Assembly: GCF_003410055.1 (NCBI RefSeq)
Contig: NZ_QUZK01000032.1
Span: forward strand, 1 to 47,807
Length of the DNA: 47,807 nt
Origin: Wenzhouxiangella sediminis
GTDB taxonomy: Bacteria; Pseudomonadota; Gammaproteobacteria; Xanthomonadales; Wenzhouxiangellaceae
Direction of reading: 5' to 3'
Below, piece by piece: positions 1-47,807 of this stretch. The position numbers were made by a program, and so were the translations under genes. Each line of letters opens with the position of its first letter. Positions within the stretch are counted from its first letter, which is position 1. A model generated the notes under the pieces. The model saw only the letters and a program-made list of their open reading frames with translations, was not told the DNA's origin and did not search any database.

Positions 1-144
1 GTGAGTCGCCGCAAGACCCCGCGAAGCGGGCCCGGGCGAAACAGATTTTGACTTGTCGAGACCACCAAAGCGCCCGGTGACACCATCCCGACTAACGCCC
101 GCGAAGTGTCGAGACCCCCACAACCCTCGGTGGCGCCAGCCGTC
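1..144. other. Left-edge non-coding stretch
   Basis: I see no convincing gene here. A perfect short hairpin (CCCGC-GAA-GCGGG, 18-30) is followed directly by CCCGGGC, without a T tract. The string TGTCGAGACC occurs twice (about 54-63 and 107-116). In Pseudomonas a comM gene follows ubiK, but no part of comM is recognisable in these 144 bases. Confidence 0.4.
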
Positions 145-381
145 CTAGTCGTCGCCCTCGAGCTGTTTCTCGAGCGCCTCGAGCTTTTCACGCGTACGCG
201 CCAGCACTTTCTTCTGGATCTCGAATTCCTCGCGCGTGACCAGGTCCATCCGGTCGAAGGCGGACTCGAGTACGGCGCGGAACTGCTGCTCGAGTTCGGC
301 GCGGGCGGTGCGCATTTCCCTGGGGACGGCGGCGGCGAGCCGGCGGGTGATTTCGTCGAGGGTCTGGAAGTCGGGGCGCAT
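145..381 (-). CDS. ubiK: UbiK-type ubiquinone biosynthesis accessory factor (BMFP domain)
   Basis: A small (78-residue) YqiC/UbiK-family protein. In enterobacteria UbiK helps ubiquinone synthesis as a membrane-associated accessory factor that binds UbiJ. The sequence shows an N-terminal helix starting MRPDFQTLDEITRRL, a central TRAELEQQFRAVLESAFDRM segment, and a C-terminal coiled coil (LVTREEFEIQKKVLARTREKLEALEKQL) typical of the trimeric BMFP fold. The frame stays open upstream to 546, but that extension is encoded by an intergenic repeat and reads as nonsense, so I chose the ATG at 381. It is divergent from glnK. In Pseudomonas ubiK also sits beside glnK, so the arrangement is conserved. 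Family assignment is confident; the function is transferred by homology. Confidence 0.9.
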   Translation of the reverse strand: MRPDFQTLDEITRRLAAAVPREMRTARAELEQQFRAVLESAFDRMDLVTREEFEIQKKVLARTREKLEALEKQLEGDD

Positions 382-401
382 GTGTCTTCTCGAGTTGTTG
401 A

Positions 402-899
<498 letters not shown>

Positions 900-1009
900 G
901 CGCGTTGCCGCTCCTGCGCGGGCGACCGCGAATACATGAACGTGACCCAGGGCCGGATAGGCGTCTTGCCGGACAAGCCGGCCGTGCGGCCCAGACCGAG
1001 GAAACCGGA

Positions 1010-2923
1010 ATGACTGGAAAATTTTACGGATGGCCGTTGGCCGCATTGTCGATCCTGTTGCTGGCCGCCTGCCAGAGCGAGGGGCCGGGCGCAGCGCTCG
1101 AGCCGGCCGAGGAGTGGGAAGTGCATACCGGCACCGACCCGCACAGCTTTGCCGAGTACGAGAAGGTCCGCGTCGAGCACCTGCGGCTGGACCTGGATGC
1201 CGACATGGATGCACACGTCCTGTCCGGGCACGTCACCCTGGAGCTGGAGCGGCTCGATCCCGATCATCCGCGCCTGGTTCTCGATACCCGCAATCTCGAG
1301 ATCCGCGACGTGACCGCGCCGGAGTCGGGAGGCAACTTCCGACCCCTGTCCTGGCGTCTTGCCGAGGCGCATGACGACGCCGATCTCGGCAGTCCGCTCA
1401 TCATCGCGCTGCCCGAGGGCGTGGAAACGGTCCGCATCGACTACGCCAGCTCGCCGGACGCTTTCGGCCTGCAGTGGCTCGACGGCGAACAGACTTCCTC
1501 GGGCGAGCCGTTCATGTTCTCGCAGAGCCAGCCGCACTACGCGCGCACCTGGGTGCCGCTGCAGGACACGCCGGCGGTGCGCTACACCTTCGACGCCACG
1601 GTGCGCGTGCCCGAGAACCTGATGGCCGTGATGGGCGCCGGCGGCAATGCCTTCGAGCGCAACGACCGCGGCGAGTACAGCTTTCACATGCCGCAGCCGG
1701 TGCCGTCCTACCTGATGGCGATTGCCGTCGGCGACCTCGAGTTCGCCGAGATCGGCCCGCGCTCGGGCGTCTACGCCGAGCCGCAATGGATCGAGGCCGC
1801 GGCCGAGGAATTCGACGTGCTCGAGGAAATGATCGACATCGGCGTCGACCTCTACGGCGAATACCGCTGGGGCCGCTACGACCTGCTCGTGCTGCCGCCG
1901 AGCTTTCCCTTCGGCGGCATGGAAAACCCGCGCCTGAGTTTCGTCACGCCGACCATCATCGCCGGCGACGGCAGCCTGCTGGCCCTGGTGGCGCACGAGC
2001 TGGCCCATTCCTGGTCGGGCAACCTGGTGACCAACGCTGCCTGGCGCGACCTGTGGCTCAACGAGGGCTTCACGGTCTATTTCGAGTCGCGCATCATGGA
2101 AGCGCTCTACGGCGAGCGAATCGCGGACATGTTGGCCGTGCTGGAATGGCAGGACCTGAAGGCCGAACTCGAGACCGCCCGCGACGGCATGGCCAGCCTG
2201 GTGCTCGACATCGACGAGCAGGACCCGGAGAAGGCCTTCACCGGCGTGCCCTACGCCAAGGGCCGGTTCTTCCTCGACTGGATCGAGCACCGCGTCGGGC
2301 GCGAGGCGATCGACACCTTCCTGCGCGCCTATTTCGACGAGTTCGCCTTCGAGTCGATCACGACCAACACCTTCCGCGAGTACCTGCGCGACAACCTGGT
2401 CGCGAAGCACTCCGAGGCCTTGAGCATGGAAGAGGTCGATCAGTGGCTCTACCAGCCGGGCCTGCCGGAGTACGCCGTGGCGCCGGAATCGGACGCCTTC
2501 GAGCGCGTCGACGCCTGGCGCGAGCGCTGGCTCACCGGTGACGTGAGCACCGAGGAGCTGCCCGGAGGAGAATGGTCGGTGCACGAGTGGCTGCATTTCC
2601 TCATTGGCCTGGAAGACAGCCTCGACGTCGAGCGAATGGCCGCGCTGGACGAGGCCTTCGAGCTGACCGGATCGGGCAACTACGAGATCCTGTTCCAGTG
2701 GCTGATGCGCTCGATCGAGACCCGCTACGAGCCGGGCATCGAGCGGCTCGAGACCTTCCTGCTCAACGTCGGTCGCAACAAGTTCACCCGCCCGCTCTAC
2801 AGCGCCCTGGCCGACACCGACTGGGGCCGGGAATGGGCCATCGAGGTCTACGAACGCGCCAAGCCCGGCTATCACCCCCTTACCCGGCAGGCGAGCGAAC
2901 GCGCGCTCGGCCTGGAGGGCTAG
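1010..2923 (+). CDS. M1-family zinc aminopeptidase, LTA4 hydrolase-like lipoprotein
   Basis: A 637-residue gluzincin aminopeptidase expected to remove N-terminal residues from peptides, anchored in the cell envelope. Residues 1-20 form a lipoprotein signal with lipobox LLLAAC. The exopeptidase motif FGGMEN lies around residue 305. The zinc site HELAH is at residues 329-333 and the third ligand, Glu in LNEGF, at 352, giving HEXXH-X18-E. The C-terminal third has the helical repeat character of the leukotriene A4 hydrolase C-domain. The ATG at 1010 has GAGGAAA 6 bases upstream; the open frame further upstream only reads across glnK in another frame. It sits 110 bases after glnK without an obvious functional link. 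Substrate is unknown. Confidence 0.92.
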   Translation: MTGKFYGWPLAALSILLLAACQSEGPGAALEPAEEWEVHTGTDPHSFAEYEKVRVEHLRLDLDADMDAHVLSGHVTLELERLDPDHPRLVLDTRNLEIRDVTAPESGGNFRPLSWRLAEAHDDADLGSPLIIALPEGVETVRIDYASSPDAFGLQWLDGEQTSSGEPFMFSQSQPHYARTWVPLQDTPAVRYTFDATVRVPENLMAVMGAGGNAFERNDRGEYSFHMPQPVPSYLMAIAVGDLEFAEIGPRSGVYAEPQWIEAAAEEFDVLEEMIDIGVDLYGEYRWGRYDLLVLPPSFPFGGMENPRLSFVTPTIIAGDGSLLALVAHELAHSWSGNLVTNAAWRDLWLNEGFTVYFESRIMEALYGERIADMLAVLEWQDLKAELETARDGMASLVLDIDEQDPEKAFTGVPYAKGRFFLDWIEHRVGREAIDTFLRAYFDEFAFESITTNTFREYLRDNLVAKHSEALSMEEVDQWLYQPGLPEYAVAPESDAFERVDAWRERWLTGDVSTEELPGGEWSVHEWLHFLIGLEDSLDVERMAALDEAFELTGSGNYEILFQWLMRSIETRYEPGIERLETFLLNVGRNKFTRPLYSALADTDWGREWAIEVYERAKPGYHPLTRQASERALGLEG

Positions 2924-2953
2924 CGAGGCAGGGGGCGTCCTCCAAAACCTCAT

Positions 2954-3125
2954 CAACGCAAAGACGCGAAGACGCGAAGACGCAAAGAGAATATGAAATT
3001 AGTCGTTGACTTGCAGGGACCGCTCGCCAAAGCCGCAGTAGCCGCCGCAATCAACCTGTCCGGTGCCTGACATGAGATTGTCTTGACTATTTATTTCCTT
3101 TGCGTCTTCGCGTCTTTGCGTTTTC
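2954..3125. repeat. Paired inverted repeat, 'CGCAAAGACGCGAAGACGC' family
   Basis: The left arm (about 2954-2990) reads in CGCAAAGACG/CGAAGACG words. The right arm (about 3096-3125) is its reverse complement, and the left arm holds one extra GACGCGAA unit. About 105 bases separate them. The element fills most of the 294-base gap between the aminopeptidase and sufT. Structurally it resembles the 402-539 repeat but has an unrelated sequence, so two families of paired repeats occur within 3 kb. I saw no open frame or RNA gene between the arms. Confidence 0.75.
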
Positions 3126-3154
3126 AAGATTTTCAGGGCACAACCGCCGCCCCA

Positions 3155-3185
3155 TTGAATCATCGCGGGCCCAGCCGGATATAAT
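3155..3185 (+). promoter_or_regulatory. Probable sigma-70 promoter for sufT
   Basis: A perfect TATAAT (3180-3185) is preceded by TTGAAT (3155-3160) with a 19-base spacer. It starts about 30 bases beyond the right arm of the intergenic repeat and 32 bases upstream of the sufT ATG. The -10 match is perfect but the spacer is long. Confidence 0.55.
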
Positions 3186-3217
3186 AGGGACCAATTCAAT
3201 CCTGTTTCGGATGGGCC

Positions 3218-3769
3218 ATGTTCGGCAACTCCTACACACCGGTGAAGTTCGAGCGCGACTGCGAGGTGGTGATGGTGCCCGAGGGGGCGCCGGTCGAGCT
3301 GCCCGCGGGCACGGTCGGCTACATCACCCAGCAGATGGGCGGCAGTTTCACCATCTACGTGGACGGGCGCCTGTTCCGGCTGGCCGGCGACGAGGCCGAC
3401 GCCATCGGCAAGGAGCCGCCGCCGGCGCCGAAGCTGCCCGACGGCGCCACCGACGAGGATGTCGAGGCGCTGGTCATGAGCCAGCTCAAGACCGTCTACG
3501 ACCCCGAGATCCCGATCAACGTGCTCGACCTGGGCCTGATCTACGAGTGCGAGATCGAAAAAGTCGACGACGACAAGCGCCGCGTGTCGATCGACATGAC
3601 CCTGACTGCCCCGGGCTGCGGCATGGGCGACATCCTGGTCGCCGACGTCGAGGACCGGGTCGGGCGCATCCCCACCATCGAGAAGGTCGATGTGCGCCTG
3701 GTCTTCGACCCGCCCTGGAACCAGCACATGATGAGCGAGGAAGCCCGGCTTGAGACGGGCATGTTCTAG
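3218..3769 (+). CDS. sufT: SufT, Fe-S cluster assembly/maturation protein (DUF59)
   Basis: A 183-residue SufT protein. SufT assists maturation of Fe-S proteins, notably under high Fe-S demand. The N-terminal 60 residues match the SufT-specific segment (VMVPEGAPVELPAGT, GGSFTIYVDGRLFRL). The C-terminal MIP18/DUF59 domain starts near residue 80 with YDPEIPINVLDLGLIY and holds the conserved Cys134 in TAPGCGM and the DPPWNQHMM ending. Length and both halves match the family. No suf or isc genes adjoin it here, so it is a detached copy. Its last 20 bases overlap the next gene. Confidence 0.92.
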   Translation: MFGNSYTPVKFERDCEVVMVPEGAPVELPAGTVGYITQQMGGSFTIYVDGRLFRLAGDEADAIGKEPPPAPKLPDGATDEDVEALVMSQLKTVYDPEIPINVLDLGLIYECEIEKVDDDKRRVSIDMTLTAPGCGMGDILVADVEDRVGRIPTIEKVDVRLVFDPPWNQHMMSEEARLETGMF

Positions 3770-5543
3770 GCTCGCCGTTATTCTGGTATTGCTGCTGGCC
3801 TGGCTGCCAGCAGCAAGCCTCGCTTCCTCCACCCTCACACTTCGCGATGCCGCCACCGGGCTGGGCCTGGACGGGCAGGTAACGCTCGCCCCGGCGCCTG
3901 CCGATGCGGTGGCGCTGGCCGATTCGGTCGAGCGGATCCTGGCCCGGATCGACGACTCGCGCAAGCTCACTGTGGCCACGACGGCCCGTATCGACTTCGC
4001 AGGTCCGCAGGCCCTCATCGCCCGGGCGCCCGGTTATAGGCCCCTGCACACCGTCCTCCGACCCGCCGAATCGGGGCGGGGGGACTGGACGCTGCTGCTC
4101 GATCCGCTTGAGCCGCCCGACCGCGCTGACGTTTCGGGTGCCTCGCGCCTGCTGATCGACGGCTGGGTCCACGATCACCGGAGCTTTCGGCCCCTGGCCG
4201 GTGTCCGGATCGAAGTGGCGGGGCTTTCGGCAAGCACCAGGACGGGTGCCGATGGTTACTTCGCCCTGGAAATTCCGGCGCCGCGGGTCGAGCAGGGCCT
4301 GCCGAAGGCGCTGACCGTCATCGCCTCCAAACCGGGCTATTCCGACTGGACCCGGCACGGCCTGCTGGCCGGGTCGGGTCGGGTCGGTCTGCAGGTGGCG
4401 CTCGGAGGTCCGGCGCCGGCCGGGGACGGCCATCGCCAGTTGATGAGCCGGGCGGTCTGGCCCGACGCCGATCCCGGCGCGCGGCGCGCCGGCCAGCCGA
4501 CCCACCTGCGGGCCGAGCAGCCGCCGGCCAGCATCACCGTGGGTTTCGGCGATGCGGCCTGCTCGGTTGCCTGCTGTACCGGCAAGTGTTCCAACAGTTG
4601 CGTGATGTCGCTGGAACGCTACGTGGAGCGAGGTCTGGACAATGAGTGGATCGCCTCCTGGGACCACGACGCGCTGGCGGCCGGGGCCGTCGCCTACCGC
4701 AGCTATGGCGCCTGGCACGTGCTCAATCCCCCGGCGCACGGCGCCTACGACATCTGCTCGTCGGCCTGCTGCCAGATGAACGAACCCGACACGCACAGCG
4801 GCAGCGACGAGGCCGTGGCGTCGACGGCGGGGCTCATGCTGATCCGGGAGGGCCAGGCCTTTCGTTCGGAATACTCGGCGCAGAACAACTGCCTGCTCGG
4901 CAGCGCCTCGTGCAGCAATGTCGACCTCAGCTGCGGGGACGGATTCGCCGGATCTCCCGAAACGGGCTGGCCCTGCCTGGACGACCCGGTGGGGGCCGGT
5001 CGCGACTGCTTCGGCCACGGCCGCGGCATGAGTCAGTGGGGCAACCACTACTGGACGCAGGGTCCGTCGCCCAGGCACTGGAAATGGCAGCTGAATCACT
5101 ACTACAACGATCACGGCGCCGGCAGCGACCTGCGAACCGCCGCGATTTCGCAGGTGCTCTCGATCCTCTCGGCGCAGGCACCGGCCGAAGTCGTCTTCCC
5201 GGGCCAGACGTTCACCATCATGCTCGACGCAGAAAACCTGGCGGCGTCGGTGCACCGGAACGTGCTGATCGGCGCCAGCTTGCGGCGAGGTAGCGATCCC
5301 TTCATCGACGACCCGGCCAATGACCGGCTCGTCCAGCTGCCTGGCGGCGTCTCCTCTGCGCAGCGCGATTTCGATCTGCCGCCGGACGCGACGGCCGGTT
5401 CCTACGACCTGTGGCTGGCACTGTGGATCGACGTGGACCGCGACGCTGCGATCAGTGGTGACGACCTGTCGCAGGGCCTTGTGGTGTTCGAAGACGCCCT
5501 TCAGGTTGGCGAAGGGGTCTTCAGGGACCGCTTCGAACCTTAG
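3750..5543 (+). CDS. Secreted SpoIID/LytB-domain protein with cysteine-rich core
   Basis: A 597-residue exported protein. Residues 1-26 are a signal peptide (RLAVILVLLLAWLPAASLAS) if translation begins at the TTG at 3750, which overlaps sufT by 20 bases. A carboxypeptidase-regulatory-like beta domain lies around residues 130-200. A SpoIID-like domain follows: ALAAGAVAYRSYGAWH, a SDEAVASTAGLML block, EYSAQNN, and GHGRGMSQWG near residue 430. SpoIID is a lytic transglycosylase in sporulation and LytB modifies an amidase; the family's presence in a non-sporulating Gram-negative suggests envelope or extracellular glycan action. About 13 cysteines cluster in the core, suggesting disulfides. The C-terminus ends EGVFRDRFEP, a tail shared with the M36 protease in this window. 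Confidence 0.82.
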   Translation: MRRACSRLAVILVLLLAWLPAASLASSTLTLRDAATGLGLDGQVTLAPAPADAVALADSVERILARIDDSRKLTVATTARIDFAGPQALIARAPGYRPLHTVLRPAESGRGDWTLLLDPLEPPDRADVSGASRLLIDGWVHDHRSFRPLAGVRIEVAGLSASTRTGADGYFALEIPAPRVEQGLPKALTVIASKPGYSDWTRHGLLAGSGRVGLQVALGGPAPAGDGHRQLMSRAVWPDADPGARRAGQPTHLRAEQPPASITVGFGDAACSVACCTGKCSNSCVMSLERYVERGLDNEWIASWDHDALAAGAVAYRSYGAWHVLNPPAHGAYDICSSACCQMNEPDTHSGSDEAVASTAGLMLIREGQAFRSEYSAQNNCLLGSASCSNVDLSCGDGFAGSPETGWPCLDDPVGAGRDCFGHGRGMSQWGNHYWTQGPSPRHWKWQLNHYYNDHGAGSDLRTAAISQVLSILSAQAPAEVVFPGQTFTIMLDAENLAASVHRNVLIGASLRRGSDPFIDDPANDRLVQLPGGVSSAQRDFDLPPDATAGSYDLWLALWIDVDRDAAISGDDLSQGLVVFEDALQVGEGVFRDRFEP

Positions 5544-5571
5544 GGAGCCTCTGGAAGGCTTTGCGCGGCAT

Positions 5572-5594
5572 CCGGGCCGGCGGGGCCGGCCCGG
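5572..5594. terminator. GC-only hairpin between convergent genes
   Basis: A perfect 10-bp stem (CCGGGCCGGC / GCCGGCCCGG) with a GGG loop lies between the stop codons of the SpoIID-like gene (5543) and btuB (5609). There is no U tract on either strand, so it is not a classical intrinsic terminator. Similar U-less palindromes lie at other gene ends in this window. Confidence 0.4.
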
Positions 5595-5608
5595 GAGAAT
5601 GCCCTCGA

Positions 5609-7402
5609 TCAGGGCGTGCGCCAGCGCAGCGCGACGAAGGCGGAGCGGCGGTGGGCGTTGTAGCCGGCCAGCGGTTCGTAGTCCTCGTCGGTGAGGTTTT
5701 CCAGGCGGCCTTCCAGGGTCAGGCCGGCGCCCAGCGGCCAGCCGGCGCGCAGGTTGACCAGGGTGTAGCTCGGCAGCTCGGTGCCGAAGTCCGGCCGTTC
5801 GCCGACGTGGACGACCTCGGCGCCGAGCCAGCCGTCGTTGGCGAAGGTCCGGTCGAGCGCGATCGAGCCCTTGATGTCGGCGCGGCGCAACAGGTCGCTG
5901 TCGGTGGTGCGGTTTTGAGCGTCCTGCCAGGTCAGGTTCGACTCGGCCCGCCAGCGCCGGGCGCGGAAGCGGTAGCTGAGTTCGGCGCCGCGGATGCGCG
6001 CTTTCTCGACGTTGATCGCCTGGAATTGCGGGCCGGAGAAGGCGATCAGGTCGTCGATGTCGTTCTGGTAGACGCTCAGTCCGAGCCCGTGGCCGCCGGG
6101 GCCGAACCAGTCGAGGCCCAGTTCGCCGCTGATCGAGGTTTCGGGATCGAGATCCGGGTTGCCGGCGTACTGCCCGCCGAAGCCGGGCGAGTAGAGCTGG
6201 CTGAAGCTGGGCGCGCGAAAGGCCCGGCCCGCGCTGGCCGACAGGCGCAGGCGCTCGCCCAGGCGCCAGCCGCCGGCGAGATTGCCGGTCAGCGCCGAGC
6301 CGAACTGCCCGTCGTGGTCGGCGCGCAGGCTCGCTTCCCAGGACAGCGCGTCGCGCCGGCCGTCGATGCCGGTCCACACGCCGATGTTGTCGCGGTCTTC
6401 GTTGAAAGAGCCGCTGGTGTCGCCTTCGACCTGCCAGGCGTCGATGCCCAGCAGCCAGGAGGTGTCGCCCGCGATCGGGCGCTCGGCCTGCAGGCCGGCC
6501 TGGATGCGATGGGTCTCGGCGTCGGAGATGCTGAAGCCGTTGTCTGTTTCGAGGTCGTCCCGGTAGAACGCGGCCGAGCCTTCCCAGGTCCAGGGTCCGG
6601 CGGTCCGGCGACTATAGCTGCCGCGCAGGGCGTAGTTGAGGAAGTCCGACTCGCCCTGGTCGAATTCGACGTCGCCGCCGGCGAAGCGGGCCGACCAGGC
6701 CATCTGCCCGCCGCCGAGCGCATGGTCGCTGCGGGCGCTGAAGCTCAGGTTCTCGAAGCCGTCGTCGTCCGGGTCGTAGGCAAATCCCGAGGGGTTCTGC
6801 GAGGAGAAGCCCTCGACGCGGCGGCCGGCGATGTTGAAGCCGATGAAGCCGTTGCCCCAGTGGGCCGAGAGCTGCCGGTCGTCGTAGCGGCCGTAGGCGG
6901 CGCGGGCGCCGGCGCCGTCGGACAGGCGGGTGAATATCTGGATGACGCCGCCGACGGCGTCCGAGCCCCAGCGCGCCGCGCGCGGGCCGCGCACGATCTC
7001 GATGCGCTCGACGATGGCCGGGTCGATGATCTCCCAGGTGAAGGCGCCGCTGCCGGCAGCGGACACGCGCACGCCGTCGATCAGCACGAGAACGTGGTTG
7101 GAGTTGCTCCCGCGCATGAACACGCTGGTCTGTCCGCCGGGGCCGCCGCTGCGGGCGATGTCGATGCCGGTCTCGAGCCTGAGCAGTTCGAGCAGGTCGG
7201 GTGCCTGGGCGCGCTCGATGTCGTCTCGCGTGATCACCGAGACCGACGCCAGGGAATCGTCGACGGTCTGCTGAGAACGCGTGGCGGTGACGACGACCGG
7301 GTCGCCTTCGTAGGTGGCTTCGTAGGTGGACCGGGCGGTGGCTTCACCGCAGACGATGAGCATGCCGGCGGTCGCCAGCAAGCCGATGGTGGTGCGTTGC
7401 AT
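5609..7402 (-). CDS. btuB: TonB-dependent cobalamin receptor BtuB
   Basis: A 597-residue outer-membrane receptor for vitamin B12 or related corrinoids, energised by TonB. After a signal peptide (MQRTTIGLLATAGMLIVCGEATA) comes a TonB box-like EGDPVVVTATR. The plug domain follows (SVSVITRDDIERAQAPDLLELLRLETGIDIARSGG, FMRGSNSNHVLVLIDGVRV, IERIEIVRGPRAARWGSDAVGGVIQIFT). The barrel ends in the usual aromatic-rich strand (HRRSAFVALRWRTP). Length is close to E. coli BtuB. A Shine-Dalgarno AAGGAG lies 8 bases before the ATG. The cobalamin riboswitch directly upstream strongly supports the substrate. No btuCDF or cob genes are within the window. Confidence 0.93.
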   Translation of the reverse strand: MQRTTIGLLATAGMLIVCGEATARSTYEATYEGDPVVVTATRSQQTVDDSLASVSVITRDDIERAQAPDLLELLRLETGIDIARSGGPGGQTSVFMRGSNSNHVLVLIDGVRVSAAGSGAFTWEIIDPAIVERIEIVRGPRAARWGSDAVGGVIQIFTRLSDGAGARAAYGRYDDRQLSAHWGNGFIGFNIAGRRVEGFSSQNPSGFAYDPDDDGFENLSFSARSDHALGGGQMAWSARFAGGDVEFDQGESDFLNYALRGSYSRRTAGPWTWEGSAAFYRDDLETDNGFSISDAETHRIQAGLQAERPIAGDTSWLLGIDAWQVEGDTSGSFNEDRDNIGVWTGIDGRRDALSWEASLRADHDGQFGSALTGNLAGGWRLGERLRLSASAGRAFRAPSFSQLYSPGFGGQYAGNPDLDPETSISGELGLDWFGPGGHGLGLSVYQNDIDDLIAFSGPQFQAINVEKARIRGAELSYRFRARRWRAESNLTWQDAQNRTTDSDLLRRADIKGSIALDRTFANDGWLGAEVVHVGERPDFGTELPSYTLVNLRAGWPLGAGLTLEGRLENLTDEDYEPLAGYNAHRRSAFVALRWRTP

Positions 7403-7524
7403 GTTGTGTGCTCCTTGCGCTCACCCGCGCACTGGACCAGGCGCGCAGCAAGGCAGGGAGCCAAGGACGGCGCACGATCGTCGCCGTCTTCGACACCGGT
7501 CGCCCGCCGCAGCCCGGTATTCAT

Positions 7525-7725
7525 GGTCGATGCAACAGGCCGGTCTCCTGACTTCCGGCGGCCCTTTCGTGTTCGAAAGGTCCGGGCTGGAACCTTCCCC
7601 CGCCTCGAAGGCAGAGTGGTCCTATCCAGCCGCGTCGATCCCTGACCGACGCCGGTTACAGTTGCGGGGGCAGTACCGGACTTGCACCGGTTTCCCGAAA
7701 CACCCGTTGCGGTTTCTTCTTGCGT
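7525..7725 (-). ncRNA. Cobalamin (AdoCbl) riboswitch
   Basis: On the minus strand the leader of btuB holds the conserved cobalamin-riboswitch core. From 5' to 3' these are GGGAAACCGGTGCAAGTCCG, the ACTGCCCCCGCAACTGTA segment, a GGAAGGTTCCAGCCCGG-like arm, and the B12 box GGAAGTCAGGAGACCGGCC ending near 7531. It lies about 120 bases before the btuB start. Binding of adenosylcobalamin normally represses expression by sequestering the ribosome site or by termination. I could not decide which mechanism applies here. The ends are approximate. Confidence 0.95.
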
Positions 7726-7732
7726 GCTTTCC

Positions 7733-7766
7733 AAAAGAAAGCGCCGGTGGCGGAGCCGACCGGCGC
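7733..7766 (-). terminator. Intrinsic terminator downstream of fadE
   Basis: On the minus strand an 8-bp perfect outer stem (GCGCCGGT / ACCGGCGC, 7741-7766) with a further GGC/GCC pairing is followed by TTTCTTTT. It lies 55 bases beyond the fadE stop codon and just before the btuB riboswitch, so it would separate the fadE operon from the btuB transcript. Confidence 0.6.
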
Positions 7767-7771
7767 GGAAG

Positions 7772-7777
7772 AGTATA
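7772..7777 (-). promoter_or_regulatory. Possible btuB -10 element
   Basis: TATACT on the minus strand in the fadE-btuB gap. A transcript from it would begin in or next to the terminator hairpin at 7741-7766. The matching -35 at 17-bp spacing is poor (TGTCGC), so this is only a candidate. Confidence 0.3.
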
Positions 7778-7820
7778 ACGCGGCGAACCGATCAGCGACA
7801 GGCCGACCGGTCCGGGGCGA

Positions 7821-10304
7821 TCAGGCGGCCTTGGAGGCCCGGGTGCCGCGAATCGCGTCGCCCGTCTCGGTCAGACCGGCCTGCAGTTCGGCGATATCGA
7901 AATCGTCGGTCGCGATGATCTCCATGCTGCGCTTGCGAACATCGGCCAGCAGGTCGGCTTCCTTCTCGGTCAGGATTTCCTTCTTTCTTGCCTGCTCGAG
8001 GCGCTCTTCGTAGGTGTAGCCGCTGATCTGTCCGGCGCGCTCGGCCTTGAGCAGCTTGCGTTCGACCGGTTCGGCGGCGATGACGTCGGGCAGCAGTTCT
8101 TCCATGATGCCCGGCCAGTAGCCTTCGCGTGCGGTCTTGTAGCAGCCGCGGGTCAGGCGATCGCGGGTTTCGGAGGGCGACAGCAGTAGCGAAGCCACCT
8201 TGTGACCGAGGCGATCGTTGGGCGCGCTCTCGCGCTGTCCCAGCGGAAAGACCACCAGCCGCAGCAGCGGGCGCACCCAGGTGATCGGGTAGTTGTCGAT
8301 CACGCCGTTGAGCGCGCGCTGGATCTTGTAGATCGCGTCGTGGAAGGCCCAGGCCATGATCGGCTGGTCGGCCGCCGGCCGTGCCTCGTGCTCGAAGCGG
8401 CGCAACATGGCCGAGCAGATGTAGAGCTGGCTCAGCGCATCGCCCAGACGACCGGAGATTTTCTCCTTGATCTTGAGCTTGCCGCCGTAGGTGAGCATGG
8501 CGATATCGGCCATGTAGGCGAACGCCGCCGAGTAACGGCTGAGCTTGCGATAGTACTTGCGCGTGCGGCGGTCACCCGGCACGGCCGCGAACCTCGCAAA
8601 GCTCAGGCCGAGGACGAAGGCGCGCGTGGCGCTGGAGATGGAGTGGCCGATGTGCGCGAACAGCAGCTTGTCGAACTCGACCAGGCGCTCCTCCTCGTCC
8701 TCGATCTGCAGTGCCTGGAGTTCCTTGAGCACGTAGGGATGGCAGCGAATCGCACCCTGCCCGAAGATCATCAGCGAACGCGTCATGATGTTGGCGCCCT
8801 CGACGGTGATCCAGATGGGCGACCCTTCCCAGGCTCGTCCCAGATAGTTCTTCGGCCCCAGGATGATGCCCTTGCCGCCGTGGATGTCCATCGCGTCGCG
8901 GATGACTTCGCGACTCATTTCGGTGGCGTGATACTTGGCCAGTGCGCCAGGCACGGCCGGACGCTCGCCGTCATCAACGGCCGAAGCGGTCTGGCGACTG
9001 AGCGCGCTGATGGCATAGGTATAGCCGGCCATGCGCGCCAGCGCTTCCTCGACCCCTTCGAAGCGGCCGATGGGCAGTCCGAACTGCTTGCGAATGCGGG
9101 CGTAGGCGCCGGTGACCATGGTGGCGGCCTTGGCGCCCCCGGTGGTCGAAGACGGCAGCGAAATGGCGCGGCCGACCGACAGCGACTCGACCAACATGCG
9201 CCAGCCCTTGCCGGCGTACTCGGTGCCGCCGAGCAGGTAGTCCAGCGGCACGAAAACGTCCTTGCCGCGAATCGGACCGTTCGGGAACGGATTGTTGAGC
9301 GGGAAATGGCGTCGACCGATGTCCATGCCGGGGGTGTCGGCCGGCAGCAGGGCCACGGAGATGCCGATGTCTTCCTGGTCGCCGATCAGGCCGTCGGGAT
9401 CGTAGAGGCGGAACGCCAGGCCGACCACGGTCGCGACCGGTGCCAGCGTGATGTAGCGCTTCTCGAAATTGAGCTTGATGCCCAGCGTTTCCTTGCCGTT
9501 GAACTTGCCCTTGCAGATCACGCCGTAGTCGGCGATGGAAGTCGCATCGGAGCCGGCGACGGTGCTGGTCAGTCCGAAGCAGGGGATTTCATCGCCGGAT
9601 GCGAGCTTGGGCAGGTAGTGATTCTTCTGTTCATCGGTACCGTAGTGCAGCAGCAGTTCGGCCGGGCCGAGCGAATTGGGCACGGCGACGATCGAGCCCA
9701 CGGTGGAACTCAGCCCGCCCACTTTCTCCAGCACGGCACGATGGGCCACGGCCGAAAATCCCAGCCCGCCGTATTCCTTGGGGATGATCATCCCGAAGAA
9801 CTTGTGCTTCTTGAGGTGCTCCCAGACTTCGTCGGAGGTGCCGGCGCGATAGTGGGTGAACTCCCACTCGTCGATCATGCCGCACAGTTCTTCGACGGGG
9901 CCATCGAGGAAGGCCTGCTCCTCGGTGTTCAGGTCGTGCAAGGGCTTCTTGATGAAGCGGCTCCAGCGCGGATTGCCGCCGAACAGTTCACCCTCGAAGC
10001 CGACGGTTCCGGCATCCAGCGCGACCTGTTCGGTCTCGGAAATCGTCGGCACCATGTTCTGGAAGCTCTCGAGCACGCGCCGTGTGATGAATTCCCGGCG
10101 CCAGCTGCGGTTATTGAGCAGGGCGGCAATCGGTGCGAACAGCAGCCAGAAAAGCGTCAGGCTGATCCAGCCGGGCTCTCCTGCCAGGGTGAATCCCAGG
10201 CCCACGACGCCGGTGGCGATCGACCAGGTTGCCGCCGAGGCTCGAAGATAGGCGCAGGCCATGCCTGTAACGGCCAGTGCCAACAGGAACAGTAGAAGGG
10301 TCAT
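7821..10304 (-). CDS. fadE: Acyl-CoA dehydrogenase FadE
   Basis: An 827-residue FadE-type acyl-CoA dehydrogenase, close to E. coli FadE (814). It catalyses the first FAD-linked step of fatty-acid beta-oxidation at the membrane. The N-terminus has two hydrophobic segments (TLLLFLLALAVTGMACAYL and WISLTLFWLLFAPIAALL). The dehydrogenase core runs from about residue 120 to 520, with CFGLTSTVAGSDA, GRAISLPS and IHGGKGIILGPKNYLGRAW. The long C-terminal DUF1974 region fills the rest. A Shine-Dalgarno AAGGAG lies 10 bases before the ATG, within the end of the preceding hydrolase gene. The intergenic gap is only 2 bases, so the two genes form one operon, divergent from a TetR regulator. Confidence 0.95.
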   Translation of the reverse strand: MTLLLFLLALAVTGMACAYLRASAATWSIATGVVGLGFTLAGEPGWISLTLFWLLFAPIAALLNNRSWRREFITRRVLESFQNMVPTISETEQVALDAGTVGFEGELFGGNPRWSRFIKKPLHDLNTEEQAFLDGPVEELCGMIDEWEFTHYRAGTSDEVWEHLKKHKFFGMIIPKEYGGLGFSAVAHRAVLEKVGGLSSTVGSIVAVPNSLGPAELLLHYGTDEQKNHYLPKLASGDEIPCFGLTSTVAGSDATSIADYGVICKGKFNGKETLGIKLNFEKRYITLAPVATVVGLAFRLYDPDGLIGDQEDIGISVALLPADTPGMDIGRRHFPLNNPFPNGPIRGKDVFVPLDYLLGGTEYAGKGWRMLVESLSVGRAISLPSSTTGGAKAATMVTGAYARIRKQFGLPIGRFEGVEEALARMAGYTYAISALSRQTASAVDDGERPAVPGALAKYHATEMSREVIRDAMDIHGGKGIILGPKNYLGRAWEGSPIWITVEGANIMTRSLMIFGQGAIRCHPYVLKELQALQIEDEEERLVEFDKLLFAHIGHSISSATRAFVLGLSFARFAAVPGDRRTRKYYRKLSRYSAAFAYMADIAMLTYGGKLKIKEKISGRLGDALSQLYICSAMLRRFEHEARPAADQPIMAWAFHDAIYKIQRALNGVIDNYPITWVRPLLRLVVFPLGQRESAPNDRLGHKVASLLLSPSETRDRLTRGCYKTAREGYWPGIMEELLPDVIAAEPVERKLLKAERAGQISGYTYEERLEQARKKEILTEKEADLLADVRKRSMEIIATDDFDIAELQAGLTETGDAIRGTRASKAA

Positions 10305-10306
10305 GA

Positions 10307-11185
10307 TCAGCTCGCTCCTTGCGCTGCCTGCCGTTTGAGGAACGGCGTGACGGCGCCCATGAAGTGGTCATTGCGGTCGCCGGCCACCATGTGGGAGGCT
10401 TCTTCGACGGTTGCCTGCTCGGCGTGCGGGGCCAGTTTGAGGAATTCCTCGATGTGTTCCTGACCGATCATCTCGCTCTGACCGCCGGCCACCAGCAGGG
10501 TGGGGATCTTGAGCCGGCGCGAGGCCGATTTCAGACGAGACTGCAGGTTGCTGCTCTTCTCGGCCAGCGCGAGCATGGCCGGATCCCAGTGCCAGTACCA
10601 GCGACCGTCGCTGGCCTGGCGCAGGTTGCGCGTCAGGCCGTCTCCCGAGCCGTTGCGCCGGCGGTGGGGCAGGAAGCCCCTGACGGCCTCGATGGCGTCG
10701 TCGAGCGTCTCGAAACCCTTGGGATTCTGGCGCATGAAGGCAAGCATCGCCTCCACGCCGCTGTCGTCCCAGCGCGGCGCGATGTCGACCAGAACCAGGG
10801 ACGACAGGTCGACCTTGGGCTTTTCCGAGTGGGCCAGCAGAGCGGTCAGGCCGCCCATCGAGGCGCCGATCACGGCCGGACGGTTGGGCAGGGAAGCGCA
10901 CACCCGCCGGAAATCCTCGATGAACTGCTCGAAATCATATTCGCCGCTGGGGGCGCGGTCCGATTCACCGTGACCACGAGCGTCGTAACTGACCGCCTGC
11001 CAGCCGGCGGCGGCCAGGCGACGGCCGGTTTCCTCCCAGGCATACTGGGTCTGGCCGAACCCGTGGGCCATGAGGACGCACGGAGCGCGGTCGTCACCGT
11101 AATAGCGCAGGCTCAGGCGGATGCCGTCATCGGTCCAGATCTGGCGTCGGCGGATGTCGTCGTTGAGTTTGCGTACAGCTTCCAT
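10307..11185 (-). CDS. Alpha/beta-fold hydrolase, fadE operon
   Basis: A 292-residue alpha/beta hydrolase. Visible motifs are the oxyanion-hole HGFG (41-44), YDARGHGESD, the nucleophile elbow GASMGG with Ser109, and a late histidine in EASHMVAG. No signal peptide is seen, so it is cytoplasmic. It is the first gene of an operon with fadE, which suggests a role in lipid or acyl-ester turnover that feeds beta-oxidation; the actual substrate cannot be read from sequence. The ATG at 11185 lies only 7 bases downstream of a good -10 element and lacks a Shine-Dalgarno sequence. Confidence 0.88.
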   Translation of the reverse strand: MEAVRKLNDDIRRRQIWTDDGIRLSLRYYGDDRAPCVLMAHGFGQTQYAWEETGRRLAAAGWQAVSYDARGHGESDRAPSGEYDFEQFIEDFRRVCASLPNRPAVIGASMGGLTALLAHSEKPKVDLSSLVLVDIAPRWDDSGVEAMLAFMRQNPKGFETLDDAIEAVRGFLPHRRRNGSGDGLTRNLRQASDGRWYWHWDPAMLALAEKSSNLQSRLKSASRRLKIPTLLVAGGQSEMIGQEHIEEFLKLAPHAEQATVEEASHMVAGDRNDHFMGAVTPFLKRQAAQGAS

Positions 11186-11192
11186 ACGGCAG

Positions 11193-11221
11193 AGTATGGG
11201 GTTACCCTATTCGTTAGTCAA
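11193..11221 (-). promoter_or_regulatory. Hydrolase-fadE promoter with overlapping palindromic operator
   Basis: On the minus strand TTGACT (11216-11221) and CATACT (11193-11198) are separated by exactly 17 bases. The near-perfect palindrome ATGGGGTTACCCTAT (11196-11210, core GGGT-T-ACCC) lies across the spacer and the -10. This position suits a repressor site, most likely for the divergent TetR protein. The first transcribed base would fall at or next to the hydrolase ATG. Confidence 0.65.
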
Positions 11222-11308
11222 TCAGGTTTCATATTGGTTCGGTAGGGCCCTTAAACAAGAGCCCGTCAAGCCCCGCCGAAGCCCCGAGGAGTACCATCGC
11301 GGATCATC

Positions 11309-11902
11309 ATGGCCAAATCAAGTACAGATAATAGCGGCGGCGGCGAGAAAGCTTCGTTGACCCCGGCCGACTGGGAGCAGGAAGCGCTGGCGCTGATCGC
11401 AGAAAAAGGCATTGCGGCACTGCGCGTCGAACCACTGGCGCGGCGTCTGGGTATCACCAAGGGCAGCTTCTACTGGCACTTCCCGGGGCGCGATGAGTTG
11501 CTGTCAAAGGCCCTGGCGCGATGGGAACAGCAGGACCGCCAGCATCTCAGGCTGTCGCTGAGTGCCGGCAGCGCACCGGCCGAGCGCCTGGCCGACTTTG
11601 TCTGGCGCACCAGCCGGCAAACGCTCACCCACCGGATCTACGTGGCGCTGTGCGCCAGCCCCGACCATCCTTGCATCGGCCCGGTGCTGCGGCGCGTGAC
11701 CGAGCGCCGCATCAAGTACCTGGCGGCCGCGCTGGAGGAACTCGGCCTGCCGACGACCGAGGCGCGTCACCGCGCCAACCTGATGTATTCCTCCTACGTG
11801 GGCTACCTGCAGCTCCAGGCCCAGGGCCTGGTGCCGGACAAGGACGAGCCGGATTTCGACGCCTACGTGCAGCACGTCATCGAGACGCTGATCGAGATCT
11901 GA
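11309..11902 (+). CDS. TetR/AcrR-family transcriptional regulator
   Basis: A 197-residue TetR-type repressor. The N-terminal DNA-binding domain is clear: EALALIAEKGIAALRVEPLARRLGITKGSFYWHFPGRDELL (about residues 27-67), with the helix-turn-helix in LARRLGITKGSFYWHF. The C-terminal helical domain should bind a small ligand or dimerise; acyl-CoA would fit the context but is not shown by the sequence. It is divergent from the hydrolase-fadE operon across a 123-base spacer that holds a palindrome over the operon promoter. FadE regulation by a TetR protein (FadR-like in Bacillus, PsrA in Pseudomonas) is a known theme. Its stop is 24 bases from the convergent zapE stop. Confidence 0.9.
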   Translation: MAKSSTDNSGGGEKASLTPADWEQEALALIAEKGIAALRVEPLARRLGITKGSFYWHFPGRDELLSKALARWEQQDRQHLRLSLSAGSAPAERLADFVWRTSRQTLTHRIYVALCASPDHPCIGPVLRRVTERRIKYLAAALEELGLPTTEARHRANLMYSSYVGYLQLQAQGLVPDKDEPDFDAYVQHVIETLIEI

Positions 11903-11926
11903 CCCGCCAACCAGCCAACCTATCCG

Positions 11927-13015
11927 TCAGGGCCGGTGCTCGCGCCCCAGGTACTCGTGGCTTTGCATCTCGATCAGGCGCGAGACGGTTCGCTCGAACG
12001 GCGAGGCCAGGCGCTTACCCTGATACAGCGCCTCTGGCGCGACCTCGGCGGAGATCACCAGCTTCACGGCCCGGTCGTAGCATTCGTCCACCAGGTGGAT
12101 GAATCGCCGTGCCGCGTTGTTGTCGCTTTCGTCCATGGCCGGCACGTCGCTGAGGAAGATCGTGGAAAAGCGTCGGGCCAGTTCGATGTAGTCGCCGCTG
12201 GCGCGCGGACCGAGGCACAGGGTCTCGAAATCGAACCAGACCACCGGCCCCGCCCGGTGCAGCGGTCGGAGCGAGCGGCCGCGCACGTCCAGCGGGGCGT
12301 CGCCGGTCGGTTCGCCGCGGGTGAGCGTGGCGAATTCCTGCCGCATTTCCTCCCGGGTCCCTTCGCTGGCCGGGTGATAGTAGGTGCGGTGGCGGCTGAG
12401 TTCGCGCAGGCGATAGTCGGTCTCGGCGTCCAGTTGCACCACTTCGCAGTGCCTCTCGATCGCCTCGATGGCGGGCACGAAACGCTCTCGCTGGAGGCCG
12501 CCGGCATACAGGTCGCCGGGCGCGGTATTGCTGGTCGCGACCAGGCACAGCCCGCGCTCGAAGAGCGGTTGCAGCAGGCCGCCGAGCAGCATGGCGTCGG
12601 CGATGTCGCTGACGTGGAATTCGTCGAAACACAGCACCCGGCAGCGGCCGGCGATCTCGCGGGCCATCGTCGGCAACGGATCGCGCTGGCGGCCGTGGCG
12701 CTTGAGTTCGTCCTGGACGTGATCCATGAAGCGGTGGAAGTGAATGCGCCAGGCAGGTACGCCCGCCTCGTGCAGGCTTTCGGCGAACAGGTCCATCAGC
12801 ATCGTCTTGCCGCGGCCGACCTGGCCATGCACGTAGAGACCCTCGACCGGCGGATGGCGGCGGCGCCAGCGATCGATGAGGCCGGTGGGTCGGTCGAGCA
12901 GTTGCCGGTAGCGTCCCTGCAGCCGCTCGACAACGCCTTGCTGGGCCGCGTCGGCCTGCAGCTGGTCTTGCTCGACGAGTGCGCGGTAGCGCTCGAGCGG
13001 CCCGGCCCCGGCCAT
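11927..13015 (-). CDS. zapE: Cell division ATPase ZapE (AFG1 family)
   Basis: A 362-residue AFG1-like P-loop ATPase. In E. coli ZapE acts at the Z-ring late in constriction, particularly under low oxygen or heat. Walker A GQVGRGKT is at residues 64-71 and is followed by MLMDLF. Walker B is RVLCFDEFHVSDIADAM. The sensor region VATSNTAPGDLYAGGLQRERFVPAI and the late KRLASPFERTVSRLIEMQSHEYL are typical. The frame is open to 13210, but upstream codons lie inside the neighbouring hydrolase gene and are low-complexity, so I chose the ATG at 13015. It starts 6 bases after the upstream hydrolase stop, suggesting one transcript. Confidence 0.93.
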   Translation of the reverse strand: MAGAGPLERYRALVEQDQLQADAAQQGVVERLQGRYRQLLDRPTGLIDRWRRRHPPVEGLYVHGQVGRGKTMLMDLFAESLHEAGVPAWRIHFHRFMDHVQDELKRHGRQRDPLPTMAREIAGRCRVLCFDEFHVSDIADAMLLGGLLQPLFERGLCLVATSNTAPGDLYAGGLQRERFVPAIEAIERHCEVVQLDAETDYRLRELSRHRTYYHPASEGTREEMRQEFATLTRGEPTGDAPLDVRGRSLRPLHRAGPVVWFDFETLCLGPRASGDYIELARRFSTIFLSDVPAMDESDNNAARRFIHLVDECYDRAVKLVISAEVAPEALYQGKRLASPFERTVSRLIEMQSHEYLGREHRP

Positions 13016-13020
13016 CGTCC

Positions 13021-13680
13021 TCAGGGCAGGTTGGGCTGTACGTGGTTCTTGATCAGGCCGCGCAGGTCCATGAGGCGTCGGTGGAAGAAGTGTCCGGTGC
13101 CTTCCATCACCACCAGGTTGGCGTCCTGCCCGAGCTTCTCGGCCCAGTCGTAGACCGCTTCGGGCGAGACGACCTCGTCCTCGTCGCCCTGCACCACAAG
13201 CCAGGGGCAATTGGGCGGCTGGAGATCGGCGAAGCCGTAGCGCTCCACCGGCGGTGCGATCGAGATGAGCTGGCGCACCGGCAGGTCCTGGGCGGCTTTC
13301 AGGGCGATGTAGGAGCCGAAAGAGAAACCGCCCAGCCAGAGGTCGTCGTCCGGGCGGACCTTGCGCACCCAGTCGATGACCGCCATGAGGTCGTCGGTCT
13401 CGCCGTCACCGTCGTCGAACTCGCCCTGGCTCTCTCCCACGCCGCGGAAGTTGAAGCGCACGGTACGCAGCCCCAGTTCGCGCAGGCTGCGCTCCATGAT
13501 CGTGACCACCTTGTTGCGCAGGGTGCCGCCGTGCTGGGGATGGGGATGGCACAGGACTGCCGTGGCCGGGCGCTCCTCCCCTTCCTCGGGAACGTCGCCC
13601 AGGCACTCGATTCTGCCGGCCGGGCCGGTGATGAAGAATTCGGCGGATTCGGTCGGAAACTCGGCCGGGTCGGTATCCAT
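13021..13680 (-). CDS. Alpha/beta hydrolase, COG2945-like
   Basis: A small (219-residue) cytosolic alpha/beta hydrolase of the COG2945 type. Motifs are CHPHPQHGGTLRNKVV (oxyanion region, characteristic of this group), RFNFRGVGESQG, the nucleophile elbow GGFSFGS, a QGDEDEVVSPEAV acid loop, and the catalytic-histidine region EGTGHFFHRRL. I chose the ATG at 13680 (MDTDPAEF); an in-frame start 33 bases upstream is possible but adds only MSGAGNRQGRL. It lies directly upstream of zapE. Members are annotated as hydrolases or dipeptidyl-type esterases without proven substrates. Confidence 0.85.
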   Translation of the reverse strand: MDTDPAEFPTESAEFFITGPAGRIECLGDVPEEGEERPATAVLCHPHPQHGGTLRNKVVTIMERSLRELGLRTVRFNFRGVGESQGEFDDGDGETDDLMAVIDWVRKVRPDDDLWLGGFSFGSYIALKAAQDLPVRQLISIAPPVERYGFADLQPPNCPWLVVQGDEDEVVSPEAVYDWAEKLGQDANLVVMEGTGHFFHRRLMDLRGLIKNHVQPNLP

Positions 13681-13768
13681 TAAGCGTCCTTGACGGTTGC
13701 CAGCGCCGCTCACGCGGGGGCATCATCATAACCCACTCACCCCGGCAACTGCAGGTCCCCGACCCGCC

Positions 13769-14377
13769 ATGAATCATCTCGCACACGTGGTGCTCGCGGG
13801 CCCTGATGAGGGCCTGAGACTCGGGGCCTTCCTGGGCGATCACGTCAAGGGCCGCGAGGCGCTCTCCGATCTGCCCCCGGACTGGGCGGCCGGCGTCGAA
13901 CTGCATCGGTGCATCGACTCCTTCAGCGATGGTCATCCCGCCGTTCTCGGGCTGTTGGAGCGCCTGGAATCGCCCTGGCGACGCTATGGCGGTGTGATAT
14001 CCGACGTGCTGTTCGACCACATGCTGACCCGCTACTGGTCGCGTTTTGGGCCGACCGATCTCGTGGAGCTGGGCGGGCAGGTCGACGAGTTGCTCGCCCG
14101 CCACGCCGAACGCCTGCCGCCGCGGCTGGTGCGATTCGGGGCCTGGGCACGCAGCCGGGGGTTGTGGTGGCGCTACGGCGAGCGGGACATGCTGGAGGAA
14201 ATCTTCTTTCTGCTGGCCCGGCGGCATGGCCGGAGCTGGCCGCTTTCGCACGGCGCACGCCTGCTCGACGACCACGAAGCGGCCATCGAGGAGGCGTTTC
14301 TGGAGCTTTTCCCGGACCTGCAGGCCCGGGCAAGCGAGGATCGGGAGCGGCTCTACTCTACCTGGTCGAGCATGTAG
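13769..14377 (+). CDS. acpH: Acyl carrier protein phosphodiesterase AcpH
   Basis: A 202-residue AcpH-family (DUF479) protein. AcpH removes the 4'-phosphopantetheine arm from holo-ACP, giving apo-ACP. The start MNHLAHVVLAGPDEGLRLGAFLGDHVKG is characteristic (family MNFLAHxxLA...GxxxGDFVKG). ELHRCIDSFSDGHPAV supplies HD-type metal ligands and VISDVLFDHML a further conserved acidic/histidine cluster. The frame extends 72 bases upstream, but the ATG at 13769 matches the family start. It overlaps the convergent cytochrome gene by 25 bases at the 3' ends. Confidence 0.9.
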   Translation: MNHLAHVVLAGPDEGLRLGAFLGDHVKGREALSDLPPDWAAGVELHRCIDSFSDGHPAVLGLLERLESPWRRYGGVISDVLFDHMLTRYWSRFGPTDLVELGGQVDELLARHAERLPPRLVRFGAWARSRGLWWRYGERDMLEEIFFLLARRHGRSWPLSHGARLLDDHEAAIEEAFLELFPDLQARASEDRERLYSTWSSM

Positions 14378-14865
14378 TCGACCGAAGCGGCGACCTGCTC
14401 GTCGCTGAGGTCGGATCGACCGCCGCGCGCCGGCATGGCGTTGATGCCGTTGATGGCATTGCTCACGAGCGTTTCGCGGCCCTTGTCCGCCACCCGCGCG
14501 CCCATTTCCCCGGCAACCAGGCGCGGTGCGCCAGCGGCACCGGAGTCGTGACAGGCGGCGCAGACGCGACCGTAGATCATTTCGCCGTCGGTCGAGCCCT
14601 CGAAGGCCACCTGAGGTTCCGAGCTGGCGGCGGCCGCTTCGGCTGCGGCCTGCGCCGCGGCGCGACCGGTCTCACCGGCATAGACGCCGCCGACCGGTTG
14701 CAGGCGTTCCTCGACGGCGGCCTGGCGTGCGGCGCTCTGTTCGCCGTCGAACTCGCGGTCGTGGATGATCAGGGCCAGAATGATGATGACCACGGTAAAG
14801 GCGACCAGCCCGGCCAGCACCGCGCTGAACGTTTGAATGAATTGACGATCATGTTGCTCGGACAC
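14353..14865 (-). CDS. Membrane-anchored cytochrome c5-type protein
   Basis: A 170-residue c-type cytochrome. One N-terminal membrane helix (FSAVLAGLVAFTVVIIILALII, residues 13-34) anchors it. An alanine-rich linker (AAAQAAAEAAAASSE) leads to a single haem domain with CAACH at 102-106 and a likely axial methionine, Met144, in NAMPARGG. Gammaproteobacteria often carry such c5-like proteins as electron carriers to terminal oxidases. The periplasmic location is inferred from the single N-terminal helix and haem attachment. No oxidase genes are adjacent. It overlaps acpH antisense by 25 bases. Confidence 0.88.
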   Translation of the reverse strand: MSEQHDRQFIQTFSAVLAGLVAFTVVIIILALIIHDREFDGEQSAARQAAVEERLQPVGGVYAGETGRAAAQAAAEAAAASSEPQVAFEGSTDGEMIYGRVCAACHDSGAAGAPRLVAGEMGARVADKGRETLVSNAINGINAMPARGGRSDLSDEQVAASVDYMLDQVE

Positions 14866-14931
14866 GCCGGACAGACCTCGCGATTAATTGGATTGGAACA
14901 CGGTCCGATGGCCGGACCGCAAAAACCGCGA

Positions 14932-15345
14932 TTATACCGCCTGGTCGCCCATGGATACAGTCTCGCGCCCCAGCCGCGCAACGAGTGCTGTCGCAGCGGC
15001 CGAGCCGGCCAGGGGCAGGGCGGCCGCCAGCAGGGCCATCGGATTTCCGGGCATGACCAGGCCGACCAGCAGGAAAGCCGGCAGGCCGAGCAATCCCCCG
15101 GCCGCCACACCAAGCGCCGGGTGCGGGCCGGCGGCCGCGGCCATGGTGCCGGCCGCCAGCCCCCCGAGCATCCACACCAGGGCGGGAACGGGCAGCAGCG
15201 GCCAGACCAGCGAACCGGCATAGCCGTCGGCGGCTTCCACGTACATCAGGGGTGCGGGCAGAAGAACCGCAAGGCCGCTCGAGACGGCTTCGATCAGGAT
15301 CACGCCGATGACCAGGCCCGCTGTCAGGGCTCCCAGGACGCGCAT
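14932..15345 (-). CDS. Small multi-pass membrane protein, unknown function
   Basis: A 137-residue protein made almost entirely of hydrophobic helices. They are LGALTAGLVIGVILIEAVSS near the N-terminus, then PLLPVPALVWMLGGLAAGTMAAAA, ALGVAAGGLLGLPAFLLVGLVMPG and MALLAAALPLAGSAAATALVA, giving about four membrane spans. It has no motif I recognise. It is transcribed in the same direction as the cytochrome gene, 66 bases upstream of it, so the two may share a transcript. A homologue search is needed before any function is proposed. Confidence 0.6.
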   Translation of the reverse strand: MRVLGALTAGLVIGVILIEAVSSGLAVLLPAPLMYVEAADGYAGSLVWPLLPVPALVWMLGGLAAGTMAAAAGPHPALGVAAGGLLGLPAFLLVGLVMPGNPMALLAAALPLAGSAAATALVARLGRETVSMGDQAV

Positions 15346-15421
15346 GTTCTCAGTGTTCCCGACGGTGCCTCGGACCAGTTTAGCAGCCCGATCCGGTGTG
15401 TGACCTATCCGACGCCTGCGC

Positions 15422-15427
15422 TATACT
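15422..15427 (+). promoter_or_regulatory. -10 element for the GGDEF-EAL gene
   Basis: TATACT in the 188-base gap before the chosen start of the GGDEF-EAL gene. The -35 region at 17-bp spacing is weak (TGTGAC). It would give an untranslated leader of about 100 bases if translation starts at the GTG at 15534. Confidence 0.4.
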
Positions 15428-15533
15428 GCCGCGCACATCAGAAGCGATGCCAGCAGTTTCAGGGCATCCGAGGGGTCGGCCAGTCCATGAACTTTCCGCC
15501 AGCACCGGCAAGTCGACGCGCGGGGCATACCGC

Positions 15534-17798
15534 GTGAGCGCCGCCGACCCCGTGGCGACACCCGGCGGCGAGCGCCCCCAACGCTGGAGCCCGTGGATGG
15601 CGGGGCTCCTCATGCTCGCCGGTGTCGCGGGAACGCTGTTTCTCTACCGGGGCCTGCAATCGGCCGAGGACGCGTCACTGGCGCGCTATGTCGACAATCT
15701 GGCCGGCTACATCGAGGCCGACATGCTGGCCGATATGCGCGAGCAGATGAACGCGCACCGCCGCATGTCGGCACGCCTGGCTCACTACGGCCTCGCCGAT
15801 CGCGAGGGCTGGGAACTCAACGCCGAGCTGTTCCTCGATCACTACGACTACTACCGCACTCTGGCCGTACTCGGTCCCGACTTGACCGTGCGCTGGATTC
15901 GCAACCGGGATCTCGAGGTCGTCGGGCCGGGCGAGACCTTTCCGGTCGACGAGGATTTCCGGCCGGCCGTGTCGCGTGCCGGCGCCACCGGCGAGATGGT
16001 TGCCACCCGGCCGCGCTTCCTCCCCGACGGGAGACCGGGTATCAGCCTCGTCAGCCCGATCGGCACCGGCGATGAGCACGTCGGCTATTTGGCGACCACG
16101 ATGGACATTCCCGCCGCGATCGACGCGATGATTCCCGCCCTGTTCCGCGAATCGCTCGATCTTCACGCCGTCGCTCGCGGCCGAAATGTCTACCCTTTTC
16201 CGCCAGAGGCCGAGCCGGCCCGCTGGGACGCTGGCTTCACCGTCGACATGGACAACGACGAGGCCGGCTTCCTGTTCGAGTTTGCCGTCAGCGACGAGAT
16301 TCGCGAGCAGCTCAGCACGGCGATGCCCGAGGTGGTCCTGCTCAGCGGCATCCTGCTTTCACTCCTGTTGGCGGCGGTCGTCTATCTCGGACTCAATGCC
16401 AGCGGCCAGGCCCTGGTCATGTCGCGGGCCAATCGGCGCCTGGAAGAGGAAATCGGCGAACGCGAAGCGGCCGAGCGCGAGCTGGCATTTCTGGTCAATC
16501 ACGACGGCCTGACGGGTCTTCCCAACCGCTTCGGAATTTCCGAGTACCTGGCCGATCTCATCGAGCGTCACGGTGACCACGAGTCGCAACTGGCGGTGCT
16601 GTTCCTCGATCTCGATCAGTTCAAGGACATCAACGACTCCCTCGGGCACCAGCTCGGCGACCAGCTGCTGTGCGAAGTGCCGCGCCGGCTCGCCGGCGTG
16701 CTGCGCGACCGCGATTTCGTGGGTCGTCACGGCGGCGACGAATTCCTGATCGCGGTCGAGCGCGCCGACCGCGAGCAGGTCGAGCAGTTGGCGGCCAACA
16801 TCCTGCGCGCGCTCGACGGCGGCTTCGCGGTCGAGGATCATCGCCTGTTCATCTCCGGCAGTATCGGGATCGCCTACTATCCGGAATCCGGGCGCTCGGT
16901 CAGCGAATTGATCCAGAATGCCGACACGGCCCTGTTCAAGGCCAAGAACGCCGGGCGCAACCAGTTCGCCGTGTTCACCCGCGAGATGTTCGCCCAGGCG
17001 CAACACCGTCTGCACCTCAGCCGCGACATTCGCCACGCGCTGGAGGACGGCGACTTCCGCGTGGTCTATCAGCCCATCATCGACATCCGGGACCTTTCCA
17101 TGATCGGTGTCGAGGCGCTGCTTCGCTGGGAGCACAGCGACGGCTACGCGGTGCCGCCGCAGGAGTTCATTCGCGTCGCCGAGGAAACCGGCATCATCGG
17201 TCGTCTGGGGCAGTTCGCCCTCGATCGCGCGCTATCGGACATGGCCCACTGGAAATCCCTTTCCGCGGACTTGCCCTGGCTGGCGGTCAACGTCTCGGGG
17301 GCGCAGATTCACGAAGCCGGCTTCGCCGAACAGCTCAGCGTGCTTCTGCACCAGCACCGCATCGAACCCGAGCAACTGCACCTGGAGATCACCGAGGAAG
17401 TGCTGATCGAGAATCTGGCCCGCAACCGCCGCATGCTTCACAAGCTCGACGAGATCGGCATGCGTATCGTGGTCGACGATTTCGGCGTCGGCTATTCCTC
17501 GCTGAGCTATCTCAAGAATTTTCCGATTTCCGTGGTCAAGATCGACCGCGGCTTCGTGCGCGATATCGTGTCCGACCCCGAAGACCAGGCCATCACGCGC
17601 ACCATCTGCAGCCTGGCCGGCGACCTGGGCATGCAGACCGTCGCCGAGGGTGTCGAGACCGACGAACAGCTGGCCCTGCTGGCCAGCTACCGCTGCTCCT
17701 TTGCCCAGGGGTTCCTGTTCTCCCGCCCGGCCGAGGCCGACGACATTGCCGAGATGATCGCCGGCAGTCTGCCCTGGCGGGAGGAGTCGGCGGGCTAG
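15534..17798 (+). CDS. Membrane sensor with GGDEF and EAL domains (c-di-GMP turnover)
   Basis: A 754-residue two-helix membrane protein. TM1 is about residues 21-38, a periplasmic sensor of roughly 225 residues follows, and TM2 is about 267-290. A short coiled coil (RANRRLEEEIGEREAAERELAFL) leads into the GGDEF domain with an intact GGDEF at 400-404. The EAL domain has EAL at 527-529, VNVSG, LEITEEVL, VVDDFGVGYSSLSYL, KIDRGFV and QTVAEGVE. Both catalytic signatures look complete, so it may make and degrade c-di-GMP, or GGDEF may regulate EAL. The start is uncertain: I prefer the GTG at 15534, but an ATG at 15447 is in frame. The sensor domain family is not recognised with certainty. Confidence 0.9.
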   Translation: MSAADPVATPGGERPQRWSPWMAGLLMLAGVAGTLFLYRGLQSAEDASLARYVDNLAGYIEADMLADMREQMNAHRRMSARLAHYGLADREGWELNAELFLDHYDYYRTLAVLGPDLTVRWIRNRDLEVVGPGETFPVDEDFRPAVSRAGATGEMVATRPRFLPDGRPGISLVSPIGTGDEHVGYLATTMDIPAAIDAMIPALFRESLDLHAVARGRNVYPFPPEAEPARWDAGFTVDMDNDEAGFLFEFAVSDEIREQLSTAMPEVVLLSGILLSLLLAAVVYLGLNASGQALVMSRANRRLEEEIGEREAAERELAFLVNHDGLTGLPNRFGISEYLADLIERHGDHESQLAVLFLDLDQFKDINDSLGHQLGDQLLCEVPRRLAGVLRDRDFVGRHGGDEFLIAVERADREQVEQLAANILRALDGGFAVEDHRLFISGSIGIAYYPESGRSVSELIQNADTALFKAKNAGRNQFAVFTREMFAQAQHRLHLSRDIRHALEDGDFRVVYQPIIDIRDLSMIGVEALLRWEHSDGYAVPPQEFIRVAEETGIIGRLGQFALDRALSDMAHWKSLSADLPWLAVNVSGAQIHEAGFAEQLSVLLHQHRIEPEQLHLEITEEVLIENLARNRRMLHKLDEIGMRIVVDDFGVGYSSLSYLKNFPISVVKIDRGFVRDIVSDPEDQAITRTICSLAGDLGMQTVAEGVETDEQLALLASYRCSFAQGFLFSRPAEADDIAEMIAGSLPWREESAG

Positions 17799-17876
17799 CC
17801 CTGCCTGGCCTATGGGGAGAATTCGGTTACAATAAGCGGCTGTTTGCGCCACGCCATCGGCCATCGCGGCGCGGCT

Positions 17877-17882
17877 TACAAT
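17877..17882 (+). promoter_or_regulatory. Possible -10 of the tRNA-Arg gene
   Basis: TACAAT lies 10 bases before the first tRNA base, as expected for a stable-RNA promoter. A second TTACAAT copy occurs at 17827-17833. No strong -35 is seen at the right spacing for either. Confidence 0.35.
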
Positions 17883-17892
17883 CAGTTTCCCA

Positions 17893-17969
17893 GCGCCCGT
17901 AGCTCAGCTGGATAGAGCACTGCCCTCCGAAGGCAGGGGTCGCAGGTTCGAATCCTGCCGGGCGCGCCA
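17893..17969 (+). tRNA. tRNA-Arg (anticodon CCG)
   Basis: A complete 77-base tRNA with encoded CCA. The acceptor stem GCGCCCG pairs with CGGGCGC, followed by discriminator G and CCA at 17967-17969. The D arm is AGCTCAGCTGGATAGAGC. The anticodon stem CTGCC/GGCAG encloses CTCCGAA, giving anticodon CCG, which reads CGG. The T arm is GCAGGTTCGAATCCTGC. A hairpin terminator follows at once. Confidence 0.97.
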
Positions 17970-17981
17970 GTTTCTGAAGAA

Positions 17982-18008
17982 AGCCTCGTCACCCGACGGG
18001 GCTTTTTC
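17982..18008 (+). terminator. Intrinsic terminator after tRNA-Arg
   Basis: AGCCTCGTC pairs with GACGGGGCT (one G-U pair) around an ACCC loop and is followed by TTTTT. It begins 13 bases after the tRNA CCA. A near-copy of this terminator occurs about 217 bases downstream. Confidence 0.85.
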
Positions 18009-18075
18009 GTACCCATAGCCCAATTCAAACCTGCGACCCATCACGATCCAGGTTCGAAAATCGCGCGTCAGCGCG

Positions 18076-18138
18076 GTTTCGCTGGCGCGAAGTCGCCAGC
18101 CAAATTTCCTTGATGTTTCGCTGGCGCGAAGTCGCCAG
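18076..18138. repeat. Two direct copies of a 24-base hairpin-forming repeat
   Basis: The same 24 bases occur at 18076-18099 and 18115-18138, 39 bases apart, with no mismatch. Each contains the inverted pair CTGGCG/CGCCAG around CGAAGT, so each copy can form a short REP-like hairpin. They sit in the spacer between the intact tRNA-Arg and its duplicated 3' end. Confidence 0.8.
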
Positions 18139-18170
18139 GCCGAAGGCCAAGCCCGCGCAGCGGGCGCAGC

Positions 18171-18189
18171 AATCCTGCCGGGCGCGCCA
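18171..18189 (+). repeat. Duplicated 3' end of tRNA-Arg (att-like or tRNA remnant)
   Basis: Nineteen bases, AATCCTGCCGGGCGCGCCA, are identical to the last 19 bases of tRNA-Arg (17951-17969), exactly 220 bases away. Just upstream there is no anticodon or D arm, so this is not a second tRNA gene. A near-copy of the tRNA terminator follows, and the bases after each terminator also resemble each other (AACCTGCGACCCATCAC near 18028 and AACCCGCGACCCGTCAC near 18246). The whole end-terminator-flank block is therefore duplicated. Confidence 0.85.
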
Positions 18190-18197
18190 TCATCTCC

Positions 18198-18226
18198 AAA
18201 AGCCTCGTCCCGGGACGGGGCTTTTC
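18198..18226. terminator. Bidirectional hairpin terminator
   Basis: AAAAGCCTCGTCCC pairs with GGGACGGGGCTTTT almost perfectly. A-tract and T-tract flank the stem, so it can stop transcription from the tRNA side and, on the minus strand, from the serine hydrolase gene whose stop is at 18266. It is homologous to the terminator at 17982-18008. Confidence 0.75.
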
Positions 18227-18265
18227 GTTTCAAGAGTTCCATTCGAACCCGCGACCCGTCACCAC

Positions 18266-19441
18266 TCAGCTACAGGTCGAAGCGTTTTCCTTTGCGTCGA
18301 GAATCCGCTTGATCGTCTCGGCCAGCTCCGGTATCCACCGCAGCACCACCACCAGGTCGTTGCACTCGTCCACGTAGATGTAGTTGCCGCCGAAGCCGGC
18401 CGCCCAGTAAGCGTCTTCCGGCGCGGCGGGAATGCGCTCGCGGTCGGTGTTGAGCCACCACATGTAGCCGTAGTCGGGGCGGGCCTCGGTGGGTTCGCGA
18501 AGCCGTTCGAACCATTCGTCGGGAATCAGGCGACGGCCGTCCCAGACGCCGCGGTTGAGCATCAGCAGGCCGTAGCGCGCGTGGTCCTGGGTGCTTATGA
18601 ACAGCCCGCCGCCGAAGTGGCCGCCGCCCGAGACCGACTGGATGCGTCGGGCGTCGACAGTGACCCAGGAGTTCTCGTAGCCGTGCCAGCGCCAGGTGTT
18701 CGAGGCGCCGATGGGATCCATGATCGCTTCGCGCAGGACGACGGGAAGCGGTTCGCGAAACACCTGCAGCAGGCTGTAGGCCAGGAGATTGACGCGCACG
18801 TCGTTGTACTTGAAGTGAGTGCCCGGTGGGTGCAACTCCCGGTTGCGCCAATCTTCCGGGTCATCGCCAACGGGCCGGTCGGCCCAGTCGGGTGTGTCCC
18901 ACAGCGAGCCCGACCAGTCGGAGGTCTGCTGCAGCAGGTGGTGCCAGGTGATCTTCGCGTTGTGTTCCCCGTCGAACTTGCCGTCGGTGACGTACTTTGC
19001 GACCGGGTCGTGCAGGGACTCGATCAGGCCGCGTTCGACGGCGAGAGCCGCCAGCGTGGACAAGTAGCTCTTGACTACGCTGAAGGTCATGTCGACGCGG
19101 TTGACGTCGCCCCACCGGGCAACGATCCTGCCGCCCGAGAGGATCATGCCGCTGTCGCCGTCGCGGGGATGAGTCGGCCCGAGCACCCGATAGTCCGGTT
19201 CGCGCGGTGTGTAGGTGTCGAGCAGGACCTGATGCAGGTCCGCGGGATCCGTCACGGCACTCGAGCGGGCGAACCGTATGGCCGATTCGAGCGATTCCCG
19301 ATCGAACCCGGCCGCAGCCGGTGCGGCCGCCTGCCAGTCGTGAGGCCCGGGGAAATAGGGATCACCGAAAGCCGGTGCAGTTGCCAGGCCTGCAGCCAGG
19401 CAGAAGATCCAGGCGATGGATCGGGTCGGAAGAATCTGCAT
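18266..19441 (-). CDS. Exported serine hydrolase, beta-lactamase class C-like
   Basis: A 391-residue penicillin-binding-protein-like serine hydrolase. Residues 1-26 form a signal peptide (SIAWIFCLAAGLATAPAFG). The SxxK motif is FSVVK with Ser121 and Lys124. A YND tyrosine motif lies at 212-214 (HFKYNDVRVN). A glycine-rich C-terminal segment (WAAGFGGNYIYV) replaces the KTG box of true beta-lactamases, as in esterase or 6-aminohexanoate-dimer-hydrolase relatives. It is probably periplasmic or secreted. Its substrate, whether ester, amide or peptide, cannot be assigned, and nothing here indicates antibiotic resistance. Confidence 0.87.
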   Translation of the reverse strand: MQILPTRSIAWIFCLAAGLATAPAFGDPYFPGPHDWQAAAPAAAGFDRESLESAIRFARSSAVTDPADLHQVLLDTYTPREPDYRVLGPTHPRDGDSGMILSGGRIVARWGDVNRVDMTFSVVKSYLSTLAALAVERGLIESLHDPVAKYVTDGKFDGEHNAKITWHHLLQQTSDWSGSLWDTPDWADRPVGDDPEDWRNRELHPPGTHFKYNDVRVNLLAYSLLQVFREPLPVVLREAIMDPIGASNTWRWHGYENSWVTVDARRIQSVSGGGHFGGGLFISTQDHARYGLLMLNRGVWDGRRLIPDEWFERLREPTEARPDYGYMWWLNTDRERIPAAPEDAYWAAGFGGNYIYVDECNDLVVVLRWIPELAETIKRILDAKENASTCS

Positions 19442-19740
19442 TTCGAGTCGTATTCGAATGATCGCTGCCTCGGGAGCATATCACCAGGCATGCATAAATG
19501 ACCGACGTTGCCCGACTTGACTCTGCTGGGCGCAGCGACGAAGCTGTGCGCGCCGGACAAGCGTGACGGGAATCACGTTCGGACCCATCGGGGTCCGCTG
19601 CCCCTTCCTTTTGACCGGCGCATAGCTGTCAATCGCTCGCCGAGTCGCGTGGCGACGTCTACCGGGACGTTGCCGGAGGGAATCGTGCGCTCGGCCAATG
19701 TGCGTTGGCTGTCGCTTTCGTATTGAGGGAGAAATCCGGA
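19442..19740. other. Intergenic region between serine hydrolase and M36 protease
   Basis: About 300 bases between divergent genes. I see no gene. A GGGAG Shine-Dalgarno sequence lies just before the protease ATG. Candidate -35 boxes (TTGACT near 19515, TTGACC near 19608) lack convincing -10 partners. A short inverted repeat GTGACGGGAATCAC occurs near 19564. I looked for a c-di-GMP riboswitch and did not find its core. Confidence 0.4.
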
Positions 19741-22700
19741 ATGATATCGAGCTTTTCACGAACCGCACTGGTAGCGGTTCTCCTCGGTGCTTGTCTGGCC
19801 GCCAGCCTGGCGGTTGCAGGGGATGCACCGTCAAATCTGTCTCCGCGTCATGCCGCGGCCGTGGACACCGCCCTCCGGCACATCGAGCAAAGTCTCGATG
19901 CGATGGGCCTGGTCTCGACAGACACCGATGATCTGGTCGTCAGTGACGTTTACGCCAGTCGCCACAATCGGGTGGTTCACGTCTATTTTCAGCAACGGTT
20001 TCGGGGTATCGAGGTCTACAACGCCCTGATCAATGTGAACATCCTCCCGAGCGGCCAGGTCTTTCATTCCGGTAGCCGGGCAGAAGGTCGGCTGGAAGAA
20101 CGCAGGCTGGCTACGGATCCCGTGATCGACGCGTTGGCGGCGGTCAATCAGGCCGCTCATGCGGTCGGACTGACGGCGACCGAACCGGTCGTGCAGATCG
20201 AGCGTTCAATGGGTGCGGATCGCCACACCGTCTTTTCGAAGGCAGGCATCGCGCTCGAACCCATCGAGGCTCGGCTGGTTTACTTCGACGACGGCAAGAC
20301 CGGCTTGCGCCTTGCCTGGCAGGTGGACATCTACGAGCGTTCGGCACAGCACTACTGGGTCAGTTTCGTCGATGCGGAATCCGGCGATCTGCTCGAGCGC
20401 CGAGATTTCGTCGTACACGATCGTTGGGACGGCGCGCACGATCACCAGGGCGGCAAGGCCGTCTCTGGCGATACGGGCTCGGCACCGGCCCGCGCGGGTG
20501 ATCCCGCACCGCTGCCCCTGTCGGCGGCCGATGGCTCGCAATACCGGGTTTTCGAGATGCCCAAGGGGCATCCGGACGACGGTGCGAGAACGCTCGTCGG
20601 GGAGCCTGCTCACGAACCCGCCTCGCCTTACGGCTGGCACGACACCAATGGCGTCGACGGCCCCGAGTACACCATCACGCGCGGCAACAATGCGCACGCC
20701 TACCAGGACCGCGGCAATAACGACGCTTCGGTGGGTGATGAGCCCGACGGCGGCGCCAGCCTCAGCTTCGATTTCCCGCTGGATCTCGGCCAGGAGCCGG
20801 ACCAGTACATCGATGCGGCCGTGACCAACCTGTTCTACTGGAACAACCTGCATCACGACCTTATCTATGTGCGCGGCTTCGACGAAGCCGCCGGCAATTT
20901 CCAGGTGACCAACTACAGCGGCGACGGTGTCGGCGGCGATGCCGTGCGAGCCGAAGCCCAGGACGGTTCGGGTACCAACAACGCCAATTTCTACACGCCG
21001 CCCGACGGCAGCGCGCCGCGCATGCAGATGTATACCTGGGACACGACCACGCCGGGCCGCGACGGGGACCTGGATTCCGGTATCGTTCTGCACGAGTACG
21101 GACACGGCATATCGATTCGCCAGACGGGCGGGCCGAGCACTTCGTCCTGCCTGTCGGGTTCGGAGCAGGCCGGTGAAGGCTGGAGTGACTGGCAGACCCT
21201 CGTCTACACGGCCCAGGCCGGGCATGGCCGCACGACCAACCGCGGTGTGGGCACCTATGCGCTCGGCCAGCCGGTCGACGGCCCGGGCATTCGTGCCTAT
21301 CCCTACAACACGGACATGGGCGTCGATCCGCGCACCTATGCGGATACGCAGAGCGCCACGCCGCCCCACGGGGTGGGATCGATCTGGACGGCCATCCTGT
21401 GGGAGGTCTACTGGAACCTGGTGGACGAGTACGGCTTCAATCCCGACTTCTTCGCCGACTGGGACCAGGGCGGCAACCTCCTGGCCATGCAGCTGGTCAA
21501 CGACGGGTTGAAACTGCAGCCGTGCAACCCCGGTTTCGTCGATGCGCGTGATGCCATCCTGGCCGCCGACCAGGCCCTGACCGGCGGCGCCAACCAGTGC
21601 CTGCTCTGGGAGGGTTTCGCCAAGCGCGGGCTGGGTTTCAGCGCCTCGCAGGGCAGTTCCGGTTCCAACGGCGACAACGTCGAGGCATTCGACCTGCCCG
21701 CCGAATGCGAATTCGGCACGGCAACGCCTTCGGAGGCGATGGCATGCGCCGGTCAACCGGTCGATTTCACGATCGCGCTGGGCAGCGCATGGTCCGCGCC
21801 GGTCAGTCTTTCCGCCAGCGGCCATCCCGGAACCGCCGCATTCAGCCAGAACCCGGTCAGCGCTCCGGGTGATTCGATCCTGACGATCGACAACACCGGC
21901 GGTGAAGCCGCCGGCGCCTACAACATCACGGTCGACGGCACGGACGGCAGCGAGAACGAGCAGTTTCCGCTCGTCCTCGAGCTGTTCGAGCAGTCTCCCG
22001 GAGGCGCCGTTCCGGACGCCCCGGCGGACGGGGCAGGCAACGTGCCTTTCCAGCCGACCTTCAGCTGGGCGGCGGCGCCGGGTGCGGCCGGCTACCTGAT
22101 CGAGGTCGCTACCGATGCCGGATTCGTCAACACGGTCTATTCCGAAACGGTCGAAGGCACCGTCCACCAGACGTCTTCGGCGCTGGCGGCCGACACCACG
22201 CACTACTGGCGCGTCCAGGCTCTCAATCCCTGCGGATCGGCGGCCGCGTCACCGACCTACAGTTTCACGACGGCGAGTTCCTCGCTGATCTGCGGCGGTT
22301 CCGTGGACTTCGAATCGGGCATCCCCGGCGACTGGACCGTCACCGACGATTCGCCGAGCGGCGACGGGATTGTCTGGGTCACGAGCGAGGATGTCGAGTG
22401 CGACACCGGGAACAACACCAGCGGTTCGGGTACGGCCGCCTGTGCCGACAGTGACTACGCGGGTTCGGGGTCGCCGGCCTACGACACCTCGCTGGTCACC
22501 CCGCCGATCGACCTGTCGGGAGTGACTTCGGCGGAACTCACCGCCAGCGTGTTCTTCCGCTACTACGACGTCTCCCAGATGAGCATCGAGATATGGAACG
22601 GCTCCGGCTGGGATGTAGCCTGGTCGGCCGATGCCGACGCAACGGCCGACGTCACTCTCGATCTCGATACCTATACCGGCTCGGATGCCGTGCAGGTTCG

Positions 22701-23046
22701 TTTCCGCTATTCCGGCGACGGCTGGGACTGGTACTCCCAGGTCGACGATGTGGCGATCAACTGCGCGGGCGTGATCTCGCACACGGTAAGCGCTTCGGTC
22801 GGCTCCGGTCAGGGCAGCATCTCGCCGTCCGGTGCACAGGCGGTCGATCACGGCAACAGCCTGCAGTTCACGCTGGAGGCCGATCCGGGCCATGGCGTCG
22901 ACTCGGTCGGCGGCACCTGCGGGGGCAGCTTGTCGGGTCAGATCTTCACGACCGACCCGGTCGAGGGGGACTGCTCGGTCGAGGCCTTCTTCGACGTCAT
23001 CGTCGACGAGCTTTTCGAAGACCAGTTCGAGCCGCAGCAGCCCTGA
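19741..23046 (+). CDS. Secreted M36 (fungalysin-type) metalloprotease with C-terminal beta domains
   Basis: A 1101-residue exported protease. After a signal peptide (TALVAVLLGACLAASLAVAG) comes an FTP-type propeptide (VSDVYASRHNRVVHVYFQQRFRGIEVYNA). The catalytic domain follows with FYWNNLHHDLIYVRGFDEAAGNFQ. Zinc ligands are HEYGH at 451-455 and Glu479 in GEGWSDW. It ends near residue 660, and then come a fibronectin-III-like segment (TFSWAAAPGAAGYLIEVATD) and a jelly-roll-like domain (FESGIPGDWTVTDD). A final beta repeat precedes the tail DELFEDQFEPQQP. This tail resembles the FRDRFEP end of the SpoIID-like protein. M36 enzymes degrade extracellular proteins, so a nutritional role is likely. 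The ATG at 19741 has GGGAG upstream. Confidence 0.93.
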   Translation: MISSFSRTALVAVLLGACLAASLAVAGDAPSNLSPRHAAAVDTALRHIEQSLDAMGLVSTDTDDLVVSDVYASRHNRVVHVYFQQRFRGIEVYNALINVNILPSGQVFHSGSRAEGRLEERRLATDPVIDALAAVNQAAHAVGLTATEPVVQIERSMGADRHTVFSKAGIALEPIEARLVYFDDGKTGLRLAWQVDIYERSAQHYWVSFVDAESGDLLERRDFVVHDRWDGAHDHQGGKAVSGDTGSAPARAGDPAPLPLSAADGSQYRVFEMPKGHPDDGARTLVGEPAHEPASPYGWHDTNGVDGPEYTITRGNNAHAYQDRGNNDASVGDEPDGGASLSFDFPLDLGQEPDQYIDAAVTNLFYWNNLHHDLIYVRGFDEAAGNFQVTNYSGDGVGGDAVRAEAQDGSGTNNANFYTPPDGSAPRMQMYTWDTTTPGRDGDLDSGIVLHEYGHGISIRQTGGPSTSSCLSGSEQAGEGWSDWQTLVYTAQAGHGRTTNRGVGTYALGQPVDGPGIRAYPYNTDMGVDPRTYADTQSATPPHGVGSIWTAILWEVYWNLVDEYGFNPDFFADWDQGGNLLAMQLVNDGLKLQPCNPGFVDARDAILAADQALTGGANQCLLWEGFAKRGLGFSASQGSSGSNGDNVEAFDLPAECEFGTATPSEAMACAGQPVDFTIALGSAWSAPVSLSASGHPGTAAFSQNPVSAPGDSILTIDNTGGEAAGAYNITVDGTDGSENEQFPLVLELFEQSPGGAVPDAPADGAGNVPFQPTFSWAAAPGAAGYLIEVATDAGFVNTVYSETVEGTVHQTSSALAADTTHYWRVQALNPCGSAAASPTYSFTTASSSLICGGSVDFESGIPGDWTVTDDSPSGDGIVWVTSEDVECDTGNNTSGSGTAACADSDYAGSGSPAYDTSLVTPPIDLSGVTSAELTASVFFRYYDVSQMSIEIWNGSGWDVAWSADADATADVTLDLDTYTGSDAVQVRFRYSGDGWDWYSQVDDVAINCAGVISHTVSASVGSGQGSISPSGAQAVDHGNSLQFTLEADPGHGVDSVGGTCGGSLSGQIFTTDPVEGDCSVEAFFDVIVDELFEDQFEPQQP

Positions 23047-23064
23047 GCGCGGGACCCTTTGAAG

Positions 23065-23084
23065 CCGGCCCCTCCGGGGGCCGG
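23065..23084 (+). terminator. GC hairpin after the M36 protease gene
   Basis: CCGGCCCC pairs with GGGGCCGG around a short loop, 16 bases after the protease stop codon. No T tract follows, so termination is uncertain. Confidence 0.35.
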
Positions 23085-23124
23085 TCATCGAAGCCATCCC
23101 GGTCTGCTGCACAGCAATCGTGGC

Positions 23125-23152
23125 TTGTCGGCGCAAGCCTGCCGACTATACT
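23125..23152 (+). promoter_or_regulatory. Promoter of the TPR-GGDEF-queC operon, adjacent to the start codon
   Basis: TTGTCG (23125-23130), a 16-base spacer and TATACT (23147-23152). Only GACGCC separates the -10 from the ATG at 23159, so the transcript should begin at or within a base or two of the start codon. No Shine-Dalgarno sequence is possible in that arrangement. Confidence 0.65.
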
Positions 23153-23158
23153 GACGCC

Positions 23159-24958
23159 ATGCTGAATATTCGCGTGTTGTTGCCGCTGGCGCTATTGATC
23201 CTGGCATTCCCGGCCCGCTCGGAATCGCCCGGCTGTGGTGAACTCGTCGATCTCGCCGCGGAAGTTCGCGCCATGCGCGACCACGATCCCGCCTCGGGCG
23301 TGGATCGGGGGCGGGAGTTTCTGGCGCAGGCCGGAGAGGATTGCCCGACCGGGGAAATGCTGCTGCACTCGGCTATCGCTTCCAATCTTCACATCCTCGG
23401 ACGGAGTGAAGCCGCCGTCGAGGCTGTGGATGCGGCGCTCAGCCTGATCGGCGAGACCGACGATCCGGTCCAGTCGGCCGCAGTGCGGCGCACCGCCGGC
23501 GTGATCTACTGGGAGGTCGGTGCCCACGACCGCGCCCTCGAGCAGTACCTCGCGGCCCTGGAAGCCAGTCGTGCGGCCGGAGACGTGGCCGGCGCGGCCC
23601 GGGCGGCGGGCAATATCGGCAACCTGCACAATTCGATGGGTAACTGGGAAGAGGCGCGCGATTATCACCGCCAGGCTCTGAGCGGATTCGAGGAAATCGG
23701 CTGGCAGGAGGGCGTGGCAGGGACCCTCGTCAACCTTGGCGCCCTGTCGGCCCGGATCGCCGAGACCCTGGAACAGGCCGGCGAAACGAGCGAGGCAAAT
23801 GCGGAGCACGAGGCCAACCTGGAATACAACCGCCGCGCCCTGGACATTTTCGAGGAGATCGGGAACCCGCGCGGCATCGCCTATGCAGCCGACAACATCG
23901 CTCGCGCCCTGATTCATCTCGGGCGCGTCGAGCAAGCGCTGGAATTCCAGCGCCGGTCGCTCGAGCTGCGGCGCGAGGTGGGCGACACCAGCGGGATCGT
24001 CAACTCCCTGCTGACCGGGGCCGAGGCCATGCTCGGTCTCGACCGACCCGGATCGGCGCTCGAGATGCTCGATGAGGCTGAATCGATCGTGCCCGAAAAC
24101 AACCGGGGCTTGCTCGTCGAGGTTCTGGGGCTTCGAACCGACGCGCACGAACGCATGGGCGACTTCGAATCCGCCTTTCGCGTCCAGCGGCGGCTGATCT
24201 CGCTCAACGACGCCCAGGCGGCCGAAGACCTCGCCGCGCGTGTGGAGCAGCTCCAGCAGACTTTCCGCGCGGAGCAACTCGAGCAGGAACTCGCGCTGCA
24301 GCGCGCCCGCGCCGAGGTGTCCGAGCAGCGCGCCAGGCGCCAGCAACTGATCAGCACGGCTTCGATCGTTTCCGTGCTCCTGCTGCTGTTGGTGTTGGGC
24401 TTGCTCTACAGCCGCTACCGGCTGGGTCGGCGGGTTTCCCACACGCTTGACCGCGCGGCGCGGACCGACCCGCTGACCGGCCTTTCCAACCGGCGCGACA
24501 TGACCGAGCATGTCGATCGCGCCATCCTTCGGCGCAACGAGGACAACGAGCCCGCTTCGCTGATCATGGCCGATATCGACAGTTTCAAGCGAATCAACGA
24601 CACCCTGGGCCATCAGGTCGGAGACCAGGTGCTCGTTCATGTGGCCGAGTTGATCGGAAAGCAGGTTCGCGGCGTCGACGTGACGGCGCGCTGGGGCGGT
24701 GAGGAATTCCTGATCCTCCTGCCCGGCACCCGCGAGGACGGCGCGCGCTGCGTTTCCGAGAACCTCCGCCGCGTGATCGGCGAGTCACCGCCGCAGATCA
24801 ACGGGCGGTCGCTCTCGCTGACGCTGACCTTCGGCGTGACCGAAATCGAGCCCGGCGCGAACTTCAACGACCTGGTCAAACGAGTCGACGATGCGATGTA
24901 CGCCGGCAAGGCGCGCGGCAAGAACCGCGTGGTTTCCGCAGGCGAGGTGGTTGCGTGA
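23159..24958 (+). CDS. TPR-repeat membrane protein with GGDEF (diguanylate cyclase) domain
   Basis: A 599-residue protein. A signal or first membrane helix ([14 protein letters not shown]) is followed by a long tetratricopeptide array. Repeats are visible as [53 protein letters not shown] and [23 protein letters not shown] coiled coil precedes one membrane helix at about 397-420. The cytoplasmic GGDEF domain has GGEEF at 513-517, plus [12 protein letters not shown] and [18 protein letters not shown]. The topology suggests periplasmic TPRs controlling cytoplasmic c-di-GMP synthesis. The ATG at 23159 follows a promoter directly. Its stop overlaps the queC start by 4 bases. Confidence 0.92.
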
Positions 24959-25641
24959 GCGAGTCGGTTCGCAAGGCCGTCGTGCTGGTCTCCGGGGGGC
25001 TGGATTCGGCGACCGTCCTGGCCGAGGCGGTGGCAGCCGGCTACGAGTGCCACACCCTTGCCGTGGACTACGGCCAGCGCCACCGCGCCGAGCTGGCCGC
25101 CGCGAGGCGCGTCAGCGAAGGCTTGGGCGCCGCTTCGCACCGGGTCGTCGGGGTGGACCTCCGGGCGATCGGGGGATCGGCCCTGACCGACGACATCGAC
25201 GTGCCCGAGGAAGAGACTCCCGGCATTCCCGCCACCTATGTGCCCGCCCGCAACACCCTCATGCTTTCCCTGGCCCTCGGGCATGCCGAGGTGCTGGGTT
25301 CGCTGGATCTGTTCGTCGGCGTCAACGCGGTGGACTATTCCGGCTATCCCGATTGTCGGCCGCAGTTCGTCGTGGCGTTCGAGGCGCTGTGCCAGGTGGC
25401 CACGAAAGTCGGCGTCGAAGGCGGGCGCTTTCGGGTGCACGCGCCGCTGATCAGCCTGTCGAAGGCCGATATCGTGCGTCGTGGCACGGCACTGGGTGTG
25501 GATTATTCACGGACCGTTTCCTGCTACCAGGCGGATGAGGACGGGCGGGCTTGCGGGCGGTGCGACTCCTGCCGGTTGCGGCGCGCCGGTTTCGAAGCCG
25601 CCGGCCTCGCCGATCCCACCCGCTATGCACCTGATGCCTGA
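24955..25641 (+). CDS. queC: 7-cyano-7-deazaguanine synthase QueC
   Basis: A 228-residue QueC. It converts 7-carboxy-7-deazaguanine to preQ0 with ammonia and ATP, a step of queuosine tRNA modification. The PP-loop SGGLDS is at 13-18, [13 protein letters not shown] is conserved, and four zinc-binding cysteines lie at 190, 200, 203 and 206 (CGRCDSC). The start is GTG, overlapping the TGA of the GGDEF gene (GTGA). In many Gammaproteobacteria queC sits with queE and the tol-pal genes; here it is coupled to a diguanylate cyclase. Confidence 0.96.
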
Positions 25642-25714
25642 ATCATTCCCGTTGCCCGGTGCTGCCTGATCAGTAACATGAAGGTTTGACGTCGCTGCAA
25701 TAGGGGTCGTGCCA

Positions 25715-28099
25715 ATGAGCGAGCGAACGCCTGCGGAAGACGATCGAACCATCGTCGATGGGCAGGGGGATGAGGGGCTGCGGGCCGATGACGTGCCGTC
25801 CCGGATCGGTCCATATCGACTGATCCGGGAATTGGGGCGCGGCGGCATGGGAGCGGTCTACCTGGCAGAACAGCTCGAGCCGGTGCAGCGCGAAGTGGCC
25901 CTCAAGCTCATCGGAGAGCGCCGGGCGGGCGGCTCCGCCGGTGCCATGTTCGAAGTCGAGCGGCAGATGCTCGCGCGCATGCATCATCCCGCCATTGCGC
26001 AGGTCTTTGACGCCGGCACCACGCCCGGCGGGCGTCCGTGGTTCGCGATGGAGTGGGTTCGTGGCGAGCCGATCATCGATCACGTCGAGCGTCACGGTCT
26101 TGGCGCACGAGAGCGGATCGAGCTTTTCGTGCGGGTCTGTGCCGGCATCCAGCATGCCCATCAGCAGGGCGTGATCCATCGCGACATCAAGCCGGCCAAT
26201 GTCCTCGTCGACCGCGTCGATGGCGTGTCCATGCCCAAGATCATCGATTTCGGGGTCGCCGCCGGCATCGTGGAGCACGACGGGCGTACGCGGTCGGATA
26301 CCACCGACCGGGCCGGCACGCGCGGCTACATGAGCCCCGAACTCCTGGCCGGTCCGGCCGCAGAGGTCGACACGCGGACCGACGTCTACTCGCTGGGGGT
26401 ACTGCTTTTCGAGTTGCTCACCGAACGCCGACCGCCGCCGGCTAGCGACACCATGGCGCTGGAGAGCATTCGCAGGATGCTGGTCGGATCGGCCTCCGGT
26501 GGCAGCGAGCTCGATGACCGGACGCTGCGTTCTGGCGAGGACGCGCGACACCTGCCGAGGGAGTTGCGCTGGATCCTGGCCCGCGCGCTTGCGCCCGAGC
26601 GCAACGAGCGCTACGACTCGGCGGCCGCCCTGGCCGCCGATTTGCGGCGTTACCTGGCCAACGAAGTGGTCGAGGCCGTGCCGGCCAGCCGTGCCTACCG
26701 CTTTCGGAAGTTCCTGGCGCGCAACGCGCTGGCGGTCGGCGCGAGCGCGACGGTGTCGCTGGCGCTCGTCATCGGGCTGGTGGTTGCCGTCTACGGCCTG
26801 CTCGAGGCGCGCGCTCAGGCCGACCGGGCCGAGCAGATCGCTTCGTTCACGACGCGGATGCTCTCTTCCATCGACCCCCGGATTGCCGACGGCGCCGAGA
26901 CGCCGGTGCTGGATCGCGTGTTGTCGGATGCGGCCGAGCGCGTACGTGACGAGCTGGCCGGGCAGCCCGGTATTCGGGCCGAAATCGAGCTGACCATCGG
27001 ACAGGTGTATGCCTCGATTGGCCAGCACGAGCGTTCGAGGAAGCATCTGGAGAGCGTGCTCGATTTGCTGGCCGGGGATCGCTCGAGCCGGAACTTTCTC
27101 GAAGCCGGGGCCGAGCTGAGCCTGATCGATATCCAGCAGTCGAAGATCGCGGCGGCCGAGCGGCGTGTCGAAGAACTGCTGGAGATTGCCGAGCGACATC
27201 GTCCCGAAACCAGGGAGGCCTGGCTGGACCTGTTGTCCATCCGGGGCAACATCCGCTACGAGCAGGCGCGCTACGACGACGCGCTCGCCATTTACCGGCG
27301 CATTCTCGGTGAGATCGGTCCCCGTCCGGCCGACCCCACCCGATCGATTCGAATCGGTGTGATGCGCCAGATGGGGCAGGCGTACTCCGAGATGCACGAT
27401 CTCGAGCGGGCCGGCGAATGGTTCCAGGCCGCCATCGACGCGGCTCGGGAATGGAACGATCCCACGGCGCGAACGATCCAGGCCGACTTGCTCAACGATC
27501 GCGGCGTGGTGTTGCTGCGCCAGGAGCGCTACGCCGAAGCCGAGTCGGTGCTGCGCGAGGGGCTGCGGGAAGCCGAGCGCCTCTATGCACCCGATCATCC
27601 CAACGTCATCGTGCAGTACGGCAACCTGGCCGGCGCCATTCGGCAGCAGGGCGGCAGCGAGAAGCTGGAGGCCTCCCTGCCGATCTACGAGAAGGCCCGC
27701 CGCCTTGCGATCGAGCGTTACGGCCCGGATCATCCGCAGTCGGTGGCCTTCACCTATAACCTCGGCAATGCCTACCGGGAGTTGGGGCGCGTCGATCGGG
27801 CGCTGGCCATGCATCGGGAAGCGCTGCAACGTCGCGAAGCGCTTCCCGAAAACCACATGTTCCAGGGGCTTGTGCACCTCGGCCTCGGACAGAGCGAGCT
27901 GGCCGGCGGCAACCCGGAGGTCGCGCGCGATCACCTCCAGGCTGCGGTCGACCGCCTGGGCGAACTCGTTGGTAAAGACTTCCTGCGGAGGATCCAGGCC
28001 ATGGAGGCATTGGCGGACGCCCACGAGAAGCTCGGCGAGACCGAGCGTGCAGCGGCGCTTCGCCAGCAGGCGGCGGCCCTGAAAAAGGGGAGCGACTGA
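25715..28099 (+). CDS. Ser/Thr protein kinase with membrane helix and TPR domain
   Basis: A 794-residue Hanks-type kinase. The glycine loop is GRGGMGAVY (41-49), catalytic Lys64 lies in VALKLI, the HRDIKPAN loop has Asp157, and DFG begins at Asp179. A kinase C-lobe is followed by one membrane helix at about 338-358 (VGASATVSLALVIGLVVAVYGL). The C-terminal half holds TPR repeats, such as GQVYASIGQHERSRKHLESVL, RYDDALAIYRRIL and RYAEAESVLREGLREAERLYAPDHP. Topology suggests a cytoplasmic kinase with periplasmic TPR sensors. The ATG at 25715 has a TAGGGG Shine-Dalgarno 7 bases upstream; a GTG 6 bases earlier is too close to it. It shares its architecture with the kinase at 40698. Confidence 0.93.
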   Translation: MSERTPAEDDRTIVDGQGDEGLRADDVPSRIGPYRLIRELGRGGMGAVYLAEQLEPVQREVALKLIGERRAGGSAGAMFEVERQMLARMHHPAIAQVFDAGTTPGGRPWFAMEWVRGEPIIDHVERHGLGARERIELFVRVCAGIQHAHQQGVIHRDIKPANVLVDRVDGVSMPKIIDFGVAAGIVEHDGRTRSDTTDRAGTRGYMSPELLAGPAAEVDTRTDVYSLGVLLFELLTERRPPPASDTMALESIRRMLVGSASGGSELDDRTLRSGEDARHLPRELRWILARALAPERNERYDSAAALAADLRRYLANEVVEAVPASRAYRFRKFLARNALAVGASATVSLALVIGLVVAVYGLLEARAQADRAEQIASFTTRMLSSIDPRIADGAETPVLDRVLSDAAERVRDELAGQPGIRAEIELTIGQVYASIGQHERSRKHLESVLDLLAGDRSSRNFLEAGAELSLIDIQQSKIAAAERRVEELLEIAERHRPETREAWLDLLSIRGNIRYEQARYDDALAIYRRILGEIGPRPADPTRSIRIGVMRQMGQAYSEMHDLERAGEWFQAAIDAAREWNDPTARTIQADLLNDRGVVLLRQERYAEAESVLREGLREAERLYAPDHPNVIVQYGNLAGAIRQQGGSEKLEASLPIYEKARRLAIERYGPDHPQSVAFTYNLGNAYRELGRVDRALAMHREALQRREALPENHMFQGLVHLGLGQSELAGGNPEVARDHLQAAVDRLGELVGKDFLRRIQAMEALADAHEKLGETERAAALRQQAAALKKGSD

Positions 28100-28247
28100 A
28101 ACCTCGCCCGGAAACCGAGCGCCGGGCGGTCCGGGGCGGGGTGCGGCCGGTCGATCGTCCGAAAAGGCGGGCAAACGCCACAGCCATCGGGTAAGGTAAT
28201 CGTTCAGAATCCATCAAGACGAAGCACGGACCCGAAGCGCATACGGA

Positions 28248-30086
28248 ATGGACGGCGGCCTGAATCTCAGCGGCGACATGATACTGGTGCTGATGCTGCT
28301 GGGGCTGACTGTCACGCTTTTCGTCACCGAACTGGTCCGCCTCGACGTTGCAGCGATCTGCATCATGGTGTTGGTCGGATTGCTCGGCCTGATCCCCGGT
28401 GATCAACTCTTCTCGGGCTTTGCCTCCAACGCCGTCATCGCCATCATCGCCGTGATGATCCTCGGCGCCGGTCTCGATCGCACCGGTGTGATGAACGTGG
28501 TCTCATCCTTCATCGTCAAGATGGGCGGGCCCTCCGAGTCGCGGATTCGATCGATGCTCTCGGCCACCGTCGGGGTCACCTCCAGCTTCATGCAGAACGT
28601 CGGAGCGACGGCGTTGTTCATGCCCGTGGTCAGCCGCATTTCGGCGCGGCTGGACATGCCGCTGTCGCGCCTGCTCATGCCGATGGGGTTCTGCGCCATC
28701 GTGGGCGGCACGCTGACCATGGTCGGTTCCTCGCCGCTGATCCTTCTCAACGATCTGATCGATACGTCCAACCGGTCGCTTCCGCCCGGCGCCGAGGCCA
28801 TGCAGCCGTTCCAGTTGTTCGACGTCACGCTGGTGGGCCTGGGGCTGCTGGCGAGCACGCTGATCTACTTCCTGGTCGCAGGGCCCGCCTTGCTGCCGAA
28901 GACCGAGGAGAAGAAGCCGGCTTCTCCCGGACGCACCAAGAGTTACTTCAAGGAGGTCTACGGCATCGAGGGCGACATCTACGAGATGCTCGTGACCGTC
29001 GATTCTCCGCTGGTGGGCATGCGCATTGCCGAGGCCGAGAATCTCGATGGGGCGCCTTTGATGCTGGCCATCCAGAACACCGACCAGCCTCGCCTGGCCC
29101 CGCCGGCCGGGGAGATGATCTGGGTGGGCACGGTGTTGGGCGTGATGGGAACGCGCGAACAAGTCGGCGAGTTCGCCCTGGCGAACAATCTGCGGCTCCA
29201 GCCGCGGCTGAGAACGTTCGGCAGCCTGTTCAATCCGACCCGCGCCGGTATTTCCGAGGTGGTCATACCGCCGGGTTCTCGCCTGATCGGCCAGACCATC
29301 GGTGAGGCCCGCCTGCGCTCTCGTTTCGGCATCTCGGTGCTGGCCATCAATCGCCGCAACGAAATCATCACCCACGACCTGCGCGAGGAAGTGCTGCAGG
29401 TCGGCGACTGTCTGGTCAGCCACTCGACCTGGCGGGACCTGGCCAACCTCGCCCGCGACAAGGACTTCATCGTCGCCACGGATATCCCCAAGGAAGAACA
29501 GCGGCCGCAGAAAGTCGTGCATGCGGTCAGCTTTTTCGGCCTGAGCCTGTTCCTGATCCTGTTCACGGACTTCGAGTTGTCGGTGGCCCTGATGGCGGGC
29601 GCCATCGGGATGGTTCTGACCGGTGTGCTGAGTATGGACGAGGCGTATCAGGCGGTCAGCTGGAAAACCGTCTTTCTCATGGCCGGTCTGATTCCGCTCG
29701 GTGTGGCCATGGAGGTGACCGGCACCGCGGCCTGGCTGGCGCAGCAGGTGCTCGGACTGCTCGGCGATGTGCCGCAGCTGGTCGTGCAGCTGGTGCTGGC
29801 GACGATGGCCACGCTATTCACCCTGGTGATGTCCAATGTCGGCGCCACCGTGCTGCTGGTGCCGATCGCCATCAATATCGCCCTGGCCACCGGCGGCAAC
29901 CCGGCCGTCTATGCGCTGCTGATCGCGCTGGCCACATCCAACGCTTTCATCCTGCCCACACATCCGGTCAATGCACTCATCATGGGGCCGGGGGGCTACA
30001 AGGTGAAGGACTTCGTTCGCGTTGGCGGCATCATGAGCGTCATCTACATGACGGTCATGCTGTTCGGCCTCAATCTCGTTTTCTGA
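28248..30086 (+). CDS. SLC13-family permease with two TrkA-C (RCK-C) domains
   Basis: A 612-residue membrane transporter. N-terminal helices include ILVLMLLGLTVTLFVTELV and the conserved GVTSSFMQNVGATALFMPV and GGTLTMVGSSPLILLNDL motifs. Two cytoplasmic TrkA-C-like modules lie at about residues 235-300 (VDSPLVGMRIAEAENL) and 325-390 (VIPPGSRLIGQTIGEARLRSRFGISVLAI). A second membrane half has MSNVGATVLLVPIAINIALA and LPTHPVNALIMGPGGY. Relatives carry dicarboxylates, sulfate or other anions with Na+, and the RCK-C modules imply ligand gating. The substrate is not predictable. It ends 7 bases before a convergent binding-protein gene. Confidence 0.9.
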   Translation: MDGGLNLSGDMILVLMLLGLTVTLFVTELVRLDVAAICIMVLVGLLGLIPGDQLFSGFASNAVIAIIAVMILGAGLDRTGVMNVVSSFIVKMGGPSESRIRSMLSATVGVTSSFMQNVGATALFMPVVSRISARLDMPLSRLLMPMGFCAIVGGTLTMVGSSPLILLNDLIDTSNRSLPPGAEAMQPFQLFDVTLVGLGLLASTLIYFLVAGPALLPKTEEKKPASPGRTKSYFKEVYGIEGDIYEMLVTVDSPLVGMRIAEAENLDGAPLMLAIQNTDQPRLAPPAGEMIWVGTVLGVMGTREQVGEFALANNLRLQPRLRTFGSLFNPTRAGISEVVIPPGSRLIGQTIGEARLRSRFGISVLAINRRNEIITHDLREEVLQVGDCLVSHSTWRDLANLARDKDFIVATDIPKEEQRPQKVVHAVSFFGLSLFLILFTDFELSVALMAGAIGMVLTGVLSMDEAYQAVSWKTVFLMAGLIPLGVAMEVTGTAAWLAQQVLGLLGDVPQLVVQLVLATMATLFTLVMSNVGATVLLVPIAINIALATGGNPAVYALLIALATSNAFILPTHPVNALIMGPGGYKVKDFVRVGGIMSVIYMTVMLFGLNLVF

Positions 30087-30093
30087 AGCACGC

Positions 30094-30951
30094 TCAGTCG
30101 GTCTGCCGGTAACGGTCCAGAATGCGCTGGTGCTCGCCGTTCTCACGCAGTTCCGACAACGCGCGGTCGAAGCGCTCGATCGTTGCCATGTCCACGCCGG
30201 ACTGGCTGAACATCAGGTGGACATCGCCGCTGTACACGTCGAGAGGCAGGGCTTCGAAAGTCACGCCCCAGTCCCGCCGGTGGTCGATGCTGGCGGCCAC
30301 GAAGGGATCCTCCAGGAATCCGTCGATGCGGAAGTCCATCAGATTGAGGAAATTGAGCTCGCCGACCGGAACCTCCACAAGCTGGTCTGCCCAGCCGGGA
30401 TCATCGAGTACCCGCTCGACTGCCTCGCCGTAGATGTAGCCGCGCGTGAGTCCGAGCCGGAAATCGTTCTCCAGCAGTTCCGTGAGCGACATCCCGGACC
30501 ATTTCTCCGCTTCGTCGGCGCGGACGTGGATTCTGAACGACTCCCGGCGGTAGGGTTGGGAGAAGTGGGCGAAGGCCTCGCGCTCGGGTGTGCGGGTTGC
30601 GCCGGGCAACAGGTCTAGGTCGCCGGACCGCACCAGTTGGAGCATGCTGGCCCAGCTGCCCTGCTCCCATTCCAGCTCGCAGCCGGCCCGCTCGGCCATG
30701 GCGCCGATCAGGTCGACGTCGAGGCCCTGCACGCGGTCGCCCACGGGCTGGTAGTGGTAGGGTTCCCAGGGATCCCAGCCGACCGTCAGCCGGCACGGCT
30801 CCGGGGCCGCTTCGGCCTGGGTGCTCTGCTCGGTCTCGGCGGTCGCTTGCTGCCGGGTCGTCTCCGTCCCGGATTCGGCGGCGGGGGGCTCGGGGCTCTG
30901 GCAAGCGGCCAACAGCAGCGCCAGGGCCATGATGAGGGGTGCTCTGTACAT
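30094..30951 (-). CDS. Periplasmic solute-binding lipoprotein (family 3-like)
   Basis: A 285-residue extracellular solute-binding protein of the amino-acid/SBP_bac_3 type. The signal ends in the lipobox LLLAACQS, followed by a low-complexity linker (SGTETTRQQATAETEQ). The binding fold shows VGWDPWEPYHYQPVGDRVQGLDVDLIGAMAERAGCELEWEQGSWASMLQLVRSG and LLPGATRTPEREAFAHFSQPYRRE. I chose the ATG at 30951; upstream in-frame codons encode an arginine-rich stretch. No ABC permease or ATPase adjoins it, so it may be an orphan sensor or partner of a remote transporter. Confidence 0.87.
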   Translation of the reverse strand: MYRAPLIMALALLLAACQSPEPPAAESGTETTRQQATAETEQSTQAEAAPEPCRLTVGWDPWEPYHYQPVGDRVQGLDVDLIGAMAERAGCELEWEQGSWASMLQLVRSGDLDLLPGATRTPEREAFAHFSQPYRRESFRIHVRADEAEKWSGMSLTELLENDFRLGLTRGYIYGEAVERVLDDPGWADQLVEVPVGELNFLNLMDFRIDGFLEDPFVAASIDHRRDWGVTFEALPLDVYSGDVHLMFSQSGVDMATIERFDRALSELRENGEHQRILDRYRQTD

Positions 30952-31022
30952 GGGCGGTCTCCGGCAGTGACCTGAAATCACTGTAGCCGAATCGCCCCGG
31001 TGCGGCAATTCCGTGCCGTGGG

Positions 31023-31367
31023 TTATGCTGGGTCGGTTGCGAAAATGCGTCCTTCGGATTCGCCGACGTCGATCTCTCGAAGGGCGGCGTTCTTGCAGGG
31101 GCCGGCGACGCAAACGCCGCTGTCCGGGTCGAAGACCGCGCCATGATGGGCGCAGACGAGCCGGTTTTCATCGTCGCTGAGGAAGCGGTCGGGCGCGAAG
31201 TTGAGCGGCCGGCCCTGGTGGGGGCAGAGGTTGAGCCAGGCGCGTGGACGTCCGCCGCGCCGGGTGACGATCAACCAGGCGGGCTGGGCGTCCAGTTCGA
31301 GCTGGAATTCTCGGTACTGGCCCTCGGCCAGTTCGTCGGCGGGGCACAGGAACACTGGTTCATTCAC
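31023..31367 (-). CDS. Small Rieske [2Fe-2S] domain protein
   Basis: A single-domain Rieske protein of about 114 residues. The ligands are Cys48-x-His50 (LNLCPHQGRPLNF) and Cys72-x-x-His75 (LVCAHHGAVFDPDSG), spaced as in ferredoxin components of oxygenases or nirD-like proteins. A CVAGPCKNAAL segment follows. Such small soluble Rieske proteins are electron carriers or oxygenase accessories, but no oxygenase is nearby. The start is uncertain: GTG at 31367 (MNEPVFLC) fits the domain, and a TTG at 31385 or so is possible. It is divergent from a small membrane protein, with about 15 bases between. Confidence 0.82.
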   Translation of the reverse strand: MNEPVFLCPADELAEGQYREFQLELDAQPAWLIVTRRGGRPRAWLNLCPHQGRPLNFAPDRFLSDDENRLVCAHHGAVFDPDSGVCVAGPCKNAALREIDVGESEGRIFATDPA

Positions 31368-31382
31368 GGGGTCAGACAGTAC

Positions 31383-31649
31383 ATGCAAGATCCATGGCAA
31401 AGATTCTATCAGCCGCCGGCGAGTCCGCTGGCGCGTTTCGGGCTGGTTCTCCTCGGAATCGGCGTTCTCGCCCTGAGCTTCCTTCTCGGCCTCGTTTTCC
31501 TGGCCGTGGCCGTCGGCATGGCCGTGATCGGCTTCATCGTGCTGACGGTTCGCCGCTGGCTTGGTCGCTCGGGCTCGGGCAAGCGCGACGACGGCCTGGT
31601 CGACGTGGAGTACCGCGTGGTGCACCGCGAACGCAACGACCGGGAGTGA
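31383..31649 (+). CDS. Small membrane protein, unknown function
   Basis: An 88-residue protein. It starts MQDPWQRFYQPPASPLARFG, then has a double hydrophobic segment (LVLLGIGVLALSFLLGLVFLAVAVGMAVIGFIVLTV) long enough for two short helices, and a basic cytoplasmic tail RRWLGRSGSGKRDD ending in EYRVVHRERNDRE. The N-terminal and tail features are common in small gammaproteobacterial inner-membrane proteins of unknown role. The open frame upstream of 31383 lies in the Rieske gene on the other strand, so I chose this ATG. It is convergent with the last antiporter gene. Confidence 0.65.
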   Translation: MQDPWQRFYQPPASPLARFGLVLLGIGVLALSFLLGLVFLAVAVGMAVIGFIVLTVRRWLGRSGSGKRDDGLVDVEYRVVHRERNDRE

Positions 31650-31660
31650 ACGCGCAATGG

Positions 31661-31676
31661 CGGGCCGATCGGCCCG
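31661..31676. terminator. Perfect 16-bp GC palindrome between convergent genes
   Basis: CGGGCCGATCGGCCCG, a perfect palindrome, lies between stop codons at 31649 (plus) and 31686 (minus). There is no T tract. Its core CCGATCGG also forms the centre of the palindrome at 45538-45553. Confidence 0.4.
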
Positions 31677-31685
31677 TCCCTTCCA

Positions 31686-33371
31686 TCAGCCCCGGCTGAA
31701 GGCCATCAACACGATCACCGCCAGCAGGACCGCCATCCAGATCGCCATCTGTCCCATCGGGCTTCGGCTCGAGAAGAATCGGTAGGACTGCACGCGAACT
31801 TGCGTGATGGCCCGGCTTCCACCCGAAAGCACCGCTTCGATCGTGCGATCCCTGGCGCTGGCAAGCGAACGATCGATGAATCCGGCAATCTTCGGGATCA
31901 TCCGTCGATAGAAATAATCGAAGTCGAGCGTGATGGTGAGCGTGCGCTTCATCATCGGCAACATCACGAAGAATGCCAGGCCGGCGAACAGCAGCAGTTG
32001 CAGCTGGCTGAGTACGTGATCGGGCGTGTACGGCTTGTAATCGACCGGGTAGGGCAGCAGCGAATACAGCAGCCCCGGGAAGACGCCGAGCCCGATGCAG
32101 ATGATCGAAAAGAAGATCATGGCCGCCCGCATGTTCCAGGGTGCTTCGGGCGGCCGCAGGCCCGAGTCCTTCTGGAAGAATACGAACCACGGGAACTTGA
32201 TGCCCGCATGCAGGAATACGCCGGCCGACGCGGCGACCAGCAGGTACCAGACCAGCGCCATGTGCTCGTAGGCCGCGCCCGAGGAGATCATGGACTTCGA
32301 AATGAAGCCCGAGGTCCAGGGGAAGGCCGAGATCGCCAGTGCGCCGATCGTGCCGCACACGGTCGTCAGCGGCATGGTGCGGAACAGTCCGCCGAGGTTG
32401 GAGCACTTGCGCACGCCGGTCTGGTAGAGCACCGCGCCGGCGCTCATGAACAGCAGGCCCTTGTAGATGATGTGGGCGAAGGCGTGCGCCGCCGCGCCGT
32501 TGAGCGCCAGCTCGGTGCCGATGCCCACGCCGACGACCATAAAGCCGACCTGGTTGACGATCGAATAGCTGAGAATACGCCGCATGTCGTTTTCAAGCAG
32601 CGCCCAGATGATGCCGTAGAAGATCATGATCAGGCCCAGCCAGACCAGCAGCTCGGTGCCCGGGAAGAGCATGATCAGGGCCAGGACCGCGGTCTTGGTC
32701 GTGAAGGCCGACAGGAACACCCCGCCCATGGGGCTGGATTCGGGGTAGGCATCGGCCAGCCAGACGCTGATCGGCGGTGCGGCGGCATTGATCAGCACGC
32801 CGATGAAGATCATCCAGGTGTCGAAGTTGCCCAGGGTCAGGGCGCGGATCTCGGGTGAGCCGGTGTGGATGATCAGGCCCTCGATGCCGATCTTGAGGAC
32901 GATGCCGCCGACCAGGTGGATGATGGCGTAGCGGATGCCGGCCGCGCGGGCTCGCTCGGTTCCCCCGCACCAGACCACGACGGTCGAGAACAGGGCCATC
33001 AGTTCCCAGAACAGGAACATCACGATCAGGTCGCCGGCGAAACTCACGCCGATCGCGCCGGCGGCGTACATCAGGGCCGCGGAGAGCTCCCACCATTTCG
33101 ATTGCCGGAAGGCGAACAGCGCCCCGCCGAAGCCCATGATGGCGAACACCGTGGCGAACAGGCGCCGGAGGTCGCTGCCTTCAACGAATTGCACCTCGTA
33201 ACCCAGGAAGGTGGCGGTCAGCTGCACGCCGTCGGGCACCTGCCAGATGGCGTAGAGCGTGATCAGCGGCGTGGCCAGGGCGATCAGGGGCCGCAGGGCC
33301 GGCCGCGCGACACCGATCAGCACCGCGCCGGCAATCATCAGTATGGCCGGTGGCAAGATGAACTCAAACAT
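31686..33371 (-). CDS. Third antiporter-like subunit of Mrp complex (NuoL/MrpD-like)
   Basis: A 561-residue member of the proton-translocating Mrp/complex I antiporter-like family with about 14 helices. The transmembrane glutamate is kept as Glu123 (FLFWELMALFST) and Lys226 (AFTTKTAVL) is kept. However, the mid-membrane Lys expected in GxxxKxxxxPxHxWL is replaced: here the segment reads GVLINAAAPPISVWLADAY with Asn195. The C-terminus carries an extension (LDFDYFYRRMIPKIAGFIDRSL) and a last helix (MAIWMAVLLAVIVLMAF), resembling NuoL or MbhH more than MrpD. It is the last gene of the operon, with its start overlapping the previous gene by 8 bases. Confidence 0.9.
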   Translation of the reverse strand: MFEFILPPAILMIAGAVLIGVARPALRPLIALATPLITLYAIWQVPDGVQLTATFLGYEVQFVEGSDLRRLFATVFAIMGFGGALFAFRQSKWWELSAALMYAAGAIGVSFAGDLIVMFLFWELMALFSTVVVWCGGTERARAAGIRYAIIHLVGGIVLKIGIEGLIIHTGSPEIRALTLGNFDTWMIFIGVLINAAAPPISVWLADAYPESSPMGGVFLSAFTTKTAVLALIMLFPGTELLVWLGLIMIFYGIIWALLENDMRRILSYSIVNQVGFMVVGVGIGTELALNGAAAHAFAHIIYKGLLFMSAGAVLYQTGVRKCSNLGGLFRTMPLTTVCGTIGALAISAFPWTSGFISKSMISSGAAYEHMALVWYLLVAASAGVFLHAGIKFPWFVFFQKDSGLRPPEAPWNMRAAMIFFSIICIGLGVFPGLLYSLLPYPVDYKPYTPDHVLSQLQLLLFAGLAFFVMLPMMKRTLTITLDFDYFYRRMIPKIAGFIDRSLASARDRTIEAVLSGGSRAITQVRVQSYRFFSSRSPMGQMAIWMAVLLAVIVLMAFSRG

Positions 33372-33711
33372 CCTTGCCGCCCTCCTCGGTCCGGACCTTG
33401 TCGGTCAGCTGGCTGGGCGCCAGCTCGGTTTCGCGGAAGTAGTAATCGTCCGGCCGCTTGAGCAGGAAGCCGAGCAGCTTGGCGCCCACGACCATGCCCA
33501 CGCAGGTCAGGAAGCCGTAGAGCGCGTAGAAGCCGAACCAGCCGTCCACCCCGAAGTAGGTATGGAAATGAACGAAGAACTGGCCGGCTACCGTCAGCGC
33601 CAGGATGGCGCCGAAGATCCACCAAAGCAGTCGAATGGTCTTCGGGCGGACCAGCCAGTGGTCGTGATCGGGCTGCTTTTCCGGGTTCTGCGGAAGGGGC
33701 GACTGGCTCAT
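33364..33711 (-). CDS. Small membrane protein inside the Mrp-like operon
   Basis: A 115-residue protein with a charged N-terminus (SQSPLPQNPEKQPDHDHWLVRPK), helix LLWWIFGAILALTVAGQFFV, and a second helix FYALYGFLTCVGMVVGAKLLGFLL. A polar tail, KRPDDYYFRETELAPSQLTDKVRTEEGGKDV, follows. It overlaps the upstream antiporter gene by 4 bases and the downstream one by 8 bases, so it is translated with them. No Mrp subunit from the classic A-G set matches it, and I do not recognise the family. It is a candidate accessory subunit of the complex. Confidence 0.85.
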   Translation of the reverse strand: MSQSPLPQNPEKQPDHDHWLVRPKTIRLLWWIFGAILALTVAGQFFVHFHTYFGVDGWFGFYALYGFLTCVGMVVGAKLLGFLLKRPDDYYFRETELAPSQLTDKVRTEEGGKDV

Positions 33712-35174
33712 TGGCCCACCTCCAGGATGCGCGATTCGATGTCCACGATCGGTCCGTTGAATGCGAAGAACAGGATGACCAGGGCGGCGGTGAAGGTCAG
33801 CGCCGCAACCATCGGCCAGGGCGCCTCGCCGTGCTCGACCTTGGGCGGCACGTCTTCGTCGCGGAAGAAGGCGCGGAAGACGATGGGCAGGAAGTAGGCC
33901 GCGTTCAGCCCGGTCGAGAGCATCAGGACCACCAGGGTGAAGTAGTTGTCGACCTGGAAGGCGCCGGCGATGATGTACCACTTGGACACGAAGCCGGCGG
34001 TGGGCGGCACGCCGATCATCGACACCGCCCCGATGGTGAAGGCCACCATGGTCCATGGCATGCGTCGCCCGATGCCGCGTATTTCGTCCAGCCGGGTTTT
34101 CTTGGAGGCGACGTAAATGGCCCCGGCACAGAAGAACAGGGTGATCTTGCCGAAAGCGTGCGCCACGATGTGGACGGCCGCGCCGATTTCGGCGAACGGC
34201 GCCAGCACCAGCGCGGCCAGCACGATGTAGCTGAGCTGGCTGATCGTCGAGTAGGCCAGCATGCGCTTGAGCTCGACCTGCTTGAGCGCGATGATCGAGG
34301 CGGCGACGACGGTGAAGCCGGCGAGGTAGACGAGCCACTGTTCCAGCGGCACGTTGGCCAGGAAGTCCAGCCCGAAGATGTAGATGACGACCTTGGTGAT
34401 GGTGAACACGCCGGCCTTGACGACGGCCACCGCGTGCAGCAGGGCCGAAACGGGGGTCGGCGCGACCATGGCGGCCGGCAGCCAGCGGTGCATGGGCATG
34501 ACCGCCGCCTTGCCGATCCCCAGAACGAACAGGGTCAGCAGGATGGCCGCCTCGGTCGGCCCGAGCGTGCCGAACAGGATACCGCCCGGCGTGAAGTCGG
34601 TGGTGCCGGCGGCCATCCAGGTCCAGATGATGGCCGGCAGCAGCAGGCCGATCGACGTGAACAGGAGGATCCCGAGGTAAGTACGGCCGCCGGCCCGGGC
34701 GGCATCGTTCTGCTTGTGCGTGACCAGCGGCCAGGTGCTGATGGTCAGTACTTCGTAGAAGATGAACAGGGTCAGCAGGTTGCCGGCCGTGGCCACGCCC
34801 ATCGCGCCGCTGATGGCGATGGCGAAGAAGACGTAGAAGGACGTGTGCCGTGGCTCTTTCGCGCCGCGCATGTAGCCGATGGCATAGACCGAGGTAACGA
34901 ACCACAGCAGGCTCGCCAGCAGGGCGAAGATCAGGCCCAGCGGTTCGAGCCGGAAGGTGATGGCCAGCCCGGGCAGGATCTCGATCACTTCCAGGGCCAC
35001 GTCGTAGCGGTTGACCACCGGACCGATGAGCTGCGTGGCCAGGCCGAACAGCGTGGCGGCGGTGACCAGCGTCGCGGTCTCCCTCAGGTTGGGCCAGCGG
35101 CCGAGCAGGCCGACGGCGAGTGCGCCGAGCAATGGGGTGACGATGAGCGCGACGATCAGCATGGCCGGACTCAT
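33708..35174 (-). CDS. Second MrpD-like antiporter subunit
   Basis: A 488-residue antiporter-like membrane protein. Key residues of the family are present: Glu141 (LFIFYEVLTIST), Lys222 (GIGKAAVMPMHRWLPAAMVAPTPVSALLHA), His247 and Lys253 (AVVKAGVF), and a later AFGKITLFFCAGA lysine. These are the residues that carry protons or ions through MrpA/MrpD and NuoL/M/N. The open frame extends upstream to 35273 within the neighbouring gene, but the ATG at 35174 gives the family N-terminus and a 4-base overlap with the gene before. It is more NuoL/MrpA-like in its PTPVSALLHA motif than the subunit encoded just upstream. Confidence 0.92.
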   Translation of the reverse strand: MSPAMLIVALIVTPLLGALAVGLLGRWPNLRETATLVTAATLFGLATQLIGPVVNRYDVALEVIEILPGLAITFRLEPLGLIFALLASLLWFVTSVYAIGYMRGAKEPRHTSFYVFFAIAISGAMGVATAGNLLTLFIFYEVLTISTWPLVTHKQNDAARAGGRTYLGILLFTSIGLLLPAIIWTWMAAGTTDFTPGGILFGTLGPTEAAILLTLFVLGIGKAAVMPMHRWLPAAMVAPTPVSALLHAVAVVKAGVFTITKVVIYIFGLDFLANVPLEQWLVYLAGFTVVAASIIALKQVELKRMLAYSTISQLSYIVLAALVLAPFAEIGAAVHIVAHAFGKITLFFCAGAIYVASKKTRLDEIRGIGRRMPWTMVAFTIGAVSMIGVPPTAGFVSKWYIIAGAFQVDNYFTLVVLMLSTGLNAAYFLPIVFRAFFRDEDVPPKVEHGEAPWPMVAALTFTAALVILFFAFNGPIVDIESRILEVGQ

Positions 35175-36643
35175 GGCGAGCCTCCCATCAGCATTTCGGC
35201 GCCGCGGCGGGCGACGTCGACGGTCAGGCGGGTATCGATCCCGAAGTAGAAATTGGCCGCGACGAGAATCCACATCGGCACGAGCAGACCCGGATGCGCC
35301 TCGCGAACGGGTTCACGCCCCTCGGGCGCGGGTCGGAGCCAGGCCGCTTCGGCGACCTTGCCGATATACATGACGGCCAGCAGCGAACCGACCAGGACGA
35401 CGACCACGGCAAACCAGTTCCCGTCTGCCATGGCGGTTTCGATCAGCAGCCACTTACTGATGAAGCCCACCGTCAGCGGCACGCCGATCAGGCTCAGGCC
35501 GGCCAACACGAACGCCAGCATCGTCAGGGGCATCTGGCGGCCCAGGCCGCGGAAGGCGCTGATATGCGGCGAGCCCACCTGGTAGATCACGGTGCACACG
35601 CTCATGAACAGGGCCGCCTTCATCAGGGCGTGGTTGAACATATGCACCAGCCCGGCGCTGATGCCGGCCACGGAAACGAAGCTGATCGCCAGCGCCATGT
35701 AGCCGACCTGGGCGACGCTGGAGTAGGCCAGCAGCCGCTTGGCGTTGTCCTGCTCGATCGCCCAGATCGAGGCGAACAGGATGCCGATGACGCCGAGCAC
35801 GAAGAACACCTCGGCAAACGGCATCTGTCGGACGAACTCTATGCCGAAGACCGTGAAGACCAGCCGCAGCAGCACGTAGATGGCGACCTTGGTGGCCGTC
35901 GAGGCCAGGAACACGGTCACGGCCGACGGCGCGTTGGCATAGGCGCCGGGCAGCCAGCGGTGCAGCGGGAACAGCGCGAGTTTCAGGCCGATGCCGACGA
36001 TGATGAAGGCGAAGGCGGCCTGCACGGCCCGACTGTCGGCCACGGCCGGCAGGCGTTCGGCCAGGTCGACCATGTTGAGCGTGCCGGTCATGATGTAGAT
36101 CAGGCCGATGCCGATCAGGTAGAAGGTCGCGCCCAGCGTGCCCATCACCAGGTAGCGGAAGGCCGACAGCGGCGCGGCCCGGCTGCGGCCCTGGGCGACC
36201 AGCACGTAGGTCGACAGCGAGGAAATCTCGAGGAAGACGAAGACGTTGAAGGCGTCGCCGGTCAGCGTGATGCCCATCAGGCCGGCGAAGGAAAGCAGGA
36301 ACAGCGCGTAGAACAGGCCCTGCCGCTGCGGCACCTCGCGGTTCACGCTGATGCGTCCCCAGGGCAGGATCACGGTGCCCATCACCGCGATCAGCAGCCC
36401 GATGAAGGCGTTGACCGCGTCGACGCGGTATTCGATGCCGATCGGCGGCGGCCAGTCGCCGAAAAAGTAGCGCATCGGCTCGTTGACCGCCTCGGGCAGC
36501 ACGAAGGCCATGATGACCGCGGAGGCGGTGACGCTGGCCATGGCCAGCAGCCAGGGCAGGAATCGGCCGGGCAGCAGGGCGCAGACCGGCGCGGCGAGCA
36601 GCGGCAGCAGCACGCTGAACGGCATCCACTCGAGAATGCTCAT
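35171..36643 (-). CDS. mnhD: Na+/H+ antiporter subunit D (MrpD/MnhD)
   Basis: A 490-residue MrpD-type subunit with about 14 helices. Conserved features include Glu139 in FVFLEISSLSTYVLVA, Lys221 in GLKLALFPLHRWLPGAYANAPS, Lys252 in STATKVAIYVL, and Lys in HALMKAALFMSVC. The PLHRWLPGAYANAPSAVT string is typical of MrpD and distinguishes it from the two other paralogues in the operon. It follows mnhC with a 4-base overlap, the usual C-D order. It forms part of the membrane proton/cation antiporter complex. Confidence 0.94.
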   Translation of the reverse strand: MSILEWMPFSVLLPLLAAPVCALLPGRFLPWLLAMASVTASAVIMAFVLPEAVNEPMRYFFGDWPPPIGIEYRVDAVNAFIGLLIAVMGTVILPWGRISVNREVPQRQGLFYALFLLSFAGLMGITLTGDAFNVFVFLEISSLSTYVLVAQGRSRAAPLSAFRYLVMGTLGATFYLIGIGLIYIMTGTLNMVDLAERLPAVADSRAVQAAFAFIIVGIGLKLALFPLHRWLPGAYANAPSAVTVFLASTATKVAIYVLLRLVFTVFGIEFVRQMPFAEVFFVLGVIGILFASIWAIEQDNAKRLLAYSSVAQVGYMALAISFVSVAGISAGLVHMFNHALMKAALFMSVCTVIYQVGSPHISAFRGLGRQMPLTMLAFVLAGLSLIGVPLTVGFISKWLLIETAMADGNWFAVVVVLVGSLLAVMYIGKVAEAAWLRPAPEGREPVREAHPGLLVPMWILVAANFYFGIDTRLTVDVARRGAEMLMGGSP

Positions 36644-37002
36644 GTGTGGGGCTCCCCGTCCTCTTCCTCGGTGAGCTGGTCGTCCTGGATGCTGCCGTAG
36701 TTCTCGCGCACCCGCACCGCCAGGGCCAGGCCGACGGCGGTCGTCGCCACGCCGACGACGATGGCGGTCAGGATCAGTACGTGCGGCAGGGGGTTGGAAT
36801 AGAGATCGACGCCTTTCTCGAGCACCGGCGAGGAAGCGCCGATGATCTTGCCCGCCGAGATGAACAGGATGAACACCGAAGTCTGGAAGATATTCAGCCC
36901 GATGATGATCTTGACCATGTTGCCGCGCGCAATGACGGCATAGAAGCCGGTCATCATCAGGAAGATCACGACCCAGTAGTTGAAATGGCCCAGCCAGTCC
37001 AT
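36640..37002 (-). CDS. mnhC: Na+/H+ antiporter subunit C (MrpC, NuoK-like)
   Basis: A 120-residue NuoK-like subunit with three helices: NYWVVIFLMMTGFYAVIARG, MVKIIIGLNIFQTSVFILFISAG and LPHVLILTAIVVGVATTAVGLALAVRVRENYG. The KIIIGLNIFQTSV and LTAIVVGVATTAVGLAL motifs are characteristic of MrpC. Its start shares one base with the end of mnhB, and its end overlaps mnhD by 4 bases. It is an essential membrane-arm piece of the Mrp complex. Confidence 0.95.
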   Translation of the reverse strand: MDWLGHFNYWVVIFLMMTGFYAVIARGNMVKIIIGLNIFQTSVFILFISAGKIIGASSPVLEKGVDLYSNPLPHVLILTAIVVGVATTAVGLALAVRVRENYGSIQDDQLTEEEDGEPHT

Positions 37003-37454
37003 CAGTCGATCTCCTCCCGGGTCAGGTCCGCCACGACCCGCAGCCGGTCCGCGAACAGGGTGTAAATGAGCATCACCACCGCGGCCACCGTGATGCCGAC
37101 GCCGAGTTCGACGAGCACGATGCCGGCTTGCTGGGCCCCCTGTGGCGAGCCCGGGATGAGGGGCGTGAATTCGAGGAACTGGCCGCCCAGGACCACGCCG
37201 AGCACGCCGATGGTCGCGTAGAGCATGACGCCGATGCTCGCCAGGACCTTCTGGGCGCCGGCCGGCACAACCGCCAGGGCTTCGTCGAGGCCGAACACCA
37301 GCGCGAACAGGATCCAGGCGGCGGCGAAAATCACCCCGGCCTGGAAGCCGCCGCCGGGCGAGTACTCACCGTGGAACTGGATGTAGAGCGCGAACAGCAT
37401 GATCAGCGGGATCAGGAACCGCGTGACGACGCGCAGGATGCCGTTGGTCTTCAT
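37002..37454 (-). CDS. mnhB: Na+/H+ antiporter subunit B (MrpB)
   Basis: A 150-residue MrpB. The signature HGEYSPGGGFQAGVIFAAAWIL lies near residue 28-49, and other helices are VLASIGVMLYATIGVLGVVLGG and GIVLVELGVGITVAAVVMLIYTLF. Mrp B subunits lie between the A C-terminal domains and C. Here B follows the DUF4040/MbhE-like gene with a 4-base ATGA overlap and precedes C with a 1-base overlap, which preserves that order. Confidence 0.95.
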   Translation of the reverse strand: MKTNGILRVVTRFLIPLIMLFALYIQFHGEYSPGGGFQAGVIFAAAWILFALVFGLDEALAVVPAGAQKVLASIGVMLYATIGVLGVVLGGQFLEFTPLIPGSPQGAQQAGIVLVELGVGITVAAVVMLIYTLFADRLRVVADLTREEID

Positions 37455-38014
37455 TCGGTCTCTTCCCCTTCGATCGGCTCATCGGCCGGCTGGCGCCGGC
37501 GTCTGCGGGTCGCCCCGAGCAGCATCATCACGCCGATGCCGGCGGTGAAGATCACGTAGACCTCGCCGAGCGTATCGATTGAGCGGTAGCTGGCCAGTAC
37601 CGAGGCGACGACGTTGGGAATGCCGATGTCCTTGTAGGACTCCTCGAGATAGTAAGGCGCGACATGCTGGTGAATCGGGTTCTCGGCCGCGCCGAAGGGC
37701 GGCAGGTCCCAGGTCGCATAGACGAGCGTGGCGCCGGTGACGAGTACCACCACCAGCGCGGTGAGGTTGCGGCCCCGACCGCGATCCTCGTGGCGCGGCG
37801 CCAGCGACAGGGCCACCAGCATCAGGATGGTCGAGATGCCGGCGCCAACGGCCGCTTCGGTCAGGGCGACGTCGCCGGCATCGAGCACGGCGAACAGGGA
37901 GGCCGACACCAGCGAATAGATGGCGAACAACATGACCGCGGCGAACAGGTCGCGCATGCGCAGCACGGCGACCGCCACGATTGCCAGGAAGGCCAGCAGC
38001 GTGAGATCGATCAG
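37451..38014 (-). CDS. MrpA C-terminal-like subunit (DUF4040/MbhD plus MbhE)
   Basis: About 187 residues matching only the C-terminal part of MrpA. The MbhD-like half shows MRDLFAAVMLFAIYSLVSASLFAVLDAGDVALTEAAVGAGISTILMLVAL. The MbhE-like half shows NVVASVLASYRSIDTLGEVYVIFTAGIGVMMLL. The first in-frame GTG (37978) would cut off residues LIDLTLLAFLAI that belong to the first helix. No ATG, GTG or TTG lies upstream in frame before mnhG, but a CTG at 38014 overlaps the mnhG TGA in a CTGA, matching the ATGA overlaps elsewhere in the operon. I therefore propose a CTG start. The NuoL-like N-terminal part of MrpA is absent. Confidence 0.85.
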   Translation of the reverse strand: MIDLTLLAFLAIVAVAVLRMRDLFAAVMLFAIYSLVSASLFAVLDAGDVALTEAAVGAGISTILMLVALSLAPRHEDRGRGRNLTALVVVLVTGATLVYATWDLPPFGAAENPIHQHVAPYYLEESYKDIGIPNVVASVLASYRSIDTLGEVYVIFTAGIGVMMLLGATRRRRRQPADEPIEGEETE

Positions 38015-38325
38015 TTGTTCGATGACTGCTCTCCTTCGGGTTTGAGACCGTCGGTCAGGGCGGCGCGCGCCAGGGCATGCGAAGCCGTCGGCGAGGTAAA
38101 CAACAGGAAAAGCAGGATCAGGGCCAGCTTGATCGACAGCAGGGAAAGTCCGGCCTGCAGGATGAGTCCGGCGATGATCATCAGGGCACAGAGCGTGTCC
38201 GTCATACCGGCCGCGTGCAGCCTCGAATAGAAATCGGGAAAGCGCAGCAGGCCCACGCCGCCGAGAATGCCGACCAGCCCGCCGCCGAGCAGCAGGAACC
38301 AGCTGAGCACGTCGACGACGATCAT
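38011..38325 (-). CDS. mnhG: Na+/H+ antiporter subunit G (MrpG)
   Basis: A 104-residue MrpG. It has the family segment GGVGLLRFPDFYSRLHAAGMTDTLCALMIIAGLIL and a following helix (SIKLALILLFLLFTSPTASHALARAA). The LRFPDFYSRLHAAG and TSPTASHALARAA strings are diagnostic. The ATG at 38325 overlaps the mnhF stop by 4 bases. Its TGA is overlapped by the proposed CTG of the next gene. Confidence 0.95.
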   Translation of the reverse strand: MIVVDVLSWFLLLGGGLVGILGGVGLLRFPDFYSRLHAAGMTDTLCALMIIAGLILQAGLSLLSIKLALILLFLLFTSPTASHALARAALTDGLKPEGEQSSNN

Positions 38326-38606
38326 GGTTCTTCCCCTTCCCGGCCGATCTCTTCGGGGCGCTGAAGGCGGACGAGCTTGAGCACCGCGATAATTGCGATG
38401 AAATTGATCAGGGCGTAGACCAGCGCAATGTCGATGAACAGGTCGTGGCCCATCACGAAGCTGATGAGCGCGACCAGGAGCACGGTCTTGGTGCCGAAGA
38501 CGTTCACGGCCACGATGCGGTCCCAGACGGTGGGGCCGAGCAGGGCGCGGGCCAGGGCCAGGGCCATCGTGGCCAGCATGGTCAATGCTGCCAGGGTGTA
38601 GATCAC
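38322..38606 (-). CDS. mnhF: Na+/H+ antiporter subunit F (MrpF)
   Basis: A 94-residue MrpF with three helices: YTLAALTMLATMALALARALLG, VLLVALISFVMGHDLFIDIALVYALINFIAIIAVLKL, and the diagnostic GPTVWDRIVAVNVFGTKTVLLVAL between them. The overlaps with mnhE (4 bases) and mnhG (4 bases) place it in the fixed E-F-G order. A short charged tail (RLQRPEEIGREGEEP) follows. Confidence 0.95.
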   Translation of the reverse strand: MIYTLAALTMLATMALALARALLGPTVWDRIVAVNVFGTKTVLLVALISFVMGHDLFIDIALVYALINFIAIIAVLKLVRLQRPEEIGREGEEP

Positions 38607-39082
38607 TTGGATTGGTCCTCCAGCCAGCAGACACGGTCGCCCATCTCGCCCGACAGCACGCCTTCGGCGCCTGCCCGGGTCAGGGCGTGAACCACGATTT
38701 CATTACCTTCGAGCCGCAGGCTGACGGTGCCGGGTGTGAGCGTGATCGAATTGGCGTAAGTCACCCGCGTGAGTTCGCGCGATTGCTTCGCCGGCACCCT
38801 CAGCACCCGCTGGTGGATGTGGCCGCGCGGATTGAAGACCGCCCTGGCCACGTCGAGATTCGCGACGACGATCTGCCACACCAGCCAGGCCCAGTAGACA
38901 GGCAGGCGCCACGAGAACAGGCCCGGGTTGTGTTCGACGCCGATGACGTCCATGCGCCAGGACAGCCAGGCCGCCAGCGCGACGGAGGCGACGCCGAGCG
39001 CGAGGATGACGGGCTTGAACAGGCCCGACAGTCCCAGCCAGAGTGCGGCCATCACCAGGGCCAGTGAGATCACGTAACGCAT
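38603..39082 (-). CDS. mnhE: Na+/H+ antiporter subunit E (MrpE)
   Basis: A 159-residue MrpE, first gene of the operon. N-terminal helices (YVISLALVMAALWLGLSGLF, VILALGVASVALAAWLSWRM) precede the conserved YWAWLVWQIVVANLDVARAVF. The soluble C-terminus shows YANSITLTPGTVSLRLEGNEIVVHALT, typical of MrpE. Its start lies 10 bases after a TAATAT -10 element, with no Shine-Dalgarno. In canonical operons mrpE lies after D; here E-F-G lead the operon instead. Confidence 0.94.
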   Translation of the reverse strand: MRYVISLALVMAALWLGLSGLFKPVILALGVASVALAAWLSWRMDVIGVEHNPGLFSWRLPVYWAWLVWQIVVANLDVARAVFNPRGHIHQRVLRVPAKQSRELTRVTYANSITLTPGTVSLRLEGNEIVVHALTRAGAEGVLSGEMGDRVCWLEDQSK

Positions 39083-39092
39083 AAGACCGCGA

Positions 39093-39101
39093 ATATTACC
39101 A
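39093..39101 (-). promoter_or_regulatory. Extended -10 promoter of the Mrp operon
   Basis: TGGTAATAT on the minus strand combines an extended TG motif with TAATAT (39093-39098). Ten bases separate it from the mnhE ATG, so the transcript would have a leader of only about 3 bases. No good -35 is seen at 17 bp, which fits an extended -10 promoter. Confidence 0.5.
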
Positions 39102-39151
39102 AAACCGTGTGCACGCGGGCCATGTTCCGGACGCCCGGTTCGGTCCGAAAC

Positions 39152-40633
39152 CTACAGGTAAGGGCTGAAAAGCCAGCAGGCGGCATCCCTCAGCCGCGCC
39201 GGGAGCGATCGGCCGTCGACCTCGTCGAGGCGCAACTCCCTGCCGGCCGCGGCAGCCGCGTCGATCCGTTCGGACAGGCTGCCGGCGAGCGTCGCGTCGT
39301 AGGCCTCGACCTGCAGTTCGAAGTTCAGCCTCAGGCTGCGCGGGTCCCAGTTGGCCGAACCCACCAGGCTGTAGAAATCGTCGACGACGAAGAGTTTGCC
39401 GTGGTTGAACGGCGCCGGCTGCAGGCTCACACGCACACCGCGGAAGAGCATTTCCCACAGCATGTTGCGCGTCGCCCAGTCCACGAAGCGAAGATTGCTC
39501 TTTTCGGGAAGCACGATGTGAACGTCGATACCGCGCACCGCCGCCGCCTGCAGGGCGCCGATGAGCTCGCGCGGCGGCAGGAAATAGGGCGTCATGATCC
39601 GGATCGAGTGCCGGGCGCTGGCGATCGCCGCCGACAGCAGCATCGTCATGCGATCGAGGTCCTCGTCGGGACCGTCGGTGAGGGTCCGGCAGATCACCTC
39701 GTCGTGGCCGGTCTCGACGGTCGGGCGATAGCGCACGATCTCGCTGGTGGCGAACTCCCAGGTGCGGTAGAACTCCAGCGCGAGCTGCCCCACCACGGGC
39801 CCCCTGAGCCGAAAGTGCACATCGGCCGTCGGCCTGGCCTTGCCGGACTTTTCGACGCAGTGTCGGTCGCTGATGTTCATGCCGCCGGTGAAACCGATCC
39901 GGTCGTCGACGACCAGGATCTTGTGGTGGTTGCGCAGGTTGATCGACATCGAGGGCGGCAGCAGGCCCGGCGGCAGGAAGCGCGCCGTGCGCACGCCGGC
40001 CTTGCGCAGACGGTGGCCGGCGCGCGGCCGCGAATACCATTCGCCGACGCCGTCGATGAGCACGCGCACGTCCACGCCGCGCGCAACCGCCGCGGCGAGG
40101 GCACGGCAGAAGGCCTGTCCCGTCTCGTCCTGATCGAGGATGTAGGTGGTCAGGCAGATATGGTCGCGGGCGGCTTCGATGGCCTCGAGCATGGCCGGGT
40201 AGGCCTGTTCGCCGTTGTACAACGGCTCCACGCGGTTGCCGCCCACCAGGGCGTGCCGGCTCAGCGCCCGGCCGCTGCGGGCCAGTTCGGTGAAAGCCTC
40301 GGGCAAGTCCTCCGGCAGGGGGTGGAGGCGGCTGACCGCCTGCCCCCGCTCTCCCGATCGCAGGGGAGGCATGGCGAAACGCTGGGCCCGGTTGCGCGTG
40401 CGATTGACGCCGAAGAACAGGTACAGCACCGGCCCGGCCACCGGCGCGACCACGCACACGGCGATCCACCCGAACGCCCCGCGCGGCTCCCGCTTGTAGA
40501 GCAGGGCATGAATCGCCGTGGCCGGTGCGAGCACCGCATGGAACAGCAGCAGGATGAAAGTCTCCGGGCTCAGTTCGCTGACCTTTTCCGAGGGCCTGCC
40601 GCCATGATACGTGTCGATCGGGACTTCGCGCAT
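39152..40633 (-). CDS. cls: Cardiolipin synthase (phospholipase D superfamily)
   Basis: A 493-residue ClsA-type enzyme that makes cardiolipin from two phosphatidylglycerols at the inner membrane. Two N-terminal membrane segments (TFILLLFHAVLAPATAIHALL and GWIAVCVVAPVAGPVLYLFFG) precede two HKD motifs. The first is HHKILVVDDRIGFTGGMNI at about residues 234-252, and the second NHGKLFVVDDFYSLVGSANWDPRS at about 408-431. I prefer the ATG at 40633 (MREVPIDTYHG); the frame also begins upstream at a TTG (40675). It is divergent from the second kinase gene. Cardiolipin supply next to a large membrane complex operon is suggestive only. Confidence 0.93.
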   Translation of the reverse strand: MREVPIDTYHGGRPSEKVSELSPETFILLLFHAVLAPATAIHALLYKREPRGAFGWIAVCVVAPVAGPVLYLFFGVNRTRNRAQRFAMPPLRSGERGQAVSRLHPLPEDLPEAFTELARSGRALSRHALVGGNRVEPLYNGEQAYPAMLEAIEAARDHICLTTYILDQDETGQAFCRALAAAVARGVDVRVLIDGVGEWYSRPRAGHRLRKAGVRTARFLPPGLLPPSMSINLRNHHKILVVDDRIGFTGGMNISDRHCVEKSGKARPTADVHFRLRGPVVGQLALEFYRTWEFATSEIVRYRPTVETGHDEVICRTLTDGPDEDLDRMTMLLSAAIASARHSIRIMTPYFLPPRELIGALQAAAVRGIDVHIVLPEKSNLRFVDWATRNMLWEMLFRGVRVSLQPAPFNHGKLFVVDDFYSLVGSANWDPRSLRLNFELQVEAYDATLAGSLSERIDAAAAAGRELRLDEVDGRSLPARLRDAACWLFSPYL

Positions 40634-40657
40634 GGGTCGGCTCGTTGCGGCATCTGG

Positions 40658-40663
40658 TATAAG
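40658..40663 (+). promoter_or_regulatory. Possible -10 element of the second kinase gene
   Basis: TATAAG in the cls-kinase divergent gap, 34 bases before the kinase ATG chosen here. Its complement contains CTTATA, so the same AT-rich patch may also serve cls. No good -35 was seen for either direction. Confidence 0.3.
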
Positions 40664-40697
40664 AGCAGGCTCCAACCATTCCCGGCCCCGTGGGCCA

Positions 40698-43319
40698 ATG
40701 TCAGGAAACCGAGTTGATGATCAACAGTTCCGAGCCCGCCGTGGGGCGCCACCGAAGCACCTGGCGATGAGCGCGATCGGTCAGGGTGGCGGGGGTCGAC
40801 TGCTGGAGGTGGTGGCGCGTGCCCAGGGGCTCGCAGAGTCGGACCGGAAAGCCCTGTTCGAACGGGAACTGGCGTCCGATTCGGGCTTGATTGCACAGGC
40901 CGAGCACCTGGCGCGGCTGGTCGACGAGGCGACCTGCGTTCCTGATCCGTTGCCCCGGGGTGTGTCGACCCACGGGCTCGCGCGTATCCCGGGTTTCGAA
41001 TTGATCGAACTGATCGGCCAGGGCGGCATGGGCTCTGTTTACCGCGCCCGTCAGCTCTGTCCAGATCGGGAAGTGGCCGTCAAGCTCCTTCGTGCCGACA
41101 TGATTTCGCCTGAAGCCCTCGACCGCATGGAGCGTGAGGGCCGGATTCTGGCGCGCCTCAGTCATTCTGGCATCGCGCGGGTCCTGGCCGCCGGCCGAAC
41201 CCGGGTCGAAGATGGGCCCGAGCTGTCGTGGCTGGCCATGGAGCTCATCGAAGGGCGGCGCCTGGACGCCTACATCGAGGAACGGCGCCCGGGCGAGCGT
41301 GAATTGCTCCGATTGTTCGAGCAGATCTGCGAGGCCGTCCAGTATGCGCACCAGCAGGGCGTCATTCACCGCGACCTCAAGCCCGGCAACATCCTGGTGG
41401 ACGACCAGGGGCGGCCCCATGTACTCGATTTCGGCGTCGCCCGTTTTCTCGAGGTTGATCCCGCTCAGGCTTCGACGGTCCTCACGCCGGGTCAGGTCGT
41501 CGGCACCCTGGGTTACATGGCGCCGGAGCAAGTCGATGGTCGAGCGGACACCCGCAGCGACGTCTACGCGCTCGGGGTGATGCTCTACCAGGCCCTGTGC
41601 GGCCAATTGCCGCTGAGGCTCGAGGGTTTAAGCCTGGTCGATGCGCTGGGGCGGATCGCGCGTGCCCGACCGGAAGCCTTGCGGAGCCAGCGGCCCGGTC
41701 TGGCGCCCGAGCTCGAGACCCTCGTGATGCAGGCGCTTTCCGCCGACCCCGCCGATCGCTACCCTTCGGCTTCGCAACTGCTGGAGGATATCCGGCGCTA
41801 TCTCGATCATCGGCCCTTGCTGGCGCGTGCGCCGGGTCGTTGGCGCAGCGGCCTGCTGTTCGTTCGGCGCCATCGATTCGGTGTGGCTTCGGCCCTGATC
41901 CTGATGTTGGCGATCGGCGTCGGCGCAGTCGTCTCCGCCCATTTCGCGTGGCGAGAGGCGCAGGCCAGAAAGCAGACGGAGATGCGGGCCGAGCAGCTCG
42001 CGGCGGTCAATCGATTCATCCAGGAGATGCTGCTCGCGGCCGACCCGGAGAGGACCCTGGGCGAGTCGGTCACGGTAGTCGATACCCTCAGCGAGGCGGC
42101 GCGACTCGTGCCTCTCGACCGGGATCTGTCTCCGGCGGCACGCTCGGAACTGCAGCGCACGATCGGCTCGGTTCTGCTCAACCTTGGTCGAACTGCCGAA
42201 GGGAGGGTTCAACTGGAGCGAGCCTGGGAGGCGGTTCGTGACCGTGACGATATCGCCGAGGAGGATCGGCAGCGAACGCGCATGGAGCTGGCCCGGGCCG
42301 ACCTCGAGTCGGGTCGAATCGACCAGGCCCTGGCCGTGCTGGAGGCGATCGATCGGGATACGGCCGACTGGCCGTCTTCCCAGTTGCTGCGCTACGAGCT
42401 GGCCAATCTGATCGGCCGCGCCCTGCTCGAAAGCGGCCGAGTCGACGAGGCGGCCGTGCTCGTCGATGATCGTCTCGTTCAGGCCAGCCGCGCATTGGGT
42501 GAAGAGCACTTGCTGACCCTGGTGCTGCGCAACCTGTCGGCGGTGATCGCCGGCCGTCAGGGCGAGCCGCTACGCGAAGTGGCGATCCAGAGGGATGTGC
42601 TTTCCTTGCGCCGTGAGCGCTTTGGCGAGGAGCATCCGCAGACGCTGGCGGCAATGAACAACCTGGCTCATGCCCTCAGTGGAGCCGGACAGTCCGAGGA
42701 GGCCGAGCGGTATGCGCGCGAGGCGCTCCAGGGGCGCGAGCGGGTCCTCGGAGAATTCCACCCCTCGACGGTGGTCAGCAGAAACAACCTGTCGGCGCTC
42801 TACATTCAGCGCGGTGCCATCGACGATGCGGAGCCTCTGGTCCGGAGCGTCGTGGCCTGGAACGCCGAGCACCTCGGGCCGCTGCATCCGAATACGCTGA
42901 CTTCGCGGAATATCCTGGCCTACCTGCTCGAGGAGCAGGGCAGTCTGGCCGAAGCCGAATCCCTCTACCGCGAGATCCTCACTGCCGTCGACCGCGGCGG
43001 AGACGACGGGTTGCGCAGCCAGATGCTGGCGGTTGGAAACAACCTGGCCATGCTGCTGCTGTCTCGCGGTGACGCGGCTGCTGCGGTCGGCGAGTTCGAG
43101 CGACTCATGCGCGAGGCCGCGCGTCTGCTTGGTGACGGTCACCCCAATTTTGCCGTGTTCCAGGCCAATCACGGTTGGGCGCTTCATCAACTCGGGCGCA
43201 GCGAGGAGGCTGTGCAGCTTCTCGAGGCCAGTCTCCGGCAGCTGCGCCCGGCGCTGGGTGAGACGCATCCGAGGGTGGCCATGACCGAAGAGCGGCTGTC
43301 GCAGGCGCGCGGCCGGTAG
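40698..43319 (+). CDS. Second Ser/Thr protein kinase with membrane helix and TPR domain
   Basis: An 873-residue Hanks-type kinase. Before the kinase lies a short helical segment (LLEVVARAQGLAESDRKALFERELASDSGLIAQAEHL) typical of these bacterial STPK-TPR proteins. The glycine loop is GQGGMGSVY, Lys129 lies in VAVKLL, Asp226 in HRDLKPGN, and DFG begins at Asp244. One membrane helix (FGVASALILMLAIGVGAVVSAHFAW, about 394-418) is followed by TPRs such as GRVDEAAVLVDDRLVQASRALGEEH and GQSEEAERYAREALQGRERVLGEFHP. The start is uncertain: ATG at 40698 is preferred to one at 40767. It has the same layout as the kinase at 25715, though the proteins are not near-identical. Confidence 0.91.
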   Translation: MSGNRVDDQQFRARRGAPPKHLAMSAIGQGGGGRLLEVVARAQGLAESDRKALFERELASDSGLIAQAEHLARLVDEATCVPDPLPRGVSTHGLARIPGFELIELIGQGGMGSVYRARQLCPDREVAVKLLRADMISPEALDRMEREGRILARLSHSGIARVLAAGRTRVEDGPELSWLAMELIEGRRLDAYIEERRPGERELLRLFEQICEAVQYAHQQGVIHRDLKPGNILVDDQGRPHVLDFGVARFLEVDPAQASTVLTPGQVVGTLGYMAPEQVDGRADTRSDVYALGVMLYQALCGQLPLRLEGLSLVDALGRIARARPEALRSQRPGLAPELETLVMQALSADPADRYPSASQLLEDIRRYLDHRPLLARAPGRWRSGLLFVRRHRFGVASALILMLAIGVGAVVSAHFAWREAQARKQTEMRAEQLAAVNRFIQEMLLAADPERTLGESVTVVDTLSEAARLVPLDRDLSPAARSELQRTIGSVLLNLGRTAEGRVQLERAWEAVRDRDDIAEEDRQRTRMELARADLESGRIDQALAVLEAIDRDTADWPSSQLLRYELANLIGRALLESGRVDEAAVLVDDRLVQASRALGEEHLLTLVLRNLSAVIAGRQGEPLREVAIQRDVLSLRRERFGEEHPQTLAAMNNLAHALSGAGQSEEAERYAREALQGRERVLGEFHPSTVVSRNNLSALYIQRGAIDDAEPLVRSVVAWNAEHLGPLHPNTLTSRNILAYLLEEQGSLAEAESLYREILTAVDRGGDDGLRSQMLAVGNNLAMLLLSRGDAAAAVGEFERLMREAARLLGDGHPNFAVFQANHGWALHQLGRSEEAVQLLEASLRQLRPALGETHPRVAMTEERLSQARGR

Positions 43320-43345
43320 AAAAAACCGGGGCGCGAACGCCCCGG
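43320..43345 (-). terminator. Intrinsic terminator of the FG-GAP/SGEG gene
   Basis: On the minus strand CCGGGGCG-TTCG-CGCCCCGG is followed by TTTTTT. It lies 57 bases beyond the stop of the minus-strand gene at 43403, and its T tract abuts the stop codon of the convergent kinase gene (43317-43319). On the plus strand there is no T tract, so it stops minus-strand transcription only. Confidence 0.85.
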
Positions 43346-43402
43346 CAAGGTTCCATCCGACTGGACCAGCAACCGATGGATGGAATTTGGAGAGTGGCTG
43401 GA

Positions 43403-45469
43403 TCAGTACCTTGAAGGCTGTTCCGAACAGGTGGTCTGGCCGATGTGATAGAGGCGTTCCATCTGGATCTGACCGTTGCCGTAGGCCGGGTCCTCGGCGC
43501 TGTAGGACAGGGTCAGCAGGTCGCAACCCTGATAGTCGATCTGCAGCTCGCCCCAGTACTCGTCGACGACGGACTCCGGGTCGAAGTCGGGGCCGAAGTC
43601 GGCGCCCGAAAGATGGCGCAGGTTGTCGATGACGATGCGTTCGCCTTCGATGGATCCAAGCCCGAGCAGCCACATCTGGCGGCCATCGGCATCATAGGTG
43701 GGCCAGTAGACCACCGGGGTTCGGGCGCCGTCGATATCCGTGACGTGCACCTGCAGGCCTTCCCCGGAGCGCTGGCGATTGTAGAACCCGCCCGAGAAGC
43801 CGTTGAGGATCGTGCCAGCGGTTTCCCCGCAATCGAGCCCGGCAATATTCGATAGCCGCACCAGCTCGAACTGACCCGATCCCTGGCCGAGCTCGCTGTC
43901 GTAGCTCACCGTGCCCCGGTCGCAGTCTTCGAAGTCGATCACGATGCTTCCCCAGCTCGTTGCCGTGACCGCGGCCCGATCGAATGCCGGGCCGAATCGA
44001 CCGCCCTCGGTCACGTAGACCTGGTCGAGAATGATGCTGGCGTCGACGGTTTCGCCCAGGGCGGTCAACCACATCGGCTCGCCGTTGTCGTAGGTGAACC
44101 AGAACATCAGAGCGCGTCCGTCCGGCAGCGTGTCGATCATGAAGCCTTCACCGCTTCGCTCGGGATTGAAGAACAGGCCGCTGTGTCCGGTCGACACTTC
44201 GAACGGCGTTCCGGTCGGGGGCGGGGTGGGTCCACCCTCGCGCTGGAAGTGATACAGGGCGGCACGACCGCCGGCGGGCGTGGCCACCGCCTTGACGAGC
44301 AGGTCGGTGCCATTGCTCGACACATAGGTGCCGAACAGGTCGCTCTTGTCGCTATCGACCGGAGCCTGCAAGGTCTGGATCAGTCGGTATTCCCCGCCTT
44401 CGCGCCGGTAGACGAAGACGGCTCCGGCGGCGGGTTCGCTCTGCCTGCGACCGTTCTCCGCGCCGACGAACAGCAGATCGCCGGAGAAGCGGGCGACTAC
44501 GCCGTAGAGATCGTTTGCGGCCCGATCGGGCGGTGTCAGTTTACCGGCGGGCTGCCAGCTGCCGCCTTCTCGCCGATACAGGAACACCGCACCCTGCGCA
44601 CCAATGTTGAGTGCGCCAACCGCCATCCAGTCGTCCTGGACGTCGACGAAGTATCCAAAATTGGCTTCGGGGCCGGCATCGAGGGTTTGCGCCAGCGTCA
44701 ACTGCCCGCCCTGGCGATCATAGACGTAGACGCGGCCGGCTCCGCCGTAGGTCTGGGTTTCGGGCGCGCCGACGATGAGCTGTTCGTCGCTCAGGGTGTA
44801 GCCCAGGCCGAAGAAATCCGTGTTCTCCGAGACGCGGCCGATTTCCTGCCAGCCGCCGCCGATTTCACCGAACAGCACGACACTGTCGCTTCGGGCGAAG
44901 TTGTAGCCGTAGGCGTTTTCAAATACATGCGATTGCACGGCCAGCACGCCGTCATTGAATTCGACCAGGCCGCCGAGGGCGCGATCGGCGCCGCCCTCGG
45001 ACTCGGACAGTCTGGCGATCGGGCGCCAACCGGCGTTGATTCCGCCCGGGTTGTAGCCGGGATCACGCTCGAACAGGTGGACGGCCGAATCGCTGGCATC
45101 GCCCTGTCCGTCGAAGCGTAATCCGGTGAACGCCGGCACGGCCAGCAGGTCACCCTCCAGTGCAACGCTGGTGGCACCGAACATGTCGCCGGGGCTGCAG
45201 TCGGGCGCCTGGAGAATGCCGAGCAGCTCCCAGCGGCCATCGGCATTCTTCTCGTAGTGATAGAGCTCACCGCAGGCCGGGGCCGGATCGGGGTTGCCGA
45301 AGCCGTGCGGCCAGCTGGCAAACATCTCGTTGCCGAAGACTTCGACACCGATACCGAAGTCTTCAAGTTCCCCGCCCGACGGCGTCAGATCTTCCACGAA
45401 TTCGAATTGAGCCCTCAGGCCGATCGGGGTGAGGGCCAGCAGTATGGTCAGCAAGCGAATGAACGCCAT
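43403..45469 (-). CDS. Secreted FG-GAP/beta-propeller-like protein with duplicated SGEG domain
   Basis: A 688-residue exported protein. Residues 1-20 are a signal peptide (FIRLLTILLALTPIGLRAQ). Residues of about 20-410 form repeated beta units like integrin FG-GAP or Kelch blades: FGIGVEVFGNEMFAS, FGATSVALEGDLLAVPA, FGYFVDVQDDWMAVGALNIGAQGAVFLYRREGG. Two copies of a roughly 125-residue domain follow, from about 429 and 557. They share SGxFxNxxRSGEG, WxTYDxxGxxMWL, FGPxFD, WGxxxIDxxxCD and GxGQ(F/I)xxxRL. I recognise this domain as frequent in the lineage but know no function for it. The gene has a strong terminator and a Shine-Dalgarno AAGGGAG before its ATG. Confidence 0.85.
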   Translation of the reverse strand: MAFIRLLTILLALTPIGLRAQFEFVEDLTPSGGELEDFGIGVEVFGNEMFASWPHGFGNPDPAPACGELYHYEKNADGRWELLGILQAPDCSPGDMFGATSVALEGDLLAVPAFTGLRFDGQGDASDSAVHLFERDPGYNPGGINAGWRPIARLSESEGGADRALGGLVEFNDGVLAVQSHVFENAYGYNFARSDSVVLFGEIGGGWQEIGRVSENTDFFGLGYTLSDEQLIVGAPETQTYGGAGRVYVYDRQGGQLTLAQTLDAGPEANFGYFVDVQDDWMAVGALNIGAQGAVFLYRREGGSWQPAGKLTPPDRAANDLYGVVARFSGDLLFVGAENGRRQSEPAAGAVFVYRREGGEYRLIQTLQAPVDSDKSDLFGTYVSSNGTDLLVKAVATPAGGRAALYHFQREGGPTPPPTGTPFEVSTGHSGLFFNPERSGEGFMIDTLPDGRALMFWFTYDNGEPMWLTALGETVDASIILDQVYVTEGGRFGPAFDRAAVTATSWGSIVIDFEDCDRGTVSYDSELGQGSGQFELVRLSNIAGLDCGETAGTILNGFSGGFYNRQRSGEGLQVHVTDIDGARTPVVYWPTYDADGRQMWLLGLGSIEGERIVIDNLRHLSGADFGPDFDPESVVDEYWGELQIDYQGCDLLTLSYSAEDPAYGNGQIQMERLYHIGQTTCSEQPSRY

Positions 45470-45516
45470 GGTGTTCTCCCTTTTTGATTGGTTGCTGTGG
45501 CAGGGAGAATCCTGCG

Positions 45517-45553
45517 CCGAAGCCTTCGGGGGCGGTACCCCCCGATCGGGGGG
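45517..45553. repeat. Two adjacent palindromes at the end of the response regulator gene
   Basis: CCGAAGCCTTCGG (45517-45529) and the perfect 16-bp palindrome CCCCCCGATCGGGGGG (45538-45553) lie immediately after the regulator stop (45556) and before the SGEG gene start at 45469. They may act as a U-less terminator or as an operator for the SGEG gene; the sequence alone does not decide. Confidence 0.5.
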
Positions 45554-45555
45554 GA

Positions 45556-46182
45556 TCAGCGCAGCAGGCCGAACTCGGCCGCCTTGAGCGCCGCTTCCGC
45601 GCGGGAGCTGATGCCGAGCTTGCGGTAAATGTCCTTGACGTAGCCCGCCGCGGTGTTGCGGGTGATGCCGAGCAGCCGACCCACTTCCGTGCTCGAGTAG
45701 CCCTTGCCGATGAGTCGGAGTACCTCGGTTTCGCGTTCGCTCAGCGGCGCTTCGGGCTGATCCTCATGCTGGAAGTAGGCCATCAGCCGGCGTGCCACAT
45801 CGGGAGAAAGCGGCGGTTGACCGTCGGCGATCTCGGTCAGTAGCCGGGCCAGCTCGGCCCGCCCCTGGTCCTTGGTGAAGTAACCGTCTGCTCCGGCGCG
45901 CAGGGCGGGAAAGATGTGGGTGTCATCGGCGAATGTGCTGGCGACGATGCACAGGGTCGCCGGATGTCGGGACTTGATCCAGGCGATCAGGCGAGTGCCG
46001 TCGCCGTCGGGCAGGCCCAGGTCGATCAGTGCCATGCCCGGCCACTGGCGGTCGAGGGCGTCTCTGGCGCCGGCACAGTCGGCAGCCATATCGATCTGGG
46101 AGGTCGGGAAGGCAAGATGCACGCTTTCGGCAAGCCACTCGCGGGCAGCCGGCAGGTCTTCGATGATCAGCACGCGTTTCAC
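45556..46182 (-). CDS. LuxR/NarL-family response regulator
   Basis: A 208-residue response regulator. The receiver has the acidic pair in VLIIEDLPAA, the phospho-acceptor Asp54 in ALIDLGLPDGDG, a Ser/Thr switch in IVAST, and Lys104 in YFTKDQ. The C-terminal helix-turn-helix begins with LSERETEVLRLIGKGYSSTEVGRLLGITRNTAAGYVKDIYRKLGISSRAEA. The start is GTG at 46182, overlapping the kinase gene stop in a GTGA. It is the partner of the sensor kinase upstream. Targets are unknown; the adjacent SGEG gene is a reasonable one because of its closeness. Confidence 0.93.
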   Translation of the reverse strand: MKRVLIIEDLPAAREWLAESVHLAFPTSQIDMAADCAGARDALDRQWPGMALIDLGLPDGDGTRLIAWIKSRHPATLCIVASTFADDTHIFPALRAGADGYFTKDQGRAELARLLTEIADGQPPLSPDVARRLMAYFQHEDQPEAPLSERETEVLRLIGKGYSSTEVGRLLGITRNTAAGYVKDIYRKLGISSRAEAALKAAEFGLLR

Positions 46183-47555
46183 GGGGCCGGATTTCGGGGC
46201 AGGTCGAGGGAGGCCTGGATCTCCTTGCCGTCCAGGCGCCAAGCGACGCTGCCGCCAAGTTGTCGGCAGCGTTTGCGAATATTGGCCATTCCACGTCCCG
46301 GCCGCCACGCCTGCGGATCGCTGACCTCGCCGTCGTGCTTGAGCTCGAGCCCTAGCCGGCTGGAAGTCATGCGCCAGTCGAAGTCGATGCGGCTCGGCCG
46401 AGCGTGTTTCAGCGCATTGGTTGTCAGTTCGCGCAAGCAGCGTGAGAGCAGGCTGGCCGTGCGCCCGCTCCAGAGAATCGAGGAGTCCGCGCCGGGATCC
46501 GACCACTTGAAGCTCGCGCCGGAGCCCTGGGCCCGCTGCGCGGCCTCGGATCGCATCTGGGCCAGCAGGGCATCGAGCGGCAGTTCGGCCCGCGCGGGGC
46601 GGGAGACCACGTCGCGCAGGTCGACCAGCATGGCCCGGGCCTCGTCGGCCATTGCGGCGTCGGGCGCCTGGTAGATCAGATTCAGCAGGCGCGCGCCCAG
46701 GTCGTCGTGCAGGTCCTGGTAGATCTGCTCGCGCTGCTGCCACAGGCTGCGCTCGTGCTCGAGTCGTGCAAAGGCGAGTGAGGCCGTCTGGATGAGCGCC
46801 TGGCAGAAGCGGGCGGCGTCCGGTTGGGGTGGTGCCTCTTCGTGGCGCGCATCGAGGTACAAAAGCATCTCACCACTGTGCTGCGCAATCGTGGCGACCA
46901 GGGCGGCGGTAATCCTTTTTGCGATGACGCTTTCGCTGGCCTGCGCTTGCCCGATGTGGTCGAGACAGGCGACCCGATCAGCGCGTGCGCTGGCCAGCAG
47001 TCGCCGGCTGACTTCAGCGGTATCGGAGCCCTCGGGCAGGCTGGCGAGCGCGTGCAGCGTGCCTTCGGATCGCTCCAGTAGCCAGGCTCGCCTGAATCCG
47101 GTGCCCGCGCAGGCGGTCTTGAGCAGGCATGCGGCAATCTCTTGCGGGCGGTCGAGGGTATTGATGCGGCTGCAGAATGACAGCAGCAGTTCCAGGCGGG
47201 GCAGGGCCAGACTGGTCTGCAGTGACGCCACGGTGATTTCTTCGTCGTGCCGCGCCGAATTGGCCTCGTCGGCCAGCGCGAACTGCCAGGAGCCGATGGT
47301 GATCAGGTCGCCTGCCGCCAGCCGCGCACGGCCAACGCGCTCCCCGTTGACGAGGGTGCCGAGCGGGCCGCCCAGGTCCTCGAGCAGGGCCTCGGGTCCG
47401 AGCTCGAGGCGAACGTGTCGACGCGAGATGGTCGGCTCCGGCAGGATCACGTCGGCCTCGAGCCCGCGGCCGATCGTGAGGGAAACAAGCTGTGGGATGT
47501 CTACCCGCGGTCCGGCGACCTGTATCAGTTGCCAGGCAGGCTTGAGTTGTCTCAT
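46179..47555 (-). CDS. FHA-domain sensor histidine kinase (NarL-type)
   Basis: A 458-residue cytoplasmic histidine kinase with no membrane helix. An N-terminal FHA domain (SLTIGRGLEADVILPEPTISRRHVRLEL, Arg30, Ser44, Arg45, His47) recognises phosphothreonine in the family. A GAF-like region spans about 120-265. The HisKA_3-type dimerisation helix has His283 in REQIYQDLHDDLGARLLNLIYQ. A HATPase region carries the N-box in CLRELTTNALKHARPS and a G-box in GRGMANIRKRCRQLGG. The C-terminal end overlaps the regulator gene by 4 bases. The FHA input suggests control by Ser/Thr phosphorylation, for which kinases exist in this window. Confidence 0.92.
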   Translation of the reverse strand: MRQLKPAWQLIQVAGPRVDIPQLVSLTIGRGLEADVILPEPTISRRHVRLELGPEALLEDLGGPLGTLVNGERVGRARLAAGDLITIGSWQFALADEANSARHDEEITVASLQTSLALPRLELLLSFCSRINTLDRPQEIAACLLKTACAGTGFRRAWLLERSEGTLHALASLPEGSDTAEVSRRLLASARADRVACLDHIGQAQASESVIAKRITAALVATIAQHSGEMLLYLDARHEEAPPQPDAARFCQALIQTASLAFARLEHERSLWQQREQIYQDLHDDLGARLLNLIYQAPDAAMADEARAMLVDLRDVVSRPARAELPLDALLAQMRSEAAQRAQGSGASFKWSDPGADSSILWSGRTASLLSRCLRELTTNALKHARPSRIDFDWRMTSSRLGLELKHDGEVSDPQAWRPGRGMANIRKRCRQLGGSVAWRLDGKEIQASLDLPRNPAP

Positions 47556-47730
47556 CGCGCTTTGTGTCGCACTCCGCGTTTCGGCGATTCTTGCACATTC
47601 GGAGTCCGGGAGCGACTAACTACGACTCGAGGTTTTAGGTGTCCCTCGCGCCGCCTGTTGCCTCCCTGTCGATGGTGCCACGAGATGGAGGCGCCCGGGT
47701 CGAGCCCGGGGCGACGAGCAATCCTGTTGT
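47556..47730. other. Upstream spacer of the kinase-regulator operon
   Basis: About 175 bases upstream of the sensor kinase. No clear promoter or gene is seen. A GC-rich CCCGGG-rich stretch (CGCCCGGGTCGAGCCCGGGGCG, near 47691) leads into the tandem repeat at the window edge. Confidence 0.4.
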
Positions 47731-47807
47731 CCGGAACCCGGAAACCGGAACCCGGAACCCGGAACCCGGAACCCGGAACCCGGAACCCGGAACCCGGAAC
47801 CCGGAAC
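47731..47807. repeat. 7-bp tandem repeat (CCGGAAC) at the window edge
   Basis: Eleven consecutive copies of CCGGAAC run from 47731 to the last base. Only the second copy varies (CCGGAAA). The array is cut by the end of the window, so its length is unknown. Perfect unit copies point to a recently expanded microsatellite or to a contig broken in a repeat. Confidence 0.95.

Follow-up and report, generated by a model that had tools for sequence, protein, structure and literature searches.

Group 3 Mrp antiporters have been defined as systems without mrpA and with one or several mrpD genes (PMC8415708), which is the sense used here, whereas a review applies the same name to loci in which each subunit is present in an irregular order (PMC5703873). 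The Group 3 cluster of Ca. Nitrospira alkalitolerans contains, after mrpD, two NuoM/NuoL-like genes, which its authors regarded as extra mrpA/mrpD-like genes (PMC7784846). MrpD-like subunits have also been described in complex I: in the green complex I of rhizobia, two of them replace NuoL (cited in PMC9040806), and the Manganitrophaceae complex comprises two MrpD-like subunits and two NuoM, its MrpD2 bearing a C-terminal amphipathic helix (PMC9040806).

The window, i.e., the whole stretch of DNA analysed (47,807 nucleotides of Wenzhouxiangella sediminis), carries at positions 31686-39082, on the minus strand, a locus of ten intact frames in the order E-F-G-(MbhD-MbhE fusion)-B-C-D1-D2-small-D3 (Table 1). 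This locus is a member of a known, little-studied class, the Group 3 Mrp in the sense of PMC8415708: mrpA was not found in the 54-contig draft assembly, and mrpD is present together with E, F, G, B and C. With regard to the wording of PMC5703873, the gene order is indeed irregular, but MrpA is represented only by its C-terminal part. The NuoL-like part fused to an MbhD/MbhE part, which characterises Groups 1 and 2, is absent from the locus, and the orthologues of D2 and D3 occur as a pair, as in green complex I. The initial annotation had presented the locus as a divergent Mrp, but the class was already in print (PMC8415708, PMC7784846); no biochemical work on the exact ten-gene set was found in the part of the literature that was sampled.

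Table 1. Genes of the Mrp-type locus in the window, in their order of transcription.
Product	Position	Strand	Basis
MrpE, 159 aa	38603..39082	-	Pfam MNHE 1e-25
MrpF, 94 aa, GTG start	38322..38606	-	Pfam MrpF_PhaF 9e-16
MrpG, 104 aa	38011..38325	-	Pfam PhaG 4e-25; NCBIfam TIGR01300 above cut-off
MbhD-MbhE fusion, counterpart of the MrpA C-terminal domains, P. furiosus-type MrpB	37451..38014	-	NCBIfam PRK12504 above cut-off; Pfam MbhD, MbhE
MnhB/MrpB, 150 aa	37002..37454	-	Pfam MnhB 3e-28; NCBIfam PRK12508 above cut-off
MrpC/NuoK-like, 120 aa	36640..37002	-	NCBIfam PRK07375.2-3 and PRK07375.1-6 above cut-off; best solved match 6u8y_G (MBS)
D1, MrpD equivalent, 490 aa	35171..36643	-	Proton_antipo_M 1e-63; clade with MrpD
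D2, NuoL-like D subunit, 488 aa	33708..35174	-	Proton_antipo_M 1e-55; own clade
Small two-helix membrane protein, 115 aa	33364..33711	-	Between D2 and D3; alignments; predicted hairpin
D3, predicted lateral helix, 561 aa, Asn195 instead of TM7 Lys	31686..33371	-	NCBIfam PRK12668, 668 bits (cut-off 564)

Comparison with these systems situates the locus more precisely. The stand-alone mrpEFGBB'CD of P. furiosus is also devoid of mrpA, displays the same E-to-D order and encodes the same MbhD-MbhE fusion as its MrpB, but the window possesses D2, the small protein and D3 in addition (PMC8415708). As described, the Nitrospira cluster carries its two NuoM/NuoL-like genes after mrpD, as the window does; PMC7784846 counts mrpA-G there and, in the text consulted, mentions no small gene. 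The C-terminal amphipathic helix reported for MrpD2 (PMC9040806) resembles the helix predicted in D3 of the window. Canonical Mrp of Groups 1 and 2 shares E, F, G, B, C and D, as well as the tested residues of E, F, G and of the C-terminal part of MrpA; there, however, MrpA is one protein, whereas the window encodes the C-terminal part of MrpA separately and has D2 and D3 instead of the N-terminal part.

The models MNHE, MrpF, PhaG, MbhD plus MbhE, MnhB, Oxidored_q2 and, three times, Proton_antipo_M all exceeded the Pfam cut-offs, in line with the three antiporter-like subunits initially announced. NCBIfam models exceeded their cut-offs for G, the fusion, B, C and D3, and were matched below cut-off for E, F, D1 and D2. 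With the fourth gene, encoding the fusion, taken from position 38014, every gene junction overlaps, by 1-8 bases. No ATG, GTG or TTG is found where a product of about 187 residues would begin; a CTG lies there, at 38014, overlapping the stop codon of G, and the first conventional start, GTG 37978, would give 175 residues and trim the first helix. The fusion frames of three other loci (L049, L083, and L157) are likewise without a conventional start at the same place. The start is most likely CTG 38014, with GTG 37978 as the alternative. The gene order and the separate MrpA C-terminal protein of the initial annotation thus hold, with the correction that the length of about 187 residues requires a CTG start.

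Profile searches revealed neither mrpA nor a second Mrp in the assembly, a draft of 54 contigs with an estimated completeness of 99.79%, in which a missing stretch is possible. Six proteins of the genome matched PF00361, three at the locus and three together on another contig (C9), and the MrpE and MnhB models each found one copy, both at the locus. The presence of MrpA elsewhere in the genome, considered from the outset, was not borne out in the assembly, where the best score of the MrpA model was 304 bits (on C9) for a cut-off of 1104 bits. The PF00361, MrpE, MnhB and MrpA-model searches thus agree with the previous claim that MrpA is missing. Among 31 genomes of the same genus and order, the window's own included, MrpA exceeded its cut-off in 4 and D3 in 17.

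The origin of the three antiporter-like subunits was addressed by a main tree of 68 rows (66 different), obtained by a quick search, with a long NuoL row and weak deepest forks. Such a tree had been proposed as a check by the initial annotation; in it, D1 formed one group (support of 96) joining canonical MrpD, i.e., the D proteins encoded beside three MrpA genes (83), and D2 (100) and D3 (100) formed separate groups, inside which the S. meliloti pair fell. MrpA joined NuoL (95), and both D2 and D3 were placed outside this MrpA-NuoL group, which argues against an MrpA simply cut in two. Judging from sequence, the N-terminal half of MrpA seems to have been replaced by two other subunits, and D2-small-D3 looks like a portable module that replaces the NuoL-like half of MrpA.

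Key residues were not conserved to the same extent in the three subunits. The Glu of TM5 was present in all D1 (87/87) and D2 (100/100) rows and in 119/120 D3 rows, the last one showing a gap, and the Lys of TM8 and of TM12 were found in every D1, D2 and D3 row (120/120 each for D3). The Lys of TM7 was likewise present in 87/87 D1 and 100/100 D2 rows. In D3, this position was occupied by Asn in 104/120 rows and by Lys in 16/120 (100 and 15 without the 5 rows that repeat the same places), and these counts, like those of full gene order given below, lean toward the type of the window, since 80 loci were chosen by similarity to it. The D3 of the window has Asn195 at this place and retains TM5 Glu, TM8 Lys and TM12 Lys; that of S. 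meliloti has Asn too. In a D3 tree of 42 rows calculated with the TM7 column removed, the 12 Lys rows formed one group (99) nested among the Asn rows. Changing MrpA K223 or MrpD K219 of B. pseudofirmus to Ala abolished antiport while the complex still formed (PMC5703873), and the Glu140/Lys223 pair has been termed strictly conserved (PMC9568556). The standard proton route is probably unused in D3, and the absence of its TM7 Lys most likely leaves two such routes, in D1 and D2. Given its TM5 Glu, TM8 Lys and TM12 Lys, and the existence of one Lys-type clade, D3 may carry protons all the same. In the titles and abstract openings surveyed, neither the Asn of D3 nor the small gene was named, and we do not claim that they are unreported.

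These residues also bear on the possibility, which we regard as rather unlikely, that D1, D2 and D3 all conduct and that more protons are exchanged per cation than in canonical Mrp. The nearly invariant TM5 Glu, TM8 Lys and TM12 Lys of D3 and the TM7 Lys of one D3 clade would be in line with three channels, as would the proposal that extra subunits allow extra ions to be translocated in complex I variants (PMC9040806). By contrast, the TM7 Asn found in the window and in most D3 rows, at the counterpart of Lys whose replacement by Ala suppresses antiport in an intact complex (PMC5703873), does not favour a third channel of this kind. The initial annotation was thus right in counting three subunits, but its suggestion of three channels with an altered stoichiometry is weakened by a D3 devoid of TM7 Lys.

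From a structural point of view, the D3 model (pLDDT of 91) displays a helix of 48 residues (485-532), followed by a final one (539-560); it is less sure at the link (528-540) and in the stretch preceding the long helix. Its best structural match was B. pseudofirmus MrpA (7qru_A, TMq of 0.80), and the top ranks were mostly MrpA and NuoL-type chains, with D- and M-type chains next (TMq of 0.67-0.72). The predicted long lateral helix recalls those of NuoL and MrpA and is what would be expected of a subunit at the end of the row, which D3 may clamp by means of this helix. The tail that follows the lateral-helix motif comprises 79 residues in the window, 102-104 in four complex-I-type loci and a median of 80, with values up to 130, in the 58/83 loci of full order whose motif could be recognised; its length does not follow gene context cleanly. 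Green complex I differs from the window in this tail (104 residues in L037-L039, which are arranged alike, versus 79) and in the attachment of the D2-small-D3 trio to complex I genes.

The small protein encoded between D2 and D3 is predicted, with moderate confidence (pLDDT of 75.7), to form a two-helix hairpin; it had no match in Pfam or NCBIfam and no structural match in the PDB at E <=10. A small frame precedes D3 in 114/115 loci. The gene was detected by tblastn in 107/115 loci and the 8 misses were re-read: seven of them (L037, L140, L142, L144, L145, L146, and L164) exhibit a short frame with this pattern that runs up to the start of D3, and the eighth (L099) offers 47 bases upstream only. 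The S. meliloti counterpart is annotated as a "hypothetical protein."

The subunits were compared with solved complexes. D1, D3, C, E and F each matched an MBS chain best, and B matched an MBH chain, in accordance with the initial view of a composition closer to Mbh/Mbs membrane arms; the best solved match was a Bacillus Mrp chain for G, canonical MrpA for the fusion and a photosynthetic complex I chain for D2. For the residues, E, F and G were numbered on the aligned 7qru chains and R773/E780 were matched by spacing on 7d3u_A, and the essential sites compared were those named here; MrpA K299 and G392 and MrpD D75 and R258 are also listed as essential (PMC5703873). The Thr-Pro of B. pseudofirmus MrpE (T113-P114) was kept, with Pro in 90/90 and Thr in 83/90 rows, as were the Asp-Arg of MrpF (D32-R33; 87/90 and 89/90 rows) and the Pro of MrpG (P81; 86/91 rows). 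In the fusion, the Glu aligned to MbhD E69 was kept in 82/95 rows, 6 of the others being gaps, and an Arg and a Glu at the spacing of MrpA R773/E780 were each kept in 94/95 rows. Alteration of E T113-P114, F D32-R33, G P81 and MrpA R773/E780 was indeed shown to lower or abolish antiport (PMC5703873). MrpC departs from this pattern: Gln40 and Phe44 are found at the His/Asp position discussed for Na+ binding in solved complexes (PMC7419157), with Gln in 91/99 rows, and His and Ala at B. pseudofirmus Q70 and G82, two positions where other substitutions harm the complex or its activity (PMC5703873). The absence of the His/Asp of this site suggests that the ion may not be Na+; on this sequence evidence, the MrpC departures do not define a class, yet tell against plain Na+ exchange.

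The distribution of D3 was then considered. The D3 family PRK12668 was above cut-off in 21/398 genomes of the phylum, the window's own included, with a score gap beneath (645 to 275 bits) that is not absolute, relatives at 407 and 382 bits being found in two genomes of the window's genus. This survey gave 23 D3 places above cut-off; 19 of them were fetched, as was one below it, and the four others comprise two places (G081 and G220), a place in G169 that lies on a short contig, and that of the window. The full order was found in 15 of these 19 survey loci, D2-small-D3 between nuoK and nuoM in 3, and D2-small-D3 alone in 1. From a scan of named genomes, the best 80 loci were retained, according to similarity to the window. 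In total, 83 of 115 distinct loci, window included, showed the full order, i.e., 60/80 of the loci picked by similarity, 15/19 from the survey, 7/15 from relatives, and the window. The 32 others comprised 21 loci short upstream, 4 of complex-I type, 3 partial, 2 with the trio alone (L047 and L084) and 2 with all genes in another order. These last two (L112 and L121) were left out of the 83 because the script misordered them, the fusion frame extending upstream over G; by match position, their genes follow the usual order from E to D3, L121 having one further G upstream. The titles of full-order records point to Alpha-, Beta- and Gammaproteobacteria, Thermodesulfobacteriota, Nitrospirota, Planctomycetota, Myxococcota and Deferribacterota; many of these loci are metagenome assemblies. 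In Nitrospirota, two loci (L132 and L135) have the full ten-gene order, and in one Nitrospiraceae locus the trio lies ahead of nuoM- and nuoN-like frames. On S. meliloti pSymA, the order is nuoJ-nuoK-D2-small-D3-nuoM-nuoN, and nuoL is absent from the 16 features shown. These complex-I contexts rest on nuoN, on the frames read and on the S. meliloti annotation.

Gene context also allows two other readings to be weighed. It is very unlikely that D2-small-D3 constitutes a separate transporter which merely shares an operon with a minimal EFGBB'CD complex of the P. furiosus type: the single D of the stand-alone P. furiosus Mrp (PMC8415708) and the two loci out of 115 where the trio has no other Mrp gene would be compatible with such a separation, but the genes overlap, the trio adjoins the others in all 83 full-order loci, and it takes the place of NuoL within complex I operons. 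Eight flanking proteins were tested, among them a permease, a solute-binding protein, a Rieske-domain protein, a PLD-type protein and two kinases, and none was recognised as the product of a hydrogenase or nuo catalytic gene; unlike in green complex I, nuo genes are absent from the operon. The window differs in this respect from P. furiosus MBH and MBS, which provide the best solved matches for several of its subunits, as a hydrogenase-type redox module was not found beside the membrane arm among the flanking genes tested. Least probable of all is a membrane arm of an MBH-, MBS- or complex I-like redox enzyme with catalytic subunits encoded elsewhere, since the similarity of several subunits to MBS/MBH chains and the presence of the trio in rhizobial nuo operons and ahead of nuoM-/nuoN-like frames in Nitrospiraceae are countered by these flanking genes and by the grouping of three further NuoL/M/N-type proteins on C9.

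We consider it likely, from gene content and conserved residues, that the locus encodes a Group 3, MrpA-less Mrp acting as a monovalent cation/H+ antiporter driven by the proton-motive force, in which D2-small-D3 stands for the NuoL-like half of MrpA and two standard proton routes operate. In this antiporter, E, F, G, B and the MbhD-MbhE fusion, homologous to the canonical subunits and with their residues kept, would form the cation-translocating part, and C and D1 would play the roles of MrpC and MrpD. D2 would act as a second full proton channel, so that D1 and D2 would most likely provide two standard routes, like canonical Mrp. D3 would be outermost, its predicted long lateral helix clamping the row, and would be structural, gating, or conducting by another route. 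The ion exchanged for protons would be Na+, K+ or another similar one. More tentatively, D2-small-D3 could be an exchangeable drive unit for both Mrp and complex I, the D3 of most lineages, an antiporter fold with Asn in place of Lys, serving not as a standard proton pump but to gate the complex or to let another ion pass, with the small protein as its dedicated partner.

We add here, without claiming priority, that one three-gene module, of which the small gene is part, is common to the Mrp and complex I versions, and that the change at TM7 of D3 is widespread. The benefit of an extra antiporter-like subunit is an open question for both Mrp and complex I. In this family, one module occurs naturally in two machines and shows a natural substitution of a presumed proton-carrying residue, and the existence of Lys-type and Asn-type D3 makes a direct comparison possible.

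The operon in the window stands between a PLD-domain gene and a CitMHS/TrkA-C permease gene, with a Rieske-domain frame also on the D3 side (table below), and both the PLD gene and the permease gene were found again near the operon in loci of the same genus, for example L157, L161 and L165, the PLD gene being reversed in orientation in L157.

Operon neighbours and MrpC in the window
Feature	Position	Strand	Location
PLD-domain protein	39155-40675		directly upstream of mrpE
MrpC	36640-37002	-	within the operon
Frame with Rieske domain	31026-31625 (start ambiguous)		directly downstream of D3
CitMHS/TrkA-C permease	28248-30083		downstream of the operon

Two of these same-genus loci, L161 (genome G407) and L165 (G403), carry D3 relatives that scored 407 and 382 bits, respectively, against the D3 family model (NCBIfam PRK12668, cut-off 564), that is, between the D3 family and the other antiporter-like proteins. 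An E gene still adjoins the D3 relative in both loci, which were excluded from the counts.

Other Mrp-like clusters were observed in the genus. A second one at L159 (G414:C15) encodes four consecutive antiporter-like proteins, the last of them in an 895-residue frame with a long C-terminal part. Another, at L158 (G415:C1), comprises three antiporter-like frames together with MrpE-like and MrpF-like genes recognized by eye, and genome G415 carries an operon of the window type in addition to it.

Smaller sets were also encountered, each described within the sequence stretch examined. L092 and L100 contain C-D1-D2-small-D3, with E, F, G, B and the MbhD-MbhE fusion absent, downstream of a nuoN-like gene (frames read in L092). 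The D2-small-D3 trio occurs without other Mrp genes in L047 and L084, and its surroundings in L047 were identified by eye as flagellar genes.

In MrpC, the sites of the Asp and His residues near the proposed Na+ site are occupied by Gln (91 of 99 aligned rows) and Phe (63 of 99). These replacements in the aligned sequences may hint at an ion other than Na+.
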